Positions 1 through 64,000 of a stretch of DNA of 64,000 nt are shown here, in pieces; the stretch's first letter is position 1, and each line of letters starts with the position of its first letter. The stretch comes from Halorussus halophilus. Its GTDB lineage: Archaea > Halobacteriota > Halobacteria > Halobacteriales > Haladaptataceae. The notes beneath the pieces were generated by a model that worked only from the letters and a program-made list of their open reading frames with translations, made no database searches and was not told where the DNA came from. Location of the stretch: assembly GCF_008831545.1 (NCBI RefSeq), contig NZ_CP044523.1, positions 2,046,001 through 2,110,000 on the forward strand. Reading direction: 5' to 3'. The translations under genes and the position numbers were made by a program.

Positions 1-137
1 TCGACGACGGCACCTTCGTCCGAGTACCGCTCACAGAGTACGGCGGATTGTTCGTGGCGCTCGACAGGGATGCCGAGGTTTCACTGCCGGAGTTCGCCGA
101 GCGACTGCGCTCGGTCCAAAGCATCGAGTTCCTCTGA
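1..137 (+). CDS. C-terminal end of an unidentified protein (truncated by window edge)
   Basis: Reading from base 3 there is an open frame of 44 codons ending in TGA at 135-137. The peptide is acidic and ends in SIEFL, with typical haloarchaeal codon use (G or C in third positions). It stops one base before the stop codon of the convergent SRPBCC gene on the minus strand. Too little is present to name a family, and the start lies outside the window. Confidence 0.6.
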   Translation, partial: DDGTFVRVPLTEYGGLFVALDRDAEVSLPEFAERLRSVQSIEFL

Positions 138-138
138 G

Positions 139-669
139 TCAGACCGAGTCCGGCGCGTCGTGTATCGTCAACTCGACCGGACGGCGTTCGCCTTCGAGGT
201 CTTCGACGATGCGCTCGACCACGCGCTCTGCTTCCTCTAAGACGAGCGGTTCGACTTTGTCTACCACCCAACCCAGCGAGACGAGTCGCGGGAGGTTGAG
301 CATGTCAGAACTCGCCGAGTCGGCGTCGAACTTGATGACGAGTCGGACCCGCGATGCGGTCTCCTCGTCGTCCGGCGCTTCCTCGGGGGCGGCTTCGACC
401 AGCCAACTGCCGTGGGCGCGGACGTCCTTAATTATCTTCCAGTCGATGCGGGTCGGCCGGTCGAGTTCCGTCACCTCCGAACGGACGGTGTAGTTGAGCT
501 TCCACCACTTGAGGTGGATGTCGTACTCCGTGCCGACGCCGCCCTCGCCGTGGCGGTCTACGCCGGTCAGATGCTTCGAGTAGTTCGCGTAGCCCTGAAA
601 GTCGATGAGGAACTCGTAGGCCTCCTCGGGCGGCACGTAGACGACGGTGCTGACTTCGACGTTGTCCAC
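139..669 (-). CDS. SRPBCC (START/polyketide-cyclase-like) family protein
   Basis: 176 residues from a GTG start at 669. The N-terminal stretch (VSTVVYVPPEEAYEFLIDF, about residues 6-24) followed by alternating beta strands and a long C-terminal amphipathic helix (VVDKVEPLVLEEAERVVERI) is the helix-grip layout of SRPBCC proteins, a fold that binds hydrophobic ligands such as lipids or quinones. Length is normal for a single-domain member of the COQ10/cyclase type. No catalytic residue can be assigned, so the ligand is unknown. It ends tail to tail with the truncated gene at the window start. Confidence 0.75.
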   Translation of the reverse strand: MDNVEVSTVVYVPPEEAYEFLIDFQGYANYSKHLTGVDRHGEGGVGTEYDIHLKWWKLNYTVRSEVTELDRPTRIDWKIIKDVRAHGSWLVEAAPEEAPDDEETASRVRLVIKFDADSASSDMLNLPRLVSLGWVVDKVEPLVLEEAERVVERIVEDLEGERRPVELTIHDAPDSV

Positions 670-797
670 GCCGGTGGTTTCGGGTGAGTACTGCCTAAAA
701 CTTCCGGCGAGTGAAAGGTGCGGAACGAAGTCGTGGAGACGGACCTGACGCGGCCCAAACCGGGTGGTTTGTATCGACGGGGTCGAAACCTTCGACC

Positions 798-1559
798 ATG
801 ACGACCGACTACGACGTCATCGTCGTCGGCGGCGGAGTTGCCGGACTCTCCGCGGGCGTCTTCACCGCCCGCGCGGAACTGGACACGCTCGTGCTGAACC
901 ACGGGGTCTCGATTCTCCAGCGAAACGCGCACCTGGAGAACTACCTCGGGTTCCCGCTCGGCATCGACTCGCGGTTGTTCGGCCTGGTGGCCGAAGAGCA
1001 AGCCGAGGAAGCGGGATGCGAAATCCGCGAGCAGAAAGTTACGCACGTGACTCCCCGTGACGCCGAGGAAGGTGCAAACGCAGGATTCGACGTGGAGACC
1101 GATAGTCCGAACGACGACGGCGTGCTCACAGCACGCCGCGTCGTCGCGGCCTCGTGGAAGGACAGCGACTACCTCGGGGACCTCGACGTAGAGCGAATCG
1201 AAGACGGAAGCAAGCAGTACGTCTCGGTAGACGACGCCGGTCGAACTGGCGTCGAAGGCCTGTACGCCGCTGGCCGACTCGCAGAGCAGTACCACCAAGC
1301 AATCGTCGCGGCAGGTCACGGCGCGCAGGTCGGCCTGACGCTCGTCCACGACGCCGACCCCGAGTTCTATCACGACTGGGTCGTTCCGGAGGGCTACTTC
1401 ACCGGACGGGACCGCGACGTGCCGAAGGGCTGTGAGGAGATTTCCGAGACCGAGCGCAAGCGCCGCGCCGAGGAGTCCCACGCGCGACTCGCGGAGTACC
1501 TCGACACGTGGGACGATCAGACGCCAGTGCCGCATCCGAGTTTCCGCGAGGACTTCTGA
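798..1559 (+). CDS. Short FAD-dependent oxidoreductase, thioredoxin-reductase-like but lacking the NADPH domain
   Basis: 253 residues from the ATG at 798, which directly precedes the dinucleotide-binding strand (YDVIVVGGGVAGLSAG, residues 5-20). The second FAD-contacting motif (GVEGLYAAGRLAEQYHQAI) is at about residues 150-170. Thioredoxin-reductase-type enzymes are normally 300-330 residues, with an NADPH-binding domain inserted between the two FAD segments. Here the chain passes straight from the first FAD half (VVAASWKDSDYLGD) to the second, with no second GxGxxA motif. No CxxC redox pair is present either. A substrate cannot be assigned. The ABC exporter starts 75 bp downstream in the same direction, so co-transcription is possible. 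Confidence 0.82.
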   Translation: MTTDYDVIVVGGGVAGLSAGVFTARAELDTLVLNHGVSILQRNAHLENYLGFPLGIDSRLFGLVAEEQAEEAGCEIREQKVTHVTPRDAEEGANAGFDVETDSPNDDGVLTARRVVAASWKDSDYLGDLDVERIEDGSKQYVSVDDAGRTGVEGLYAAGRLAEQYHQAIVAAGHGAQVGLTLVHDADPEFYHDWVVPEGYFTGRDRDVPKGCEEISETERKRRAEESHARLAEYLDTWDDQTPVPHPSFREDF

Positions 1560-1634
1560 GCTTTCGGGACGACTTCTGAACGGCCTGCCGGAACACGACT
1601 CCTTTTCAGTGCCGCGGGACAACTCCGCAATCCG

Positions 1635-3563
1635 ATGAGTGGCGCGCCCGACGACGAGACGCTCGAAGCTTTGCGAGACGACATCGACCACCCGATGTAT
1701 CGGCTGTTCGCCGACTACGGCGACGGCCAGCGGCGCTGGTTCGCCCTCGGTGTGTTCACGAGCACGCTCGCGCGGACGCTCGCACTCGTGCCGCCAGTCG
1801 TCTTGGGCGTCGCCATCGACTCCGTGTTTCGCGACGACGCGCCGTTCGAACTGCCGCTCGTCCCCGCCTCGTGGATTCCGAGTTCGGAGATGGGGCAGTT
1901 CCGAATCGCGGCGATTCTCATGGCGGTCGCACTCGTTCTCGGGGCGGTCTGTAACTTCGTGCGCCAGACCAGCCTGAATCTGTTCTCACACAGAGTAAAG
2001 CACGAAGTTCGAACCGCCTCGTATCGCAAGCTACAGCGCCTCGACATGGCCTTCTTCGACGACAAGCGTACGGGCGAGTTGATGTCGATTCTGAACAACG
2101 ACGCGAATCGTCTCGAACTGTTCTTGGACGACATGATGTCGAGCGCCATCCAGTTGGGCGTCCTCCTGCTCGGCATCGGCGGCGTGTTGCTGTGGCTCAA
2201 CTGGCAACTCGCGCTCATCACGCTCGCCGCGATTCCGGTCGCGGGCGTGTTCACCTACTGGTTCATGCGAACCGTCGAAGAAGCCTACTCGGACGTGCGG
2301 TCGTCCGTCGGCGACCTGAACTCCCGACTGGAGAACAACCTCGCTGGCATGCAGGTCATCAAGACCGCGAACACGGAAGACTACGAGGACGAACGTATCA
2401 CCGACGCCTCCTACGAGTACTTCAAGCGCGACTGGAAGTCGCTCCGTCTGAACTTCGTCTATCGACCGGGCATGCAGTTGCTCACCTCTATCGCGTTCGT
2501 CGCCACGTTCGTCGCCGGTGGCCTGTGGATTCTGGGTGAACCGCCACTGGCGTTCTCGGGAGAATTTTCCGTCGGCGCGCTCGTGACGTTCCTCTTGCTC
2601 GTCCAGCGCATGGTCGAACCGCTGACCCAGATGAGCCAAATCGTGGACCGCTACGAAGACGCCAAGGCCTCTGCGACCCGGATTCTGGCGTTGATGGCGG
2701 TTCCGGCGACGGTCACCGACGCCCCGGACGCCATCGAACTGGACGACGTAGAAGGCCGCGTCGAATACGACCACGTGGACTTTGCGTACGGCGGCGGAGA
2801 CGACCCCGAACACTGGGAGTACGCTGACCTCGTCCTCGAAGACATCGACTTCACCGCGGAACCGGGCGAGACCGTGGGACTCGTCGGACCGACCGGCGCA
2901 GGCAAGACCACGCTCCTGAAACTGCTCGTGCGACTCTACGACGCGACCGACGGCGAGATTCGACTCGACGGCCACGACGTGCGCGACGTGACCCTCTCCA
3001 GTCTGCGCGACTCGGTGGGCTACGTCAGCCAAGACACCTTCCTCTTCGACGGCACCGTCGCGGAGAACATCGCGTACGGCACGTTCGACGCCTCGCAGGA
3101 AGAAATCGAGCAAGCGGCCAAAGCCGCCGAGGCCCACGAGTTCGTGACGAATCTAGCGGAGGGCTACGACACGGAAGTCGGCGAGCGCGGCGTCAAACTC
3201 TCGGGCGGTCAGAAACAGCGCGTCTCCATCGCCCGGACGATTCTGGGCGACCCCGCAGTGCTGGTGTTCGACGAAGCGACCAGCGCGGTCGATACCGAGA
3301 CCGAACTGCTCATCCAGCGCAGTCTCGACCGACTCACCGAGGACCGGACGACGTTCGTCATCGCACACCGTCTCTCGACGATTCGGGACGCAGACACCAT
3401 CCTCGTGGTCGAAGACGGCCGTATCGTCGAGAGCGGCACGCACGAATCCCTGCTGGACGACAACGGACTCTACGCGAACCTCTGGCGCGTGCAGGCGGGC
3501 GAAATCGAAGAGTTGCCGGAGGAGTTCGTCGCGGACGCGCGCCAGAGGGTGGCGAACGAATGA
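1635..3563 (+). CDS. ABC exporter half-transporter (fused transmembrane and ATPase domains)
   Basis: 642 residues. The N-terminal 330 or so form the six-helix type I exporter domain, including the coupling-region sequence RLDMAFFDDKRTGELMSIL. The C-terminal ATPase domain has Walker A (GPTGAGKTT), Q-loop (YVSQDTFLF), signature LSGGQKQR, Walker B (VLVFDEATSAVD) and the switch histidine (VIAHRLST). The arrangement is that of MsbA/LmrA-type multidrug or lipid exporters, which work as dimers in the membrane. A single gene with no second half-transporter beside it suggests a homodimer. The substrate cannot be read from sequence. It lies 75 bp after the flavoprotein gene. Confidence 0.92.
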   Translation: MSGAPDDETLEALRDDIDHPMYRLFADYGDGQRRWFALGVFTSTLARTLALVPPVVLGVAIDSVFRDDAPFELPLVPASWIPSSEMGQFRIAAILMAVALVLGAVCNFVRQTSLNLFSHRVKHEVRTASYRKLQRLDMAFFDDKRTGELMSILNNDANRLELFLDDMMSSAIQLGVLLLGIGGVLLWLNWQLALITLAAIPVAGVFTYWFMRTVEEAYSDVRSSVGDLNSRLENNLAGMQVIKTANTEDYEDERITDASYEYFKRDWKSLRLNFVYRPGMQLLTSIAFVATFVAGGLWILGEPPLAFSGEFSVGALVTFLLLVQRMVEPLTQMSQIVDRYEDAKASATRILALMAVPATVTDAPDAIELDDVEGRVEYDHVDFAYGGGDDPEHWEYADLVLEDIDFTAEPGETVGLVGPTGAGKTTLLKLLVRLYDATDGEIRLDGHDVRDVTLSSLRDSVGYVSQDTFLFDGTVAENIAYGTFDASQEEIEQAAKAAEAHEFVTNLAEGYDTEVGERGVKLSGGQKQRVSIARTILGDPAVLVFDEATSAVDTETELLIQRSLDRLTEDRTTFVIAHRLSTIRDADTILVVEDGRIVESGTHESLLDDNGLYANLWRVQAGEIEELPEEFVADARQRVANE

Positions 3564-3588
3564 GACCTGAATTTGAGCGGTTCTCCGT

Positions 3589-4107
3589 CTAGACGGGGTT
3601 GAGGAAGTACGTGGTGCAGTATGAGTTGTCGCCCTGCGTGAACCCTCCGAGCGGGACGGCACCGTCCGGCATCGAGAGGCAGCAGTCGTTCCAGTAGACG
3701 TCTGTCTTCCGGTCGACCTCGTACTCGACGCTAGAGTTGCTTTGGTCGGCGGCGTACCAGAACGCGACACTGTACTCGTCGCCATTATTGACGAAGTTGG
3801 GGCAAAAACCACCGTCCGGGAATGTGACTCTCTCGCCGAGGTCTTTGGCGTTCGCCCCGACGAACTTGTAGCACTGGTAAGTGGATGAGTCATCGGTGTG
3901 GGCAGACGTCGGCTCCGACCCCATCGCCATCGCCGCTCCGCCAGCGCCGACTGTGGCTGCGGCACCCGCCGCTGTCTTCAGCACTTCACGCCGAGACCCG
4001 CTCGGGCCTTCCTCTTCGACCCATTCGAGTTCCTCGACTTCGTCCTCAACCTCGCTGTCTGTCGTCTTCGATTCATCTTTCTCCGAGAATAGGTTCATTC
4101 CGAACAT
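3589..4107 (-). CDS. Tat-signal secreted protein of unknown function with five cysteines
   Basis: 172 residues. A long acidic N-region (residues 1-35) precedes a twin-arginine motif (SRREVLKTA) and a hydrophobic Ala/Gly stretch ending near MAMGSEPTSAHT, so Tat export of a folded protein is likely. The mature part, about 110 residues, carries Cys in YQCYK, GFCPN, NDCC and SYCTTY, and is rich in Tyr, Asn and Asp with no recognisable enzyme motif. Met1 or Met4 could be the start. The Tat n-region is unusually long. It faces the ABC exporter tail to tail. I do not recognise the family. Confidence 0.7.
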   Translation of the reverse strand: MFGMNLFSEKDESKTTDSEVEDEVEELEWVEEEGPSGSRREVLKTAAGAAATVGAGGAAMAMGSEPTSAHTDDSSTYQCYKFVGANAKDLGERVTFPDGGFCPNFVNNGDEYSVAFWYAADQSNSSVEYEVDRKTDVYWNDCCLSMPDGAVPLGGFTQGDNSYCTTYFLNPV

Positions 4108-4491
4108 GCTCTTTGTCTCCAGACCGGAGCAACGGGCGGCGATGGCACCGTTCGAACATCCTACCGAGAATTGTGGCCAGGATTATTCTCACACACATTC
4201 TCGGTTAAATGTTCAGACTTGGCTCCGGTGATTCAAGGGTGTAATCAGAAGACGATAATTGTTTCGGTCAATACAATATTTAATTTTACCAATTAATCTG
4301 TTTCAGGAGTCGGACGTTCGTTCTGGGAGTTTTCGAGGCGGACTCGCGGGGTACTCCGACTAGTGACGAGCGGGCAAGCACCTTCGAGATGATTCGGCCA
4401 TCCACTGGAGTCTGTCTGTCAACTCTCACAAATACGACTCTCCGACTTCGACCCGTACCCTTTTAAACCAGTACGCCTCCAAAATTCGACA
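4108..4491. other. Intergenic spacer between two divergent genes
   Basis: 384 bp between the Tat-signal gene (minus) and coaBC (plus). Its middle part, around 4200-4300, is clearly AT-richer than the flanks (for example AATACAATATTTAATTTTACC). The only assignable element is the coaBC TATA box near its right end. No RNA gene or repeat was recognised. Confidence 0.5.
4461..4467 (+). promoter_or_regulatory. TATA box of coaBC
   Basis: TTTTAAA lies about 27 bases before the ATG at 4492. This distance would put the transcription start at or next to the start codon, i.e. a leaderless transcript, and there is no Shine-Dalgarno sequence. Confidence 0.6.
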
Positions 4492-5649
4492 ATGCTCTCG
4501 GGCGTCAACGTCGCGCTGGGCGTAACTGGCAGTATCGCGGCCGTGAAAGTAGTCGAGTTGGCCCACGAACTGCGCCGCCGGGGCGCGTCGGTCCGGGCCG
4601 TGATGAGCGACAGCGCCAGCGGCATCGTCCACCCGTGGGCCGTCGAGTTCGCCACGGACAACCCCGTCGTCACCGAGATTACGGGCGAGGTCGAACACGT
4701 CGAACTCTGTGGCCGCGACGGCTGGGCCGACGTGTTCCTCGTCGCACCCGCCACCGCGAACACCGTCGGCAAGATGGCCGCGGCCATCGACGACACGCCT
4801 GTCACGACGACTGCGACGACTGCACTCGGCGCGGGAGTCCCCGTCGTCGTCGCGCCCGCGATGCACGAACCGATGTACGACCACCCCGGCGTGCTGGACG
4901 CCATCGACCGAGTCGAATCGTGGGGCGTCGAGTTCGCAGACCCCAGAGTCGAGGAGGGAAAAGCCAAAATCGCCACCGAGGACGCCATCGCGCTCGACGT
5001 GGCGCGCGCGGTCTTGCCGGACAAATTCGAGGGCCGAAACGTCGTCGTTACCAGCGGCGCGACCAGCGAGCCAATCGACCCCGTACGTCTGCTGACCAAC
5101 CGTGCATCGGGGAAAACTGGCCGTGCTGTCGCGCGTACCTGCTACGCACTCGGCGCGGACGTGACGCTCGTCCATGATGGCGAGGACGTGCCCTACGCCG
5201 AAGTCGCGCAGGTCGAAACTGCCGAGGAGATGTTGGAAGAGGTTTCGGCGCGCGTGGCCGCTGGCGCGGCGGACGCGCTCGTCTCCGCGGCCGCGATTTC
5301 TGATTACACTGTGGAACCGAGCGACTCGAAGATTCGTTCTGGGGAAGCACTCACTCTCGAACTCGAACCGACGCCGAAACTCATCGACACGATTCGGGCC
5401 GACTCGGACATCCCCATCGTCGGGTTCAAAGCCGAGACGAGCGGCGACGACAGAGCGATGGTCGAGCAGGCGCGCGAGACGCTTTCGCGCGCAAAACTGT
5501 CGTTCGTCGTCGCCAACGACGCGAGCGTCATGGGCGACGATTCGACTCGGACGTTGTTCGTGCGCGAAAATAGCGTGCGTAAGTACGAAGGCACGAAAGC
5601 CGAGTTAGGTGAGAAAGTCGCCGACGAGTTGGCGCGCGAGTTCGAATAA
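4492..5649 (+). CDS. coaBC: Bifunctional phosphopantothenoylcysteine decarboxylase / phosphopantothenate-cysteine ligase
   Basis: 385 residues, the normal size for CoaBC. The N-terminal flavoprotein half (CoaC) shows GVTGSIAAVKVVELAHEL at residues 7-24, the PATANTVGKMA segment and VVAPAMHEPMY. The C-terminal half (CoaB) shows VVTSGATSEPIDPVR and LLTNRASGKTG, the nucleotide and substrate-binding signature. CoaB joins 4'-phosphopantothenate to cysteine and CoaC decarboxylates the product to 4'-phosphopantetheine, two successive cytosolic steps of coenzyme A synthesis. It has its own TATA box and probably a leaderless mRNA. The next gene downstream is convergent. Confidence 0.95.
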   Translation: MLSGVNVALGVTGSIAAVKVVELAHELRRRGASVRAVMSDSASGIVHPWAVEFATDNPVVTEITGEVEHVELCGRDGWADVFLVAPATANTVGKMAAAIDDTPVTTTATTALGAGVPVVVAPAMHEPMYDHPGVLDAIDRVESWGVEFADPRVEEGKAKIATEDAIALDVARAVLPDKFEGRNVVVTSGATSEPIDPVRLLTNRASGKTGRAVARTCYALGADVTLVHDGEDVPYAEVAQVETAEEMLEEVSARVAAGAADALVSAAAISDYTVEPSDSKIRSGEALTLELEPTPKLIDTIRADSDIPIVGFKAETSGDDRAMVEQARETLSRAKLSFVVANDASVMGDDSTRTLFVRENSVRKYEGTKAELGEKVADELAREFE

Positions 5650-5677
5650 TTCGGTGTGTTTGCTCTCGGTCGAGTTT

Positions 5678-6139
5678 CTACCACGTGTACCGTCCGGTTT
5701 CGGTTCCGCACTCCTCACAGTGGTATCTCACTTCGTTGTCGCTCTCCGAGACGACGACTGGCGTTCGACTCTCACAGGTCGGGCACTCCCGACGGAGGTC
5801 GGTCGCCCCCGTTTCTTTGGGCGCTCCCAGTGCAAGCACTCGTAATCTTTCGGACTCTCTGTTCCGGCCTCGTTGCCACTCGCCGGGTGCAAATCGAATC
5901 GCTTCTCCCGTCTCGACACGGATATCACCGTCCTCTGTATCGAACGTCGCGGTCCCGTCGAGAACGACGAAGACCTCTTCTTGCTCGTGGTGGCGGTGAT
6001 AGCAGTCGCCGATACTCTCACCAGCGCTGCGTTCGAAGTAGTTGATTGCGACGCCTTCCGTTCCGAGTTCCGCGGAGAGTGCGTTGAAGTAGCGAGCTTG
6101 CGTTTCGGCAGTCGAATCCGAAACGGTGGTTTTTCTCAT
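5678..6139 (-). CDS. Cupin-domain protein with C-terminal zinc ribbon
   Basis: 153 residues. Residues about 30-105 form a single cupin barrel: motif 1 reads YHRHHEQEEVFVVLDG, supplying the His and Glu metal ligands, and motif 2 is near GEAIRFAPGEWQ. The C-terminal 45 residues hold two CxxC pairs (CPTC and CEEC, 17 residues apart), a probable zinc ribbon. Cupins of this size bind a metal and may be isomerases, sugar- or amino-acid-binding proteins. The ligand is not evident. The zinc-ribbon appendage suggests protein or nucleic-acid contact. It is convergent with coaBC and lies just downstream of the mnh operon in the same orientation. Confidence 0.8.
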   Translation of the reverse strand: MRKTTVSDSTAETQARYFNALSAELGTEGVAINYFERSAGESIGDCYHRHHEQEEVFVVLDGTATFDTEDGDIRVETGEAIRFAPGEWQRGRNRESERLRVLALGAPKETGATDLRRECPTCESRTPVVVSESDNEVRYHCEECGTETGRYTW

Positions 6140-6208
6140 CGAGTCGGTCAGACGCGTCGCACGTCGATAAATCAGACCGAGGTCAAGAGAAAGTCCGCAG
6201 AACGGTCG

Positions 6209-6553
6209 TCAGTTGCTACCCGGTTCGTCTTTCTCCTCGGGCCACGACGTGTCGTCGCCGAAGAACGGCACGCCCATCTTCTGGGCCGACCGGGAGATGA
6301 GGTGTGCGCCGGTCGGCGCGGTGATGAACAGGAAGGCGACCCCGACGATGGAGGTCAGGCCTGCGCCCTGCGGGCCGTAGTAGACGAACCCGGCGACGAA
6401 CATCGACGCCGCGCCGATGGTGGTCGCCTTGCTGGTGGCGTGCATTCGGTTGTACACGTCGGGCAACCTGAGCAGGCCGATGGTGCCGACCAGCAGGAAG
6501 AAACTCCCGACGACGACGAGCGCTACGACGACGGCTTGCTGAATCACGTTCAT
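6209..6553 (-). CDS. mnhG: Mrp-type cation:proton antiporter subunit G
   Basis: 114 residues with about three transmembrane helices (VVALVVVGSFFLLVGTIGLLR; IGAASMFVAGFVYYG; IVGVAFLFITAPTGAHLI). The sequence LLRLPDVYNRMHATSKATT is the hallmark of MnhG/PhaG. It is the last gene of the mnhABCDEFG operon and overlaps mnhF by 4 bp (ATGA), indicating translational coupling. In the Mrp complex G is a small integral subunit needed for assembly and activity. An ATG start at 6553 is used. Confidence 0.93.
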   Translation of the reverse strand: MNVIQQAVVVALVVVGSFFLLVGTIGLLRLPDVYNRMHATSKATTIGAASMFVAGFVYYGPQGAGLTSIVGVAFLFITAPTGAHLISRSAQKMGVPFFGDDTSWPEEKDEPGSN

Positions 6554-6840
6554 TCGATGATGTCACCCTCGATTACGTACTGACTGACCGCGATGGTGCT
6601 GATGAACCCGATGATGGCGAGGACGAGGCTCACCGTGACGAACAGGCCCTCGCCGGTCACGAGTGCGAACAACACCGCGATGGCGACGACGTTCGTCCCG
6701 ATGGTGTCGAGCGCGACCACGCGGTCCGGGACCGTCGGTCCCTCGATGACTCGATAGCTCGCCAGCAGCGTGAGCGCGCTGGCGATTACGAGGCCTGCGT
6801 TGACGATGAGAGCGAAGACGCCCGTGAGTTCACTCGCCAT
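6550..6840 (-). CDS. mnhF: Mrp-type cation:proton antiporter subunit F
   Basis: 96 residues from the ATG at 6840 (MASELTGVFALIV), giving three helices, typical of MnhF/PhaF. The motif RVIEGPTVPDRVVALDTIGTN, shared with the family, lies in the first loop and second helix. A further in-frame ATG at 6873 lies well inside mnhE, so the start at 6840, which overlaps mnhE by 11 bp, is preferred. It forms part of the seven-subunit membrane complex exchanging cytoplasmic Na+ for external H+. Confidence 0.92.
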   Translation of the reverse strand: MASELTGVFALIVNAGLVIASALTLLASYRVIEGPTVPDRVVALDTIGTNVVAIAVLFALVTGEGLFVTVSLVLAIIGFISTIAVSQYVIEGDIIE

Positions 6841-7471
6841 CGGTGTCACCTCCCTCGGTGTTTGCGTCTCCATTCGTCGGGTCTCCGTCGGGCGCGTCTC
6901 CGCTCCCGTCGGCGCGCTTCTCCCCGGCGGTGACCGGAACCTCCGGCACCGGGTCGCCGGGTTTCATCTCCTCGTCGAAGATGACCAGCGCGTAGTCCTC
7001 CCACGTTCGGATGGGGTCCAGAACCGCTTCGCGGTTCTTTCCCGTGATGCCGTGGACGTACAGCGTGTTCGTCTCGTCGTCGTAATCCATAGTCAGGGTG
7101 CCGGGTGTCAGCGTGATGCTGTTTGCGATGGTCGTAATCGCGAGGTCCGATTGGACGCGGAGCGGGACGACGACCACATCAGGTTCGATGGGCATGCTCG
7201 GCGAGAGCACGCGATAGGCCACGTCAACGTTCGCGGTCAGCAGTTCCCGGAGGAACACCGCGACGTACAGCGCGGCGTAGGGGAGCGCGCGAACGTCACG
7301 CGTGAGATTCAGTTCGTCGCCGTAGAACCGACGGAAGGCGAACGCGACGCCGAGACCGAACGCGAGACCGATGAGGAACTCACCGACGACAGTCTCGGGC
7401 GTCGCGCCGCGAACGAACAGCCAGAGGAACGCCAGCATGACGCCGACCACGGGCCACTCTCGGACCTTCAT
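6830..7471 (-). CDS. mnhE: Mrp-type cation:proton antiporter subunit E, with acidic C-terminal extension
   Basis: 213 residues; most MnhE proteins have about 160. The N-terminal core has two to three helices and the conserved cytoplasmic segment (VLSPSMPIEPDVVVVPLRV, then LTPGTLTMDYDDETNTLYVHGI), matching the family. The extra 45 residues at the C-terminus are hydrophilic and rich in Asp, Gly and Thr (GDPTNGDANTEGGDTDGE), likely a disordered cytoplasmic tail adapted to high salt. It overlaps mnhD upstream by 4 bp and mnhF downstream by 11 bp. Confidence 0.92.
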   Translation of the reverse strand: MKVREWPVVGVMLAFLWLFVRGATPETVVGEFLIGLAFGLGVAFAFRRFYGDELNLTRDVRALPYAALYVAVFLRELLTANVDVAYRVLSPSMPIEPDVVVVPLRVQSDLAITTIANSITLTPGTLTMDYDDETNTLYVHGITGKNREAVLDPIRTWEDYALVIFDEEMKPGDPVPEVPVTAGEKRADGSGDAPDGDPTNGDANTEGGDTDGE

Positions 7472-9039
7472 GCGTGTTCACCTCCCTGTAGGACCGAATC
7501 GATGTACGCCTGTCGGTCCAGTGCGGCGTTCGCACCCGCTTCCGCGGCGCGGTACACCACGTCGAAGCCGATGCCGAGGACCACGATGGCGACTGCGAGC
7601 AACAGGACGACCGCGACGAGCGAGACGCGCGAGTCGCCGTGCTGGACGAGGAGGCTGGGTTCGCCCCAGAAGCCGCGGTTCCACGCCCGCGAGAAGTACG
7701 CGATAGTTAGGATGGCCCCGACCAGCGCGACGGCGAGCGCGAGGTTCGACCCGGCGCGACCCGCCGCGTCGAAGACGAGCAACTTGCCGAAGAAGCCCGA
7801 CAGCGGTGGGATGCCGATGAGTGCGAGCGCGCCGACGAAGAAACTCCCCGAGAGGACCGGAGCCTTCTCGCTCAGTCCACCGAGGTCCGGAAACTCCGTG
7901 GTGCCGACGGTGTCGTACACCGCGCCGCTCGCCAAGAAGAGCAGTCCCTTAGCGAACCCGTGGTTGAGCGCGTAGACGAGCGCCGCGGCGACGCCGAGCG
8001 TCTGGATGGTCGAATCGCCGCTCGTCGCCGCGATAGCCAACGGCAGGACGATGAACCCGACCTGTCCGATGGAGGAGTACGCGAGCAGTCCGTCGATGTC
8101 GTCGCGACCGACCGCGCCGAAGCCGCCGACGAGGATGCTCGCTGTCGCCATGGCGAACAGAATCGGGCCGTAGAACGCAAGTAAGGAGTCTCCCGAGAAG
8201 CCCGGCAGTGCGAGTTCGCCGATGGTCGCCGCACTGAATATCGTGAAGTAGAGCCGAACGATGGCGTAGACACCGACCTTCTTCACGACGCCCGCAAGCA
8301 TCGCCGACACTGGTGCCGGAGCGGCGCGGTACGCGGCGGGCACCCAGAACTGGAACGGCACGAGTCCGGCCTTCAGCGCGAACACCGCAAACAGGAGTGC
8401 CGAGAGACCGAGTACTGGCGCAGGTGCCGTGCCACCCGACTGTAGCAGTTGGGCGAGGTCGGCCATGTTCAGCGTCCCCGTCGTCGAGTAGAGACCGCCG
8501 ATTGCCAACAGCATGACCGCACTCCCGACTAGGTTGAGGACCACGTACTGGAGCGCGGCGCGGGTGTGTTGTGGCCCGCTGTAGAAGACCACGAGGACGT
8601 AGCTCGACATGAGCATCACTTCGAACCAGACGAAGAGGTTGAAGATGTCGCCCGTGAGGAACGACCCCGTGACGCCGACCATCATGAAGTGGTACAGCGG
8701 GTGGTAGGAGACGCGCTGGCCGAACGCATCGACGTAGACCGTCGAGTAGGCGAGCGCGCCGAGCGAGATGAGAGCCGAGAACGACAGCATGAACGCCGAC
8801 AGGGAGTCGGCGACCAGCGTGATGCCGTACGGCGCGACCCAGCCGGAGAGTTGGTAGCTGAACGTGTTCGCCGCGCCGAGCGGGTCTACGTCGGCCACGA
8901 GCGCGTACACTGCCGCGACGTAGCCGAGGCCGCCAGCGAGGCTCAGAGCGACCTGCACTCTGTTGAACCGGCGAGTGAGCAGTGTCGCGATCGCCGTGAC
9001 GAGCGCGACGAGCAGGGGTGCGATGACCATCTGATTCAT
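7468..9039 (-). CDS. mnhD: Mrp-type cation:proton antiporter subunit D (proton-translocating, NuoN/M-like)
   Basis: 523 residues, about 14 helices. The family core includes FNLFVWFEVMLMSSYVLV (first helix with the essential Glu) and ALKAGLVPFQFWVPAAYRAAP with VKKVGVYAIVR, carrying the membrane lysines used in proton transfer in complex I antiporter-like subunits. MnhD and MnhA are the two large channel subunits of the Mrp antiporter. The start ATG at 9039 overlaps the end of mnhC by 4 bp and its stop overlaps mnhE. Length is normal. Confidence 0.95.
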   Translation of the reverse strand: MNQMVIAPLLVALVTAIATLLTRRFNRVQVALSLAGGLGYVAAVYALVADVDPLGAANTFSYQLSGWVAPYGITLVADSLSAFMLSFSALISLGALAYSTVYVDAFGQRVSYHPLYHFMMVGVTGSFLTGDIFNLFVWFEVMLMSSYVLVVFYSGPQHTRAALQYVVLNLVGSAVMLLAIGGLYSTTGTLNMADLAQLLQSGGTAPAPVLGLSALLFAVFALKAGLVPFQFWVPAAYRAAPAPVSAMLAGVVKKVGVYAIVRLYFTIFSAATIGELALPGFSGDSLLAFYGPILFAMATASILVGGFGAVGRDDIDGLLAYSSIGQVGFIVLPLAIAATSGDSTIQTLGVAAALVYALNHGFAKGLLFLASGAVYDTVGTTEFPDLGGLSEKAPVLSGSFFVGALALIGIPPLSGFFGKLLVFDAAGRAGSNLALAVALVGAILTIAYFSRAWNRGFWGEPSLLVQHGDSRVSLVAVVLLLAVAIVVLGIGFDVVYRAAEAGANAALDRQAYIDSVLQGGEHA

Positions 9040-9395
9040 GCTCTATCACCCAGTTCGAACAGGTCGATAGTGCCGTGTTCTTCGTAGACGCGGTAGGTCA
9101 GCACGAGCGCGAACGCCGTCGTCCCGAAGCCGATGACGATGGCCGTGAGGACGAGCGCCTGCACGAGCGGGTCCGTGACGGCCGCTTCGCCGCCGTGGCC
9201 ACCACCGTGTCCGAGAATGGGAACGCTCCCGGCGAACCCGCCCATCGTGACGAGGTACATGTTCGCCGCTTGGCTGATGATGGAGACGCCCCAGACGACC
9301 CGCACGATGTCGCGGCGCAGGACGAGGAACGTCCCCAGTGCGAACAGCGAGGCGATGACCGCCGCGAGGACGAACTGCGGTTGCGTCGCGGTCAT
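9036..9395 (-). CDS. mnhC: Mrp-type cation:proton antiporter subunit C (NuoK-like)
   Basis: 119 residues with three transmembrane helices (FVLAAVIASLFALGTFLVL; VVWGVSIISQAANMYLVTMG; VQALVLTAIVIGFGTTAFAL). The order TDPLVQALVLTAIVIGFG, with the conserved DPL and Thr-Ala-Ile in the third helix, is the MnhC/NuoK signature. A Gly/His-rich loop (GHGGGHGGEAA) joins helices 2 and 3. It overlaps both neighbours by 4 bp. Confidence 0.94.
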   Translation of the reverse strand: MTATQPQFVLAAVIASLFALGTFLVLRRDIVRVVWGVSIISQAANMYLVTMGGFAGSVPILGHGGGHGGEAAVTDPLVQALVLTAIVIGFGTTAFALVLTYRVYEEHGTIDLFELGDRA

Positions 9396-9856
9396 TCGCT
9401 TCCCACCACCGCGAGAATCGTCAGCAGGCTCCCGACCACGACGAAGTAGACGCCGAGATCGAACGCCAGCGCGCTGGCGACGTGGAGTTCGCCGTAGATG
9501 GGCAGGTGGTGGAGAACCCAGAAGTCCTGATAGAGGAAGTTCTCATCGAACACGACGGGAACCAGTCCCGACACTGCCGCGACGGCGAGTCCGATGCCGA
9601 ACGCCAACTGGTAGTTCTCCACGATGCCGTGTCGCATCGATTCGAGGAGGGGTTGGCGGTTCTGGTGGAGCAATTCCTCTTCGAGGTAGTCGAGTCCGAA
9701 GATGATGTAGATGAGCGCGAAGGCCGTCGTCGTCAGGACGCCCGCGATGAAGCCGCCGCCCGGCAGGTTGTGACCCTGCAACAACAAGGCGACAGCCGTC
9801 ACGAGGATTATCGGTACGACTGCGCGTGTAACCGTGCGTGCGATAACTGTCGTCAT
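9392..9856 (-). CDS. mnhB: Mrp-type cation:proton antiporter subunit B
   Basis: 154 residues, four predicted helices. The start MTTVIARTVTRAVVPIILV is followed by LQGHNLPGGGFIAGVLTTTA, the diagnostic GHNxPGGGFxxG loop of MnhB. A second conserved piece is YGELHVASALAFDLGVYFVVVG. It overlaps mnhA by 4 bp and mnhC by 4 bp. Subunit B is a structural membrane subunit of the Mrp complex. Length is normal. Confidence 0.94.
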   Translation of the reverse strand: MTTVIARTVTRAVVPIILVTAVALLLQGHNLPGGGFIAGVLTTTAFALIYIIFGLDYLEEELLHQNRQPLLESMRHGIVENYQLAFGIGLAVAAVSGLVPVVFDENFLYQDFWVLHHLPIYGELHVASALAFDLGVYFVVVGSLLTILAVVGSE

Positions 9857-12273
9857 TGAGTCTCACCTCGTTCGCGCATGGCGATGAGGGTCAGTACGGA
9901 GAGGGCAGCCATGGCGACGACCGAAATCTCGCCCATGGTGTCGAACGCCCGGAAGTCCACGAGGATGACGTTCACGATGTTGTGGCCGCCTGCTTCCTCC
10001 ACGGTGACTGCGTAGTCCCTGAAGTAGTTGGCAATGCTCTCTTGGCTGGGGTCCGCGGCCGTCGAGACGAGGACGGTGACGAACACCGTCGCGCCGACGA
10101 CCACCGAGAGGACGCCGTCGCGTATCATCTTCGCGCCGCCGACGTTGCCGTAGAACGCGGGCAATCTGTCGAGGACGAGCAGGAAGATGACGAGCGCGAG
10201 CGTCTCGACCACGAGTTGGGTCAGCGCGAGGTCCGGCGCGTCCGCGAGGACGTAGAACACCGCGACCATGAACCCGAGAATCGAGAGGGTCAACACGCCC
10301 GAGATGTGCGAGGGCGCGATGCTCACCGCAATCGCGCCGACGACGGCGACCAGCAGGACGAGTAGCATCGGGAGCGTGACTTCGAACCCGCCGAGGCTTC
10401 CCGGAACTGCCGGAATCGCGACGCCCGCCGCGAGGTAGCCACCGAGTGCCAGCGCGGAGATGGACGCCAGCGCCCACGTCGCGTACGTTCGGAGCAGGCC
10501 GTTCTGGACGGTGCCAGCCACGGTGTCGCTGAAGTCGTTCAGACCCTCGGTTGCGCCGTCGTAGTACCAGTTAGCAGTCAAGGGCGGCACCGACGTAATC
10601 GAGTTGACGCCGTCGTGCAGTCGGTCGTAGAACGGATAGGCCGCCGCGCCGACCGCGATGGTAATCGCGCTCATCGTGAGCGCAGGCGTGATGTGGTCGG
10701 GGATGTAGTAACTGAACCCGTGGAACTCCGCGCCCGGCGGCAACGCCGACTGGGTCACTTCGGCGACGAAGTGGTCGAACGCCGAGAGGTGAATTCCAAA
10801 GGTTCCGAGGATGCCGCCGATGCCGATGATGCCCGCGACGACTGCGAGCAGGAGCGGCGGCGCGAGCATCGTCTTCGGCGGCGAGTGAACCGTGTGGAGT
10901 CCGCGTGGCTTCTCGCCGTAGAACAGCATCATGAACTTGATGGAGTAGAGGAACGTGAAGACGCTCCCGAACACCGCGACGGCGGGGTAGAGCCACGCCA
11001 GACTACCGAGCGCGGCGAGTTCGTGGTGCGTCGCAGCGTGGTAGGACGCTTCGAAGAGTAGTTCCTTAGAGTAGAAGCCATTGAACGGCGGGACGCCTGC
11101 CATCCCGAGTGCGGCAATCGTCGCGATTGCCGCCGTTATCGGGAGGTCCTCTCTGAGACCGCTCAGCTTGTCGATTTTTCTCGTTCCGGCTTCGTGGGCG
11201 ACGATGCCCGCCACGAGGAAGAGTGCGGCCTTGAACGTCGCATGGTTGATGATGTGGAACGCGCCGGTCTCCGCGCCGTAGATGGACGCGAAACCGAACC
11301 CGGCGACGATGAGACCGAGGTGGCTGGCGGTCGAGTACGCCAGCAGTTCCTTGATGTCGGTCGCACCGACCGCGAGAATCGCGGTTATCGTCATCGTCAA
11401 CAAGCCGAGCGTGGCCAGAATCAGCGTCCACTCCTCGCCGACGAAGACGGGACGGAACCGGCCGATGAGGTAGACGCCCGCCTTCACCATCGTCGCGGAG
11501 TGCAGGAACGCCGAAACGGGCGTGGGGGCTTCCATCGCGTTCGGAAGCCAGATGTGAAGCGGCACCTGCGCGGACTTCGCCGCCGCGCCGACCACGAGCA
11601 GGGCGAGTGCAGGCAGGAAGACGCCTGCGCCTCGTAGCGTTTCGACCGTCTGCTCGGGGTTCGAGATGATGCCGTCCGCGCCGAACATGGCGAACGTGCC
11701 AGTCGCGTCGTGGACGAGCAAGAACCCGACGAGCATGAACAGGCCACCCGCGACGGTGATGAGCATCGACTTGCGGGCGGCGTACTGCGAACTCCCAGTC
11801 CGTTGGTAGTGACCGATGAGTACGAACGACGAGAGGCTAGTCAACTCCCAAAACACGAAGAGGGCGATGAGGTCCGCCGCGAAGGCGACGCCCAACATCG
11901 ACCCCATAAACGCGAGTAGCGCGGCGTAGTACTTCGCCTGTCCCGGTTCGCCGTGCATGTACCCGCCGGAGTAGGTGAGGATGAGCACGCCCACGCCGCT
12001 GGCCAGGAACCCGATGAGCAGGGAAAGACCATCGACGTAGAAACTGAGCGCTACTCCGCCTCCGTACGAGGGTATCCACGGGACCGAGACAGTGCCGTGC
12101 GTGCCGTACTGGCTGGCGACGAGTCCGAAACACGCCAGCGCGACGGCCGCCGCGAAGTAGGCTGTCCGCTCGCCCAACGCGCGATAGACCAGCGGCGTCA
12201 CCGCCGCGGCTACGAACGGCAGAAACACGACGGCGAGGACCGCCGCGGCTACTGGGTCCGTTGTCGGTTGCAC
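9853..12273 (-). CDS. mnhA: Mrp-type cation:proton antiporter subunit A (NuoL-like, with C-terminal MbhD/MbhE-like region)
   Basis: 806 residues starting with GTG at 12273. The N-terminal 500 residues are the NuoL-type proton channel: FVFWELTSLSSFVLIGHY has the key Glu, and KSAQVPLHIWLPNAMEAPTP then HSATMVKAGVYLIGRF carry the conserved Lys and His. The C-terminal part (LTLSILGFMVAVFYVLADAP, then FDTMGEISVVAMAALSVLTL) corresponds to the MbhD/MbhE-like helices found in long MrpA proteins. It is the first gene of mnhABCDEFG. A TATA box sits 25-30 bases before the GTG. The complex couples the proton gradient to Na+ extrusion, important for a halophile. Confidence 0.95.
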   Translation of the reverse strand: MQPTTDPVAAAVLAVVFLPFVAAAVTPLVYRALGERTAYFAAAVALACFGLVASQYGTHGTVSVPWIPSYGGGVALSFYVDGLSLLIGFLASGVGVLILTYSGGYMHGEPGQAKYYAALLAFMGSMLGVAFAADLIALFVFWELTSLSSFVLIGHYQRTGSSQYAARKSMLITVAGGLFMLVGFLLVHDATGTFAMFGADGIISNPEQTVETLRGAGVFLPALALLVVGAAAKSAQVPLHIWLPNAMEAPTPVSAFLHSATMVKAGVYLIGRFRPVFVGEEWTLILATLGLLTMTITAILAVGATDIKELLAYSTASHLGLIVAGFGFASIYGAETGAFHIINHATFKAALFLVAGIVAHEAGTRKIDKLSGLREDLPITAAIATIAALGMAGVPPFNGFYSKELLFEASYHAATHHELAALGSLAWLYPAVAVFGSVFTFLYSIKFMMLFYGEKPRGLHTVHSPPKTMLAPPLLLAVVAGIIGIGGILGTFGIHLSAFDHFVAEVTQSALPPGAEFHGFSYYIPDHITPALTMSAITIAVGAAAYPFYDRLHDGVNSITSVPPLTANWYYDGATEGLNDFSDTVAGTVQNGLLRTYATWALASISALALGGYLAAGVAIPAVPGSLGGFEVTLPMLLVLLVAVVGAIAVSIAPSHISGVLTLSILGFMVAVFYVLADAPDLALTQLVVETLALVIFLLVLDRLPAFYGNVGGAKMIRDGVLSVVVGATVFVTVLVSTAADPSQESIANYFRDYAVTVEEAGGHNIVNVILVDFRAFDTMGEISVVAMAALSVLTLIAMRERGETQ

Positions 12274-12297
12274 GTGCGTGAGTCACCCCGGACTCGA

Positions 12298-12304
12298 CTT
12301 AACA
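12298..12304 (-). promoter_or_regulatory. TATA-like box of the mnh operon
   Basis: On the minus strand the sequence reads CTGTTAAG, centred about 28 bases before the GTG start of mnhA at 12273. This supports both the GTG start and a leaderless operon mRNA. Confidence 0.5.
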
Positions 12305-12407
12305 GTTCTCAAACCGTGTGGGGTCGCCGGGAGTGAGGGTTTGACGGTCGTCCAGTTCGTCGCGCTCTCACGCTACACACGAGTGGTTTTGGTCACTCCT
12401 CGGCCGG

Positions 12408-13163
12408 TCAGGAGTCGTCGGCGAAGGTCTGTTCGTCGGTCGCTTCGTCGTCCAACGCCTGCGCGCGGGCCGCCAGAAACGACCCGAATCGCTCGGCGTA
12501 CTCACGCACGGAGTAAGCACCACGTGCCTGAACGTCGTCGGCACTCGGCGAGCGGCCGAGTTCGTCGGCGAGTCGGCGCACGTCCGCGAGCAGTTCTGTC
12601 TCGGACACGTCGCTCTTTGTTCGATTCGTGGCGAAGTCAACCTCCGCGAGCGCGGCCCGCCACGACCCGAATCGACGGTGGTACGTCACGGGCGCGTATT
12701 CGCCGTACTCCTCCATCTCCTCGGCAGTCGGTGGTTGGTCCAGTTCGTCGGCCAGTCGCGTCAGTTCTTGACGGAGGTCCTTCTCGGAAATCTCGTTGGT
12801 CGAGAGCATCGCCTGTTCGATGGCTGCGTTCCAACTCCCGAACCGCGTCTGGTACGTGCGCGTGGAGTACTCGCCGTGGTCGGCCATGTCCCGCTGGGTG
12901 GGCGTCTTCCCCAACTCGGTGTGGAGTCGCTGTAACTCCGCCAGCAACTCGCGGTCGGGAATCGATTTCCCCATGTCGCCGGGGTCGAGTCCGGCCGCTT
13001 CGAGGGCTTCGTCCCACCCGTCGAACACCTCGAAGTACCGCTGTGGGTCACAGTCGCCCTGCTCGTGCATCTCGACTACCGTCGGTGTCTTCCCGAGTCG
13101 CGCGGCCAGCGACTGAAGCGCCGACCGCAGTGTCGTCTCGTCCGCGCGACTCGCTCGACTCAT
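12408..13163 (-). CDS. Protein of four homing-endonuclease-associated repeats (HNH-repeat family), no nuclease domain
   Basis: 251 residues consisting almost entirely of four repeats of about 45 residues plus linkers. Each follows the pattern L..ELGKTPT..DM...GEYS...Y..RFGSW..A: LGKTPTVVEMHEQGD, LGKTPTQRDMADHGEYS, LDQPPTAEEMEEYGEYAP and LGRSPSADDVQARGAYS. This is the homing endonuclease associated repeat, usually found beside HNH or homing nuclease domains and thought to bind DNA. No HNH, GIY or LAGLIDADG motif is present, so the protein may act only in DNA recognition. A related three-repeat protein is encoded at 13980-14540, on the other side of a pilin gene. A TATA-like box lies upstream. 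Confidence 0.85.
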   Translation of the reverse strand: MSRASRADETTLRSALQSLAARLGKTPTVVEMHEQGDCDPQRYFEVFDGWDEALEAAGLDPGDMGKSIPDRELLAELQRLHTELGKTPTQRDMADHGEYSTRTYQTRFGSWNAAIEQAMLSTNEISEKDLRQELTRLADELDQPPTAEEMEEYGEYAPVTYHRRFGSWRAALAEVDFATNRTKSDVSETELLADVRRLADELGRSPSADDVQARGAYSVREYAERFGSFLAARAQALDDEATDEQTFADDS

Positions 13164-13188
13164 TGGTGGTCACTTTTGCGAGAGATAC

Positions 13189-13196
13189 CTTAAAAC
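13189..13196 (-). promoter_or_regulatory. TATA-like box of the four-repeat protein gene
   Basis: On the minus strand GTTTTAAG is centred 29 bases before the ATG at 13163, the distance expected for a leaderless archaeal transcript. Confidence 0.5.
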
Positions 13197-13411
13197 TGCG
13201 CGTTGTTTGTAGTGAATGTTAGCCTCTGTGACGTGCGTGCGATGTTCTCACATTCCGGAAAGTATCATGTTGTATAATTCTATTTTCAGGTAAGCAAGTA
13301 TTTATATAGGTGGCCTCTCAAGAGGATTTGTAAGCACGAATTAACGCCGAGAAAATGCCGGTCTGGGGCGGCTTGACAACCCTTCCGACGATTCAAACGA
13401 GGATTGTTGGA

Positions 13412-13420
13412 CTTATAAAG
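13412..13420 (+). promoter_or_regulatory. TATA box of the pilin gene
   Basis: CTTATAAAG is about 60 bases before the ATG at 13477. Transcription would start near 13440, leaving a leader of about 37 bases with a GGAG at 13460-13463. This gene therefore appears to have a leadered mRNA, unlike most genes in this window. Confidence 0.55.
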
Positions 13421-13476
13421 GACACGGCCAATTCTCGGACGTGAGAACGTGCGTGAAAACGGAGAAATCAAAACAC

Positions 13477-13866
13477 ATGAGCCTCAAACAAGAACTCAAA
13501 GAGAAGCTGTCGGAAACACGAGCTGTGAGCCCGGTCATCGGAGTAATCTTGATGGTCGCCATCACAGTTATTCTTGCTGCAATTATAGGGACATTTGTCC
13601 TTGGACTCGGTGAGAATGTACAGTCGAACGCGTCTGCGGGTGTCGTGGAATCCGCTGCGAACGACAAAGCAGTGACATTGAATTCACTAGGTCCGAATAC
13701 GGACGGTGTCAAGTGTGCAGGCGCAAGCTATCCGAACCTGGCCACACAATCTGTTGAACAAGTCGGTCAGACTCTTGACTGTACTGGAACGGGTGCCGAT
13801 TCCATTGTCGCCTACAGCACGAATGGAGACGCTTCAAACGCGTCGGTATTCACGTTCGACAACTAA
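13477..13866 (+). CDS. Archaeal type IV pilin (PilA-like, N-terminal pilin domain)
   Basis: 129 residues from the ATG at 13477. A basic leader with SETRAVSPVIGVILMVAITV is the haloarchaeal pilin signature: prepilin peptidase would cut just before the hydrophobic helix that builds the filament core. The helix continues as ILAAIIGTFVLGLG. The mature domain is small and rich in Ser, Asn and Ala with two cysteines (VKCAGAS and LDCTGTG), which could form a disulfide. No pilus assembly genes (pilB, pilC) are nearby, so assembly would rely on machinery elsewhere. The gene is AT-richer than its neighbours and has more A/T-ending codons, consistent with horizontal transfer or rapid diversification, common for surface pilins. 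Confidence 0.88.
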   Translation: MSLKQELKEKLSETRAVSPVIGVILMVAITVILAAIIGTFVLGLGENVQSNASAGVVESAANDKAVTLNSLGPNTDGVKCAGASYPNLATQSVEQVGQTLDCTGTGADSIVAYSTNGDASNASVFTFDN

Positions 13867-13877
13867 ACCGATTAACA

Positions 13878-13884
13878 TTTTTTT
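13878..13884 (+). terminator. Poly-T terminator after the pilin gene
   Basis: A run of seven T residues begins 12 bases after the pilin stop codon. Archaeal RNA polymerase commonly terminates at such U-rich tracts without needing a hairpin. Confidence 0.5.
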
Positions 13885-13979
13885 CGGTGAGAAGTACGAC
13901 GTCACAACTTCGATAGAGAACGGTATCGACTACGAAGCGTCTGGGCAGATTCTACCAACAACGAAGACCTAACGTTGCT

Positions 13980-14540
13980 CTATCGATCCGATTCCAACCC
14001 CGCCGCTTCCAACGCCGCGCCCCACGAGTCGAACGCGCGGTAGTAGGGTCGTTGGGAGAAGTCGCCCAACTCGTTCATGTCCTGCTGGGTAGGCGTCCGC
14101 CCGATTTCGTCGCGGAGGGCCCAGAGAGCGGCGACCAGCGCGCACTCGGGAATCCGTCTGCTCGTTCTGGTCTCTCCGGCCAGCCCCGCTTGCTCCTTCG
14201 CCGCTGCCCACGACCCGAAGCGTCGGGTGTAGGTGTGCGGCGAGAACTCGCCGTGGTCGTCCATGTCCTCGAAGCGGGGGAGTCGGTCCAACTCGTTGCG
14301 CACTCGCCGCAATTCCTCGCACAACTCCTCGTCGCTGATGTCGGTGCGGTGGTTCGTCGTCAGTCCAGCGGCGGCCAGTGCGTCGTTCCAACTGCCCCAT
14401 TCGGAGTAGTAGGGGGTCGACGAGTACGGACCGTTCTCGTTCATCTGGGCGCGGGTCGGCGTCTCTCCCAACGCTACGGCGAAGTTCTGCAACGCCTCGA
14501 CCAACTTCTCTCGCGGAATCTCGCTCGCCATCGTAGTCAC
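13980..14540 (-). CDS. Protein of three homing-endonuclease-associated repeats, no nuclease domain
   Basis: 186 residues with three repeats of the same family as the gene at 12408-13163: LGETPTRAQMNENGPYS, LDRLPRFEDMDDHGEFS and IGRTPTQQDMNELGDFS. Each is followed by a Y...F/W-GSW (or DSW) segment and an Ala-rich helix ending in AGL. No catalytic domain is visible. Start codons at 14540 (MTTMASEIPREK) or four codons later are both possible. It reads toward the pilin gene, tail to tail, with 113 bp between. Likely a DNA-binding protein; whether it controls the pilin is only a guess from position. Confidence 0.83.
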   Translation of the reverse strand: MTTMASEIPREKLVEALQNFAVALGETPTRAQMNENGPYSSTPYYSEWGSWNDALAAAGLTTNHRTDISDEELCEELRRVRNELDRLPRFEDMDDHGEFSPHTYTRRFGSWAAAKEQAGLAGETRTSRRIPECALVAALWALRDEIGRTPTQQDMNELGDFSQRPYYRAFDSWGAALEAAGLESDR

Positions 14541-14660
14541 AAATGACTATTTCGTCACCGTATATGTATTTTCGGCCGTGAGGCGTGGAACGAACTCGCG
14601 CTGTACGAGTGGGGACGACACCCATGGCAACGACTCTGTGAGGCGACCAGATACCGTCAC

Positions 14661-14669
14661 CTTTTATTA
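14661..14669 (+). promoter_or_regulatory. TATA box of hpt
   Basis: CTTTTATTA lies 21-29 bases before the ATG at 14690, consistent with a leaderless transcript. Confidence 0.55.
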
Positions 14670-14689
14670 GCGCATCGAGTACACCCAAC

Positions 14690-15256
14690 ATGGATAAGCT
14701 GAAGCAGTCGCTGCTCGACGCTCCCATCATCGAGAAGGACGGTTACCACTACTTCGTACATCCCATCAGCGACGGGATTCCCGTCCTCGAACCCAGTCTC
14801 CTGCGCGAAATCGTCATCCGAATCATTCGGAAAGCCGAACTGGAGGACGTGGACAAAATCGTCACCCCCGCGGCGATGGGCATCCACATCTCGACTGCGG
14901 TGTCGCTAATGACCGACATCCCGTTGGTGGTCATCCGTAAGCGCGAGTACGGACTGGAGGGTGAAGTCGCGCTCTCCCAGCAGACGGGCTACTCCGAGAA
15001 CGAGATGTACGTCAACAACGTCCACGAGGGCGACCGCGTCCTCCTGTTGGACGACGTTCTCAGCACCGGCGGTACGATGAAGGCCATCACCGAGGCGCTC
15101 GACCACATCGGCGCTGACGTGGCTGACGTGGTCGCAGTCATCAAGAAAGTCGGCCCGAACGAGTTGGACGACACCAACTACGACGTGAAGACGCTCATCA
15201 ACGTGGACGTACAGGACGGACAAGTCGTCATCGACGACGAACACGGCGACGGATAG
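14690..15256 (+). CDS. hpt: Hypoxanthine/guanine phosphoribosyltransferase (archaeal HGPRTase)
   Basis: 188 residues, normal for archaeal HGPRTase. The PRPP-binding motif [13 protein letters not shown] is at about residues 117-129. The N-terminal segment ([19 protein letters not shown]) and the [20 protein letters not shown] stretch match the archaeal Hpt subfamily rather than the bacterial one. The enzyme transfers ribose 5-phosphate from PRPP to hypoxanthine or guanine in cytosolic purine salvage. The gene stands alone with its own TATA box. Downstream is a repeat-rich spacer leading to a tRNA gene. Confidence 0.9.
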
Positions 15257-15490
15257 ACGGGAGTTTCGTTTTCTGGGGTTTCGACGTGACGAGCGACGAG
15301 CCACCGACTCGTCGCTTGCGGTCGAATTGGGGGTTAGGAGTGTGTCGAGAGACGGAACTGTGACTTGCGGGGTTCGAACCCGCACGCTTTCGTCATCGGT
15401 CCTCGCGTTCGCTCGGACACGATGACGGGCGTGGCGGAGGTGAGCAGACCGAAGGTCTGCGAGCCTCGTCAGAGCTTGCTCTGACGGTGG

Positions 15491-15514
15491 TGAGCAAACG
15501 CGGTTTGTTTGCGA
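15491..15514 (+). repeat. 24-bp direct repeat, copy 1
   Basis: TGAGCAAACGCGGTTTGTTTGCGA is repeated exactly at 15558-15581. Each copy can itself fold (CAAAC/GTTTG around GCG). It is part of the hairpin-rich spacer next to tRNA-Arg(CCT). Confidence 0.85.
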
Positions 15515-15557
15515 ACGTCGTCACGCCCGCGAACGGAATGAACGGGCGTGACGGGAC

Positions 15558-15581
15558 TGAGCAAACGCGGTTTGTTTGCGA
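15558..15581 (+). repeat. 24-bp direct repeat, copy 2
   Basis: Exact second copy of the repeat at 15491-15514, offset by 67 bp. Confidence 0.85.
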
Positions 15582-15611
15582 GGCTCGCCACGCTCGTTGG
15601 GCGAAGCCTCA

Positions 15612-15684
15612 CGAGCGTGGCGGGGTTCGAACCCGCGATCAGAGGGTTAGGAACCTTCTGCCCTATCCACTAGGCCACACGCCC
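15612..15684 (-). tRNA. tRNA-Arg (anticodon CCT)
   Basis: Read on the minus strand, the 73 bases fold as a cloverleaf. Acceptor GGGCGTG (15684-15678) pairs with CACGCTC (15619-15613) with one G-T wobble. The D-arm is GCCTAGTGGATAGGGC. The anticodon loop TTCCTAA gives CCT, and the T-arm is GCGGGTTCGAACCCCGC. The anticodon stem GAAGG/CCCTC has one A-C mismatch. CCA is not encoded; the discriminator is G. It decodes AGG. The T-arm is duplicated 253 bp downstream of the tRNA 3' end. Confidence 0.88.
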
Positions 15685-15701
15685 CAAAGGAAAAGTACGA
15701 G

Positions 15702-16001
15702 TTATTCGCTGCTGGCGTCGCCGCTGGAACTACTGGTACTCGTCTCAGTTTCGGTCTGGGTCTCCGTACCGTAGTCGTCGTCGTCGTTGAGGTCGGTGCT
15801 GCTGGAGCCACCACTCTGCATCTCCTGCAGTTCGTCTTCGACTTCTTGGCGACCTTTCTTAAATTCGCCCATTGCCTCACCGGTCGAGCGTGCGAGTTTC
15901 GGGATCTTGTTCGCGCCGAACAGCAGGACGGCGATGAGGAGGATGACCATCATCTCCATCCCGCCGGGAACGGGTCCGAACAGTGGAATCGTCTGTACCA
16001 T
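15702..16001 (-). CDS. tatA: Sec-independent (twin-arginine) translocase subunit TatA
   Basis: 99 residues. A short periplasm-facing segment with PLFGPVPGGMEMMVIL leads into one membrane helix (VILLIAVLLFGANKIPKLAR) with the FG hinge, followed by an amphipathic helix (STGEAMGEFKKGRQEVEDEL) and a hydrophilic Ser/Thr/Glu-rich tail. This is the classic TatA/E layout. TatA oligomers form the conduit for folded proteins, and several Tat substrates are encoded in this window (3589, 19809, 48345, 49430). tatC is not adjacent. A strong TATA box gives a leaderless transcript. Confidence 0.92.
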   Translation of the reverse strand: MVQTIPLFGPVPGGMEMMVILLIAVLLFGANKIPKLARSTGEAMGEFKKGRQEVEDELQEMQSGGSSSTDLNDDDDYGTETQTETETSTSSSSGDASSE

Positions 16002-16025
16002 CTCTACTACTGAGTTGCTGTCTCG

Positions 16026-16033
16026 TATTTATA
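16026..16033 (-). promoter_or_regulatory. TATA box of tatA
   Basis: TATAAATA on the minus strand, centred 28 bases before the tatA ATG at 16001. Strong match and canonical distance for a leaderless mRNA. Confidence 0.65.
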
Positions 16034-16100
16034 GGCTTTTTGCTCGTTTCGCGGCCGAGTCGGAAGGGTCTTTGAACAGACGTGAATATGCCCGAAGGCA

Positions 16101-16580
16101 ATGATAGACGTAGGTGACGACGCCCCAGACTTCACTGCACCGCTCGCTGATGGCGAGATAGCACCGTTCACGCTCTCGGAGAACCTCGACGACGCGCCCC
16201 TCGTACTGGCGTTCTTCCCCGGCGCGTTTACGAGCGTCTGTACCGAGGAGTTGTGTACGTTCGAGTCCGAGATGGCCGCGTTCGAGGATGTGGGCGCGAC
16301 CATCTACGGCGTCAGCGTGGACACGCCGTTCGCACTCGACGAGTTCCGCGACCAGAACGACCTGAGCTTCGGTTTGGTCAGCGACACGAACAAGGAACTC
16401 GTCGAGGCCTACGACGTGGAGATGGACTTCGCGGACATGGGCTACTACGGCGTCGCCAAGCGCGCCGTCTTCGTCGTCGATAGCGACGGCGAGGTCACGT
16501 ACTCGTGGGTCAGCGACGACCCCGGCGTCGAACCGGACTATCAAGAAGTCGAAGGTGCTGCCGCAGAAGCCGCCGAGTAA
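16101..16580 (+). CDS. Peroxiredoxin (AhpC/TSA superfamily, BCP-like)
   Basis: 159 residues. The thioredoxin-fold core holds the peroxidatic motif FFPGAFTSVCTEELC (about residues 39-53). The second cysteine lies five residues after the first, the spacing of BCP-type atypical 2-Cys peroxiredoxins. The conserved SVDTPFALDEFRDQNDLSF segment follows. It reduces hydrogen peroxide and organic hydroperoxides in the cytosol using a thioredoxin-like donor. The N-terminus IDVGDDAPDFTAPLADG is standard. The C-terminus adds an acidic tail (VEGAAAEAAE). It is divergent from tatA, with 99 bp between. Confidence 0.9.
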   Translation: MIDVGDDAPDFTAPLADGEIAPFTLSENLDDAPLVLAFFPGAFTSVCTEELCTFESEMAAFEDVGATIYGVSVDTPFALDEFRDQNDLSFGLVSDTNKELVEAYDVEMDFADMGYYGVAKRAVFVVDSDGEVTYSWVSDDPGVEPDYQEVEGAAAEAAE

Positions 16581-16687
16581 CCGCTGGACTGCCCGCCGAG
16601 TAGTCGGCCCGACTGCCCGCGGACTCGTCTCCGACGAACTCTTCCCGTGGCCGAGGGCTTTTTCTTTTGGGACTCCTCGTAGGTGGT

Positions 16688-17503
16688 ATGAGCGAACAGA
16701 AAGAGACTGGCGACCGTCATCGGGAGTACAACCCCGAGGACGAACACTCGTTCCCCGACGAGCGATTGAACGAGATGCTGGAGTTCATGGCGAACGACGA
16801 CGAGATTCAGGCGTATCTCGACGCTCAGAACATCAACCCCGTGACGCGAAAGGGGTACAACGACCACGGCCGCAAACACATCGAAATCGTCCGCAACCGT
16901 GCCTTGGCGCTGTACGACCTCCTGAAAGCTGGCGGCGTGGAGTTCAACGGTGCGGCCCAGCAAGGACTGGACGAGGAAGACGAGGGCGTCATCGTCGCGT
17001 TGGCGGCGACCATCCACGACATCGGTCACGTCGTCCACCGTGACGACCACGCCTACTGGTCGATTCCGCTCGCGGCAGACCTGCTCGACCGCATACTGCC
17101 GAACTTCTACGACACTGGCGACGTGGTGCGCGTGAAGGGCGAGGTGCTGCACGCCATCCTCTGTCACCACACCGAGGAAGACCCGCTCACCACGGAAGCG
17201 GGCGTCGTCCGCGTCGCGGACGCCCTCGACATGGAGAAGGGTCGCTCGCGCATCCCCTACGAGAAGGGTGGCCGCGGCATCAACACCGTCTCCAGTCAGG
17301 CGATTCAGCGCGTCTCGCTGATGCAAGGCGACACCGTGCCCGTGCTGGTCGAAATCGAGATGCTGAACGCCGCGGGCGTCTATCAGGTGGACAACTTGCT
17401 GAAGGCCAAACTACAGGATTCGGGGCTCGAACAAGACATCCGAATCGTCGCGGTCAATATCAGGGACGACGCCGACCAACTGGTCGAGCGAGTCGAACTC
17501 TAA
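16688..17503 (+). CDS. HD-domain phosphohydrolase (archaeal HD superfamily)
   Basis: 271 residues from the ATG at 16688. The HD motif is split along the chain: NDHGRKHIEIVRNRAL provides the first His, TIHDIGHVVHRDDHAYWSI the His-Asp pair, and further His residues are in LHAILCHHTEEDP, with VRVADALDME closing the metal site. These metal-dependent phosphohydrolases act on nucleotides or phosphate esters, but the substrate is unknown. The C-terminal third is an alpha/beta extension (VLVEIEMLNAAGVYQVDNLL). It is convergent with the sensor kinase, overlapping by 4 bp at the 3' ends. Confidence 0.85.
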   Translation: MSEQKETGDRHREYNPEDEHSFPDERLNEMLEFMANDDEIQAYLDAQNINPVTRKGYNDHGRKHIEIVRNRALALYDLLKAGGVEFNGAAQQGLDEEDEGVIVALAATIHDIGHVVHRDDHAYWSIPLAADLLDRILPNFYDTGDVVRVKGEVLHAILCHHTEEDPLTTEAGVVRVADALDMEKGRSRIPYEKGGRGINTVSSQAIQRVSLMQGDTVPVLVEIEMLNAAGVYQVDNLLKAKLQDSGLEQDIRIVAVNIRDDADQLVERVEL

Positions 17504-18486
17504 GTTCGAACGTCAAACTTGGCTCCTTCTGCGCCGCTGTCTACCGATACCGTCCAGTCGTGAGCCTCCACGACTTGCTGGACGATAGCGAGTCCGAGCC
17601 CAGTTCCCTCCGAGGAGGTAGTGTATCCATGGTCGAACACCGTTTCGCGTTCGTCTTCCGGGATGCCGGGCCCGTCGTCGGCCACGAAGAACCCTGACTC
17701 GTTATCGAGTAAGCCGACAGTGACGGTCACGCCCGACCCGGCGTGGTCTATCGCGTTACGAAAGAGATTCTCGAACACGTGTCCGAGCAGGTCCGAGTCC
17801 GCTTCGAAGGTGAACGAGTCGGCGACGACGAGACTGGCGTCGTCAGTCTCGACGTGTTCCCACGCTCGTTCGGCTTGGTCGCGCAACTCGACCGGGCCAC
17901 AGTTCGTCGCGTCTTCGTCGCGGGCGAGGACGAGTGCGTCCGCGACGATGTCCTCCATGCGTTCGAGCGACCGAACGACCGCTTCACCGTGTTCGGATTC
18001 CATCATCCGTGCCCGGCCGAGCGCGACGTTCAGTGGATTTCGAAGGTCGTGGCTGAGAACGCTGGCGACGGTCTCCAGTCGGTCGTTCTGTTCGCGGACG
18101 GCTTGCTCTGAGAGCTTTCGCTCGGTGATATCGACGTGCGTGACCAGCAGATACGTCTCGTTGGCGTGGTCGAACTTCGTCGCTCGCATGGTGAACCACC
18201 GTTCTCGGTCGGGCGCGTGACACGGATACTCGACTGCCACAACCTGCTCGTCGTCGTCGAGGAGCGACCGAATGCGGTCGGCGACGACCGTCGCGTTGTC
18301 GTCCTCCGTCGCCTCACAGACCGAGAGATAGTTCTCCCCGACCGATTCTCCCGACCCGCCGTTGTTCGCTCCGAACTCCCGCCACGAGCGGTTCGTGTAG
18401 ACGATTCGACCGGTCGCGTCGAGTATCGCAACTTGGCTCGGGAACGCGTCGAATCCGGCACCTATCGCCGCGTCTGAAATAGACAC
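17500..18486 (-). CDS. PAS-domain sensor histidine kinase
   Basis: 328 residues, no membrane helix. An N-terminal PAS domain (about residues 10-130: QVAILDATGRIVYTNRSWREF, then VDITERKLSEQAV) is followed by the HisKA H-box (SVLSHDLRNPLNVALG; phospho-acceptor His). The HATPase domain has an N-box (FENLFRNAIDHA), G1 (VADDGPGIPEDE) and G2 (GTGLGLAIVQQV). It is a cytoplasmic kinase that probably senses a small molecule or redox state through PAS. No response regulator is next to it, which is common in haloarchaea, so the partner is unknown. Confidence 0.92.
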   Translation of the reverse strand: MSISDAAIGAGFDAFPSQVAILDATGRIVYTNRSWREFGANNGGSGESVGENYLSVCEATEDDNATVVADRIRSLLDDDEQVVAVEYPCHAPDRERWFTMRATKFDHANETYLLVTHVDITERKLSEQAVREQNDRLETVASVLSHDLRNPLNVALGRARMMESEHGEAVVRSLERMEDIVADALVLARDEDATNCGPVELRDQAERAWEHVETDDASLVVADSFTFEADSDLLGHVFENLFRNAIDHAGSGVTVTVGLLDNESGFFVADDGPGIPEDERETVFDHGYTTSSEGTGLGLAIVQQVVEAHDWTVSVDSGAEGAKFDVRT

Positions 18487-18553
18487 TATCCGTTGGATTC
18501 ACCGAGAGGACTTATACTAACGGGTCAGCCACGACCGGAGTCGTCGCGACCGG

Positions 18554-19672
18554 TTACGTCGTCTCTGCGGACACCCGTTCGTACACGTCGCCCAACCGCT
18601 CGACGGCGTGTTCGACGCTGAACTCCTCACGCCGGTCGAGACAGGTTTCCCGCAGCGTCTCGCACTCGCCGAGCGTCCGGCGAATCGCCGTTCGGAAGTC
18701 GTCTACGTCGCCGCTCTCGTAGTGATAGCCCGTCTCGCCGTCCGCGATGGTGTTTTCGAGCGCGCCCGCGTTCGCGCCGACGACCGGCGTGCCACAGGCG
18801 TTCGCTTCCAGCGCGACCAGCCCCTGCGTCTCGACGGGACTCGGGAACGCGAACACGTCGAGCGCGGAGTAGAACGCTGGCATCTCCTCGCGGTCCAGAA
18901 AGCCGAGGAATCGCGCGTCTGCACCGCGGTCGGTGGCCCGCCGCTCTAACTCTCTGCGGGCCGGTCCGTCGCCGCCGAAGACGACGGTAACGTCCATCTC
19001 TGCGGCCGCATCGATCAGTTCGAAGAGTCGCTTCTCGTAGCCGTGGCGGCCGGTGTAGCCGACGAGGGGTCGGTCGCCACGGAGGTCGTGGCGGTCGAGG
19101 AAGTCGTCGGTCTCGACTGGGCGGAACCGTTCGGTGTCGATGCCGTTGGGGACGACTTCGACCGGCGTGTCTACGCCGACCTCCTCGCGGATGTGGTCGC
19201 GAGTCGCCTCGCTCGGCGCGAGGACGGCGTCGGCGCGCCCGAAGAACCAGCGCTCGTACGCTTCGCTGACCTTGCTGACGACCGACGCGACCGAATCGGT
19301 CGGCGACACGTAGTCGGCGTACTCGCTGGTCGGCGTGTGGTAGGAGGCCACGAACGGGATGTCGCGGTCGCGCGCGAGTCGAAGGCCACCGAGACCGATG
19401 GAGAACGGGGTGTGTGCGTGGACGAGTTCCGCGTTTCGGACCGCCTTTGGGATTCGGGGCGTTCCGAGGCGGTAGCCGTCGTAGAACGGAAACGGAAGAC
19501 TTCGGATGGGGTGTTCGCCCGACTCTGGGCGGTGGCCGTCGGAACTCGGGTAGACGACGTCCATCTTACTCCCCGACCGCTCCCACCACTCTCGCCACGA
19601 TTTGATGGTGTAGGTGACACCGTTGACCGTCGGCAGGTAGGTGTCCGTGAACGCGGCGACCCGATAACTCAT
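18554..19672 (-). CDS. Glycosyltransferase family 4 (GT-B fold)
   Basis: 372 residues from the ATG at 19672 (MSYRVAAFTDTYLPTVNGV). The N-terminal half has the acceptor-side motif TDTYLPTVNGVTYTIKSW and the loop VHAHTPFSIGLGGL. The C-terminal half has VGYTGRHGYEKRLFELI and the donor-binding ALDVFAFPSPVETQGLVALE motif with the catalytic Glu. It resembles GT4 enzymes that transfer mannose or glucose to lipids (alpha-mannosyltransferase-like). It is probably a cytoplasmic membrane-associated enzyme of glycolipid or cell-surface glycan synthesis. A second GT4 gene lies at 21680-22705, with a secreted beta-helix protein between. Confidence 0.9.
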   Translation of the reverse strand: MSYRVAAFTDTYLPTVNGVTYTIKSWREWWERSGSKMDVVYPSSDGHRPESGEHPIRSLPFPFYDGYRLGTPRIPKAVRNAELVHAHTPFSIGLGGLRLARDRDIPFVASYHTPTSEYADYVSPTDSVASVVSKVSEAYERWFFGRADAVLAPSEATRDHIREEVGVDTPVEVVPNGIDTERFRPVETDDFLDRHDLRGDRPLVGYTGRHGYEKRLFELIDAAAEMDVTVVFGGDGPARRELERRATDRGADARFLGFLDREEMPAFYSALDVFAFPSPVETQGLVALEANACGTPVVGANAGALENTIADGETGYHYESGDVDDFRTAIRRTLGECETLRETCLDRREEFSVEHAVERLGDVYERVSAETT

Positions 19673-19696
19673 CGTCCCGACCTTTGCACAGTGGAT

Positions 19697-19704
19697 GTTA
19701 AGGG
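19697..19704 (-). promoter_or_regulatory. TATA-like box of the GT4 gene
   Basis: CCCTTAAC on the minus strand, 25-32 bases before the ATG at 19672. This supports that start over an in-frame ATG 72 bases upstream. Confidence 0.5.
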
Positions 19705-19808
19705 TTTGTGTCTTCGTCTTGTCGCCAGTAGAACGGGCGACCAAAGAATAATTCTATAGTATTACAGCCAAAAGTAATTTTTATCCATAATTAAATATAT
19801 TAGTTGAG

Positions 19809-21644
19809 ATGACGAAAGAAGAGGACAATTCAGGAGACACGGACGAAACGGTCTCTCGCCGAGACGTGATGGCACTGACGGGTCTGGCTGGACTCGGTTT
19901 CGGGTTGGCAGGACCGAGTACTGGAACCGCGAGTGCGTCTGACGGATCACTCCACATCGACGGCTCGAACGCGATGGCCGCGAGTCTCGACGCGGGCGGC
20001 TACGACATCGTCAATACCGACGACATCTACCTCGGCGACGACATCCACGCCGAGAACAAGTACGCCTCGTTCATCACCAACGGAAGTGGCGACGGCAAGG
20101 TCCAGTTCTGGGACGAGAAGAACCAAGACTACCTCGTTCGCGGCCACGAGGGTGGTCCCGTCCAAGTTGGCACGGACACCTCCATCGAAGGTGGTCTTTC
20201 CGTGGACGGGTGGAACGTCGTGGACGTGAGCGCGGACCTCGGAGTTTCGCCCGGTTCCGGCACCGACGTGGCCGCCGAAATCGACTCGTTCGTCGGCAAC
20301 GACTCCTCGGCGAACTACCTGTTCACGTTCCCGAACGGCACCTACACGTGGAATACGACGCTGAACAAGACCGACTTCGAAGCGCTCGGATTCGTCGGGA
20401 AACCGCACGCCACGCTGAACGTGACCGACCCCGACATGAATCTGCTCTTCCAACTCGGCGGCGAGTACACGCCGCCCGAACGGTTGGTCGTCAAGAACTT
20501 CACCGTGGACATCACTGACGACGGCGACACCACCATCGACGCCGGGACCATCGAGTCGGTCATCGGCGAGTACACACTCGTCGAGAACGTCACTGTCTCG
20601 GGGTCGCGTTCGAAGTACCAAGACCGGAACGGCGACGGGAGCGTGGACCACGACACGAACCAGCGGTTCTCGTTCAAGGTCCAGATGGCCAACGAGACGG
20701 GCGTCTGTTTCATGCGGAACGTCAAACAGCCGGATGGCGGCACCAAATGGAGTTCGAAAGACGAAGTCGGCCACGCGATTCCCTTCAGTTCCGACCCGAA
20801 ACACCACGGCACGAAAATCTACGACCAGTGTTACGTGGAGGGCTTCATCGACAACGGCTTCTACGTGATGAACTCGCCGGGTCGCAACGTCCTGCACGGT
20901 TGCACCGCGAAGAACAACGGCGGCGCGAACGTCAGATTGGGCGTCAACGACGTCTGTCACGATTCCGAAATCGTCATCGACAACGCCAACTCCGTCGGCT
21001 ACGGCAGTACCGGGCTCTGGCTTGCCGGGTCGTCCGACGACTACGAGGGGTTCCAGCCGTTCGCGGAGAACGTCCGCATCGACGGACAGGAAGCCCAAAA
21101 CGACCTGCTACGAATTAACTCCGACGCCAACGGTGCCGCCGCGAAGAGCATCGACATCTACGTCGGACCGAACTCCTTCACGGAGGACGGCCACGCCATC
21201 GAGGTGACCGAGGGGTCGAGTACGCCAGACAGACCGGTGGTCCTCGAAGACGTCACGATTCGTGACGACGCTGGCGATGAAGCACCCCGATTCTCCGTCG
21301 AAATCAACCGCGACGAGACGACGATTCGAGACTTGGACCTCATTTGCTCGTACGACGGCTCTGGCTACCGCGAAGGCGTCGCCATCGACGCCTCGCACGT
21401 GACGATGGAGAGCAGTCGAATCCGCGTCTCGTGTGGCACCCACATCGTCGAACTCCGACAGTCGGACAACACGTTCGTCAACACGCGCTTCGAAGGCACG
21501 TCTGACAAGACTGCACGGTTCAGCACGAACAACTACGACAGCGCGGAGAACGGCCTGTACATGACTGGCTGTCGGTTCGTCAACGCGGAACTGTGGGGAC
21601 TTAGTAACTCGGACATCACGACCAGCGGGAACTTCGGCGTCTGA
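19809..21644 (+). CDS. Tat-exported right-handed beta-helix protein
   Basis: 611 residues. The twin-arginine motif SRRDVMALTGLAG (Arg17-Arg18) and the hydrophobic run to about residue 45 (GPSTGTASASDG) indicate Tat export. The mature protein is acidic and contains repeated short strands typical of pectate-lyase-like parallel beta helices (NVLHGCTAKNNGGANVRLGV; SYDGSGYREGVAIDASHVTM). Such proteins bind or cleave polysaccharides or act as surface proteins. No lyase or hydrolase catalytic triad can be assigned. It is flanked on both sides by minus-strand glycosyltransferase genes. The 5' region is strikingly AT-rich (TTAATTAAATATATTAG-like, 19770-19805). Confidence 0.82.
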   Translation: MTKEEDNSGDTDETVSRRDVMALTGLAGLGFGLAGPSTGTASASDGSLHIDGSNAMAASLDAGGYDIVNTDDIYLGDDIHAENKYASFITNGSGDGKVQFWDEKNQDYLVRGHEGGPVQVGTDTSIEGGLSVDGWNVVDVSADLGVSPGSGTDVAAEIDSFVGNDSSANYLFTFPNGTYTWNTTLNKTDFEALGFVGKPHATLNVTDPDMNLLFQLGGEYTPPERLVVKNFTVDITDDGDTTIDAGTIESVIGEYTLVENVTVSGSRSKYQDRNGDGSVDHDTNQRFSFKVQMANETGVCFMRNVKQPDGGTKWSSKDEVGHAIPFSSDPKHHGTKIYDQCYVEGFIDNGFYVMNSPGRNVLHGCTAKNNGGANVRLGVNDVCHDSEIVIDNANSVGYGSTGLWLAGSSDDYEGFQPFAENVRIDGQEAQNDLLRINSDANGAAAKSIDIYVGPNSFTEDGHAIEVTEGSSTPDRPVVLEDVTIRDDAGDEAPRFSVEINRDETTIRDLDLICSYDGSGYREGVAIDASHVTMESSRIRVSCGTHIVELRQSDNTFVNTRFEGTSDKTARFSTNNYDSAENGLYMTGCRFVNAELWGLSNSDITTSGNFGV

Positions 21645-21679
21645 GGGAGATGCTCGCAGGAGGAGTTCAGACAGTAGAT

Positions 21680-22705
21680 TCAGACGAGTTCCCGATACGT
21701 CGCCGCGAGTCGTTCGCCGACCGCGTCCAGACTGTGTTCGGCGGCGGTCTCCTCGGCGTTTTTCCCCAATCGCTCCCGCAACCCGGGGTCGCGTTCGAGC
21801 AACTCCAGCGCCCGCCCGAACTCCGCGAAACTATCGCACTTGAGACAGTCCTCGCCGTGCGTGAAGAACTCCTCGAAGACAGGGATGTCGCGCAGGACGA
21901 CAGCCTTTCCGGTGGCCATCGCTTCCAGCACCGCGATGCCCTGATTCTCGTTCTTCGTCGGGAAGCAGAACACGTCGCCCGCCGCGAACGCGCCGCGCTT
22001 GTCGTCTATCCACCCCGTGAACGTGACGTTCTCGGGTGGGTTCTGGGTCCACTTGCGCACGGTCGAACTCGCCTGCGGTCCCTCGTCGTAGGGACCGAAC
22101 CACGCGAAGTCGTAGCTCGTTGCCTTCGCCAACTCACAGAACGTCGTCAGTCCCTTGCGCTCGAAGACGTTACCCATGGCGAAGACGACCATCCCTTCCA
22201 AGTCGTACTTCTCGCGGTACTCTTCGCGGAGCGTTTCGAACCCCGACAAGGAGTCGGCGTCTACGCCGTTCGTCATCGGCCGAATCGGCGCGTCTACGGG
22301 ATACGACTGGAGAATCGACTTCGTGTACTCGCTCGGACAGAGCACGAGGTCCGCCTGCGAGTAGAACCACTTCAGATAGCGACCGAGCGGTTTCGCGAGC
22401 AGGTTCGACCCCCGAAAGCTCTCGGCGAAGTCCTCGCGGGTTACGTGCGAGTGGAGGACGAGCGGAATGTCGTTGCGCTTGGCGTGGCGCGCGACGGCGA
22501 TCGAACCGGGACCGATGAGGTTGCAGTGGGCCACGTCGTACTCTCGGAACGGTGACCCAGAGAGCGCGGTGGCGGCGCTCGTCCACGGCGTCGTGACGAC
22601 TTCCACGTCGGTCGATTCGAGTGCCTTCCGCTGGTGGTCGGCGGCGGTGCCGATGCCGCTCCGGTCGAGTTGCGACTCCAGTTCGAGATAGTTGAGCGCG
22701 CGCAC
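21680..22705 (-). CDS. Glycosyltransferase family 4
   Basis: 341 residues. It starts MRALNYLELESQLDRSGIGT; the loop DVAHCNLIGPGSIAVARHAK belongs to the N-terminal acceptor domain. The donor domain shows VVFAMGNVFERKGLTTF and VFCFPTKNENQGIAVLEAMA, the E(x7)E-like region of GT4 enzymes. The TGKAVVLRDIPVFEEFF segment, with the effector of the donor site, is typical of haloarchaeal GT4 lipid or exopolysaccharide transferases. It is convergent with the beta-helix gene (35 bp between), and together with the GT at 18554 forms a small glycan locus. Confidence 0.9.
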   Translation of the reverse strand: MRALNYLELESQLDRSGIGTAADHQRKALESTDVEVVTTPWTSAATALSGSPFREYDVAHCNLIGPGSIAVARHAKRNDIPLVLHSHVTREDFAESFRGSNLLAKPLGRYLKWFYSQADLVLCPSEYTKSILQSYPVDAPIRPMTNGVDADSLSGFETLREEYREKYDLEGMVVFAMGNVFERKGLTTFCELAKATSYDFAWFGPYDEGPQASSTVRKWTQNPPENVTFTGWIDDKRGAFAAGDVFCFPTKNENQGIAVLEAMATGKAVVLRDIPVFEEFFTHGEDCLKCDSFAEFGRALELLERDPGLRERLGKNAEETAAEHSLDAVGERLAATYRELV

Positions 22706-22922
22706 TGTTCGCTCGGAGACGCGCGCGGAGGAAAACTGTACCGAAACGCGGGAACTGTTCCGAGAGCGTCGTTTCCGACGCGTTCACCACTACTCACCCC
22801 CGTAGATGACCGAAACCAAAAGTTATTTTACCTATTCGTGGTATTGCCCCCAATGGGGCTACACAGGATTCCTTCTATCCTTATCCTGTCTCGCCCCGGA
22901 AACCCCCACCCCCCATTCCCAC

Positions 22923-23201
22923 ATGACGATAGCCGAAGAACGCATCGAGCGCCTCGCATCGCTCGCGCGTGACGCCGCCGCTGATTGTAACGACGACCGC
23001 GCCCGAGAGTACGTCCGCCTCGCACGCCGACTCGCCGAGCGCAATCGCGTCTCCCTCCCGCGAGAGTTCAAACGATTTACGTGTGATAGCTGTGACCGGT
23101 ATCTGCGCCCCGGCAAGAATGCGCGTGTTCGGCTACAAGACGGACACGTCGTGATTACGTGTGACTGTGGCTCGCAGGCGCGGTATCCATACGAGTCGTA
23201 G
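22923..23201 (+). CDS. rnp4: Ribonuclease P protein component 4 (Rpp21/Rpr2 homologue)
   Basis: 92 residues from the ATG at 22923. The N-terminal helices (RIERLASLARDAA, YVRLARRLAERNR) and the zinc site made by CDSCDRYLRPGKNARVRL and CDCGSQARYP are the Rpr2/Rnp4 signature. The protein binds the RNase P RNA with Rpp29 and aids 5' maturation of pre-tRNAs. An in-frame extension to an earlier ATG at 22806 is rejected because the added residues are hydrophobic and atypical. A tRNA-Arg gene lies 95 bp further on, on the opposite strand. Confidence 0.93.
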   Translation: MTIAEERIERLASLARDAAADCNDDRAREYVRLARRLAERNRVSLPREFKRFTCDSCDRYLRPGKNARVRLQDGHVVITCDCGSQARYPYES

Positions 23202-23295
23202 CTTTGGACAGTGAGCGACAGTTACTGTTCGTCGCCGTGATTCGGCATTCGAGACGTACTCACGTCCATTGGAATCGTACTGTTCGAAGAACGAG

Positions 23296-23370
23296 TGGGC
23301 GCTACAGGATTTGAACCCGTGACAGCTTGGTCCGAAGCCAAGTACTCTGTCCAGACTGAGCTAAGCGCCC
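23296..23370 (-). tRNA. tRNA-Arg (anticodon TCG)
   Basis: On the minus strand, acceptor GGGCGCT (23370-23364) pairs with AGCGCCC. The D-arm is AGCTCAGTCTGGACAGAGT. The anticodon arm CTTGG-CTTCGGA-CCAAG gives anticodon TCG. The T-arm is CACGGGTTCAAATCCTGTA. The discriminator is A; no encoded CCA. It reads CGA and probably CGG. Confidence 0.92.
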
Positions 23371-23443
23371 GCACTCTTGCGTAATCCGGCGCGCAATTTA
23401 AACACAGTGGTTTCACTCCGGGCGTGCCCCGTCGTGACAAAAC

Positions 23444-23632
23444 TCACTCGGCGAGAACAGAGTCCCACTCGATGCGGTCGATGGTACAACCGCCGCAGTC
23501 GGGACAGGTCTGGCGGTCGAGGACGAACCGCGACTCACAGTTTACGCACTCGTACGTCTCCTCCGATTGGGTGTCACGGACCACGCTCGAAAGTTTGTCT
23601 GCGAGACTCACCTGAATCACTATTCGTTCCAA
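23444..23632 (-). CDS. Small zinc-ribbon protein
   Basis: 62 residues. Two CxxC pairs (YECVNCESRF and QTCPDCGGCT) separated by about 12 residues form a probable zinc ribbon. The N-terminal 25 residues are a short helix (LADKLSSVVRDTQSEE). Small zinc fingers of this type are abundant in haloarchaea and mostly uncharacterised. The true start may be the ATG at 23632 or a GTG a few codons in (VSLADKL). It stands alone between tRNA-Arg(TCG) and the GGGP-synthase-like gene. Confidence 0.7.
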   Translation of the reverse strand: MERIVIQVSLADKLSSVVRDTQSEETYECVNCESRFVLDRQTCPDCGGCTIDRIEWDSVLAE

Positions 23633-23776
23633 CGTGACCTATCCAGTTTACTATAGCTCGGCTAAACATCGTTTTGATTCGTTTCACCGAGAGCCACTTC
23701 ACTGTCCTATCGCAGACGCTCGCTGCCCCACTGTTTCACACCCGCTAAAACAGTAATTACGGTGAGAATAACGACG

Positions 23777-25096
23777 CTACGACAGCGACAACCCGAGGTG
23801 GGTTCTGGTGGCCTCGAATCCCGCCACGTCGGTGTGTTCTGCGAGTAGGGCGAGCAGGCCACGCCGGACCAGTTCGGTGTCGCCAGCGTCGAGGTCACTC
23901 GTGGCGTCTGGGAGCACCGACGTTTCGCCTGCTCGAAGTGTCCGTCGAAGCTCAGTTTCGCTCGTCGCTTCGTTCTCGTCGGCTACGGCGTGCAAGTCGA
24001 GCCACGTCTGCACTGTCGCCACGAGATACTGCTGGGCGACGGATTCGGGGTCGGTAACGGAGGGAATCGTCGAAAGGTACGAGGCCGCGGCCGAGTCGCC
24101 GATTTCGACCGTTTCGGCGACCCACTCGCGGACGGATTCGCCGTCGGTGTTGTTCCCCAAGTCGTCCAACGCCCGTGAACAGAGTTCTACCTCTTCGTCG
24201 GCGACGCGGTGGAACACGTCGCCCACGACGACGGCGTCCGCGCCCGCGTCCAGCATCGCCGTTGCCGACTCTCGTGAGTCGATGCCGCCGCCGTACCAGA
24301 GCCGCGACCACGAGGTGCCCGCGGAGATGGCGTCGAGGATTTCGGTGGCTTCCTCGCCGCCGTAGGTGCCGGAGTATTCGAGGTAGACGAGTTCGCTTCC
24401 GAGGTGACACTCCGCGGCCATCGCGTGACGCTTCGCTTCGGCGGGCGACAGCAGGTCCGACTCCTCGACGTTCGCCTCTCTGGCGGCCGCGCTGTCCGGG
24501 TTCTGGATGATGTACGCCTCGAAGATGGCTTCCGAGAGGAGCCACGAGGTCAGGAACTCGGCGAGTTTGTCTTCGACGCTCTCGGGGAGTATCGGCACCT
24601 TCTCGCGGAGCAGTTCGGGGGCTAGCTCCTCGCGGATGTGTTCGACGCCCGCGCCGAGTTGCCCGACGAGCGACTCTGAGTCGCCGTTCAGCACCTCGGG
24701 GATAGCGAGGAACTCCGCCTGCTCGCGCGAGGCGCGCGTGACGTGTCTCGGCCCGCTCGGTTCGTGAAACACCGGTACCGACGCCGGTTCGAGGAGCGAG
24801 AACGTCTGTTTAGTGTTCTTGACAGTCACGTCCGCAGAACCGCCAACAGAGACGGCACTGGAGTGGCGAAGGTAGAGCGGATAGAGTAGTGGCAGTTTCT
24901 TCGCGTCTTCCGGGTCCACCTTCGTGACGTGGGTCCAGTCGGCCGGAACCGGATTCGTGTCCAACGACAGGAGCGTCCGAGCGGCGAGCTTTCCGGCCTG
25001 TGCGACTCGACCGACCGACCTCGCAGTGTCGTCCGCGCGAGTCAGTCTGGCTTGGAGCCGACTCAGCCAGTTATCGCCAGCGTCCGCGTCTCTCAT
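23777..25096 (-). CDS. Geranylgeranylglyceryl/heptaprenylglyceryl phosphate synthase-like protein (PcrB family) with long C-terminal extension
   Basis: 439 residues; classical family members are about 230-250. Residues about 50-300 are the TIM barrel: DWTHVTKVDPEDA (N-terminal strand and loop), VSVGGSADVTVKNTK, the signature YLEYSGTYGGEEATEIL, and the phosphate-binding LWYGGGIDSRESATAMLDAG. The last 130 or so residues are helical and highly acidic and do not belong to the barrel. The family joins a polyprenyl diphosphate to glycerol 1-phosphate in ether-lipid synthesis. Haloarchaea also have a short GGGPS, so this long form may have another prenyl substrate or role. A TATA box gives a leaderless transcript. 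Confidence 0.82.
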   Translation of the reverse strand: MRDADAGDNWLSRLQARLTRADDTARSVGRVAQAGKLAARTLLSLDTNPVPADWTHVTKVDPEDAKKLPLLYPLYLRHSSAVSVGGSADVTVKNTKQTFSLLEPASVPVFHEPSGPRHVTRASREQAEFLAIPEVLNGDSESLVGQLGAGVEHIREELAPELLREKVPILPESVEDKLAEFLTSWLLSEAIFEAYIIQNPDSAAAREANVEESDLLSPAEAKRHAMAAECHLGSELVYLEYSGTYGGEEATEILDAISAGTSWSRLWYGGGIDSRESATAMLDAGADAVVVGDVFHRVADEEVELCSRALDDLGNNTDGESVREWVAETVEIGDSAAASYLSTIPSVTDPESVAQQYLVATVQTWLDLHAVADENEATSETELRRTLRAGETSVLPDATSDLDAGDTELVRRGLLALLAEHTDVAGFEATRTHLGLSLS

Positions 25097-25120
25097 TACG
25101 CTGAACAGCCGACGTGAGAT

Positions 25121-25130
25121 ACATAAAAAG
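25121..25130 (-). promoter_or_regulatory. TATA box of the GGGP-synthase-like gene
   Basis: CTTTTTATGT on the minus strand, centred about 29 bases before the ATG at 25096. Confidence 0.55.
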
Positions 25131-25228
25131 CTCGTTTGCGGCTCGTTTCGGCGTCGTCCGCTGCGTTCGGGCGCTCCGACAGCGATTACACAATCCTCAA
25201 ATAGCGCGACGGGCGACTCTCCGACAAG

Positions 25229-26338
25229 ATGGGTAGCGTTCGGTCCCGGATACCGGCGACAGCGCGGGCACTCTACACGACCCTCGCGGAGTCACGCGAC
25301 CCGCGGGTGCTGTCGATGGTACTGCTCCGCCAAGAAGTCGAGTCGGAGATAGCGTCGATAACCGAGCGACTCTTTCTGAGCGTCGAGCGGGACCTCCAGC
25401 AAGCCCGCGAGGACGGCGAGCTGAATCCCGTTCCCGGCGCGGAAAACGAGCAGGCACGGTTCGACTACGACACGCGACTAGTCCTGCCTGCGATGCTGAC
25501 GCTCGCGCGAATCCACGTCGTCGCGGGGGACGTACCGGTCTCACGAGCCGTTGGCGACGTGAACCGCGACCTCGTGGCGCAGGGCCGCGAGACGACGCGG
25601 AACATCGTCCGCGCGCTCCTCGACGGCGACATGCGCGACGCCATAAACGACGAGGAGTACGAGGACTTCCAGACGAACCTCCAACCGCGACCGCAGGTCG
25701 CCGAACTCGCCCAAGAGAGCTTGCAGGACGACGTCGAATCGTGGTTCGACCACGAGGACACGCCCGAGACGGTGCGGACGTACTACGAACACGCGGTCGA
25801 ACTCTCCGAGCGCCATCAGGAGGAAGACCAGACGTTCCGAGAACTGCTCGACAACTACCGAGAAGCCTCCGCCGACGAGCGGACCGACGCGGCCGAAGAC
25901 ATCCGCGAGCAGTACAAGTTCGCCGATGCCGAAAGCGGGGAAGCACTGTTCGGCGACGAGTTCGAGATTCCGTACTTCGCCACGCAGTACGCCCGGGTCG
26001 GTATCCTCTACGAGGACATGCTGAACATGTACGAAGCCGACCTCGGACTCGACTTGGGCGACGGGTTCAAGCGGGCTATCGTCTTGATGGTCATCGGAGC
26101 TCAAATCGGACTGGACGACACCGACGACTATCCGGAAGACAAGGGAACGCAACTGACGCCCGTCACCGCGGAACTGAACATCGCAGACAGTCGTGCCGAA
26201 GGCGTCGAGACGCTCCGTCGCATCGTCGAAGCCTACCTCGACCGGGCGGCCGCCGCGGTGGACGACCATCTCACACGCATCGCCATCGAGTACATCCGGG
26301 AGCAGTCGCTCGACAGAATCGACGGGCTTCGGGCGTGA
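25229..26338 (+). CDS. Uncharacterised helical haloarchaeal protein with a DDxxD-like motif
   Basis: 369 residues, nearly all helical, acidic, with no membrane segment. I do not recognise a named family. The C-terminal part (about residues 275-320) reads GFKRAIVLMVIGAQIGLDDTDDYPED followed by GTQLTPVTAEL. This resembles the second aspartate-rich region of class I isoprenyl diphosphate synthases (Q..DD..D, then K.T.P). No clear first DDxxD motif is visible; RLVLPAMLTLARIH near residue 90 is the only piece resembling the N-terminal half. It is divergent from the GGGP-synthase-like gene, 132 bp apart. A link to isoprenoid lipid synthesis is inference only. The start ATG at 25229 is the first in frame. 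Confidence 0.7.
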   Translation: MGSVRSRIPATARALYTTLAESRDPRVLSMVLLRQEVESEIASITERLFLSVERDLQQAREDGELNPVPGAENEQARFDYDTRLVLPAMLTLARIHVVAGDVPVSRAVGDVNRDLVAQGRETTRNIVRALLDGDMRDAINDEEYEDFQTNLQPRPQVAELAQESLQDDVESWFDHEDTPETVRTYYEHAVELSERHQEEDQTFRELLDNYREASADERTDAAEDIREQYKFADAESGEALFGDEFEIPYFATQYARVGILYEDMLNMYEADLGLDLGDGFKRAIVLMVIGAQIGLDDTDDYPEDKGTQLTPVTAELNIADSRAEGVETLRRIVEAYLDRAAAAVDDHLTRIAIEYIREQSLDRIDGLRA

Positions 26339-26518
26339 GTGGACCCGCACGAGACGACCTGAATTCGACAGTAATTCCGCGGGATTCGTCGCGTCTGCCG
26401 TGTCTCAGTAAGCAATCAAAAAGAATATAAGTGACACGAGGTATCTTACTGCCAGACGAAACTGTGGTAGCGTCTGCCGGTCCACGCGCCCAGTGTCACT
26501 CTGTTGCGAGGAACCGCC

Positions 26519-27169
26519 ATGTACGGATTGGGTGAGGCCTGTCAGGGGGTCGAAGTCGAACCAGGGACGAACCTCCTGATTACCGGGCCACCGATGACGG
26601 GAAAACGAACGCTCGCGCTCGACGTTCTCGCTCACGGCAGTCGTCAGGGCGACGGTGCGATAATCGTCACCACGAAGGACGGCGGCGAGAGTATGCGTGA
26701 CGCACTGAGCGACAAGCTTGGCCAACGCGAGAGCGGTCCAATCGGCATCGTGGACTGCGTCTCTAAGCAGCAGGGAATGAACCCCTCCTCGGACAGTTCG
26801 ATTCAGTACGCCTCTTCTCCAGTGGACATGACCGGCATCGGGATTCAGCTCTCGGAATTCTTACAGGAGTTCTACAAGAAGCGCAGCGTCCAGCGGAACC
26901 GAATCCTGCTTCACTCGCTTTCGACGCTGTTGATGTACTCGGACCTCCAAACCGTCTTCCGATTCTTGCACGTGTTCACCGGCCGCGTCCAGAGCGCGGA
27001 CGCCCTCGGCGTGTTCGTCATCGACTCGACGGCCCACGACGACCAGACGATGAGTACGCTCAAGCAACTGTTCGACGGCCAAATCGAGCTCCGCGAGGGC
27101 GAGGACCGCCAGACTGAACTTCGACTCACCGGCGTCGGCGGCGGTTCGGAGTGGCGACCCGTTCCGTAA
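26519..27169 (+). CDS. RecA-superfamily ATPase-like protein (haloarchaeal HTR-like/RAD55 family)
   Basis: 216 residues from the ATG at 26519. The P-loop region ITGPPMTGKRTLALDVL (residues about 21-37) fits the KaiC/RadA-like fold, but Lys is followed by Arg instead of Ser/Thr. A Walker B-like strand appears at ALGVFVIDSTAHD, and the chain ends with strands TELRLTGVGGGSEWRPV. Such one-domain relatives of KaiC are common in haloarchaea, often near signalling genes, and their function is unknown. A TTG 15 bases earlier could also serve as start. The CoA-binding protein gene follows 70 bp downstream. Confidence 0.78.
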   Translation: MYGLGEACQGVEVEPGTNLLITGPPMTGKRTLALDVLAHGSRQGDGAIIVTTKDGGESMRDALSDKLGQRESGPIGIVDCVSKQQGMNPSSDSSIQYASSPVDMTGIGIQLSEFLQEFYKKRSVQRNRILLHSLSTLLMYSDLQTVFRFLHVFTGRVQSADALGVFVIDSTAHDDQTMSTLKQLFDGQIELREGEDRQTELRLTGVGGGSEWRPVP

Positions 27170-27239
27170 AAGCGCCAACTATCGGCCAGTTTCGCACCCT
27201 GCCCGCAACCTTTTGCAGGTCGGCGTCGTCGGTTCGGCT

Positions 27240-27650
27240 ATGCCAGTCGATAGCGACGCCGAACTGCGCGAGATTCTGGGAATGGAGACTGTCGCAGTGG
27301 TCGGTTGTTCGAGTACCGAAGGGAAAGACGCCCACGAGATTCCGAAGTACCTGCGCGACCACGGCTACGACGTGATTCCGGTCAACCCCTACGCCGACGA
27401 GATTTTCGGCCGCGAAGTGTCCGATTCGCTTTCGGACGTGGCCGAAGACATCGACATCGTGGACGTGTTCCGCCCGAGTGAGGAAGTCGCGGGCATCGTA
27501 GACCAAGCAATCGAGCGCGAGGACGTGAAGGTCATCTGGACGCAACTGGGAATTCGGGACGACGCGGCCGCGGAGAAGGCAGAGGATGCAGGCAAGCGCG
27601 TGGTCCAAGACAAGTGCATGAAAGTCGAACATCAGCGGCTAGTGGCTTGA
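27240..27650 (+). CDS. CoA-binding (Rossmann) domain protein, YccU-like
   Basis: 136 residues from the ATG at 27240. The dinucleotide-type loop METVAVVGCSSTEGKDAHEI, then YDVIPVNPYADEIFG, SDVAEDIDIVDVFRPSEEV and KVIWTQLGIRDDAAAEKAE form the CoA-binding domain found in succinyl-CoA synthetase alpha and in stand-alone YccU-type proteins. The conserved late Cys (VVQDKCMKVEHQ) is present. The family binds CoA or acyl-CoA, but its physiological role is not settled. An upstream GC-poor CCTTTT about 30 bases before the ATG may be the TATA element. Confidence 0.87.
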   Translation: MPVDSDAELREILGMETVAVVGCSSTEGKDAHEIPKYLRDHGYDVIPVNPYADEIFGREVSDSLSDVAEDIDIVDVFRPSEEVAGIVDQAIEREDVKVIWTQLGIRDDAAAEKAEDAGKRVVQDKCMKVEHQRLVA

Positions 27651-28145
27651 AACGAGGGTCTGAGGGATTTTGGTGCGGTAACTCACCAGTTGATTTTCGA
27701 AGCCAGTTGCTGGCAGACGAGTTTGGTGATAGAGAGCCAACTAGCGACGAGAACAGCACTGTTGCCGTCACAAGTGAGACCGCAACGTCCACACGCCTCC
27801 CCAACCGACTGCGATTCTCGGGTTCGAGCGACGCGACACGTTGCGCCGCTCGCGCTGTGATTCTCATCTCTCGCACCAAGTTGGGGCGGCCCCTCCGGTA
27901 CCGCCCGCGCTCGCAGTCGCGGTGGTCACGCGCTTTGCACGACCACAGTGACTGTTCGTGCGAGGGATGACTGAGTGAAGCACCGGAGGTGCGAACGAAG
28001 GAATCATCTGGGGAGGATGTGGCTCAGGCGGTGCGGTTCTCATTTGTGACGTGTGAGCAGGACGCTTCTATGACTCACAACCTTCTACGGAACTACCACC
28101 GAAATTCAAGAAGTAACGCAACTACACTCAAATGTCGTTCTCGCG
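27651..28145. other. Intergenic spacer containing a dispersed repeat
   Basis: 495 bp between two convergent genes. The central part carries copy A of the dispersed repeat described separately (27960-28041). The left part (27660-27900) has open frames on the minus strand with atypical composition that I do not accept as genes. No RNA gene or insertion sequence was recognised. Confidence 0.55.
27960..28041 (+). repeat. Dispersed intergenic repeat, copy A
   Basis: It begins GCGAGGGATGA, contains a hairpin (GCACC-GGA-GGTGC) and ends GGGGAGGATGTGGCTCAGGCGGTGCGG. The same order of blocks, with a different hairpin in the middle, occurs at 44652-44757 and in inverse orientation at 44405-44476. Confidence 0.65.
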
Positions 28146-29126
28146 CTACCCTTCCCATTCCTCGAACGAGCGATAGATGCCTTTCGAGAGGTACCGCTCG
28201 CTCGAATCGGGGAAGATGGTCGCCACCGAGTCGTACGGAACGTCTATCTCACCGTCTCGAATTCGCTCGGCGACGTTGCGCGCCGCCACGCTCGCCGCGC
28301 CGGAACTCGACGCTACGAGGTGACCCTCTTCACTCGCCAGTCGCTTCAGTTCGTCGTGGGCGCGCCGGTCGGGGACCTGAATGATTTCGTCCACCAACTC
28401 CGGTTCGAACAGTTCGTTGGTGTCCGTGTCGTGGGTGCCGATGCCCTCGATTTTGTACTCGTCTTCTTCGGCGTCCGCGCCCTTCGTCGTGGAGTACAGC
28501 GACCCCTCGGGTTCGACCGCCACGACGTGCGTGTCGGGGTGTTGGTCGAGCGCGTACTTGGCGATGCCCATCAGCGTGCCTGCGGTGCCACACCCCGCGA
28601 CGACTGCACCGACCTCCCCATCCAGCGCGTCGAAAATCTCCGGCCCGGTGGTCTCGTAGTGGGCTTCGACGTTCAGCGGATTCGAGAACTGTTGGGGGAC
28701 GACCGCGCCGTCGATTTCCTCGGCGAGTTCGTGCGCCCGGTCGATTGCGCCGCCCATGCCGTCCTCGGTGGGCGTGTTGACGACGCGCGCGCCGAGTGCG
28801 TCCATGAGTTGCTGTTTCTCGACGCTGAATCGCTCGGGGACGACGAAGACGGCGTTCACGTCCAACTGTCCCGCGGCGATAGCGAAGCCGATGCCCGTGT
28901 TTCCGGCGGTCGGTTCGATGACCGTACCGCCGGGTTCGAGGTCCCCACGTTCGAGCAGTTGTTCGACGATGTACAGGCCGATGCGGTCCTTGACGCTCGC
29001 GCCGGGGTTGAACGACTCCAACTTCGCGTACACTGGCACCGCTTCGGGGGCCGACTGCACGCGGACGAGCGGCGTCTCCCCGACTGTGTCGAGGACCGAC
29101 GAAAGCGGCGTCCCGTGGGCTGTCAT
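28146..29126 (-). CDS. PLP-dependent cysteine synthase family protein
   Basis: 326 residues, normal for fold-type II PLP enzymes. KLESFNPGASVKDRIG carries the PLP-binding Lys (about residue 47). PTAGNTGIGFAIAA is the substrate loop, and GCGTAGTLMGIAKYAL the phosphate-binding loop. The YKIEGIGTH segment is also typical. It most likely forms cysteine from O-acetyl- or O-phosphoserine and sulfide; cystathionine beta-synthase-like specificity cannot be excluded. It is cytosolic. It is the distal gene of a possible pair with the small coiled-coil protein at 29202, which is in the same direction but upstream on a different frame. Confidence 0.9.
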   Translation of the reverse strand: MTAHGTPLSSVLDTVGETPLVRVQSAPEAVPVYAKLESFNPGASVKDRIGLYIVEQLLERGDLEPGGTVIEPTAGNTGIGFAIAAGQLDVNAVFVVPERFSVEKQQLMDALGARVVNTPTEDGMGGAIDRAHELAEEIDGAVVPQQFSNPLNVEAHYETTGPEIFDALDGEVGAVVAGCGTAGTLMGIAKYALDQHPDTHVVAVEPEGSLYSTTKGADAEEDEYKIEGIGTHDTDTNELFEPELVDEIIQVPDRRAHDELKRLASEEGHLVASSSGAASVAARNVAERIRDGEIDVPYDSVATIFPDSSERYLSKGIYRSFEEWEG

Positions 29127-29201
29127 ATTCGGGGCAAATGTTGCGGGGTCGGTTAACGGTTGCTGTATCTCGAAGGAGAATCGAACCAGTCGTCGCCCAA
29201 C

Positions 29202-29495
29202 TTAGTCGTCCGCCGCCGTCGCGTCCGATTCTTCGGCGTCCGACTCTTCGACTTCCGGCACTTCCACGTCCTCTACCACGTCGTCTACGTCGATGCCCTC
29301 CTCCTTGGCGAGTGCCTCGATGAGCGCACGTTGCTCGGCGTTCTCCGCTTCCAGTGCCTCGACGCGGTCGCTCGTCGTCTCCAGCGTGTCGCGCATCTCA
29401 GCGACCTGCTCGCGCAGTTCGTTGAGTTTCGCGTAGAGTTTCTCTGCGGTGTCGGCCAATTTCTGGACCTTCTTCGCGGTGCTGCCAAATCCCAT
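29202..29495 (-). CDS. DUF5798-like coiled-coil protein
   Basis: 97 residues. MGFGSTAKKVQKLADTAEKL begins a continuous coiled coil of about 55 residues with heptad spacing of Leu, Val and Ala (LYAKLNELREQVAEM, DRVEALEAENAEQR). An acidic tail (VEDVEVPEVEESDAEES) follows. I match this to a small haloarchaeal family, DUF5798, from memory. Its function is unknown; the coiled coil suggests an oligomer or an accessory subunit. It is divergent from the membrane-protein gene at 29591. Confidence 0.78.
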   Translation of the reverse strand: MGFGSTAKKVQKLADTAEKLYAKLNELREQVAEMRDTLETTSDRVEALEAENAEQRALIEALAKEEGIDVDDVVEDVEVPEVEESDAEESDATAADD

Positions 29496-29559
29496 GTTGA
29501 AAAGTTGTGTCGCCCGCTACGTCACTTTTCCGACTCGATTTCCGAGCCATGCCGTCGGC

Positions 29560-29568
29560 CTTTTTACC
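29560..29568 (+). promoter_or_regulatory. TATA box of the membrane-protein gene at 29591
   Basis: CTTTTTACC is 23-31 bases before the ATG at 29591, canonical for a leaderless transcript. Confidence 0.5.
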
Positions 29569-29590
29569 CGGACGCCCAGATGTATCACAC

Positions 29591-30004
29591 ATGACGCAGG
29601 AACTGGAGACGCGCGCGCCGACGCTCGGCATCGTCGCCGCAGTAGTCGTCCTCGCAGTGGTCGCCGTCCCGTACTTCTATCTCTCCGGGCCGAACGTGGC
29701 CGTCTACTACGGGTCGCCGACGCCGGTCCCGGTGCATCTCGTCGTCGGTCTGTTCGCCATGGTGTCGGTCATCGTCTTCGCCGCGGGGCGCAACGGTCGG
29801 ACCGACCCACCGACAGCGGCAGGCGCGGCGGTCGTTTTGGGTGGGTTCATGGCCGTCCTCACGCTCTGGTGGGCACTCGCGGCGGGCGAACTCGTCGGTA
29901 GTTTCCCCGTCGAAGCGACGTTCGACTACCACCGATGGCTCCTTCTCGCGGCGACGCTACTGGTCGCGGCGAGCGGTGGGTGGTACGCGAACGAGGTGCT
30001 GTGA
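29591..30004 (+). CDS. Haloarchaeal membrane protein with four transmembrane helices
   Basis: 137 residues from the ATG at 29591. Four hydrophobic segments are seen: LGIVAAVVVLAVVAVPYFYL, PVHLVVGLFAMVSVIVFAAG, AAVVLGGFMAVLTLWWALA and WLLLAATLLVAASGGWY. No charged active-site residues stand out. I cannot assign a function. A same-strand membrane protein follows 92 bp later. Confidence 0.75.
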   Translation: MTQELETRAPTLGIVAAVVVLAVVAVPYFYLSGPNVAVYYGSPTPVPVHLVVGLFAMVSVIVFAAGRNGRTDPPTAAGAAVVLGGFMAVLTLWWALAAGELVGSFPVEATFDYHRWLLLAATLLVAASGGWYANEVL

Positions 30005-30096
30005 CCGGCACAGTGACGTTCTATCACCGTGTAACAACCCCTTAATCTCCGTTCAGTAACTCCATAACAAAGCCCCGTACCGTCGTAGTACAGTCT

Positions 30097-30531
30097 GTGT
30101 CGAACCGAGACGCACGTCGCGACCAACCGAGGACCTCCTCGCCCACAGAACGCGAGTGGATGCTCCGCGACGACCGATTTCTCGACGGGGAGGACCGCGA
30201 GTACGTCGTCCGCGACTCGCGGCGGTGGCGCGACTACGTCTCGCCGCTCGTGTTCGGACTGCTCCTCGTTGTCCTCGTCGGCGACGCGCTGACCATCGGG
30301 ATGAGCGTCGCGCTCGGCCAGCAGGTCAATCCAGTCGTTGCGGCCGTCGTCGCCGAAGTCGGACTCGCTGGACTCGTCCTTGTGAAAGGGTTCGCCGCGG
30401 CGATGCTCGTGCTGGTCCCCGGCGTGACGACGAACCTGCGCCAGACGATTCGCGTCGGCGGAGCAGTCTGTCTGTGTCTCGGCCTGTTCGTCCTCCTCTC
30501 GAACCTGCTCGTTCACTTTTTCGTCGTCTGA
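30097..30531 (+). CDS. Haloarchaeal membrane protein
   Basis: 144 residues from a GTG at 30097; the next in-frame ATG is at 30160. A hydrophilic, Arg/Asp-rich N-terminal region of about 45 residues precedes three helices (YVSPLVFGLLLVVLVGDAL; VVAAVVAEVGLAGLVLVKGF; VGGAVCLCLGLFVLLSNLL). The GTG start is favoured because coding character extends upstream of the ATG. Function is unknown. It lies just upstream of the SRP RNA gene on the same strand. Confidence 0.72.
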   Translation: MSNRDARRDQPRTSSPTEREWMLRDDRFLDGEDREYVVRDSRRWRDYVSPLVFGLLLVVLVGDALTIGMSVALGQQVNPVVAAVVAEVGLAGLVLVKGFAAAMLVLVPGVTTNLRQTIRVGGAVCLCLGLFVLLSNLLVHFFVV

Positions 30532-30579
30532 TGGGTCTCGTTCACCGCCTCGTCTTCCCGCGATTCTGAGACGAAAGGT

Positions 30580-30586
30580 CCTTAAG
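30580..30586 (+). promoter_or_regulatory. TATA-like box of the SRP RNA gene
   Basis: CCTTAAG is centred about 22-26 bases before the 5' end predicted for the 7S RNA. Confidence 0.5.
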
Positions 30587-30604
30587 TCCGAGGGGGATAG
30601 TATG

Positions 30605-30916
30605 AGGTGGACTAGGCCGGGCAGTTAGGCCCTGCTCGTCACCCGCCTATGGTCTTCAGCGGGGGCCGAAATCCGGAGGCGTCCGGTCAGACCGTACCGG
30701 GCCCCGGAAGCCGACACAGAAGCCTCGTCCTACGGGGACAGCGGTCTCCGACGGACGCTCGCAGGAGCGTTACAGTCGGAGTTTGCCGGTGGCAATCCGT
30801 CAGGCACGGAAGTGAGCAGCGGACCACTGGACAGCTGCCGCTCGTAGGGTTGCGGGGTGGAGGACGCGACCGGGATTCCCCAGTACGGAACGCCGGGCAA
30901 GTCCGACCGTCCACCC
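30605..30916 (+). ncRNA. ffs: Signal recognition particle RNA (archaeal 7S RNA)
   Basis: About 312 bases. The 5' GGTGGAC (30606-30612) pairs with GTCCACC at 30909-30915 to close helix 1. The 5' domain has GGCCGGGCAGTTAGGCCC. The most diagnostic part is helix 8 near 30792-30826: GGTGGCAATCCGTCAGGCAC followed by GGAAGTGAGCAGC, the SRP54-binding internal loop conserved in all domains. The RNA scaffolds SRP19 and SRP54 and targets nascent membrane proteins to the translocon. Exact ends are uncertain by a few bases. Confidence 0.95.
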
Positions 30917-30933
30917 ATTCATACCCTACAACC

Positions 30934-30938
30934 TTTTT
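30934..30938 (+). terminator. T-run downstream of SRP RNA
   Basis: CCTTTTTATT begins about 17 bases after the closing helix of the SRP RNA and is followed at once by a strong GC hairpin (30943-30968). Confidence 0.45.
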
Positions 30939-30942
30939 ATTG

Positions 30943-30968
30943 CGAGCGGTCGCTGTGGCGACCGCTCG
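30943..30968. repeat. Strong inverted repeat downstream of SRP RNA
   Basis: CGAGCGGTCGC and GCGACCGCTCG form an 11-bp perfect stem around TGTG. The flanks (TTTTTATTG on the left, ATAAAAAC on the right) extend the symmetry imperfectly. It may be a bidirectional terminator or a mobile mini-element end. Confidence 0.75.
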
Positions 30969-31305
30969 ATAAAAACGTTGATGAAAATCACTTCGTCACC
31001 GCCTCCAGCGAGCCGTAGGCTCGCTTCCGACGGTTCCTCGGACGCGCTCGCTCGGCGAGATTCCGAAGGAATCTCGAAGTGGAGCGGCGAATGCCGCGAA
31101 ACGCGGCGCGCAGAGCGCGCCGCCTGCGCTCGCGGTGGGAACGCTGGTGCTAGCGTGGAAAGTGAAGATGCACGAAAGTGGAGTTTGTCCGGGGAGTCAC
31201 TGCTTGAGTTGTTCGTCTACAATGTTCGATGCGTAAATCTATGCGAGGTGTGCTGTGGTCTCGTCAGTGACATCTTTGGCAACGAACGTCGTCGTTAGAC
31301 CGCAG

Positions 31306-31551
31306 ATGGCTCCAGTTGAGTGGCTGACTCCCGACCGAGTGATGAAATCGTGGAGCGTAACTATTGGACTGGCGTTCCTCGTCATCGGCCTCGCCAACCT
31401 CTGGCTCGGGCTCAGCTACGGCTCGGATTTCCTCCTGTTCGGCGTGGACGGATTCCTATTATCTGGCGCGTTCCAAATCGTTGCGGGGGCCTTCTTCTTG
31501 CTCAACGAGTACAAATTCCGCCCCGAAATCACCTCAGGAAAATCAGAGTGA
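31306..31551 (+). CDS. Small haloarchaeal membrane protein
   Basis: 81 residues from the ATG at 31306. Two helices (SWSVTIGLAFLVIGLANLWLG; FLLSGAFQIVAGAFFLLNEY) are joined by a loop, and the protein ends with a short charged tail. Function is unknown. It is convergent with the MscS gene, with only 3 bp between stop codons. Confidence 0.7.
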   Translation: MAPVEWLTPDRVMKSWSVTIGLAFLVIGLANLWLGLSYGSDFLLFGVDGFLLSGAFQIVAGAFFLLNEYKFRPEITSGKSE

Positions 31552-31554
31552 CGC

Positions 31555-32442
31555 TCAATCGTCGCTGGTCGCCTGTACCACGCCGTCCACGTTGCTCATC
31601 TCGATAGCGCCGCTGAGCGTGCGGTTCGGGAACGGGATGGTGATGTCTTCGGCGTCGAAGCGTTCCTTGACGTTCTGGACGTACGTGCCACGAATCTTCA
31701 CGTAGTCGCTCCGAGAGGGGTCGGCTATCCAGATGCGCGATTTCAGGCCGACGAAGGAGTCGCCGAGTTCGGTCAGTCGGACGCTCGGTGCGGGGTCGTC
31801 CATGATTCCGGGATGGTTCTCGGCTTCCTCCACGATGATGTCGCGCGCTCGCCCGATGTCGTCGTCGTAGCTGATGCCGAACAGAAACTGGAGTCTGAGT
31901 TTCTGGTTGGCGACTGGGTTCTTGATGACGCTCTCGGTGAGTTGGGAGTTCGGCACCGTGAGCAGTTCGTTGTCGAAGGTTCGAACTCGCGTCACGCGCA
32001 GGCCGATGTCGTCCACGATGCCCTCGTACGTGCCGTTGTTCCACTCTATCCAGTCGCCGATGCGGAACGGCTTGTCGGTGTAGATGAACACACCCGAGAC
32101 GAAGTTCTTGAGTACGTCCTGCATCGCGAAACCGATGGCGAGCGTGGCGGCCGCCGCGACAGTCGCAATCGAGGTCACGATGTTGCCGAACCCGGCGAGC
32201 GCGAACGCGACGCCGACGGCGGCGAAGCCGACGAGGATGTGGGTGACCTTCAGCAGGGGCTTGCGAGCGTGCTCGTCCATCTCCCTGCTGTAGAGGAACT
32301 TCCGGACGAGCGGCATGACTGCGATTCGTCCGAGCAGGTAGAGACCAGCGAACGCGACGACGAAGTAGATTGCTTGCGTCGCTATTTGGGAGTATTCGGG
32401 ACCGAGAAATTCGAGAAACGGGAGCGGCTGGACGTCTGCCAT
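31555..32442 (-). CDS. Small-conductance mechanosensitive channel (MscS family)
   Basis: 295 residues. Three or four N-terminal helices lead to the pore helix region (VTSIATVAAAATLAIGFAMQDVLKNFVSG), the most conserved MscS segment. The beta domain follows (DKPFRIGDWIEWNNGTYEGIV, VDDIGLRVTRVRTFDNELLTVPN). The C-terminal alpha/beta domain has LRLQFLFGISYDDD. It opens on membrane tension to release solutes at osmotic downshift, important for a halophile. Directly upstream (3 bp gap) in the same direction is the yhbY-like gene, so they are probably co-transcribed. Confidence 0.92.
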   Translation of the reverse strand: MADVQPLPFLEFLGPEYSQIATQAIYFVVAFAGLYLLGRIAVMPLVRKFLYSREMDEHARKPLLKVTHILVGFAAVGVAFALAGFGNIVTSIATVAAAATLAIGFAMQDVLKNFVSGVFIYTDKPFRIGDWIEWNNGTYEGIVDDIGLRVTRVRTFDNELLTVPNSQLTESVIKNPVANQKLRLQFLFGISYDDDIGRARDIIVEEAENHPGIMDDPAPSVRLTELGDSFVGLKSRIWIADPSRSDYVKIRGTYVQNVKERFDAEDITIPFPNRTLSGAIEMSNVDGVVQATSDD

Positions 32443-32445
32443 GCC

Positions 32446-32691
32446 TTAGTGCAGGACCGCGGTGTTCCCGCGCGTCTCCACGAGGTCGGCGTCCACGCGC
32501 TCGGCGAGGTCCTCGGCCAGCTCTTCGGTCGTCGTTCCGCCGCGGGCCGCGCGCAAGAACTTCACCTTCACGAGTTCGCGGTCTTTCAGTTGGTCTGCCA
32601 GTTCGTCGGTGACGGAGCTGATTCCGGCCTTGCCGACCCAGACGGTCACGTCGAGGTCGTGGGCCTTCTTGCGTAGCTCTTGGTCAGTCAT
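32446..32691 (-). CDS. YhbY/CRM-domain RNA-binding protein
   Basis: 81 residues, a single CRM (CRS1-YhbY) domain. The pattern LRKKAHDLDVTVWVGKAGIS, TDELADQLKDRELVKVKFL and a C-terminal strand TRGNTAVLH are characteristic. In bacteria YhbY associates with the large ribosomal subunit precursor, and archaeal members are presumed to bind rRNA. It precedes mscS by 3 bp in an apparent two-gene unit. Confidence 0.9.
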   Translation of the reverse strand: MTDQELRKKAHDLDVTVWVGKAGISSVTDELADQLKDRELVKVKFLRAARGGTTTEELAEDLAERVDADLVETRGNTAVLH

Positions 32692-32737
32692 GCCCGATTC
32701 TGGGCGGTGAACGACCTTAAAAGGCTTGAAGTCCCGA

Positions 32738-33781
32738 TTACCTCCTTCGAGGAGTCCGCCACCGGAACGCCAACAGTGTCGGAAGTGCGAACCCGAAGGC
32801 GTTGACGCTTCCGTGGCGCAGAATCATCTCGTTCAGCGTGAGCAGTTCGGGCGTCCCCGGATACGCCGAGTAGCCGTAGGCGAGCGCAAGCGCCATCGTC
32901 CAGACGATAGACAGCGCCGCAATCGAAAGCAAGACTCGTCGTCCGCGGCCGACTCGCGGGCCGACGCCGAAGAGGATGCAAAGTGCAAAAATCGCTACGG
33001 CCACCGTAAAGAAGGCGACGGCGACCACCTCGACCAGCGGCGAGAACGTGATGCCGACTGCGATGAGCGCGAGGTTGACGACGACCACGAGAGTCGTCGC
33101 GGCCATCGCGCGGCCGAGCAGCGTCTCACCGAAGTGACCCTGCTCGTCGGCGACGATTCGTCCTGCCATGCCAGCGACGAGCGGGAGGACGAAGCCCGCG
33201 TAGTGGTAGTGAACGACGGTCAGGAGGATGATTATCGGTTTGAAGTGGAACGTGACGTCGGCGGTGTGCAGAACGAGTGCGACGGCACCGACCGGCACGT
33301 ACAGCAGTGCGGCGTCGGCGGCGAGTTCTGGGAGCGGCCCTGCTGTGACTCCACGTGAGAATAGACGGTGAACGCCGACGAGCGCGACACAGCCAGTGAC
33401 GGCGAGCCACGGGAGCGCGAGTGCGACTGCCGACATCGTCCCGACTGGGAGCGCGAGCGCGCCGACGGCCGCGAGCGCGGCCGGAAGTTGTCCCGAGACG
33501 GCGAGGCGGTAAGCGAGCGGAGTTTGTTCGTACTGGAAGCCAGCCCCGACGATTCCGAGTCCGAGTGGAACGAGGACGAGGACGGCGAGCGAGACGAACA
33601 GTTCGGGTAACGAGAGCCACGCGAAACCAGACCAGACGGTCAGCACGGCGAGCGCAACCCAGACCAGTGTGCCTGTTATCCCACTCACGTCGGTCACTCT
33701 GATGCCAGTGATTCGCGGGTGCAGGTCGGCCGTCGCGTCAGTTGTCTCGCTGACGCGCTGCTCAATGTGGCTCCCAGTCAT
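32738..33781 (-). CDS. YndJ-like multi-pass membrane protein
   Basis: 347 residues from the ATG at 33781 (MTGSHIEQR), with about ten hydrophobic segments. The FHFKPIIILLTVVHYHYAGF segment, with its HYHYAGF cluster, matches what I recall of the YndJ family; no transport substrate is known. The last part ends RHGSVNAFGFALPTLLAFRW. It overlaps the DUF4166 gene upstream by 4 bp (ATGA), so the two are translationally coupled and may form one unit. Confidence 0.72.
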   Translation of the reverse strand: MTGSHIEQRVSETTDATADLHPRITGIRVTDVSGITGTLVWVALAVLTVWSGFAWLSLPELFVSLAVLVLVPLGLGIVGAGFQYEQTPLAYRLAVSGQLPAALAAVGALALPVGTMSAVALALPWLAVTGCVALVGVHRLFSRGVTAGPLPELAADAALLYVPVGAVALVLHTADVTFHFKPIIILLTVVHYHYAGFVLPLVAGMAGRIVADEQGHFGETLLGRAMAATTLVVVVNLALIAVGITFSPLVEVVAVAFFTVAVAIFALCILFGVGPRVGRGRRVLLSIAALSIVWTMALALAYGYSAYPGTPELLTLNEMILRHGSVNAFGFALPTLLAFRWRTPRRR

Positions 33782-34461
33782 CGCCTTGCCCCTGGCAGTC
33801 GAACCTCGCGGAGCGTGGGGTCTGTCACGCGCTCGGCGTCTAGGCTCGCTTCCCCCCAACTGTTCTGGAAACTGCCTTGATAGCCGAAGACGTGGCCCGC
33901 GATGGGATTCGTCACTGCCGCGCCGACCCGAAAGCAGTCGGCGTAGTCGTCGTACCAGTCCCGCAGGGACGCCTCGGCGCTGAACAGGTCCGGAATCGGA
34001 ACGTATCGCTCCCCGACGCGAAGCCACTGGTCGCCGAGTTCGAGCGCGAGACCACCGGACTCTACGGCGATGTGGAGGTCCGAGACGAGTCGGCCGTCGG
34101 TGCCGAGGAAATCGGTGATGCAGTCGCGCTCGGGGTTCCATCGCATCGTGTCGTCGAACCGCCGTACCGGGTCGGTCTCGAAGCGTCGGCGGAGGGTGAG
34201 TGCTTCGAATCCCCGAGCATCTGTAAACGCCTCTGACCGAATTTCGAAGGCGACGTTCTTGCCATCCTCGGGGAACAGGAGGTTTCGCGTGGTACCCAAG
34301 TAGAGTATCGGCAAGGCGAGCGCACCGCGAGTCAGCCGCGTCATCGTTCCGCGCCCGACTGCTGTGCGGTCGTCGTCGGCGACGAGGCCGTATCGCTCGC
34401 GGAGTTTTGGGTGGAGGTTGCTCCAGTCGTCGCCGACCGCGCGTTCGAAGAGACTGGTCAC
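33778..34461 (-). CDS. DUF4166-domain protein
   Basis: 227 residues from a GTG at 34461, giving the start TSLFERAVGDDWSNLHPKLRERYGL that the family shares. The following DRTAVGRGTMTRLTRG and DTMRWNPERDCITDFLGTDG segments also fit DUF4166, a domain of unknown function found alone or next to membrane proteins and oxidoreductases. Upstream in-frame codons are rejected as noncoding. Its stop overlaps the start of the YndJ-like gene, indicating coupled translation. Confidence 0.78.
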   Translation of the reverse strand: MTSLFERAVGDDWSNLHPKLRERYGLVADDDRTAVGRGTMTRLTRGALALPILYLGTTRNLLFPEDGKNVAFEIRSEAFTDARGFEALTLRRRFETDPVRRFDDTMRWNPERDCITDFLGTDGRLVSDLHIAVESGGLALELGDQWLRVGERYVPIPDLFSAEASLRDWYDDYADCFRVGAAVTNPIAGHVFGYQGSFQNSWGEASLDAERVTDPTLREVRLPGARR

Positions 34462-34687
34462 GGTCGGACCTCCCGGCGTACCGAAAGCCTTCGGCGTCCG
34501 GGATTCTTCTGACGCGCTGGCGTCTCTCGGTCTCTGCGCGCCGAACTGAACATATTTCAGACTATTCGTGACTGTCGTATCAGTGTATTGGCCTCCGTGC
34601 GTTCCGCGGCTGTGGGGCAACAAACACCGACGCCTGCTGTGACCCACACACTGAAGGTACCCCCGTAGAGAGTGACCAACATCTCGA

Positions 34688-35632
34688 ATGCTCGAAGTAG
34701 ACGACTTGCGAAAAGAGTACGGCGGGTTCACCGCCGTCGAAGGGAGTAGTTTCGCCGTCGAAGAGGGCGAAGTGTTCGGCGTCATCGGCCCGAATGGCGC
34801 GGGGAAGACGACGACCCTGAAGATGCTCGCCGGTCTCGTAGAACCGACCAGCGGCAGTGCTGAAGTCGCTGGCTACGACGCGCAAGACCCAGAGATGCGC
34901 ACGCATCTGGGCTTCCTCCCCGAGGAGTCGCCGCTGTACGAAGACATGACGCCGCTCTCGTATCTCAAATTCTTCGCGGACCTCTACGACGTGCCCGCAG
35001 ACACTGCCGAAGAGCGAATCCATCGCACCCTCGACCGACTCGAACTCGACCACCGCGAGCGACGACTCGGAGACATGTCGAAGGGGATGCGCCGGAAGGT
35101 CGCTATCGCGCGCTCGCTGGTCAACGACCCGGACGTGCTCATCTACGACGAACCGGCGAGCGGACTGGACCCCCTGACGACGAACTACATCATCGAGTTC
35201 ACGCGTGACCTCGCCGAATCGGGCAAGACCATCATCTTCAGCGCGCACAACCTCTTCCACGTCGAGAGCATCTGCGACCGACTGGTCGTGATGAACGAGG
35301 GTCGAATCGTCGCGCGCGGGAGCGTCGAGGGAATCCGAGAGGAGTACGGTCAGACGACGTACCACGTGACGACGACGGTGGCAGTCGAAGGTGCCGAACC
35401 AGTGGAAGCTACCGAACCAGTCGAGGATGGGGAACCAGTTGAAAGCGAAGGAGACGAAGCAGACGACCACTACCGTCGGACCGTCCAGAGCATGGACGGC
35501 GTCGAGGAGACCCGCGAGTTGGCGACTGCCGCGGGCGGCGAAGTGGTCGATATCCAGACCGAGACCCCGAGCCTCGAAGACATCTTCCTCGAACTGGCCG
35601 AGGAGAAACCGGCGGTGGAGGGCCGACCGTGA
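34688..35632 (+). CDS. ABC transporter ATP-binding protein (ABC-2 type system)
   Basis: 314 residues. Walker A is GPNGAGKTTT (Lys40) and Walker B VLIYDEPASGLDP. The signature is unusual, GDMSKGMRRKVAIAR, with MSKGM in place of LSGGQ, as in some NatA-type ATPases. A switch His is in IIFSAHNLFHVE. The C-terminal 90 residues include an acidic three-fold repeat of EPVE (GAEPVEATEPVEDGEPVE) and the SLEDIFLEL motif typical of this class. The next gene starts within its stop codon (GTGA). With the two permeases downstream it makes a complete exporter. Confidence 0.93.
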   Translation: MLEVDDLRKEYGGFTAVEGSSFAVEEGEVFGVIGPNGAGKTTTLKMLAGLVEPTSGSAEVAGYDAQDPEMRTHLGFLPEESPLYEDMTPLSYLKFFADLYDVPADTAEERIHRTLDRLELDHRERRLGDMSKGMRRKVAIARSLVNDPDVLIYDEPASGLDPLTTNYIIEFTRDLAESGKTIIFSAHNLFHVESICDRLVVMNEGRIVARGSVEGIREEYGQTTYHVTTTVAVEGAEPVEATEPVEDGEPVESEGDEADDHYRRTVQSMDGVEETRELATAAGGEVVDIQTETPSLEDIFLELAEEKPAVEGRP

Positions 35633-37542
35633 AGCTACGGAAGACGCTCCGCATCGCCCGCTGGGAAGTCACCAAGAACAGCGGCCAAATCGACCGTCGG
35701 ACGCTGGTCGCCGTCGGAGTCCTGCTCGCAATCGTGGCGGGACTCGTGCCCTTGGTCGCTAGTCAGGGCGTCACGCTGGACGACGGCATCTACAAAGTCG
35801 CGGTCTCCGAGGAGAGTCCGTACTACGACCCGGTCAGGGCCGACGGCACGTTCGTCGCCGTGGAACCGAGCGTGGACGCGCTCAGGTCCGACCAAGTCGA
35901 TATCTTCGTCTGCCCAGAGCGGATGGGGAACTGTCCGCCCGGTCGCGTCAGTTGGGACGACGACCCGAAGGGCAGGGCCGCCCTCTCCGAGTTCCGCAAG
36001 ACCGTCGAGTGGTACAACGACGAGTTGATGCGTCACGAAGCCGACGAGGCCGCGGCGTTCCCCGTGAACGTCAGTCTGCGTTACGTCGAACAGAACGCGA
36101 GCGCGTTCTCGGGTGCGAGCGGCGGTAGCGGCGCTGGCGACCCTTCGCAGGTCACGACCCGTACTCCGGGAGAGGGCGAGACCGGTCTGGGCGGTGGGTC
36201 GGGCGACGATGGAACCAACAACGGCGACGGCAGGCAAACGCAGTCCGGCACAGGAACTGGTGGCAATGGCGACAGCGAAAACCCGCCGCCGACGGTCGGT
36301 AGTGAGAGCGCGTCCATCTTCGGCGACGACAGCAAGTCGAACACGCCCTCTTCCATCTCGCCGCCGTTCCCCTTCGAGTCGCTCGTGCTGGCGTTCGCGT
36401 TCGTGTTGCCGATGAACTTCGTCATTCAGGCCTACGCGAGTAGCGTCATCGACGAGCGAATCAACGACCGCGGGGAACTCCTGCTGGTCTCGCCCGTCTC
36501 GCGTGGCGACATCATCGCTGGGAAGACCCTGCCGTACTTCGTGGGAATGGTCGGTATTGCGACTGTGACGGCGGTCGGCGTGACGATGCTGACGCCGGTT
36601 GCAGACGGCGGCGCGCTGGCGGTTGCCTCCACGGCGTTCCTCTCCGTCTCTGCCGTCGTCCCAATCGCGCTCGTCTTCCTCGCCTGCGCGTTCGTCGGTG
36701 CGATGTTCGCCCGGTCGTTCAAGGAACTCACCTTCGTCACGGTGTCGCTGTCGGTGTTCCTCACCGCCTACGCGTTCATCCCGGCGATTTTCACGGACGT
36801 CCATCCCATCGCGGCTATCTCGCCGCTGACGTTGGTCGTGCGCGCGCTCCGTGGGTCGGGCGTCCCGCTGGCAGAGTACGCCTTCTCGACGCTTCCGTTG
36901 TATCTCACGGCCGGGATGCTGTTCGCACTCGGTGCGGGCGTCTACCGCGAGGAGGACATGTTCACCCAGCGGCCGGTGCCGCTGAAGGCCCTCGACGCGC
37001 TCGACAGCCAGATTTCCGGGAAGTGGAGCGTGGCGAAACTCAGCGCGCTCTCGATTCCGTTCGTCCTCGTCGGCGAACTGCTCGCGGTGGCGTCCCTCTA
37101 CGCACTCCCGGTCGAACTCTCGATTCCTCTCCTCTTGCTCGCCATCGCCCCCATCGAGGAAGTCGCCAAGAGCGCGCCCATCTACGCCGGGTTCGCTCAC
37201 TCCCGGTTCGAGCGCTCGGGGAAGATGGTCCTCGTCCTCGGGTTCCTCAGCGGTCTGGGCTTCTTCCTCGGGGAGAAAGCCACTGCGGTCGTGCAAGTCG
37301 TCGGACTACAGGACCTCGATGTAGGGCGGGCAGCGTTCCTCTCTGGCACAGGTATCGGCGTCGAGACGTCGCCGCTCGTGTTGGCTGGTCTGCTGTTCGC
37401 GCCGCTCGCGTTGCACACCGTTACGACGACAGTCACCGCTTACGGCGCGAGCAAAGACAAGTACTGGTACGGAGTGGCGCTCGTCACCGCGACGCTGGTT
37501 CACGCGGCGTACAACCTAACGGTGGTGAACGCCCTTGGATAA
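35629..37542 (+). CDS. ABC-2 permease fused to a PrsW-like intramembrane protease domain
   Basis: 637 residues, GTG start overlapping the ATPase stop by 4 bp. The N-terminal 450 residues are an ABC-2 permease: one helix, an extracytoplasmic region with a Ser/Gly/Asn-rich insertion (residues about 160-245), then the membrane block with NDRGELLLVSPVSRGDIIAGK. The C-terminal 180 residues hold PrsW/CPBP-like membrane metalloprotease motifs: IEEVAK (Glu510-Glu511), GFFLGEK (Glu549), LALHT (His596) and VHAAYN (His625, Asn629). In such proteases these residues form the catalytic site. Fusion of permease and protease suggests processing of an exported peptide or of a regulatory membrane protein. It is co-transcribed with the second permease. 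Confidence 0.88.
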   Translation: MKLRKTLRIARWEVTKNSGQIDRRTLVAVGVLLAIVAGLVPLVASQGVTLDDGIYKVAVSEESPYYDPVRADGTFVAVEPSVDALRSDQVDIFVCPERMGNCPPGRVSWDDDPKGRAALSEFRKTVEWYNDELMRHEADEAAAFPVNVSLRYVEQNASAFSGASGGSGAGDPSQVTTRTPGEGETGLGGGSGDDGTNNGDGRQTQSGTGTGGNGDSENPPPTVGSESASIFGDDSKSNTPSSISPPFPFESLVLAFAFVLPMNFVIQAYASSVIDERINDRGELLLVSPVSRGDIIAGKTLPYFVGMVGIATVTAVGVTMLTPVADGGALAVASTAFLSVSAVVPIALVFLACAFVGAMFARSFKELTFVTVSLSVFLTAYAFIPAIFTDVHPIAAISPLTLVVRALRGSGVPLAEYAFSTLPLYLTAGMLFALGAGVYREEDMFTQRPVPLKALDALDSQISGKWSVAKLSALSIPFVLVGELLAVASLYALPVELSIPLLLLAIAPIEEVAKSAPIYAGFAHSRFERSGKMVLVLGFLSGLGFFLGEKATAVVQVVGLQDLDVGRAAFLSGTGIGVETSPLVLAGLLFAPLALHTVTTTVTAYGASKDKYWYGVALVTATLVHAAYNLTVVNALG

Positions 37543-38584
37543 GCGCCTGACCGTCGCGCGGCGGGAACTCGCCTCGCTCCGGAGCGAGAAGACAATCGTG
37601 CTGGCGATTCTCATCCAGTTGTTCATCGCGGCGTTCTCGTCGTTCCTCGCGGTCGGTCTGGTGTCGCTGTACGACCCCGGTTCGGTCTCCGGCGAGTTCG
37701 TCGTGGAGTTCGGCGTCACGGGCGAGGCAGGCGAGGACATCGAACCGGTCATCCTGCGCGAAGATGGCTGGCGAGCGGTCGAGTACGATACGAGGGAAAA
37801 CGCGATGGCGGACTTCAGGCGGGGTGATGTCCACGCCGTCTTGGTGGTCGAGCGCGGGCCGAGGGGCCGCGCGCAGGTCGATGCTATCGCGCCGGACGGC
37901 AACATCCAGACGACGCTGATAGTGACGCAGTTGAAGGAAGTGCTAGACCAGTTCGAACAGCGCGAGCGCCAGCGACTCAGTTCCCGCCTCGACCGGCAAC
38001 CCGTGAATCCAGTTCCCGACGCCGGTTCGAGTCCGTACTTCAGCTTCACGTACACGGTGCTGGTGCCCCTGCTCACGTTCCTGCCGGTGTTCCTCAGCGG
38101 GAGTACCACCGTGGACGCCATCACCGAGGAGTACGACCGGGGGACGCTCGAACTGCTTCGGGTGACGCCGCTGACGAGTACCGACATCGTGGACGGGAAG
38201 TTACTCGCGATGGGACTGCTCGCGCCGTTGCAGGCCGGGACGTGGCTCGTGTTGCTCTCGTTCCAAGGCACGACCGTCAGAAACCCGCTCGAAATCCTCC
38301 TGCTCGTGACGGCGTTCTCGATTGCCATCGTCGCGCTCGGCGCGTTGCTGGCGCTCCACCTGCGGGACCGCAAGCAAGCGCAGTTCCTCTTCTCGATGGG
38401 ACTGCTGGTCGTGTTCAGCGCGACGTACCTCCTGCCGGAGTCGCCCGCGAACACGGTGGCGAAGTTGGCCATCGGCAGTCCGAGTTCGCTGACCCACGCG
38501 ATGGTCGGTGTGTACGTCGGACTCTCACTAGTCGGCTACGCGGCGGTGCGAAAAGTAGTCGAAACCCGGGGGCTTCGCTCCTGA
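37535..38584 (+). CDS. ABC-2 type transporter permease
   Basis: 349 residues from a TTG at 37535, overlapping the upstream gene by 8 bp. One N-terminal helix (TIVLAILIQLFIAAFSSFLAV), an extracytoplasmic domain (about residues 40-165), then a block of five helices beginning SFTYTVLVPLLTFLPVFLSG with the conserved EEYDRGTLELLRVTPL loop, as in NatB-like permeases. It would pair with the fused permease/protease and the ATPase at 34688 as a heterodimeric exporter. The substrate is unknown. Confidence 0.88.
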   Translation: MDKRLTVARRELASLRSEKTIVLAILIQLFIAAFSSFLAVGLVSLYDPGSVSGEFVVEFGVTGEAGEDIEPVILREDGWRAVEYDTRENAMADFRRGDVHAVLVVERGPRGRAQVDAIAPDGNIQTTLIVTQLKEVLDQFEQRERQRLSSRLDRQPVNPVPDAGSSPYFSFTYTVLVPLLTFLPVFLSGSTTVDAITEEYDRGTLELLRVTPLTSTDIVDGKLLAMGLLAPLQAGTWLVLLSFQGTTVRNPLEILLLVTAFSIAIVALGALLALHLRDRKQAQFLFSMGLLVVFSATYLLPESPANTVAKLAIGSPSSLTHAMVGVYVGLSLVGYAAVRKVVETRGLRS

Positions 38585-38587
38585 GTT

Positions 38588-39682
38588 TTATAGCGGGATT
38601 TTCCCATCGACGATACTCTCTGCGACCAGCGACATGTAATCGACGTACGGCTCTCGATTAGAGGCCGCTCCGGCCGCGACTTCGTGGCGGTGCAGGTCCG
38701 CCCAGACCGTCGCCAGCATGAACGCCGCGTGCGCTCTGTAGAATCGGTCGTTCTCGAACGAGATGCCCGTCGAGGCCTCGTAGCGGGCCACTAACTCCTG
38801 TCTGGTGGGACTGCCGGGCTTCGCCGTGAACGGAGCCATCCCGTGTTGGTTTCTGTCCTGCAACTGCTGGACGGCGTCGTCGTTCGGGTACTTCGCTTCG
38901 AGTTCGGCGAGCGAGAGCGTCGGGTCGCCGTCGTCGCGCCAGCGGAGCAACAGGTAGCCAAGTTCGGTCAGCGGGTCGCCGAGCATCGCAGTCTCCCAGT
39001 CGAGGACGCCGGTGATTTCGGGACTGTCTGTTCCGGCGAAGAGGACGTTCCCAGGTCTGAAATCGCCGTGGACGAGCGTGGTCTCCGGCTTCGAGGGGGC
39101 GTTGTCCTGTAGCCACTCGCCGACCGACCGAAGCCTCGGAATCTCGTGGCCCGTCACGCTCGTCGCCTCGTTGAGTCGCTCGGTGGCGCGGACGACCTGC
39201 TCACGTGGCGTTCGACGGTCGCAAATCGGTTCGAAGGGGTCGGTATCGAGCGAATGTATCTCGGCGAGCGTGTCTATCAGTTGCTCGGCGACGCTCCGGC
39301 GCGCATCCGCGACTCGAAATCGCTCGGGGAGGTCGGTCCCGAACGGAATCGTCTCGCCGTCGAGATAGATGGTGACGAAGAACTCGTCGCCGAGAATCGA
39401 CTCGTCCTCGCAGAACAGCACCGGGACTTGTGCGTCTACCGGTGTCTCTTCGAGTCGCCGTAGCACGTCGTACTCCTGTCGCAACTCGTTGAACAACTCG
39501 GTGTCTCTCAACTTGAGCGGACTGTGCAAAATGTAGGCGTCCTCCTTTTCCTCGGTCGAAATAGCCAATATCAGATTGAGTTTGTCGCTGAGTAACTCCG
39601 TTTCGGTTACTTCGACGCCGAGTTCCGTAGAGAGATACGATTCGAGCGCGGCAGCGTCGGTGGGCGTAGTGGTCTCAGTCAT
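38588..39682 (-). CDS. Aminoglycoside-phosphotransferase-like kinase (APH/ACAD10 family)
   Basis: 364 residues. The kinase-like fold shows the catalytic loop LVHGDFRPGNVLF (Asp as base, Asn for metal) and the metal loop GVLDWETAMLGDPLTELGYLL. The EELGYLLLRW-type helix and length match ACAD10/11-like phosphotransferases that phosphorylate hydroxyacyl or other small substrates, rather than true antibiotic kinases. The N-terminal nucleotide-binding lobe is less conserved. It is convergent with the ABC operon, 3 bp between stop codons. Confidence 0.87.
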   Translation of the reverse strand: MTETTTPTDAAALESYLSTELGVEVTETELLSDKLNLILAISTEEKEDAYILHSPLKLRDTELFNELRQEYDVLRRLEETPVDAQVPVLFCEDESILGDEFFVTIYLDGETIPFGTDLPERFRVADARRSVAEQLIDTLAEIHSLDTDPFEPICDRRTPREQVVRATERLNEATSVTGHEIPRLRSVGEWLQDNAPSKPETTLVHGDFRPGNVLFAGTDSPEITGVLDWETAMLGDPLTELGYLLLRWRDDGDPTLSLAELEAKYPNDDAVQQLQDRNQHGMAPFTAKPGSPTRQELVARYEASTGISFENDRFYRAHAAFMLATVWADLHRHEVAAGAASNREPYVDYMSLVAESIVDGKIPL

Positions 39683-39936
39683 GTCTCGACAGAACCGACC
39701 TCGTTCAAAAAAGGGCTCGGTGGTGTGGGAGACTGAGACACACGCAGGCGGTCAGCGTTCGTTCGAGGCGGCGACATTTCACGAGGAGAGAATATCCGAC
39801 CGTCTGCCTGCGGTTTCTGCGCCGTGTGAAACGGAGCGGAACGATGTCGTTGGCGTCACGGGAGCGAACTATCCGATTTTTACTCGCCCTATAACTTTAC
39901 ACCCGAACCCACTACTGCAAGACGAGGTGTCACCGT

Positions 39937-40323
39937 ATGTCCGATACGAACGAACGCGGGGACGCCCGTCATACCGACTCGCACAACGAGCCAACTGACG
40001 GTTCGAGACGCGAGGACGACTCGCGTGCGGTCCGTTCCGACGGCGGAACGGCACAGGGCCGCAACGGCCAGAACCGCGCGCAAGGTCAGCGGAACCGACA
40101 GGACGACCACGGTCCGGGCGACTGGTTCGCGCACGCCACGATTCAGTGGCTGCTCGCGCTGGTTGGCGTGGTCGTCGTGCTGTTCGGCCTCGGTCAGGCC
40201 GTCGGCGTGTCGCTGCTCGGGATGGTCGCCGACGCACTCGGCTCCCAGACCGGCCAGTGGCTGATGGTCGCGTTCCTCGGCCTGTTGGTCATCCTCGCCG
40301 CGGCGAAGATCGACTGGCGATAG
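39937..40323 (+). CDS. Haloarchaeal protein with disordered N-terminus and two transmembrane helices
   Basis: 128 residues. The first 60 are low-complexity (Asp, Arg, Asn, Gln; NGQNRAQGQRNRQDD), followed by helices IQWLLALVGVVVVLFGLGQAV and WLMVAFLGLLVILAAAKI. The function is unknown. Upstream the sequence CTATAACTTTACACC at about 39889 could provide a promoter. Confidence 0.7.
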   Translation: MSDTNERGDARHTDSHNEPTDGSRREDDSRAVRSDGGTAQGRNGQNRAQGQRNRQDDHGPGDWFAHATIQWLLALVGVVVVLFGLGQAVGVSLLGMVADALGSQTGQWLMVAFLGLLVILAAAKIDWR

Positions 40324-40412
40324 GCGTTTCGCGTCAGTTCTGACGCGGCCACCTCACATTTTCGCGCAGTTTGTCGCCGAGCAGTCGTTACGTCTCCTGG
40401 AACGATTAGTAG

Positions 40413-40772
40413 CTACGTCTCCTCGATAGTGTCCAGCACTCGTTGGGAGAGTTCGACCTCCGAGAGTTCTCCATCTTCGTGGGCGAGGAGCCAGTCGCGC
40501 TCTGCGTGCCACGTGCCGCGCTTTCCCGTCTCCTCTCTGTCGATGTCGAACACGGTAGCTTCCACGTCTCGGGGTTCCCACTCCTCTTTCTGGGCGTCCA
40601 ACAGCAGGTTCAGTACGCGGCCCATCTCGCGGTGCGGGACGCCGTCGCCGCCCGGCGTCGCAGTCTCGTACTCGATGCTGAGCGTCTCGTCGGTCACTTC
40701 GAAGTCGGTGACGTAGACGCCGTGACTCGTGAGACGCATCTCTAATCGCTCGTGCAGGTCAGCTTCGTCCAT
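40413..40772 (-). CDS. Uncharacterised soluble haloarchaeal protein
   Basis: 119 residues, acidic, no membrane segment. An alpha/beta pattern is visible: helix DEADLHERLEMRLTSHG, strands VYVTDFEVTDETLSIEYET, helix MGRVLNLLLDAQKEE, strand VEATVFDID, and a helical end. I do not recognise a known domain. It is next to the small zinc-finger membrane protein at 40798 (25 bp) in the same direction. Confidence 0.7.
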   Translation of the reverse strand: MDEADLHERLEMRLTSHGVYVTDFEVTDETLSIEYETATPGGDGVPHREMGRVLNLLLDAQKEEWEPRDVEATVFDIDREETGKRGTWHAERDWLLAHEDGELSEVELSQRVLDTIEET

Positions 40773-40797
40773 AGGTGTGGTTACAGCAAGAGGGGTC

Positions 40798-41016
40798 TTA
40801 GTAGCCGTTCCAATCCTGCGCCGTGACGCAAGCGCAGGTCACCGTCGGGTCCAGAACGTCGTCCACTTCCATGGATTCACCACATTCCGTACAGACGATG
40901 CTCGCGTCGTCTTCGTCGCGGTAGTATCGGAGCGCGTGCGCGCCGATAACCGCCCCAGCCGCGAGTCCGACCGCTCCTGCCAGTGCCTTGTCAAACAGTG
41001 CCGTGTCGCGTGCCAT
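40798..41016 (-). CDS. Small zinc-finger protein with one transmembrane helix
   Basis: 72 residues from the ATG at 41016. The helix ALAGAVGLAAGAVIGAHALRYY precedes VCTECGESMEVDD and TCACVTAQD, giving four Cys that could bind zinc. The chain from an earlier in-frame ATG at 41109 is rejected because it runs across the divergent promoter region. Function is unknown. Confidence 0.65.
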   Translation of the reverse strand: MARDTALFDKALAGAVGLAAGAVIGAHALRYYRDEDDASIVCTECGESMEVDDVLDPTVTCACVTAQDWNGY

Positions 41017-41125
41017 GCAGGCCGCAGGTTGGTCCAGTAACTTAAACCCACTGACGGAGAGAAACCAACAGAATAGAAATTCGTCTACTGCAACCTTTTT
41101 GGCGGCCACGACGGTAGCGGTTCAC

Positions 41126-41542
41126 ATGGGCAAGCCGTACTCTGACGGGTGGGGCGACGACGAGGACCCACCGCTCGCGCAACTCGCGTCGCTCCTCGTC
41201 CTCGGGCTCGGTCTCACCGCGTTGTTCATGGGCTACAGTTGGTTCTGGGTCGTCTTCGTCGTCGGCTTCGCGGTGGTCGTTCCGATTGCGAAACTGCTCT
41301 CCCAAGAGTTCGGGGTCGGCACAGAGACGCGAAGCGACGACCGCTCACACGCCTACGGAGATAGCGAGACGCGAGCCACCGCGCCGGAATCGAAGACGGA
41401 CGCGCTCGACTCGCTCCGGGACCGCTACGCGCGCGGCGAGTTGAGCGACGAGCAGTTCGAACAGAAAGTCGAGAAACTGCTGGAGACCGAGACGCCAGAG
41501 AGTGCGCGCGAGTACACCGAACGCGAGAAAGAGCGCGCCTGA
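41126..41542 (+). CDS. SHOCT-domain membrane protein
   Basis: 138 residues from the ATG at 41126. Two helices (LASLLVLGLGLTALFMGYSW and WVVFVVGFAVVVPIAKLL) are followed by an acidic linker and a C-terminal SHOCT domain (LDSLRDRYARGELSDEQFEQKVEKLL). SHOCT is a short oligomerisation domain common in haloarchaeal membrane proteins. A possible TATA element, CCTTTTT, lies at about 41093-41099, 27-33 bases before the ATG. Confidence 0.83.
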   Translation: MGKPYSDGWGDDEDPPLAQLASLLVLGLGLTALFMGYSWFWVVFVVGFAVVVPIAKLLSQEFGVGTETRSDDRSHAYGDSETRATAPESKTDALDSLRDRYARGELSDEQFEQKVEKLLETETPESAREYTEREKERA

Positions 41543-41631
41543 GAGTCTCCTGGTTCTTCTGTGTCACTTGGGCGCACGCTGTCGCCCGAGACACCCAGAT
41601 ATAAGAGGTCGGTGACAGCAGTAAGAGGTGT

Positions 41632-42003
41632 ATGGCAGTCCTCGACCTCATCGTCGGCTTCGTCGTGAGCCTCCTCATCGGTGCGTTCGGCATCTACGTC
41701 GGGGCGAGCGTCATCGCTGACATCCAAGACTACGAGTACGCAATCATCACCGCCCTCGTCGGGTCTCTCGTCTGGTGGCTCGTCTCGGGACTCGTCTCGT
41801 TCGTGCTTCCGTTCGGCGGCGTCATCGGCTCGCTGCTCGCGCTCGTCGCGTGGGTGTACATCGTCAACGCTCGCTACCCCGGCGGTTGGGCCAACGCAGT
41901 CGGCATCGGCCTAGTAGCCTACCTCACGACGTGGGTCGTGTTGTACGCACTGAGTATCTTCGGCGTCATTCACACGTCGGCGCTTGGCGTCCCCGGTCTG
42001 TAA
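41632..42003 (+). CDS. Four-helix haloarchaeal membrane protein
   Basis: 123 residues. Helices: LDLIVGFVVSLLIGAFGIYVG, YEYAIITALVGSLVWWLVS, GGVIGSLLALVAWVYIVNAR and AVGIGLVAYLTTWVVLYALS. It is hydrophobic with few charged residues. The function is unknown. It follows the SHOCT gene by 89 bp in the same direction. Confidence 0.72.
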   Translation: MAVLDLIVGFVVSLLIGAFGIYVGASVIADIQDYEYAIITALVGSLVWWLVSGLVSFVLPFGGVIGSLLALVAWVYIVNARYPGGWANAVGIGLVAYLTTWVVLYALSIFGVIHTSALGVPGL

Positions 42004-42027
42004 TCGGCGCTACAGCTTTTTGCGGTT

Positions 42028-43179
42028 TTACGACTCGTGTTCGTGTCCTAACTCGCCACTGACGAGTTCGACCGCATTTCTGACGGCACCGACCGAGGAG
42101 AGATAGCCCGCGCCGACGGTCGTCTTTAGGGCGTTCGCGGCCGTGCCCGTGAGGACAGTCGGACCGACCTGCGCGACTGCGCCGTCGCCGATGGACACCA
42201 GCCAACCGGGCGAGTCGAACGCGAAGCGTTCGAGGCGCGGTTCGAACACGTCGGAGTCGTCCTGTTCGACGAGTCGGGCGATGTTCTGGGCAACGACTCG
42301 GGCCTCTCGAACGGCGGCCTGCGCGCTCGCTGGCACCGGTTCGCCGTCGGCGTCCACGACTCTCGCGGCGTCGCCGACGACGAAGGTTCCGTCGCCGAGG
42401 CGCATGGTGTTCTGGACCGCCGGGCGCTCGCCGTGGAGTGCGTCGGGGCCGCGGATGCCACCGGTCCAGACGAACTGGTCGTAGTCGATTGTTTCCCCTG
42501 TTTCTAACTCGATGGTGTCATGAGTCGCGCGCGCGACTGCAGTGCCGGTTCGAATCTCGACGCCCCGGTCTTCGAGTTCCTCGTGAACGGCTTCTTGGAA
42601 GTTCTCGGGGAACGCGGGAGCCACGCTGTCGAGTTGTTCGAGGAGCGTGACGGTGACTGCATCCGTTGCGTCTTCTTCGCGGGCGAGTGCCACGAGTTCG
42701 CCAGCGACCTGTACCCCTGAGAGTCCCGCACCGCCGACGACGACGTGGCCCTCCGGATTTGCTTCCAGTGCGTCAAAGAAGCCGTCGCGGATTCGCGCTG
42801 CGTCTTCGAGCGATTTGAGGGGCGTCCCGTACTCTTCGACGCCCGGCAGGTCGTAGAAGGCAGTCTCGGCACCGAGACAGACGGCAGCGTAGTCGTACTC
42901 GATTTCGTCTCCGGTGGCGAGCGTGACGACGTTCTCTTCGTGGTCTACGTCGGTGACTTCGGCTTGTCGAATATCCGCGCGGTCGAGTACGTCCACCAAA
43001 TCGACCACGATGTCGTCGGCGATGGCGGGCCGCCGAATCGCGCGATGAATCTCGTGCTGGACGAGGTGGCGGCCGGTCTTCTCCACGACGACGATGTCTA
43101 CGTCGTCCGAGAGCGTGCGCTCCAACTTGCGAGCGAGGGTCAATCCGGCGTAGCCCGCGCCGAGAACTACGATTCGCAT
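42028..43179 (-). CDS. Type II NADH dehydrogenase (NAD(P)/FAD-dependent, non-proton-pumping)
   Basis: 383 residues. The FAD site is IVVLGAGYAGLTLARKLER (residues 2-20), the NADH site VVVGGAGLSGVQVAGELVAL (about 150-170), and a second FAD contact FVVGDAARVVDADGEPVPA. The QAAVREARVVAQNIARL helix is typical of NDH-2. The enzyme oxidises NADH and reduces menaquinone at the inner face of the membrane without pumping protons. Together with the cytochrome bc-like and oxidase genes in this window it can feed the respiratory chain. No ATPase or cofactor-binding domain is added. Confidence 0.87.
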   Translation of the reverse strand: MRIVVLGAGYAGLTLARKLERTLSDDVDIVVVEKTGRHLVQHEIHRAIRRPAIADDIVVDLVDVLDRADIRQAEVTDVDHEENVVTLATGDEIEYDYAAVCLGAETAFYDLPGVEEYGTPLKSLEDAARIRDGFFDALEANPEGHVVVGGAGLSGVQVAGELVALAREEDATDAVTVTLLEQLDSVAPAFPENFQEAVHEELEDRGVEIRTGTAVARATHDTIELETGETIDYDQFVWTGGIRGPDALHGERPAVQNTMRLGDGTFVVGDAARVVDADGEPVPASAQAAVREARVVAQNIARLVEQDDSDVFEPRLERFAFDSPGWLVSIGDGAVAQVGPTVLTGTAANALKTTVGAGYLSSVGAVRNAVELVSGELGHEHES

Positions 43180-43239
43180 ACTGTTCCCTCGTAGGGCACG
43201 GAATGGCTTAGAAGTGGGGTTAGAAGAAGTTCCGTAGAA

Positions 43240-44220
43240 TCAGAACAGTGCTTCGTCTTCGGGCAGAACTTCGGCGGGGCCACCGACTTCCCAACTCATC
43301 GTCTCGACGCCGCAGTCGGCGATGGCGGCTTCGACTTCCTCGACGTACTCCTCGGTGGTGTTGACGTACACGCTCGCGCCGGTGTCGGTGGAGTAGTAGA
43401 CCGGAATTCCGTCCTCGCGCATCTCGCGCACAGTGTCGAAGATTTCGAGCGTCTCGGGCTTCCAGTAGACCCACGCGGCGGGGCCGGTCATGGTCGTCGC
43501 GGCGAGCGAGAGGGAGTCTTTCTCTGCGGTCTCGAAGACCCGGTCGAAGTCGCCTTCGCGCAGGGCGTCGCGCATCTCCGCGAGTTGGTCGTGGATGTGC
43601 GCGAGTCGCGCTTCGAACATGTGGCTGTCGGCGGCCTCACGGTGAGCCTCTTCGGTCTCCTTGTAGGCGGGGACGAGTCCCGCGACGATTCGCACGTCGT
43701 CTTCGAGCGGCGATTCGAGGCGCTCGGAGCGACAGTCTTCGTTGTTCAGACCAGCGTGGAGGTCCGAGAACCCACCCGTGACCGCGCGGGCCGCCGAGGA
43801 GGACCCCAGACGCGCGATGGTCGAGATTTCGGGGTGGGAGAGGTCGAGGTCGGCCGCGCGAACGAGTGCCATCGCCGCCGCGGCGAATCCGGACGAAGAG
43901 GAGCCGAGACCGACGTTCGACGGGAAGGAGTTCTCGCTCTCCAGTCGGACGGGGTACTGGGCGTGGTCGGCGTCGGCGAGTTCGCGCACGCGAGCGACGA
44001 CTTTGGCGACGCGGTCGGCCGCGTGGCCAGACAGTTCCTCGCCGTCCACGACGAAGGTGTCCGAGTCGAGGTCGCCGTCGAACTCGACGGTGGTCTTGGT
44101 GTGACTCGGCGCTGTGCAGAGACTGATGGAGTCGTGATAGGGGAGTCGCTGGTCCTCGTCGCGCATCCCGTGGTACTTGACCAAGCCCTGAATCGGGTGG
44201 GCCTTCGCGGTCGCTTTCAT
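43240..44220 (-). CDS. mvaD: Phosphomevalonate decarboxylase / diphosphomevalonate decarboxylase family (GHMP fold)
   Basis: 326 residues. The GHMP phosphate loop is NVGLGSSSSGFAAAAMALVR (about residues 100-120). The start KATAKAHPIQGLVKYHGMRD and the SSAARAVTGGFSDLHAGL segment are the decarboxylase signature. In Haloferax the homologous enzyme was shown to act on mevalonate 5-phosphate rather than 5-diphosphate, giving isopentenyl phosphate, which isopentenyl phosphate kinase then completes. I infer the same here. It is central to archaeal isoprenoid lipid synthesis. Confidence 0.9.
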   Translation of the reverse strand: MKATAKAHPIQGLVKYHGMRDEDQRLPYHDSISLCTAPSHTKTTVEFDGDLDSDTFVVDGEELSGHAADRVAKVVARVRELADADHAQYPVRLESENSFPSNVGLGSSSSGFAAAAMALVRAADLDLSHPEISTIARLGSSSAARAVTGGFSDLHAGLNNEDCRSERLESPLEDDVRIVAGLVPAYKETEEAHREAADSHMFEARLAHIHDQLAEMRDALREGDFDRVFETAEKDSLSLAATTMTGPAAWVYWKPETLEIFDTVREMREDGIPVYYSTDTGASVYVNTTEEYVEEVEAAIADCGVETMSWEVGGPAEVLPEDEALF

Positions 44221-44244
44221 ATCAGGAGTGGTGTCGGTCGGGTG

Positions 44245-44252
44245 GTTAAAAC
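44245..44252 (-). promoter_or_regulatory. TATA box of mvaD
   Basis: GTTTTAAC on the minus strand, 25-32 bases before the ATG at 44220. Confidence 0.55.
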
Positions 44253-44404
44253 TCTCCGGTCCACCTTTTTTCTCGTCGGGTGGCGACGGCGCGCTCCGCG
44301 CGCCTCGCCACCACTCCTCGAAAAATGTGGCTCAAAAAAGGGACGCTCGAAATCCGCGCTCGGAGCGCACGGATTTCTCACGTCTTCTGGAGACTTGCTC
44401 GACC

Positions 44405-44476
44405 GACTGCACCGCACAGCACCGCATGAGCCACAGACCTCCCCATCCGATTCGCTCACATTCGTTCGCTCATCCA
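44405..44476 (-). repeat. Dispersed intergenic repeat, copy B (inverted)
   Basis: Read on the minus strand: GGATGAGCGAACGAATGTGAGCGAATCGG, then ATGGGGAGGTCTGTGGCTCATGCGGTGCTGTGCGG. It shares the start (GGATGA), the GAATCGG.TGGGGAGG core and the GTGGCT..GCGGTGC end with the copies at 27960-28041 and 44652-44757. Confidence 0.7.
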
Positions 44477-44651
44477 CTGAAGGACAAACCGCGTCCTTCA
44501 AGCCTTGACTCGCATCCGCTCGTCAAGACCTCGCGCGGCTGGTCGCGGTACGAGACCGCGACCGCACGCGCCGGTTGGTAAACATACGCGATGCTAACTT
44601 TAAGTGACGGCGCGCGCTGGCGCGCCCCTCGTGGTCGCGCCAACCCTCGCG

Positions 44652-44757
44652 CGAGGGATGAGCAACGAGCTTGGAAAACGCGGCGTGCCGCGTTTTCCAG
44701 AAACGAGTCGCGCAATCGGTTGGGGAGGGACGTGGCTCTCGCGGTGCTGTGCGGTCT
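44652..44757 (+). repeat. Dispersed intergenic repeat, copy C
   Basis: It begins CGAGGGATGAGCAACGAG, holds an 11-bp-stem hairpin (GGAAAACGCGG-CGTG-CCGCGTTTTCC, 44672-44697), then CGCAATCGGTTGGGGAGG and GTGGCTCTCGCGGTGCTGTGCGGTCTC. It faces copy B, so the pair forms a large inverted repeat about 350 bp across. Confidence 0.7.
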
Positions 44758-44888
44758 CCTTGGTTTCGGGAGTAGCTAGCTCTCTAATGGTAGTCACTGA
44801 TGTGGCAATTACTGAATCTCCAACTCCAACTCATCGAACACGATTCAAATCACCATTCTCAAAGCAACCCCCTCACAATCACACCATC

Positions 44889-45575
44889 ATGGGAACAAAG
44901 CTCGAATCACGCGAAGCCCAAGTCGAGGAGGTACTCGATAGGCTCTACGAGGAGTATCCCGACTCCACGATTTCACTCAACTTCTCCAACCGACTCGAAC
45001 TGCTCATCGCGGTCATGCTCTCCGCGCAGTGTACCGACGAGCGCGTCAACAAGGAGACCGAACACCTCTTCGAGAAGTACCAGTCCGTCGAAGACTACGC
45101 GAACGCCGATGTGGACGAACTCTCCGAAGACATCGGCTCCATCACCTACCACAACAGCAAGGCCGACTACATCGTCAGCAGTGCGAACCTCATCATCGAC
45201 GAGTACGGCGGCGAAGTCCCCGACACGATGGAAGAACTAACAGAGCTGAAAGGTGTCGGCCGGAAGACCGCGAACGTCGTGCTCCAACATGGCCACGACG
45301 TGGTCGAGGGAATCGTCGTGGACACGCACGTCCAGCGACTCTCGCGGCGACTCGGCATCACCGAGGAAGAACCGCCGAAGAAGATAGAACAGGACCTGAT
45401 GCCACTCGTGCCCGAAGAAGATTGGCAACAGCTTACGCATCTGTTCATCAGCCACGGCCGGGCGACCTGCACCGCGATAAACCCCGACTGTTCGGACTGC
45501 GTGCTGGAAGACATCTGTCCGTCCTCGAAACTCGACCACGACGTAGACCTCGCCAGCGGCGAGCCATGGGACTGA
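44889..45575 (+). CDS. nth: Endonuclease III (DNA glycosylase/AP lyase)
   Basis: 228 residues from the ATG at 44889. The helix-hairpin-helix motif ELKGVGRKTANVVLQ contains the catalytic Lys; VVDTHVQRLSRRLG the catalytic Asp. The C-terminal CTAINPDCSDCVLEDIC provides the four cysteines of the [4Fe-4S] cluster. The enzyme removes oxidised pyrimidines and cleaves the strand in base-excision repair. An in-frame extension upstream to 44604 runs into the repeat spacer and is rejected. It is convergent with the membrane protein at 45582. Confidence 0.95.
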   Translation: MGTKLESREAQVEEVLDRLYEEYPDSTISLNFSNRLELLIAVMLSAQCTDERVNKETEHLFEKYQSVEDYANADVDELSEDIGSITYHNSKADYIVSSANLIIDEYGGEVPDTMEELTELKGVGRKTANVVLQHGHDVVEGIVVDTHVQRLSRRLGITEEEPPKKIEQDLMPLVPEEDWQQLTHLFISHGRATCTAINPDCSDCVLEDICPSSKLDHDVDLASGEPWD

Positions 45576-45581
45576 GCGTAC

Positions 45582-46091
45582 TCAGTTCACTTCGGGAGAC
45601 TGCAGTACGCCGATTCCACGAGCGAGGACGTACAGGAGGACCGTCAGGATTCCCGCACGCGTGGACGCGAGTACCAACGTCTCGACTGCGGCATTCAACG
45701 TGCTGTGGCCTGCGAGCGTCGTGGCGAGTCCGGCGAGCGCGAACCAGAAGACGACTGGCGTAGCGACGACGACTGCTTCGCGGCCGAAACTACTCGAATC
45801 GACCATTTTGGAGCGGTCACCCCCAGACGCGCTCCCGAGAGCGACGCTCCGGACGACGACGTACAGCACTGCCACGCTCGTGCCCGCGAAGACGAACCCC
45901 GTGCGAACGAGGTCGCCCGCATTCACGAGGAACGGAAGTTCGCTCATGGCGTTGGCTACCGCGCCGGTCGCGTAGAGGACGAGCAGAATAGCACCGATGC
46001 GGAGACTATCTTTCAGCAGTGATCGGAGTCGGAGCGGTCGCACTGTCGAACGCTTGAGGAAGTGACTGTAATAGGTCTTCCCAATCCTCAC
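45582..46091 (-). CDS. Haloarchaeal membrane protein (respiratory cluster neighbour)
   Basis: 169 residues from a GTG at 46091 whose last bases overlap the upstream gene's TGA (GTGA). Four helices: LRIGAILLVLYATGAVANAM, VRTGFVFAGTSVAVLYVVV, AVVVATPVVFWFALAGLATTL and ETLVLASTRAGILTVLLYVL. The N-terminus (RIGKTYYSHFLKRSTVRPLRL) is basic and cytoplasmic. I recall such proteins beside the haloarchaeal bc-type cluster but cannot name a function. Coupled to the gene at 46088. Confidence 0.72.
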   Translation of the reverse strand: MRIGKTYYSHFLKRSTVRPLRLRSLLKDSLRIGAILLVLYATGAVANAMSELPFLVNAGDLVRTGFVFAGTSVAVLYVVVRSVALGSASGGDRSKMVDSSSFGREAVVVATPVVFWFALAGLATTLAGHSTLNAAVETLVLASTRAGILTVLLYVLARGIGVLQSPEVN

Positions 46092-46576
46092 GCCAGCACG
46101 TACTGCAAGACGAACCGGACCATGCCGACCAGCCACGCCAATAGCCAGAACAGCACGTAGCCGACGACGCCGACTCGAAGTCGCCCTCGCCACGCGCCCA
46201 TGTTTTCGTGGAGTTCGCCGATGTCTACGTCGTGGTCGGCGTCCTCCGCGTAAAGGTCGTGGTCGCGTTTGACCTGGAAGATTCGGACGATGCCCGTCAA
46301 GGCGACGATGAGCATCGCGTAGGCCTGCAAGCCGAGGAAGGCGTGGAGTGCGGCGAACCCCTTGCCGAACTGCTGTAGAAAGCGCGGCCCCATCCACGTC
46401 ACCATCGGCACCGTCGTCAACAGGAGGCCGACCACGATGAACTTCAGGTGGTGGACCAGCACGGACCACGTGACGACCTCTTGGTCGAGGATGTACCACG
46501 CGCCGTAGACGTAGAACGGAAAACTGGCCGTCACCGAGAGGGCGGCCACTGTCGCTACCAGCGCGTCGCTGACCAT
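46088..46576 (-). CDS. Haloarchaeal membrane protein (DUF7321-like)
   Basis: 162 residues, four helices. VTASFPFYVYGAWYILDQ, VLVHHLKFIVVGLLLTTVPM, FAALHAFLGLQAYAMLIVALTG and VVGYVLFWLLAWLVGMVRFV are the membrane segments. Histidines in helix 2 (HH) and helix 3 (LHAFLG) are placed as in small heme b-binding or quinone-associated proteins, though this is speculative. The family number is from memory. It is translationally coupled to the gene at 45582. Confidence 0.72.
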   Translation of the reverse strand: MVSDALVATVAALSVTASFPFYVYGAWYILDQEVVTWSVLVHHLKFIVVGLLLTTVPMVTWMGPRFLQQFGKGFAALHAFLGLQAYAMLIVALTGIVRIFQVKRDHDLYAEDADHDVDIGELHENMGAWRGRLRVGVVGYVLFWLLAWLVGMVRFVLQYVLA

Positions 46577-46658
46577 AGACGGGGCTTAGGAACGCGCCGA
46601 ATTAAGGCGTGCGAAACTCCGTCGGTACGCCCACGTCGTAACTCATCGTGGCACGCAC

Positions 46659-46997
46659 TCAGAGTACGCGACACTCAGTTTCGGCGGTCTGACCGACCCA
46701 CTCTTCGAGAATCGGATGGCCGTGATACCGAACCGTCTTACTCCGGGCGTCGTACTCGACTACGTCGGCCTCCGCCAGTTTGGGTAGTTTGGCGTGATAC
46801 AATGAGAGTTCGAGACGGTCCGAGTCCGAGCGATGGTAGTCGTCGTGGTCACCGATGTGTTCGGCGAGTTCGGCGACAGACGCGACGCTCGTGTCGCTCT
46901 CGGAGAAGTAGTACAGCACGTACCGACACTCTCTGTCGGCGAGGACGCTGAACCACTCGTCGAACTTCCCGGACATTTCTCCCGGGTCTCCCGTCAT
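46659..46997 (-). CDS. Winged-helix transcriptional regulator-like protein (DUF7344 type)
   Basis: 112 residues. The start FDEWFSVLADRECRYVLYYFSE, then VASVAELAEHIGDHDDYHR, LELSLYHAKLPKLAEADVVEYDARSKTVRYHG is the haloarchaeal ArsR-like winged helix, with the recognition helix in LYHAKLPKL and a wing at VVEYDARSKTVRY. Probably a DNA-binding regulator. It is divergent from the cluster of respiratory genes starting at 47277, which it might control; this is inferred only from position. Confidence 0.82.
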   Translation of the reverse strand: MTGDPGEMSGKFDEWFSVLADRECRYVLYYFSESDTSVASVAELAEHIGDHDDYHRSDSDRLELSLYHAKLPKLAEADVVEYDARSKTVRYHGHPILEEWVGQTAETECRVL

Positions 46998-47244
46998 GGT
47001 CGTGACGCTCTCGGTCGTTCCTGGACGAACACTGGATGCTAGTTGTGAACGCTTCGTAGGTGTTCTTGTCGCTCGTTTCTGTAACTAAACGCTAACTTCG
47101 TGGGCGCGTGGATTGATTTCGCCGGGTAGGGGTACGTAGTCCACTGCCACACCTTGTCAAACGTGAGTCCGACCCATAAAACCATGGTATGTGTGTTCAT
47201 AGCATAGTAGTGCGAGCGCTCATCTCTTGTCGATGTGTCGCGGT

Positions 47245-47252
47245 GCTTAAGC
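47245..47252 (+). promoter_or_regulatory. TATA-like box of the 47277 gene
   Basis: GCTTAAGC lies 25-32 bases before the ATG at 47277, the spacing of a leaderless transcript. Confidence 0.5.
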
Positions 47253-47276
47253 GGCTACAGGTCTGAGTTCCGGACG

Positions 47277-48179
47277 ATGACCGACGCCTCGGACGAACAG
47301 GCGGACGAACGACAACCCGCCGACGCGGAGTCCGCAGAGTCGCTCCGCGAGAGCGTCGAAGAGAAGTACGACTTCGAGGACTTCGGCCCGCGGGACATGG
47401 CCGAGATGTCCTACGAGGAGTGGGACGCCGCCTTCGACCCCGACACGTGGATAACGGGCGAGACGCTGTTGGACCGCGTCGAAGCCGACATCAAGTCGCG
47501 GGTGGCCGACCGGGACGTGTTCGCCGTCGTCGAACGCATCGAGCAGGACGGAGAACAGCGACTGGTCGCGTACTCCGACGAGGGCTACGCCGTCGTCTAT
47601 CCGGACGGCGGCGTCGAGGGAAGCGGGACGGTCCTCCGAGACGTAAAACCGAGCGTCGCGCTCGCGTCGATGGAGGACTACGAGGTACCCGAACCGCCGG
47701 AGGGCGACGTGCTACCCGAACCTGCGGAAGTGCCGGAAGGCTCAGGGCAACTCGGCAACCAACTCATGCAGATAATCGCCGGTGCCCACGTCGTCGGCGG
47801 TATCGTGTTGCTCTCCTCGATAGTGATATTCGACCTGAGTTGGGACAACTACGTTCCCGCGCTCATCGCCGGACTCGGCTTCCTCGTGTTCGGCGGCTTC
47901 GTTTTCCTGCTGGTCGCCAACGCCCGACTCTCCGATAGGTTCCGCGCCGAAGAGTACCGCAATCGACTGCGTGCAGTCGGCATGGAAGAGGGCGAACGCC
48001 CGGACATTTTCGACGAGGACGGGACGTTGGTGGACTCCCTGCCCCACGAGCGTCCTCCCGAAGGCGAGGACGATTCCGACAGCGAAAGTGGTGACGCGTC
48101 CGGGGCGACCGGGCGCGAAAGCAGAGAGGCGAGTGGTACCGAAACCCGAGAAGCGAGTGCGGGACGCGGCACCGAATGA
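47277..48179 (+). CDS. Membrane-associated protein of the bc-type cluster (DUF7319-like)
   Basis: 300 residues from the ATG at 47277. The N-terminal 60 residues are acidic (EKYDFEDFGPRDMAEMSYEEW). Residues about 85-130 form strands (VFAVVERIEQDGEQRLVAYS). Two helices follow (MQIIAGAHVVGGIVLLSSIVIF and YVPALIAGLGFLVFGGFVFLLV), then an acidic Ser/Thr-rich tail. It is the first gene of the group leading into the halocyanin and Rieske genes, and homologues occur at this position in other haloarchaea as I recall. Its role is unknown, perhaps assembly or regulation of the complex. Confidence 0.75.
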   Translation: MTDASDEQADERQPADAESAESLRESVEEKYDFEDFGPRDMAEMSYEEWDAAFDPDTWITGETLLDRVEADIKSRVADRDVFAVVERIEQDGEQRLVAYSDEGYAVVYPDGGVEGSGTVLRDVKPSVALASMEDYEVPEPPEGDVLPEPAEVPEGSGQLGNQLMQIIAGAHVVGGIVLLSSIVIFDLSWDNYVPALIAGLGFLVFGGFVFLLVANARLSDRFRAEEYRNRLRAVGMEEGERPDIFDEDGTLVDSLPHERPPEGEDDSDSESGDASGATGRESREASGTETREASAGRGTE

Positions 48180-48311
48180 CACGTTAGCCACGAAACGCGG
48201 CCGCCGATTAGACACCGCCAAATTCGCCGGTTAGAGGGGGTGGACGCTCGCTCGCATCGACCGGTCTCGGGGGTGTAGCGTTCCGAAACCGCCGTCCCGC
48301 GGCATCGGTGG

Positions 48312-48318
48312 CTTTAAG
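48312..48318 (+). promoter_or_regulatory. TATA box of the halocyanin/bc operon
   Basis: CTTTAAG is 27-33 bases before the ATG at 48345, marking a leaderless start for the operon halocyanin-Rieske-cytochrome b. Confidence 0.55.
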
Positions 48319-48344
48319 CGATTCCTGCCCTGAGTCCCAAGTGT

Positions 48345-49037
48345 ATGAAGAGGCGGGACTTTCTGATGGCAGCCAGCGGTGTTGCTGGTGGTACAGCCGC
48401 AGGTGCGGCACCCGCCGGTGCGCAGGAGACGACTACGTCTCCCGGCAACAGCACGGCATCTGGCAACACCACGACCGCTGCCAATGGAACGGCGAGCGGA
48501 AACACGACCGCTCCGAACGGCACAGCGGGGGGCAACCAGTCGGCTCCCCAGAGTGGCGGCGGTGGCGGCCCGACGGAGACAGTAGCAGTCGGCCCCGGTG
48601 GCAGTCTCAAGTTCGAGCCTGCCGAGTTGACTATCGCGCCCGGCACCACGGTCAAGTGGGTCTGGGAAGGCGACAACCACAACGTCGTCCCCGAGAGCCA
48701 ACCTGACGGCGCGGGTTGGGAAGGCACGGCGGGCGGGGCGAGCAAGACGTACAACACGGGCCACGAGTACTCCTTTACGTTCCAACAGACGGGCGAGTAC
48801 TCGTACTTCTGTCAGCCACACAAGACGGCGGGCATGACCGGTACCATCACCGTCCAAGAAGGGGGCGCGTCCTCCGGCGGTGGCCACGCGGAGCAGGACC
48901 CCGAACACATGGGAGTGCCGTTTCAGGCCCACTACGTCGGGATTGCGACCCTCCTGATGATGGTCGTCTCGCTCGTGTACACGTTCTTCACCCTGAAGTA
49001 CGGCGAATCGCCCCACACAAGCGGGAGTAACAGATAA
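48345..49037 (+). CDS. Halocyanin-type blue copper protein with C-terminal membrane anchor
   Basis: 230 residues. A Tat signal (MKRRDFLMAASG) and a long Thr/Asn/Gly-rich linker (residues about 27-75, many NxT sites) precede the plastocyanin-like domain. Copper ligands are visible: His in GDNHNVVPE, then Cys, His and Met in YFCQPHKTAGM. A terminal helix (VGIATLLMMVVSLVYTFFTL) anchors it at the outer face. It would accept electrons from the Rieske/cytochrome b complex, taking the role of cytochrome c, and pass them to the terminal oxidase. First gene of a tight operon (2 bp to the next). Confidence 0.92.
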   Translation: MKRRDFLMAASGVAGGTAAGAAPAGAQETTTSPGNSTASGNTTTAANGTASGNTTAPNGTAGGNQSAPQSGGGGGPTETVAVGPGGSLKFEPAELTIAPGTTVKWVWEGDNHNVVPESQPDGAGWEGTAGGASKTYNTGHEYSFTFQQTGEYSYFCQPHKTAGMTGTITVQEGGASSGGGHAEQDPEHMGVPFQAHYVGIATLLMMVVSLVYTFFTLKYGESPHTSGSNR

Positions 49038-49039
49038 CA

Positions 49040-49426
49040 ATGTCATCCACAGGCTCAACGTACGGCGACATCCACCGCTACGAACCGGCACGCGAGAGTA
49101 CCGCGGCGGCAATCGCCATCGTGTTGCTCACGGTCGTCGAGGTCGTGTTCGTCGGCTTGTTCACCTACGGATTGGTCGGGGGCTGGGGGTACACCGCAGT
49201 CGGTAACATGTACCTCGGCTTCGTCCTCGCGATCATCTTCATCGACCTCGCGTTCATCCTCCTGCTGTACCGCAAGGAGTTCCTCCCGGACGTGATGGTC
49301 GTCAAGAAGCGCCGACGCAAGTGGGAAGACCTCTACGTCCGCGAAGACCAACTGGAAGACAGCGACACGATGGGTAAGGCGTGGGACCAACTCAAACGCG
49401 CAGTGTATCCCTACTACAAGCGATAA
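49040..49426 (+). CDS. Small membrane protein of the bc complex operon (DUF7318-like)
   Basis: 128 residues. Two helices (AAIAIVLLTVVEVVFVGLFTYGLV and MYLGFVLAIIFIDLAFILLLY) and a basic cytoplasmic tail (KKRRRKWEDLYVREDQLEDS). Located between halocyanin and Rieske with spacings of 2 and 3 bp, so translationally linked. Probably a subunit or assembly factor of the haloarchaeal cytochrome bc-like complex. No cofactor ligands are evident. Confidence 0.8.
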   Translation: MSSTGSTYGDIHRYEPARESTAAAIAIVLLTVVEVVFVGLFTYGLVGGWGYTAVGNMYLGFVLAIIFIDLAFILLLYRKEFLPDVMVVKKRRRKWEDLYVREDQLEDSDTMGKAWDQLKRAVYPYYKR

Positions 49427-49429
49427 AAC

Positions 49430-50278
49430 ATGGCAGAAGACGACAAATATCCACAGAGTACAGGTCGTCGCCGCTTCGTGAAAGGCGTCGTCGGCAGCGC
49501 GTCCCTCGCAGGTATCGGGACCGGTGCCGCGACGGCTCTCAACTCCGCCACGGCACCCTCCGGTAGTGGTGGCGGTATCACGGAGTACATGGCGATGGAG
49601 AACACGGCCGGCCCCGCACCGCGCGGGATGCCGCAGGTACCTATCGAAATCGACTCGGAAGGCTACCTGAAGGGCGTCTGGCCCGAAGTCAAAGAGAAGA
49701 CCCAGCAGGGTCGGACCATCAAGGTGGCCGAGACGAACATGGGTGGCGTCACCTACTCCAGCGAGTGGTTCCAGTACTGCGGCGTCCAGACGTACCCCGG
49801 CGTCGCACCCGAGGCCGACCAGGACAACTTCCTGCGCTACGTCGGCAACTCGAAGTTCGAGTGGCAGAACGAGACCGTCGAGAAGGGTCAGAAGGTCCAC
49901 ATCGACGACTTCAAAGACTACGAGTCGTGGGGCAACGGCATCGGCAGTAGCGGCGTTGGCAAGCCCGCATTGGCGACGTGGCGGTCCCAAGACGTGCCAC
50001 CGGCGAACACGATGGTCGTCCAGGTCATCCGCTCGACGAACGTCGAGAAGATGGCGAAACAGGACGAGTGGATCAACGCGAGTACCGAGAAAGGCTTCAT
50101 CGGTAACCTGAACAAGTGTACGCACTTCTGTTGCGTGCCGTCGTTCAAGGGACTGGCTGGCTCCGCTGGCTCTGGTGCGGAAGACATGATTTACTGTCAG
50201 TGCCACCAGTCGGTGTACGACCCGTTCAACGTCATCAAGAAGTCGTTCGTCGCGCTCCCGCGACCGGAGAGTGAGTAA
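49430..50278 (+). CDS. Rieske [2Fe-2S] iron-sulfur subunit of the cytochrome bc-type complex
   Basis: 282 residues. A Tat signal with RRRFVKGVVGSASLAG near residue 11 anchors or exports the folded protein. The cluster motifs are box 1 KCTHFCCVPSFK and box 2 YCQCHQSVYDP, supplying two Cys and two His. In canonical Rieske proteins box 1 is CTHLGC and box 2 CPCHGS; here the Gly in box 1 is Cys and the Gly in box 2 is Gln. It transfers electrons from menaquinol to the halocyanin. Two bp after its stop codon comes cytochrome b. Confidence 0.9.
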   Translation: MAEDDKYPQSTGRRRFVKGVVGSASLAGIGTGAATALNSATAPSGSGGGITEYMAMENTAGPAPRGMPQVPIEIDSEGYLKGVWPEVKEKTQQGRTIKVAETNMGGVTYSSEWFQYCGVQTYPGVAPEADQDNFLRYVGNSKFEWQNETVEKGQKVHIDDFKDYESWGNGIGSSGVGKPALATWRSQDVPPANTMVVQVIRSTNVEKMAKQDEWINASTEKGFIGNLNKCTHFCCVPSFKGLAGSAGSGAEDMIYCQCHQSVYDPFNVIKKSFVALPRPESE

Positions 50279-50280
50279 CG

Positions 50281-51075
50281 ATGAGTTTGGAGCCTAAAGA
50301 CGAACACGACCACGGCGGGTGGATGAAAGAGAAGAATCTCACCCCTGTCGAGACGACGTTCCTCACGGCACTCATCTGGATGGACCGTCGGTTCCGCATC
50401 GTCGATTATCTGGAGATCTTGGAGACCCTCTACTACCGGGTCAACATGCAGATGCCGAAGAGCCACACGGAGCAGTACAACTTGGACAACAAGTTCTGGT
50501 ACTGGTATCCGCTGTACGCGCTCGGGAGTTTCTCGACCATCGCGTACGTCGTGGCCGCGATAAGTGGGGCCTTACTCGGGTTCTACTACGCACCATCGAC
50601 CGCCGGAGACCCGTCAGTCTCTTACAACCAACTGGCGTTCATCATGACCGACCTGAACTTCGGGTTCATGCTCCGGTCGATTCACCGCTGGTCGGCACAG
50701 GTGATGGTCGCGGCAGTGTTCCTGCACATGCTGCGCGTCTACTTCACGGGTGCGTACAAGGAACCGCGAGAGCTTAACTGGCTGCTCGGCATCATCCTCA
50801 TCAGCCTGACGATGGTGTTCGGGTACACCGGCTACCTGCTCCCGTGGGACCAACTCGCGTTCTGGGCGGGCCAGATCGGCGTCGAGATGAGCCTCTCGAT
50901 ACCGCTCATCGGCGAGTGGGTCGCACAACTCATCTTCGGTGGCTTCAGCCTCGGGGCGGCGACACTGCAACGGATGTACATCCTGCACGTGTTCTTCCTG
51001 CCCTTCGTCGTGACCGCCCTCATCGGACTACACATCGCTATCGTGTGGATTCAGGGCATCGCGGAACCCCACTAA
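50281..51075 (+). CDS. Cytochrome b subunit, N-terminal (cytochrome b6/PetB-like)
   Basis: 264 residues, four core helices. The four heme-ligand histidines are visible in two pairs: SIHRWSAQV and VFLHMLRVYF in the second helix region, YILHVFFLPF and IGLHIAIVWI in the fourth. The GYTGYLLPWDQLAFWAGQIG segment is the Qo-site helix with a conserved LPWDQ. It binds hemes bL and bH and oxidises menaquinol with the Rieske protein. The C-terminal half of cytochrome b is a separate gene (51080), giving a b6f-like split. Confidence 0.93.
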   Translation: MSLEPKDEHDHGGWMKEKNLTPVETTFLTALIWMDRRFRIVDYLEILETLYYRVNMQMPKSHTEQYNLDNKFWYWYPLYALGSFSTIAYVVAAISGALLGFYYAPSTAGDPSVSYNQLAFIMTDLNFGFMLRSIHRWSAQVMVAAVFLHMLRVYFTGAYKEPRELNWLLGIILISLTMVFGYTGYLLPWDQLAFWAGQIGVEMSLSIPLIGEWVAQLIFGGFSLGAATLQRMYILHVFFLPFVVTALIGLHIAIVWIQGIAEPH

Positions 51076-51079
51076 GACC

Positions 51080-51841
51080 ATGACAGACGAAGACAACGAA
51101 CCAAAGACGGACGGAGGCGGTACTGGTATCGTCCCGCCGGACGACGAGACGCCCACGTGGAGCGAGCGTAAGGAGCGCACGCAGGGGCTCTCCCGGCTGA
51201 CCTACGAATACTTCGAGCGAGCGCGGCGCGAGGACCAAGACCTGCGTCAGGAATCGAGCTACGTCGAACGGGACGTGCTGGCGTTCCCGACGTGGCCCCA
51301 CGAGATGATTCGGAACCTCTCGCTGACGAGCTTCTTCGTCGGGATGATTATCTTCCTCTCGGCGACGCTCCCGCCGCACCTCGGCCCACCGGCGGACCCG
51401 AGTTCGACCCCGGCGGTCATCCTGCCCGACTGGTATCTCTACTGGTCGTTCGGCCTGCTGAAGCTCGGCCCGCTCAACCCCGAACTGGCGATTCTGGGCG
51501 GCGAGAAGCTGATGGCCGACCGAACGTACGGCGTGATGGCGAACGTCGTCGTCGTCGGCTTCATCGCCATCGTGCCGTTCCTGAACAAGGGGAGCGCGCG
51601 GCGACCCGTCGAGCAACCGTTCTGGGCGGCCGTCGGGATGTCCGGCGTCGTCTTCGCGGTTACCATCAGCGCGCTGTCGATCAAGAACCTGCTGCCCATC
51701 GACGCACACCTGACTTTCGACCTCGCGTTCCTGCTGCCCATCATCGGCGGCACCATCACCTACGCGGTGTTGAAGTCGATGCGCGAAGGGTACATGTTCG
51801 ACCTCAACCAGCGGTACTACCGGCTTCGACCGCCGAAGTAA
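51080..51841 (+). CDS. Cytochrome b subunit, C-terminal (subunit IV/PetD-like)
   Basis: 253 residues. An acidic N-terminal 80 residues precede VLAFPTWPHEMIRNLSLTSFF and the family motif PDWYLYWSFGLLKLG, the PEWY motif of the Qo site with Glu replaced by Asp. Three more helices follow (MANVVVVGFIAIVPFL, FWAAVGMSGVVFAVTISAL, FDLAFLLPIIGGTITYAVL). With the gene at 50281 it reconstitutes a complete cytochrome b. The spacing of 4 bp shows operon coupling. Confidence 0.9.
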   Translation: MTDEDNEPKTDGGGTGIVPPDDETPTWSERKERTQGLSRLTYEYFERARREDQDLRQESSYVERDVLAFPTWPHEMIRNLSLTSFFVGMIIFLSATLPPHLGPPADPSSTPAVILPDWYLYWSFGLLKLGPLNPELAILGGEKLMADRTYGVMANVVVVGFIAIVPFLNKGSARRPVEQPFWAAVGMSGVVFAVTISALSIKNLLPIDAHLTFDLAFLLPIIGGTITYAVLKSMREGYMFDLNQRYYRLRPPK

Positions 51842-51856
51842 CGACTTACGTTCTTC

Positions 51857-52180
51857 ATGGCTTCTTCTTCCGACGACGACCACGACAGCGAGGGGGAGCG
51901 TAGCGCGCGCGAAGTCGTCGTCCCGCTCCGCATCTACAAAGTCGTCACCGTCTTCTCGACGATGTTCGCCGTCGCGTTCGTCGTCGGCGGGTTCATCGTC
52001 CTCGACACCGCGACCGGACAGGCAGGGCTCTCGTTCGCCGACGTGAACGTCCCGCTGGCCCTGCTCGGCGTGGCGATGATTTCGGCGGGCGCACTGGTGT
52101 ACGCGTTCTCGACGCGCTTCCGCGCCGAAGGAATGGGAAAACCTAAAGACGGCAGCGACGAACCTTCAGATAATGGCTGA
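51857..52180 (+). CDS. Small membrane protein of the bc operon (DUF7315-like)
   Basis: 107 residues. Two helices (VVTVFSTMFAVAFVVGGFIVL and VPLALLGVAMISAGALVYAFS) with acidic hydrophilic ends. It overlaps the next gene by 8 bp, and lies 15 bp after the cytochrome b subunit, so it belongs to the same transcript. Probably a small structural subunit of the complex; no cofactor motifs. Confidence 0.78.
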   Translation: MASSSDDDHDSEGERSAREVVVPLRIYKVVTVFSTMFAVAFVVGGFIVLDTATGQAGLSFADVNVPLALLGVAMISAGALVYAFSTRFRAEGMGKPKDGSDEPSDNG

Positions 52181-52424
52181 CGAATTCATGAAAGGGGCTG
52201 CCATCGCGACCGGTGGCGGCCTCATCTGGATGGTGTTGTCGGGCTGGTACACCACGCCCGGTTTCGAAGACGCACAGCTCTGGGGTGCGATTCCCGAGGG
52301 ACTCGACGCCTACGGACAGGCCGCTATCATGCTCCGAAGCGTGATGGCGTGGTTCATCATCTTCGGCATCCTCGCGTTCTGGGTCGTCATCCCGGCGTTC
52401 CAGCAGCTTCGCGCCGCGCGATAA
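52173..52424 (+). CDS. Small membrane protein of the bc operon (DUF7314-like)
   Basis: 83 residues. A Gly-rich N-terminal helix (FMKGAAIATGGGLIWMVLSG) and a second helix (SVMAWFIIFGILAFWVVIPAF) flank a loop rich in Gly, Tyr and acidic residues. Last gene of the operon starting at 48345. Role unknown; the conserved position suggests a subunit. Confidence 0.78.
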   Translation: MADEFMKGAAIATGGGLIWMVLSGWYTTPGFEDAQLWGAIPEGLDAYGQAAIMLRSVMAWFIIFGILAFWVVIPAFQQLRAAR

Positions 52425-52783
52425 GCCGTTCTTTCTCTTCGTTCTCCCTTCGTGGGTAGCTGTGTCTCAGTTTCGGCGGAGTCCAGTTCTTGCTCGCGTC
52501 GTCTAGGTGCTTCGTGCAGACCGTAGTCTCGGTCTGGTAGGTCGTGAGTGAGGAACTTCGAAGCCGCGCACGCGGAGGCGAGTAATCGGGACGCCGAAGC
52601 GAGAACGTAGTAGGAGCGCGGGACAGCGACAGTGCCCCAGCACCGAACAGTGAGCTACCTCGTACCGCAGAACGACCACCACGAACAGTGACGCCCGGGG
52701 AGAGCCGACACTACGCTCCGGCAGAATCGGGCGACGACGCGCACTACTCGCGCGTCGAGCCGAGAAAAAGGTCGGTCGAACGC
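52425..52783. other. Spacer after the bc operon
   Basis: 359 bp with no convincing gene. It contains short inverted repeats (CAGACC...GGTCTG at 52518-52537; CCGCG...CGCGG around 52565) of the same kind as elsewhere in the window, and no recognisable RNA. The left edge TTCTTTCTCTTCG at about 52430 may terminate the operon. Confidence 0.5.
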
Positions 52784-53242
52784 TCAGATGACGGCGTTCC
52801 AGAGCGGTTCGACGAGGAAGAACAGGCTGAGGTAGCCCGCGTAGAGGAAGACGACGAACGACGCGACGAGCGCGCCGTTCGGCTTGCTCAACGCCTCGCC
52901 GTTGCGCAGTTCGACCTCGCGCGCCTCGAACTCGAAGAAGTCCGTGATGAACAGTCCCAGCACGAGCGACGAGAGGACGATGCCTGCGTGGTGGTGAGTC
53001 GTCAGGAAGTAGAACGACGCCAGCACGAGCAGCACGTTCGATACTTCGTGGACCACGTTACGGCTCAGATGTTCGTCGTGGTCGTCGCTTTTGGCCTGTT
53101 TCCGGTAGCTTCGTTGCGCGAAGAAGCGCGTTCCGAAGTTCACCACCACGAGACCGAGTATCACCCACAGGATGAGCGGTTTGTCGAGGATGTGTGTTTC
53201 GAGGACCGCGTCGATGGGTCCCAACAGTGACAGCGGTTGCAT
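52784..53242 (-). CDS. Haloarchaeal membrane protein (DUF7313-like)
   Basis: 152 residues, four helices (LILWVILGLVVVNFGTRFF, VSNVLLVLASFYFLTTHHHAG, VLSSLVLGLFITDFFEFEAR, VASFVVFLYAGYLSLFFLV). A three-His run (THHHAG) lies at a membrane edge. It is convergent with the bc operon. I recall the family next to these genes in other haloarchaea, so it may be an accessory factor, but nothing in the sequence proves this. Confidence 0.75.
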   Translation of the reverse strand: MQPLSLLGPIDAVLETHILDKPLILWVILGLVVVNFGTRFFAQRSYRKQAKSDDHDEHLSRNVVHEVSNVLLVLASFYFLTTHHHAGIVLSSLVLGLFITDFFEFEAREVELRNGEALSKPNGALVASFVVFLYAGYLSLFFLVEPLWNAVI

Positions 53243-53312
53243 ACTTCATACTCGGAAAGGCGGCGTATTATATCCTTTCCATCGCGCCGAGGAGTTCGAC
53301 TCGGTCGCGCTG

Positions 53313-54074
53313 TCACCGGTCGAAAAAGTCACCGCTCTCTGGGACGCGAATCACGTCGAGTGGTTCGCCGTGGACGAGTTCGACCGGTGCGTTCAGCGGC
53401 ACCTGCCGAACGCTCCGGTCGTCCAGCAACAGCGATACTTCGCCCTCGTCGCGTTCGACCGAGAGCGTCACCGGCTGTTGGGCGTCTAAGACCCAGTGGT
53501 CTACGTTCACCGCGAACGGCGCGATGGGGACGACGCCGACGACGCCGGTTCCCGGTTCGACCAGCGGTCCGCCCGCGCTTCGACCGTAGCCGTGGCTTCC
53601 AGTCGGCGTGGAGACGGTGACGCCGTCCGCGCGGAAACAGGAGACGCGTTCGCCGCGCGAGCGGACGGCGTACTCGGAGATGCGTGCTGGTTCGGTCGTC
53701 ACGAGCGTCACGTCCGCGAGCGCGCGGCCTGCGAACTCGCCGCCGACCGAGACCGAGAGCGTCGCTCGTGGTTCGGTTTCGAACCCGCTGGTGAGCAGCG
53801 ATTCGACCGCTCGCTCGGCTTCGGTTTCGGCGACCCCTCCGTATCCGGGCCCCGCCGCGATCGGAAGCACCGGCGCGTCGAGACCTTCACGGACCAGTTC
53901 GAGGAGTGGAGACTCCCCGACCGCGAGGACGGCTTCTGGCCCGGCGGCGACTACGTCGGCGGCTGAGCCGTGTAGCGGGTCGCGTCCGGCGGCTTCGACG
54001 GCACTGCGGACGCACTCCGTGAGCGACCCCTCACCGACGACGCCGACGGTGGATTCGTCGTGCGCGCTACTCAT
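53313..54074 (-). CDS. NAD kinase-like protein lacking the GGDG motif
   Basis: 253 residues. The C-terminal beta-sandwich half is typical of NAD kinases: ADGVTVSTPTGSHGYGRSAG (about residues 149-168) matches the family's DG..VSTPTGSTAY..SAGG, with His-Gly replacing Thr-Ala. In the N-terminal half, where a real NAD kinase has LGGDGTLL, this protein has LAVGESPLLELV: the GGD residues that bind and position the nucleotide phosphates are missing. Catalytic NAD phosphorylation is therefore doubtful. It could bind NAD(H) as a sensor or have another substrate. Stands alone, next to the M28 peptidase on the same strand. Confidence 0.8.
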   Translation of the reverse strand: MSSAHDESTVGVVGEGSLTECVRSAVEAAGRDPLHGSAADVVAAGPEAVLAVGESPLLELVREGLDAPVLPIAAGPGYGGVAETEAERAVESLLTSGFETEPRATLSVSVGGEFAGRALADVTLVTTEPARISEYAVRSRGERVSCFRADGVTVSTPTGSHGYGRSAGGPLVEPGTGVVGVVPIAPFAVNVDHWVLDAQQPVTLSVERDEGEVSLLLDDRSVRQVPLNAPVELVHGEPLDVIRVPESGDFFDR

Positions 54075-54239
54075 TGCTCCTCTCTTCTGTCGCTATCATT
54101 GAAAAGGATACGGAAGCCGTGACCGCGGAGAGTAAGCTCAGACTGTGGGTTACAGACGATATTTCCAACGCAATCAGAGCTTACAATTCTACTGTTCGGC
54201 AGTTGTAACGGAGAGGAATCCAAAATTTCCGGGGGTCGC

Positions 54240-55550
54240 CTAGAAGTCGTAGGGCCAGTCCCCGGTGATTTTCATGCCCTTGGCTTGGTCCTCATCCTCC
54301 AGTGCCTCGGCGATCTCCTCGGGGTCCTTGTGCGCCACCTCGAACTCCTCGTCAGCAACCTGTACGGTCAGCTCTGTCAGCAAGATAGCCTGCTCGCGCA
54401 GGTCCCGCACTTCCAGTTTGTCGAGCGTGTCCGCGTAGGTGTGGCCCCAGCCACGGCCCTCGTCGCCGGTTTCGCTCATGACGTGGTAGCCCGGCACGCC
54501 CCACTGGACGTACGGCCAGTGGTCGCTGTGGGGACCTTGCTCGGGAATCGTCTTGACTGGATGCTCGAAGTCGTCTGCAACGTCTCGGGCGGCTTGCTTC
54601 AGCGCGTCGAAACCGTGCGTGAAGAACGTCAGCGTGCGCCCGCGGACGACGCCGTCGTTGTTGACGATGGCTTTGATGCCGTCGAACTCCGCGTTCTCCG
54701 CGTCGTACTCCGAGCCGACTAACCCCACTTCCTCCGCGCCGTAGCAGATGAAGTGGACCTGAGTGTCCAACTCGTCTTCCCGTTCTGCGAGTGCGCGGGC
54801 CATCTCGACCACCATCGCCGTGCCCGCACCGTTGTCCATCGCACCCTCCGCTATGTCGTGGGCGTCCACGTGACTCGTGACGAGTACTGCCTCGTCGGTG
54901 TCAGGCCCGAGTTCGGCGTGGACGTTCTGGCTCGTCGCGTCGTGAACGTCCGCTTCGACAGCTACCTCGACCTCCTCACCGTCGAACCGGCGTGCGATTC
55001 GTGCGCCGACCTCCTTGCTGACGCCGACCGCCGGAACGTCGCCGATTGGTGCCCCGGCAGTACCGACGCTTCCGGTCGGCGGGAGACAGCCCTCGACGTG
55101 GTTCTTGAAGACGAACGCGGCCGCGCCGCCTTCGACGGCGTAGTAGTACTTCTCGCGGCGGTGGATGAACCGGTCGTAGTGGCTGGGGACGTTCGTCGCC
55201 ACCATCACGACCTTCCCCTCGACGTCGGCTTCTTCGAAGTCTTCCGGCAGGCCGTAGCCCAAGTCTACGAGTTCGCCAGTCGCGTCCTCGTCTGGACTGC
55301 GCGGGAGCGCGATGCAATCCTGTGTAGTGTCTCCCGCGCGAATCTCGCTACTTCCGCGTGCCCACCCTTGAATGTCGAACTCCTCCAATCGTGCGTTCCG
55401 TGCGCCGACTGCTTCGAGTGCGTCGCGGGTCAGTTCCGCCGACGCTCGTTCGCCCTCACTGCCCGCCATTCGATTGCCGACGTTCACGAGGTCAATTAAA
55501 TGATTCCACCCGGCGTCACTCGTGAACGTTTGTCCAATCCACTGTGTCAT
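54240..55550 (-). CDS. M28-family metallopeptidase (aminopeptidase-like) with PA-type insertion
   Basis: 436 residues from the ATG at 55550 (MTQWIGQTF). The zinc-ligand order of M28 peptidases is complete: VTSHVDAHD (His, Asp), GAMDNGAGTA (bridging Asp), CYGAEEVGLVGS (Glu-Glu), AIVNNDGVV (Asp) and the late GWGHTYADTLDKL (His). An insertion at residues about 90-190 (VVMVATNVPSHYDRF, AAAFVFKNH) resembles a PA domain. No signal peptide is seen, so it is likely cytoplasmic. It probably removes N-terminal residues from peptides. Confidence 0.9.
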   Translation of the reverse strand: MTQWIGQTFTSDAGWNHLIDLVNVGNRMAGSEGERASAELTRDALEAVGARNARLEEFDIQGWARGSSEIRAGDTTQDCIALPRSPDEDATGELVDLGYGLPEDFEEADVEGKVVMVATNVPSHYDRFIHRREKYYYAVEGGAAAFVFKNHVEGCLPPTGSVGTAGAPIGDVPAVGVSKEVGARIARRFDGEEVEVAVEADVHDATSQNVHAELGPDTDEAVLVTSHVDAHDIAEGAMDNGAGTAMVVEMARALAEREDELDTQVHFICYGAEEVGLVGSEYDAENAEFDGIKAIVNNDGVVRGRTLTFFTHGFDALKQAARDVADDFEHPVKTIPEQGPHSDHWPYVQWGVPGYHVMSETGDEGRGWGHTYADTLDKLEVRDLREQAILLTELTVQVADEEFEVAHKDPEEIAEALEDEDQAKGMKITGDWPYDF

Positions 55551-55658
55551 ATGTTCACATACACGCGGAACGCGCGTAAGTTTTTCGAATCGAAACCTCC
55601 GACGATTCTTCAATTTTTGCCACTAACTGTGGGAGATACGTTCCCGATTCATAATTAG

Positions 55659-55667
55659 GTTTTTAAG
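55659..55667 (+). promoter_or_regulatory. TATA box of the E1-alpha gene
   Basis: GTTTTTAAG is about 62 bases before the TTG at 55729. The transcript would start near 55690, leaving a leader of about 38 bases that contains the Shine-Dalgarno GGAGG at 55717-55721. Confidence 0.5.
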
Positions 55668-55716
55668 CAGACTGTTCTTCTTTCGGGATTTTCGAGCCCC
55701 AGCGACTCTTTATTAC

Positions 55717-55721
55717 GGAGG
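55717..55721 (+). promoter_or_regulatory. Shine-Dalgarno deciding a TTG start
   Basis: GGAGG ends 7 bases before the TTG at 55729. Most genes here lack such a site; this one supports the TTG start over the ATG 30 bases later (55759). Confidence 0.55.
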
Positions 55722-55728
55722 ATACCGT

Positions 55729-56826
55729 TTGACTAACAGACAGTCGGTGATTGACGACATGGCAATTCAGGCACCCGATATGACGCGAGTCGTCGCCCCG
55801 GACGGCACCGTCGAGGAAGAGGACCTCGACATCTCCGCCGAAACGGTCGAAGAGATGTACCGTCTACAGGTTCTGGCCCGCACATTCGACGAGAAAGCAG
55901 TAAAACTCCACCGGCAGGGTCGTATCGGCACGTACGCACCCCTCCAAGGCCAAGAGGCCGCACAGGTGGGCGCGGCCGCCGCGCTCGCGGAGGCAGACTA
56001 CTGTCTCCCGACCTATCGCGACCACGCGATGTATCTCGCTCGCGGACTCCCGCTCGAAGAAGTGCTGGTCTACCTGCTGGGCGAAGGCAACTACGTAGAC
56101 CAGCAAGACCCCGAAACGCTGAGAACCTTCCCGCCAGCGATACCCATCGCCACGCAGGTACCCCACGCAGTCGGCATCAGCATGGCGGCAGACTACAAGG
56201 GAGACGACTGTGCGGCGCTGGTCAGTTTCGGCGACGGTGCGACCAGCGAAGGGGACTTCCACGAAGGCATGAACTTCGCGGGCGTCTTCGACGCACCGAC
56301 GGTGTTCTTCTGCCAGAACAACCAGTGGGCTATCTCGGTCCCCCGCGAGCGCCAGACTGCCGCGGCGACCATCGCACAGAAGGCCCACGCCTACGGCTTC
56401 GAGGGCATCCGCGTCGATGGCAACGACGTGCTGGCGGTCTACCGAGCGGTCAAGGAATCACTCGAACGCGCGAAGGCCGGAGAGGGACCGCGACTCATCG
56501 AAGCGGTCACCTACCGACAGGGCGCGCACACGACCACCGACGACCCCTCGGTCTACCGTGACGACGAGGAGGTAGACGAGTGGGCGAAACGAGACCCCGT
56601 GGACCGGACCCGCGACTACCTCGAACTCGCCCACGGTTGGTCGGAGGAAGCGGACGACGAAGTTCACGAGTGGGCCGAACAGCGCGTCGCGGAGGCAGTC
56701 GTCACCGCCGAGGAGCGTACCGGACTCGACGTAGACGACATCTTCGACCACGTCTACGCCAAGACGACCTCGCGACTCGACGCCCAGCGCGGGCGCGTCG
56801 TAGACGAACCGGAAGTCGAGCGCTGA
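55729..56826 (+). CDS. 2-oxoacid dehydrogenase E1 component, alpha subunit (pyruvate or branched-chain type)
   Basis: 365 residues from the TTG at 55729. The thiamine-diphosphate motif is GDGATSEGDFHEGMNF...CQNN (about residues 167-202). The N-terminal region has QGRIGTYAPLQGQEAAQVGA and DYCLPTYRDHAMYLARGL, and a phosphorylation-loop-like TTDDPSVYRDDEEV near residue 270. It is a typical E1-alpha by length. The beta subunit, E2 and E3 genes normally beside it are absent; the next gene is an unrelated small protein. It may function with distant E1-beta or be a paralogue of unknown substrate. Confidence 0.87.
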   Translation: MTNRQSVIDDMAIQAPDMTRVVAPDGTVEEEDLDISAETVEEMYRLQVLARTFDEKAVKLHRQGRIGTYAPLQGQEAAQVGAAAALAEADYCLPTYRDHAMYLARGLPLEEVLVYLLGEGNYVDQQDPETLRTFPPAIPIATQVPHAVGISMAADYKGDDCAALVSFGDGATSEGDFHEGMNFAGVFDAPTVFFCQNNQWAISVPRERQTAAATIAQKAHAYGFEGIRVDGNDVLAVYRAVKESLERAKAGEGPRLIEAVTYRQGAHTTTDDPSVYRDDEEVDEWAKRDPVDRTRDYLELAHGWSEEADDEVHEWAEQRVAEAVVTAEERTGLDVDDIFDHVYAKTTSRLDAQRGRVVDEPEVER

Positions 56827-56905
56827 GTCGCTTACCCTTCTATCGGACTTGCCCGAGCAAGCCTGCTCTATTTCCCCGTGGAGCGCTAACTCTGGTCGAA
56901 GGCCA

Positions 56906-57103
56906 ATGACAGTCAACGCAAACGCGAACTCGCTGAAGAACCTTAGTACCGTCTCGACGGTAATCGACGCCGCACTGGCGTTCGCCCGTGGCCGGACGAA
57001 GAGCGGGATGCTGCTCCTCGGCGCGGCCGCGCTCTCTTCGAAGATTCCCGGCATCGGAACGGCCACGTCGCTACTGGTGCGACTCGTTCGCTGGCTTCGC
57101 TGA
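56906..57103 (+). CDS. Small hydrophobic protein of unknown function
   Basis: 65 residues from the ATG at 56906. Two weakly hydrophobic stretches (VSTVIDAALAFARG and SGMLLLGAAALSSKIPGIGT) are followed by a basic helix (LLVRLVRWLR). Low Cys and no motif; I do not recognise it. Codon use is haloarchaeal and the ATG has no clear Shine-Dalgarno. It lies 80 bp after the E1-alpha gene and converges with coxC. A T/A run between the two genes could terminate both. Confidence 0.55.
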   Translation: MTVNANANSLKNLSTVSTVIDAALAFARGRTKSGMLLLGAAALSSKIPGIGTATSLLVRLVRWLR

Positions 57104-57112
57104 GGAAACTTC

Positions 57113-57124
57113 TTCTTTAAAAAA
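57113..57124. terminator. Possible bidirectional terminator
   Basis: TTCTTTAAAAAA between the convergent small-protein gene and coxC gives a T-rich run on both strands, as needed for archaeal termination from either side. Confidence 0.4.
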
Positions 57125-57141
57125 GGAACGCTGTTCGCCGC

Positions 57142-57999
57142 TCAGAACGTGATTTCCGCGCCTGCGTACAGCACGACGACGAGGAAGATCCAAACGGCGT
57201 CAACGAAGTGCCAGTACATCGAGACCGTCTCGACGGACACGTCGCGGTCCGAGGAGTACTGTCCGTAGAGACCGCGCACGAAGATGATGCCGACCAGCAC
57301 CGCGCCCATCGAAACGTGGAGTCCGTGTAGGCCGGTCAGGCCGAAGAACGCCGAGGCGTAGATGCCTTCGGTGAGCGTGAAGCCGTCGTTGACGATGAAC
57401 TCGTAGTATTCGAGCACCTGTCCGCCGATGAAGATGATGCCGAGCAGGAGCGTCGCGCCCGTGCCGATGAGGAAGTTCTTGCGGTTCCCTTTCTTCAGTT
57501 CGACGTGGCCCCAGTGGAGCGTGATGCTCGAAAGCACCAGCAGTGCGGTGTTGATGAGGACCAGCGAACCGAGTAGGTGAGGCAGTCCGAGTGTTTCGGG
57601 CGACCACTCGCCGACGCGGATGAACGCGTAGTAGACGAAGCCCGCACTGAACGTCGCTACTTCTGACCCGAGGAACAGTACCATGCCCCATCTGAGTGCC
57701 TTACTGCCGTGGCCGTCGGAACTCCAGAACGCCTTGACGAACGCGTGGTAGACCCACCCGTACAGGCCGATTAGGAACAGGCCCACAGAGCCGATGAACA
57801 CCGCGGGACCGGCCGCAGGGGTGACGATGGGTGATTCGCCGCGCGCGAGCAGGAACAACGCCGCTCCGACGTAGACGCCCGCCGCACCGATGGCGGTGAT
57901 GAAGGGCCACCAACTCGCCTCGCCGAACCCGCGAGGCCAGTCCTCGACGGCCGGGAGGTGATGGCCGTGCTCTTCCGATGAATCGTCCGCTACTGTCAT
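57142..57999 (-). CDS. coxC: Cytochrome c oxidase subunit III
   Basis: 285 residues from the ATG at 57999 (MTVADDSSEEHGHHL). Seven helices; the LRWGMVLFLGSEVATFSAGF segment carries the conserved Glu of helix III, and GLTGLHGLHVSMGAVLVG and TVSMYWHFVDAVWIFLVVVLY are the two other COX3 signatures. An acidic His-containing N-terminus precedes the first helix. Subunit III is a membrane subunit supporting proton uptake and stability of a heme-copper oxidase. It is on the same strand as coxB, 129 bp apart. Confidence 0.94.
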   Translation of the reverse strand: MTVADDSSEEHGHHLPAVEDWPRGFGEASWWPFITAIGAAGVYVGAALFLLARGESPIVTPAAGPAVFIGSVGLFLIGLYGWVYHAFVKAFWSSDGHGSKALRWGMVLFLGSEVATFSAGFVYYAFIRVGEWSPETLGLPHLLGSLVLINTALLVLSSITLHWGHVELKKGNRKNFLIGTGATLLLGIIFIGGQVLEYYEFIVNDGFTLTEGIYASAFFGLTGLHGLHVSMGAVLVGIIFVRGLYGQYSSDRDVSVETVSMYWHFVDAVWIFLVVVLYAGAEITF

Positions 58000-58128
58000 A
58001 CGGTGAGAGTAGCGAGCGGAGTAGTAAAAAGCCACCTGAACGCGTCCGGAACTGACTGCCGACTGGCGGTCGGTCCGAACGGGAGTCTCTCGACTACGAG
58101 ACGAGGAATCGAGCGGAAAAGAAGGTTA

Positions 58129-58914
58129 TCAGTGTGCGAGACCGGAACTCGAGAGACTCGAACTGTTCGAGCTAGAGTTGTTGTTCGAACTTCCGCCGCT
58201 GGAACTGCTCTGCTGCTGAAGCCAGTTCTGGTAGCCCTGCTGGGACTTGACCTCCACTTCGCCGAGCATCTTCGAGTGGCCGACGCCGCAGTACTCAGCA
58301 CAGTACAGTTGGTAAGTTCCCGTGCTGGTTATCTTCGTCTTGATGACGTGGCTCTGGCCGGGAACGGCGTCCTGTTTGAGCCCTAACTCGGGGACGTGGA
58401 ACGCGTGGAGCCAGTCGGTCGAAGTGATGTTGAGATAGACGTTCTGGCCCTTCGGCAACACGAGCGTCCCAGTCGTGCTGACGTTCTGTTCGGGGTAGTC
58501 GAACTCCCAGAGGTACTTCTTGGCGGTCACGTCCACGACGACGGCGTCGCCGTTGGTCTCGATGTTGTTGCCGTCCTGCGTGTTCGTCACGTAGTCGTTC
58601 GCCATCACGCCGTAGGAGGCGTAGCCGACGACGAGCAGGACCAGTGCGGTGGCGATGGTCCACGAGATTTCGAGCCGTCGGTTCTCTTTGGTCGGTTGTG
58701 GGTCGTCGTTCTTACGGTACTTCCACACGGTGTAGATGAGGATACCTTCTACGAGTACCGTGATGGGAATCGCCATGTAGAGCAACTGGGTGTTGAGCGA
58801 CCGAATGAGCTGTTCGGTCGTGGAGTCGTACCCCTGAGCAAGCGCCGGGTCCGCGAAGACCGCGAGCAGGGCGACACCCAGCAGCGTTGTCAACGCTGTC
58901 CGCTTGGAATCCAT
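58129..58914 (-). CDS. coxB: Cytochrome c oxidase subunit II (CuA)
   Basis: 261 residues from the ATG at 58914. A signal-like helix (LLGVALLAVFADPALAQG) leads to two membrane helices (YMAIPITVLVEGILIYTVWKY and SWTIATALVLLVVGYASYG). The CuA domain has the conserved WEFDYPEQNV and HAFHVPELGLKQDAVPG segments, and the copper site CAEYCGVGHSKM is complete (Cys, Glu, Cys, His, Met). The last 40 residues are a Ser/Asn-rich tail. Electrons from halocyanin enter the oxidase here. Subunit I is not in the window. TATA box CATAAAAAC on the opposite strand at about 58941. Confidence 0.94.
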   Translation of the reverse strand: MDSKRTALTTLLGVALLAVFADPALAQGYDSTTEQLIRSLNTQLLYMAIPITVLVEGILIYTVWKYRKNDDPQPTKENRRLEISWTIATALVLLVVGYASYGVMANDYVTNTQDGNNIETNGDAVVVDVTAKKYLWEFDYPEQNVSTTGTLVLPKGQNVYLNITSTDWLHAFHVPELGLKQDAVPGQSHVIKTKITSTGTYQLYCAEYCGVGHSKMLGEVEVKSQQGYQNWLQQQSSSSGGSSNNNSSSNSSSLSSSGLAH

Positions 58915-58940
58915 AACTAGTTGCGGATTAGGACGATTGG

Positions 58941-58949
58941 CATAAAAAC
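58941..58949 (-). promoter_or_regulatory. TATA box of coxB
   Basis: GTTTTTATG on the minus strand, centred 31 bases before the ATG at 58914. Confidence 0.5.
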
Positions 58950-59097
58950 TTGCTGACTTTGGTGTTTGGCTGCAGTATTTCGCCTGCTCCGCTCGACAGC
59001 GTTTCCGCTCGCCTTCCTTCGTATTTTCCACTTGCCACTGGCCGTATTCTTCGCTCGCGCCGCCCAACCTGACCACTCGCGGGTCGTCTCCGGCCAG

Positions 59098-59136
59098 TGG
59101 CGGGTCCGCAACCCAACACTGGCGGGTCCGCAACCC
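59098..59136 (+). repeat. Two-copy direct repeat upstream of the ctaB fusion gene
   Basis: TGGCGGGTCCGCAACCC occurs at 59098-59114 and again at 59120-59136, a 22-bp period. It lies in the spacer between the divergent coxB and ctaB genes. Confidence 0.8.
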
Positions 59137-59196
59137 GGTCACGCACCGAGTCTGAGTCGGTTGTTCTAAATACGCCGAGACGGAAAGACAACGTAG

Positions 59197-60606
59197 TTGA
59201 TTCGCGTGACCGGACAGACGATCTCTCGGCGGTTCTCTACGCTCCTCGCGGCCACGGCAGTCGGCGTCTATCTGCTGGTAGTCGTCGGTGCGACGACCGC
59301 ACTGACCGACGCCGTCGCGGCCTGCTCGACGTGGCCAGCCTGTAACGGCCAGTGGCTCCCCCAACTCGGCGAGCCGAAACTCGCCATCGCGTGGGGCCAC
59401 CGCGTCGCCGCGATGGCCGTAGGCGTCCTCCTCCTCGCGACGCTGGTCGTCGGCTGGCGAGACGCCGACCGTCGCCGCGTCCGACTCTCACTGGGTCTCG
59501 CGGCCGCGCTCTACCCCGTGCAAATCGGCCTCGGCGCGTTCGCGGCGACCACCGGCGGCGTGGCGACCCTCTCGGCGATTCACCTGCTGGTCGGGATGGC
59601 AATCTTCTCCGGCGTCGTCCTCGCGCTCGCGTGGACGCTAGAACCTGAGACGCCCGACGACCCGACCGGCTTCGCGGAGCCAGAACCGCTCTCCGAAGAC
59701 GGCCCCGCACCGACCTTCGACGAACCGACGACGGCACTCGACCGCGTAAAACGGACTGCGAACGCCTACTTCCGACTGATGAAGCCGCGACTGATGTGGC
59801 TCCTCTGTCTCGTCGCGTCGGCGGGGATGGCGCTCGCTGCCGGACCTGCACTCCGCGTCGAGACTGTCGTCGCCACGCTCGCGGGCGGCGTCCTCTCCAT
59901 CGGTGCCTCCGGCACTTTCAACCACGTCCTCGAACGCGACGTGGACGAGAAGATGTCCCGGACGAACGACCGGCCGACAGTGACCCATCAGGTGCCGGTG
60001 CGAAACGCGCTCGTCTTCGGGTTCGCGCTCGCCGCGCTCTCGGTCGGCGTGTTCCTCACCGTGAACGTGTTGGCGGCGATTCTGGGCTTGTTCGCCATCT
60101 TCTTCTACAGCGTCGTCTACACGCTGATGTTGAAGCCCAACACGGTCCAGAACACGGTCATCGGTGGCTTCGCTGGCGCGCTCCCGGCACTCATTGGTTG
60201 GGCGGCCGTGACCGGCGACGTCGGCGTCCCGGCGCTCGTTCTCTCTGGAGTCATCTTCATGTGGACGCCCGCGCACTTCTACAACCTCGCGCTGGCGTAC
60301 AAGGACGACTACGCGCGAGGCGGCTTCCCGATGATGCCAGTCGTCCGCGGAGAGGCAGTCACCCGGAAACACATCCTGCTGTGGCTCGGCGCGACGTTGC
60401 TCTCGGCGAGTCTGCTCTCGACGGTGACGACGCTCGGGTGGCTCTTCGCCGCGACGAGCGTCGTCTTCGGCACCGTCTTCCTCTGGGCGGTCGTTCGACT
60501 GCACCGCGAGCGAACCGAGCGGGCGGCGTTCCGGTCGTTCCACGCGTCGAACGCGTACCTCGGCGCGCTACTGCTCGCGGTCGTCGCCGACGCGCTCGTC
60601 GTCTGA
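59197..60606 (+). CDS. ctaB: Heme O synthase (protoheme IX farnesyltransferase) with N-terminal CtaA/COX15-like domain
   Basis: 469 residues. The N-terminal 150 residues have four helices with the heme A synthase-like pattern (STLLAATAVGVYLLVVVGATT, CSTWPACNGQWLPQL, IAWGHRVAAMAVG, AIHLLVGMAIFSGVVL), including paired His in helices. The C-terminal 290 residues form CtaB: LMKPRLMWLLCLVASAGMAL, NHVLERDVDEKMSRTNDRPTV (the DxxxD prenyl diphosphate motif) and YKDDYARGGFPMMPV (second Asp motif). It farnesylates heme B to heme O for the oxidase. Starts at TTG 59197 or GTG 59206 are both possible; a TATA-like TCTAAATAC is about 28 bases before the TTG. Confidence 0.9.
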   Translation: MIRVTGQTISRRFSTLLAATAVGVYLLVVVGATTALTDAVAACSTWPACNGQWLPQLGEPKLAIAWGHRVAAMAVGVLLLATLVVGWRDADRRRVRLSLGLAAALYPVQIGLGAFAATTGGVATLSAIHLLVGMAIFSGVVLALAWTLEPETPDDPTGFAEPEPLSEDGPAPTFDEPTTALDRVKRTANAYFRLMKPRLMWLLCLVASAGMALAAGPALRVETVVATLAGGVLSIGASGTFNHVLERDVDEKMSRTNDRPTVTHQVPVRNALVFGFALAALSVGVFLTVNVLAAILGLFAIFFYSVVYTLMLKPNTVQNTVIGGFAGALPALIGWAAVTGDVGVPALVLSGVIFMWTPAHFYNLALAYKDDYARGGFPMMPVVRGEAVTRKHILLWLGATLLSASLLSTVTTLGWLFAATSVVFGTVFLWAVVRLHRERTERAAFRSFHASNAYLGALLLAVVADALVV

Positions 60607-60622
60607 GTGGGAGACCGAGACC

Positions 60623-61300
60623 ATGAGTTCGACCTTCACCCTCGACATCGACCGACTTCGACCCGACCGCGACACCGTGCTGTGGGCGGGACTACTGTTC
60701 AACACCGAACTGATTCTGACCATCGCGTACCTCCTGCTGTCGGACGCCAGCGTCCAAGAGTTCCGCTACCTCGTCTATCCGTTCGTCTGGCTGAACGTCG
60801 GTATCTGGGCAATCGTCAAGACGAAGCCCGTGGCAAACAGCGAGCGAGATAGATACGTCGGAGTTGCGGTCGCCACTGGCTACTTCCTCGTGCTGGCGTA
60901 CTTCGGCGGGCTACTCGGACCGGGCGTCCCACACCCCGAACACGCGCTCGGGTGGCGAATCGCGTGGCTCCCGCCCGGGTGGGGGCCTGCAGTGTTGTAC
61001 ACCGGCGGCGTCGCCAAACTCGCGTTGATGCCGTACAAAGTCGTCGGATACGTGGCACTCGCGTATCTCGTCTACGCGACGGTCCTCGACGCCGCCGGGT
61101 CCGCAATCTCCGGAATCTTGGGCCTGCTCTCCTGCGTGAGTTGCACGTGGCCCATCGTCGCCACGCTGGTGACCGGCGTCGCCGGAAGTGGTACCGCCGT
61201 CGCAGTCGCGGCGACTGAGTGGTCCTACACGCTCGGAACCGTCGTCTTCGTCGTGACCGTCGGGTTGCTCTACTGGCGGCCGACGATAGGTGGCAGGTAG
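60623..61300 (+). CDS. Haloarchaeal membrane protein of the oxidase cluster (DUF7546-like)
   Basis: 225 residues. About six helices, e.g. FRYLVYPFVWLNVGIWAIV, VGVAVATGYFLVLAYFGGLL and LYTGGVAKLALMPYKVVGYV. A pair of Cys in ILGLLSCVSCTWPIVATL could be metal or thiol ligands; in copper-delivery proteins a CxxC in a membrane helix is frequent, but this is a guess. It follows ctaB by 16 bp, same strand, so it is probably co-transcribed and involved in oxidase biogenesis. Confidence 0.75.
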   Translation: MSSTFTLDIDRLRPDRDTVLWAGLLFNTELILTIAYLLLSDASVQEFRYLVYPFVWLNVGIWAIVKTKPVANSERDRYVGVAVATGYFLVLAYFGGLLGPGVPHPEHALGWRIAWLPPGWGPAVLYTGGVAKLALMPYKVVGYVALAYLVYATVLDAAGSAISGILGLLSCVSCTWPIVATLVTGVAGSGTAVAVAATEWSYTLGTVVFVVTVGLLYWRPTIGGR

Positions 61301-61346
61301 CGAATTCGACAGGCGGCGACGACTTCTGATTCACCTGAGCGAGGGA

Positions 61347-61362
61347 TTATTACGCGTGATAA
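61347..61362. promoter_or_regulatory. Palindrome upstream of the SHOCT/PH-like gene
   Basis: TTATTACGCGTGATAA, symmetric around ACGCGT with TTAT and ATAA arms, lies 50-65 bases before the ATG at 61412 and just upstream of a TATA-like ACTATAACT. The position fits an operator, but no regulator is known. Confidence 0.35.
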
Positions 61363-61411
61363 CGCGAGATAACTATAACTGGGTTTGCGTCAGACGTTCG
61401 TCCGACAGCGC

Positions 61412-62056
61412 ATGGCGACCCCCACCGAAGACGACCGGGAACGTGCGGCGTTGTTGGCCGAGCGGGCCGACCACTGGTCAGTGACGACCGAACGACTGGC
61501 GGGAAGTGGTGACGCCGTCTCGGAGTTACAGACGGCTATCGTCTCCCACCTTCTCGACGGGGAGTCGCCGAAGTACTGCTTCGACTGCCACGAGCGCGGC
61601 GTCGGGATGGGAGACCCGGACGACACCGTCGTCCCCGAACGCGGCGGCGTCTTTCTGTTCACCGACGAGCGAGTGTATCTGCACCTCGGCGTCGGCGAGG
61701 ACGACAAGTCGTTGAACCTCGACTACGAGTCGATTCAGGCCGCGGAGGTTCACGTCGGCGTGCGCCGCCACCGCATCGAACTCGAACTCGCGGAGACGAG
61801 CTATCACCTCTGGATTCCGACGGCGTTCGACGAGGACGACCTGAACGGCGCAGTCGGCTACGCGCGATTTCAGCACAAGCGGGCGACCCCAGACAGCGGC
61901 GACGGCGAGCTAAGAGACTCCGGGCCGAAGAGCGTCAAGGAACGACTGGAACGCCTCGGCGAAGCGCACTCGCGGGGACTGGTTGACACCGAGGAGTTCG
62001 AGCGTCGCCGCGGCACGTTGCTGGAAGAACAGCGCAAACAGCAGTCGAGTGAGTAG
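61412..62056 (+). CDS. PH-like and SHOCT-domain protein
   Basis: 214 residues from the ATG at 61412. Residues about 65-135 form a beta barrel-like stretch (GGVFLFTDERVYLHLGVGEDD, YESIQAAEVHVGVRRHRIELEL, SYHLWIPTA), similar to bacterial PH domains. A CFDCHERG pair precedes it. The C-terminal 50 residues are a SHOCT domain (VKERLERLGEAHSRGLVDTEEFERRRGTLLEEQ). Probably a soluble scaffold. An earlier in-frame start 27 bases upstream is possible. Confidence 0.78.
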   Translation: MATPTEDDRERAALLAERADHWSVTTERLAGSGDAVSELQTAIVSHLLDGESPKYCFDCHERGVGMGDPDDTVVPERGGVFLFTDERVYLHLGVGEDDKSLNLDYESIQAAEVHVGVRRHRIELELAETSYHLWIPTAFDEDDLNGAVGYARFQHKRATPDSGDGELRDSGPKSVKERLERLGEAHSRGLVDTEEFERRRGTLLEEQRKQQSSE

Positions 62057-62109
62057 TCCACTCTCCGCGAACCGAACTCCTTACCTGCGAACCGCCGTTA
62101 CCTCCGGCT

Positions 62110-63081
62110 ATGACCGACGTACTTGTCGCCGACGGACTCCGCAAGGAGTACGGCGACACCACCGCGCTCGACGGCGTCTCCCTCTCGGTCGCCGAGGGCG
62201 AGGTGTTCGCGCTCATCGGACCGAACGGCGCGGGCAAGACGACGCTCGTCCGGGCGCTCACGGGAACGACGACGCCCGACGCGGGTTCAGTCTCGTTGCT
62301 CGGAAGCGACCCGACTGACGCCGACCGCGAGGGGCTCGGCTTACTCCCCCAGTCGTTCGACCCACCCGAACGACTGACCGCGCGCGAACTGCTCGACTAC
62401 TACGCGGGCCTCTACGACGACTCGCGCGACGTCGAAACGGTCCTCGCGGAGGTCGGCATGGACGATGCTGGGACGACGTGGTACGAGAACCTCTCGGGTG
62501 GCCAACGACGCCGGACCTGCGTCGGGACGGCGCTCGTCAACGACCCGGACGTGCTGTTTCTGGACGAACCGACCACTGGAATCGACCCCGCGGGTCGTCG
62601 GGCGCTCTGGTCGCTCATCGAAGACCTCGCCGACCGCGGGACGACCGTCTTCCTCACCACGCACTACATGGAAGAAGCCGAACACCTCGCGGACCGCGTG
62701 GGACTCCTCGCGGAGGGGAGCGTCGTCGAAGTCGGCCCACCAGCAGACCTCGTGGCCGAGTACGGTGGCCAGAGCAGACTCGTGGTCGCTCCAGAAAACG
62801 CCGAATCGGGCGCAGACGCACTCGAAGCGAGCAACTTCGGCGTACGGACGACCGGCGAGGGACTAGTCGTCGAAGGCGTCGCTCCCGAGGACATCGGCGA
62901 CGTGGTCGCCGCGCTGAACGACCGCGGCGTCGAGTACGAGGCACTGACGTGGAAACAACCCGACTTGGAGAGCGTCTTCCTCGAATTGACGGGGCAGTCG
63001 GTGGCCGATGGGACGCTCTCGACTGCGGGCGTCGGTGCGAGCGAGCGCGAGGAAGTCGCGCTCGCCGGAGGTGAGCAATGA
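62110..63081 (+). CDS. ABC transporter ATP-binding protein (ABC-2 type)
   Basis: 323 residues. Walker A GPNGAGKTTLVRAL, signature ENLSGGQRRRTCVG, Walker B VLFLDEPTTGIDP, switch His in TVFLTTHYMEEAEHL. The DrrA/CcmA-like C-terminus includes KQPDLESVFLELTGQS. Its stop overlaps the permease start by 4 bp. The pair forms an exporter of DrrAB type; the substrate is unknown. Confidence 0.94.
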   Translation: MTDVLVADGLRKEYGDTTALDGVSLSVAEGEVFALIGPNGAGKTTLVRALTGTTTPDAGSVSLLGSDPTDADREGLGLLPQSFDPPERLTARELLDYYAGLYDDSRDVETVLAEVGMDDAGTTWYENLSGGQRRRTCVGTALVNDPDVLFLDEPTTGIDPAGRRALWSLIEDLADRGTTVFLTTHYMEEAEHLADRVGLLAEGSVVEVGPPADLVAEYGGQSRLVVAPENAESGADALEASNFGVRTTGEGLVVEGVAPEDIGDVVAALNDRGVEYEALTWKQPDLESVFLELTGQSVADGTLSTAGVGASEREEVALAGGEQ

Positions 63082-63881
63082 CCGCGACCAGCAGGGTTAG
63101 TGCCGAGGCAACTGCCGCGTGGCACTCGTTCGTCAGGCGACGGACGGCGGTGTTCTTCACGTTCTTCTTCCCGGTCATCCTCATCCTCATCTTCGCCGTG
63201 CTGGTGCAGACGAACCCCGGCGGCGGTGGCGGGGGCGGCCTCTTCACCGAACCCGCGGGCTACTACCTACCGGGCTATCTCGCGGTAGTCGTGCTGTTCA
63301 CGCCGCTCTCGCGGGTCGGTTCGACCGTCGCGCGCCACCGCGAAGGGAACCGATTCGAGAAGTTGGCGACGACGCCCCTCTCTCGCGCGGAGTGGCTGTT
63401 GGCTCACACGCTCGTCAACGTGGTCATCATCGGCATCGCCAGTCTCATCATCCTCGGCCTGATGGCGCTCGTGACCGGTACGGCGAACCTCGCACTCGGC
63501 CCGGCGAACCTCGCAATCGTCGCGGTGTTCGTCGCCTTCGCCGTCGCGCTGTTCTGTGGTCTCGGGGCGATGCTGGGGAGTCTGGCGGACTCGCAAGACG
63601 GCGTGATTGCGGCCAGTAATGCCATCGCGCTCCCGTTGCTCTTCCTGTCGAACACGTTCGTCACGCCGGAGTTGCTTCCCGCGTGGTTCCGACCGGCGAT
63701 GAGCCTCTCGCCGCTGACCTACTTCGCACGGGGCGTTCGGGACGTGACGTACCCGCAGATGGAAATCATGCGAGTCGGCGGCTCTTCGCTCGTCGGCTGG
63801 CAGTTCAATCTCGCGATACTCGCAGTGCTGACGGTCGTCTTCTTCGCCGTCGGTGCTGCGCTGATTCCGCAGACCGACTGA
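63078..63881 (+). CDS. ABC-2 type transporter permease
   Basis: 267 residues, six helices. SFVRRRTAVFFTFFFPVILILI begins the membrane domain, and VARHREGNRFEKLATTPLSRAEWLLAHTLVN is the cytoplasmic loop typical of ABC-2 permeases. The last helices contain LSPLTYFARGVRDVTYPQ, the conserved C-terminal motif. It overlaps the ATPase gene by 4 bp. Works as a dimer with the ATPase at 62110. Confidence 0.93.
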   Translation: MTATSRVSAEATAAWHSFVRRRTAVFFTFFFPVILILIFAVLVQTNPGGGGGGGLFTEPAGYYLPGYLAVVVLFTPLSRVGSTVARHREGNRFEKLATTPLSRAEWLLAHTLVNVVIIGIASLIILGLMALVTGTANLALGPANLAIVAVFVAFAVALFCGLGAMLGSLADSQDGVIAASNAIALPLLFLSNTFVTPELLPAWFRPAMSLSPLTYFARGVRDVTYPQMEIMRVGGSSLVGWQFNLAILAVLTVVFFAVGAALIPQTD

Positions 63882-63977
63882 GTCGAGTCGAAGTGGGCGA
63901 ACTCGTCCAGACTGACCGAACTGCTATCCTCAAGTCCGACCGAATTGCTATCTAGTTGTGGGACGTCTCTTCGACTG

Positions 63978-64000
63978 ATGTTCTTCGACCCGTTCGAGGA
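63978..64000 (+). CDS. Possible start of a gene cut by the window edge
   Basis: An ATG at 63978 opens a frame reading MFFDPFE to the end of the window. Seven codons cannot identify a protein; the assignment rests only on the ATG and the intergenic distance (96 bp) after the permease gene. Confidence 0.25.

Follow-up and report, generated by a model that had tools for sequence, protein, structure and literature searches.

The DNA analysed here, a 64,000-nucleotide stretch of the Halorussus halophilus genome (the window), contains a type IV pilin gene that is flanked, according to gene calls and profile searches, by genes for two repeat proteins, RP1 and RP2. RP1 is divergent to the pilin and RP2 is convergent to it. 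Both proteins are built of a 54-residue repeat that scores above the curated cut-off of PF18780 (HNH_repeat), which makes them members of this family. They share with other PF18780 proteins the construction from clean repeat copies, but differ in being linked to pilin genes and in lacking a nuclease; a profile search finds no HNH nuclease domain in RP1 or RP2. In the open literature, our search found the family in only one modelling table (PMC8078820). The gene between them matches the profiles for an archaeal type IV pilin (Pilin_N and the class III signal) and encodes an ordinary member of the haloarchaeal PilA family (PF07790). The region is AT-richer than the surrounding DNA (51% GC versus ~62%). 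These results confirm the original prediction of two repeat-only proteins, with four and three copies, around a pilin gene in AT-richer DNA, and show that the array is genuine, its units belonging to a repeat family already in Pfam, so that the likeness is not due to chance. The genes and elements of the locus are given below; those of the spacer were read from an alignment of 21 intergenic regions.

12408-13163, minus strand: RP1, 251 aa, four PF18780 HNH_repeat copies (E=2.5e-74, 245.9 bits, cut-off 26)
13189-13194, minus strand: TATA-like element of RP1 (CTTAAA on the plus strand), ~27 bp from the RP1 ATG, kept in nearly all 21 regions
13273-13298, plus strand: upstream element TATAATTCTATTTTCAGGTAAGCAAG (alignment form TATAATNNNNTTTTCANNTAAGNAAG), immediately before the pilin TATA box; candidate operator for RP1, or BRE
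13299-13308, plus strand: pilin TATA box TATTTATATA, from the alignment of 21 intergenic regions
13330-13476, plus strand: 5' leader of the pilin mRNA, predicted to form a structured RNA of ~147 nt, MFE -51.3 kcal/mol, z=-4.8
13384-13411, plus strand: hairpin B of the leader, TCCGACGATTC..GGATTGTTGGA, 11 pairs including 3 G.U
13460-13465, plus strand: Shine-Dalgarno-like CGGAGA, outside the leader stems
13477-13866, plus strand: type IV pilin, 129 aa, N-terminus TRAVSPVIGVILMVAITVILAAIIG (PF07790 E=4.9e-16, TIGR02537 E=3.4e-13)
13980-14531, minus strand: RP2, 183 aa, three PF18780 copies (E=5.3e-62, 206.5 bits, cut-off 26); an alternative, longer GTG start is possible at 14540

The genome as a whole (4.45 Mb) holds three repeat-protein genes, two in the window and a third at 1.44 Mb, and five Pilin_N genes. 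All three repeat genes nonetheless lie within ~320 bp of a pilin, an adjacency that exceeds chance given how few genes of either kind there are (p about 0.002 for a random gene). The third pair also has the divergent layout, with an RP1-like protein 61% identical to RP1 and a pilin 67% identical to that of the window. Separately, the spacer between the stop codons of the pilin and RP2 (13867-13979) contains a remnant-like frame, EKYDVTTSIENGIDYEASGQILPTTKT.

Two lineages of repeat proteins beside pilin genes

We surveyed related genomes for the recurrence of this neighborhood, which the original prediction had proposed as its test, and found it widely. An RP1-type protein is present in all 18 Halorussus genomes, and in 17 of them its gene is divergent to one to three tandem pilins, giving 21 loci with a start-codon spacing of 289-336 bp, mostly 305-313 bp. 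In the exception, G001, RP1 lies 5.4 kb from the pilin and both genes are intact. These orthologous loci derive in part from one inherited event in a common ancestor. The RP1–pilin module is found in at least eight distinct neighborhoods, defined as gene-neighbor clusters, indicating that it keeps its form when relocated. The 33 best Pilin_N matches of Halorussus all fall within RP1-type loci, which identifies these as the major pilin locus of the genus. RP1 is under purifying selection, with dN/dS of 0.09-0.14 for most close pairs of orthologs and a median of 0.21. None of the RP1-type proteins was seen to carry a nuclease, and the phage matches to RP1 are weak and lie in a Geobacillus phage. 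Two single loci may be added: in Halorussus litoreus (L044:7752-10086), two tandem pilins are flanked by two RP1-clade proteins, a further case of repeat proteins on either side, and in G007 (L064:6747-8201) an RP1-clade protein is extended at its C-terminus by 307 residues that match no Pfam family.

RP2 has a different affiliation. Its best relatives outside Halorussus are all pilin-adjacent, namely L222 (60% identity), L157/L090 (Halomarina rubra), L081, L092 (Halomarina oriensis), and L075/L072 (Haladaptatus-like). In the proteins of L072, L075, L081, L092, and L157, the C-terminal part is an HNH nuclease (PF01844), and their genes are convergent to the pilin at 21-2352 bp; the L222 protein has a C-terminal end that appears HNH-like by eye. 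The nearest relatives of RP2 thus combine repeats with a PF01844 domain, as in free-standing HNH homing endonucleases, a class from which RP1 and RP2 differ by having no nuclease domain and whose members are known here from sequence, with homing putative. RP2 aligns with three repeats of these relatives, which in the L222 protein are repeats 1-3 in co-linear order, and ends ahead of the nuclease. Repeat-only relatives also exist (L162, L174). Since most other members of its pilin-linked HNH-repeat clade carry the HNH nuclease, RP2 appears to have lost it.

In a tree built for 92 repeat proteins by a quick maximum-likelihood search, the RP1 clade has an SH-aLRT support of 99, while the RP2 clade, with modest support, is pilin-linked in nine of nine members from five families. 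Pilin-linked proteins outside these two clades amount to one or two separate cases. The pilin-adjacency label requires 5 changes on the tree, compared with 19.9 for shuffled labels, and none of 500 shuffles needs so few. The original prediction had treated the two flanking proteins as one phenomenon. Both are indeed linked to pilins, but they belong to different clades, and the two cases must be separated. We also considered, and rejected, a general pairing of HNH repeats with pilins: in a class-wide survey of best-scoring matches, most repeat-only proteins outside Halorussus have no adjoining pilin. The pairing is thus a property of particular clades and not of the repeat in general.

A predicted structured leader in the promoter spacer

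The spacer at 13164-13476, which the original prediction had singled out, proves to be the key region of the locus, since it holds the upstream element, the pilin TATA box, and a structured leader RNA that the prediction overlooked. On the RP1 side, the position of the TATA-like element ~27 bp from the ATG suggests that the RP1 mRNA is leaderless. On the pilin side, a long block from AAGCACG to the Shine-Dalgarno-like site before the pilin ATG is conserved in the 21 regions. When up to two mismatches are allowed, every site of the upstream element in the Halorussus genomes falls at a leader–pilin promoter; 16 genomes have it, 15 of them with one site each and G008 with two. In G001 it stays with the pilin even though RP1 is 5.4 kb away.

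The pilin transcript probably starts near 13330, ~22 nt past the TATA box, and would include the leader; we take the leader as transcribed because of the TATA position and the Shine-Dalgarno-like site. In its predicted fold, a long stem, P1, closes the structure; P2 (GAGAA../..TTCTC) and P3 are further stems, and two hairpins and an unpaired ATAAAG belong to a three-way junction. Folding of the 21 homologous leaders gives essentially one common layout, with z of about -2.5 to -6. RNAalifold on a plain sequence alignment recovers the invariant outer stem only, with no covariation, because hairpin B slides in register while the length of the segment stays near 32 nt. We therefore used an alignment-free test on P1b, P3, and hairpin B, in which the pairing of a leader's own two strands is compared with that of strands taken from different leaders. 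Cognate strands pair more strongly than non-cognate ones in P1b (-6.3 versus -4.9 kcal/mol, p=0.0005), P3 (-10.7 versus -9.1 kcal/mol, p=5e-5), and hairpin B (-14.1 versus -11.1 kcal/mol, p=5e-5); when the set is thinned to at most 75% identity, P3 and hairpin B stay significant and P1b does not. Among pairs chosen without regard to either type, G.U exceeds A.C by 32 to 12, as expected for RNA. The pair counts of the fitted alignment A3 serve as supporting evidence only, since it contains one chance antisense match (L044, E=0.16). The fold of this leader family, R1, is therefore conserved with compensatory changes, as in cis-regulatory leaders.

A covariance model of R1 finds 23 copies in 18 of 18 Halorussus genomes, each of which immediately precedes a pilin; two of these copies were outside the model-building set. 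With stricter filters, none is found in 81 genomes of other genera, and a plasmid search with the leader yields no match (E-values for R1, and for the second family below, are rough). R1 shares with Rfam cis-regulatory leaders such as riboswitches the 5' position, a covarying conserved fold, and a single adjoining gene family, but matches no Rfam 15 family: the best chance matches in window positions 12000-15000 score 12.9-20.3 bits, none near a gathering score, and at nine related leader loci the Rfam search returns only tRNA and CRISPR repeats. A second leader–pilin copy, with no intact RP1 beside it, is present in Halorussus marinus (L117:7557-8082); the frame upstream of this copy, at 8219-8863, has a weak resemblance to RP1 in decayed form.

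Leaders of this kind extend beyond Halorussus. Natrialbaceae-type pilins near repeat proteins have leaders with an R1-like layout and a different sequence, and a pattern search revealed further ones directly upstream of pilins. A second covariance model, R2, built from seven of these leaders, matches in 60 of 391 haloarchaeal genomes. The R2 loci lie directly upstream of a pilin start in 30 of the 30 checked, 28 by script and two at contig edges by coordinates. In R2, 91% of cells are paired and 17 of 26 pairs show two-sided changes; two-sided compensatory cells number 64, compared with 23.6 in shuffled controls (0/500) and at most 30 when slid. A repeat protein lies within 1.5 kb at only 2 of the 30 loci, indicating that the R2 leader belongs to pilin mRNAs independently of the repeat proteins. 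The predicted layout common to R1 and R2 does not by itself imply homology between the families. We rejected the broader idea that structured leaders are general among haloarchaeal pilins, as 39 unselected leading pilins from other genera give an average z of -1.0 and the excess beside repeat proteins is weak.

A possible two-layer control of the pilin gene

AlphaFold2 (AF2) models were used to ask what the repeats may do. RP1 is predicted to form four helices per repeat with an HTH-like middle (pLDDT 82; the pTM of 0.49 leaves the packing of the repeats uncertain), and a single repeat is modeled with helices at 5-19, 25-31, 36-43, and 46-55 (pLDDT 93.6). Foldseek and sequence searches find no significant solved relative of the repeat. 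The nearest PDB structures by TM-score, with non-significant E-values, are a SauUSI domain (7clg, 0.78) and the TetR regulator MphR(A) (3frq, 0.72), and weak sequence matches fall in the DNA-binding regions of Sigma70_r3, FliA/WhiG, and LexA. The models support, but do not prove, that the RP1 repeats are tandem DNA-binding HTH units. This is consistent with the original prediction that the repeats could be sequence-specific DNA-binding modules used as regulators. If RP1 does bind the upstream element, it would have a single target per pilin promoter.

These observations are best explained, at a probability of roughly 0.55, by a conserved module for pilin control, in which the divergent promoter would be regulated by RP1, a domesticated protein of tandem HTH units, with the leader providing a further, post-transcriptional layer. 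From left to right, the module would consist of RP1 (leftward), a two-promoter region of ~160 bp, the ~147-nt leader RNA, and the major pilin (rightward). RP1 would be an array of homing-endonuclease-type recognition repeats that has lost any nuclease, with each 54-aa repeat a four-helix HTH-like unit; three to five tandem repeats would read the conserved element beside the pilin TATA box, controlling the pilin promoter and probably also that of RP1 itself. The leader may act on translation initiation or mRNA stability of this abundant surface protein, and RP2 would come from a lineage of free-standing HNH-repeat proteins habitually found beside pilin genes and would have lost the nuclease. 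The architecture of the module is well supported, as are its recurrence, the covariation of the RNA, the purifying selection on RP1, and the upstream-element site at each pilin promoter, whereas DNA binding by RP1, regulation and its sign, and any ligand of the leader are inferred. Several observations count against this reading: the repeat has no significant solved relative, most repeat-only proteins outside Halorussus are not beside pilins, the Halorussus loci are in part of common descent, and the leader is not strictly tied to RP1, since one Halorussus leader has no intact RP1 beside it and, among Natrialbaceae-type leaders, the majority lack a repeat protein within 1.5 kb.

There is precedent for a DNA-binding fold derived from homing enzymes acting as a regulator. 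WhiA is a transcription factor related to homing endonucleases, with an HTH and a homing-endonuclease domain (PMC3781837, PMC11701221). RP1 is likened to it by analogy only: it consists of tandem HNH-type repeats only, and is not a member of the WhiA family, which combines a LAGLIDADG-type domain with an HTH; the sole LAGLIDADG_3 match is below threshold (E=0.002, 18.8 bits versus a cut-off of 22.5). The leader sets the window's pilin apart from known haloarchaeal type IV pilins. Among the coding transcripts of Haloferax volcanii, 72% lack a leader, and structured leaders are described as 'not typical in haloarchaea' (PMC4983044). In the open literature, to which our search was confined, we found no report of this leader RNA or of HNH-repeat regulators of pilins; the two-layer control of a surface filament suggested here appears not to have been described before.

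More generally, haloarchaeal pilins may be controlled by an unrecognized class of large structured leaders, with at least two families and a common three-way-junction layout, that is coupled at many loci to single-promoter regulators domesticated from the DNA-reading repeats of homing endonucleases. We offer this as a tentative generalization, slightly short of an even chance. Haloarchaea were believed to be sparing with structured leaders, most of their mRNAs having none (PMC4983044), and two pilin-specific covarying families, the first throughout the 18 Halorussus genomes searched and the second in 60 of the 391 haloarchaeal genomes sampled, would open archaeal post-transcriptional control to study at genes that drive adhesion and biofilms. 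With the repeat proteins, it could likewise be tested whether recognition modules of homing enzymes have become dedicated regulators, since one target site is predicted per Halorussus pilin promoter.

The flanking proteins could instead be selfish neighbors. HNH-repeat homing endonucleases would insert beside pilin genes or target them as a conserved multi-copy sequence, leaving RP1 and RP2 as nuclease-less relics or hitchhikers with no regulatory role. RP2 fits this account: its clade mostly carries the PF01844 HNH domain and is convergent to pilins in several families, RP2 itself matches repeats 1-3 of the L222 protein without the nuclease, the Halorussus relative L055 lacks RP2 at the same mrp-phosphoribosyltransferase site, and another genome (L076) keeps a one-repeat fragment. 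RP1 fits it poorly, being present in 18 of 18 Halorussus genomes with its position and orientation kept through relocation, with a dN/dS of 0.1-0.2 that does not indicate decay, and with no nuclease-bearing form seen. A homing-relic origin is thus plausible for RP2 and unlikely for RP1, and as an explanation of the locus we consider the selfish-neighbor account unlikely.

RP1 might also act on RNA, binding the folded leader and controlling translation or stability of the pilin mRNA. The leader and RP1 co-occur in every Halorussus genome, and outside Halorussus the regions upstream of pilins beside repeat proteins are somewhat more structured, a weak excess (p=0.037). Leaders without a nearby repeat protein are common, however, and the repeats resemble HTH units that bind DNA. 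This makes an RNA-binding role for RP1 quite improbable in our estimate. The conserved block could alternatively be a palindromic DNA operator and not an RNA element, given that inverted repeats are also symmetric DNA sites and that the antisense strand folds well too. This is very improbable in view of the compensatory changes in several helices, the preference for G.U over A.C, the 10-14 nt stems with bulges, the start ~22 nt past the TATA box, and the Shine-Dalgarno-like site before the ATG. Finally, we give hardly any credence to the suggestion in the original prediction that the locus is a small variable surface locus with a factor for pilin variation or against recombination, which could draw on relatives with two or three tandem pilins of identical N-termini and differing C-terminal parts, since the window's region has a single pilin with no silent cassettes noticed and the module is stably inherited, the gene pair being under purifying selection. 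No support was found for a role of the repeat proteins in defense or variation, and PADLOC gives no defense-model match for RP1 or RP2.

Several minor features were seen in other haloarchaeal genomes. Near-alike five-repeat HNH proteins in distant haloarchaeal genera (frames of ~410-450 aa in L068, L186, L187, L189, L190, and L197) look like recently spread mobile genes. On Natrinema and Halomontanus plasmids, an RP2-like gene overlaps a 264-aa gene that is divergent to the pilin. This conserved gene, with no Pfam match, recurs in Natrialbaceae plasmid cassettes (L282:3843-4634, L281:3161-3949, L284:1443-2234, L174:7096-7912), divergent to the pilin and mostly overlapping the RP2-like gene; its N-terminus appears HTH-like by eye, and it could encode a degenerate LAGLIDADG-type protein. 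A long CRISPR array adjoins the pilin–RP2 cassette in L174 (2279-5783). A second candidate upstream element, TTATCANNTTTGAAA, lies ~50-90 bp before the pilin TATA box in the Natrialbaceae-type loci L161, L162, L174, L281, L282, and L284.
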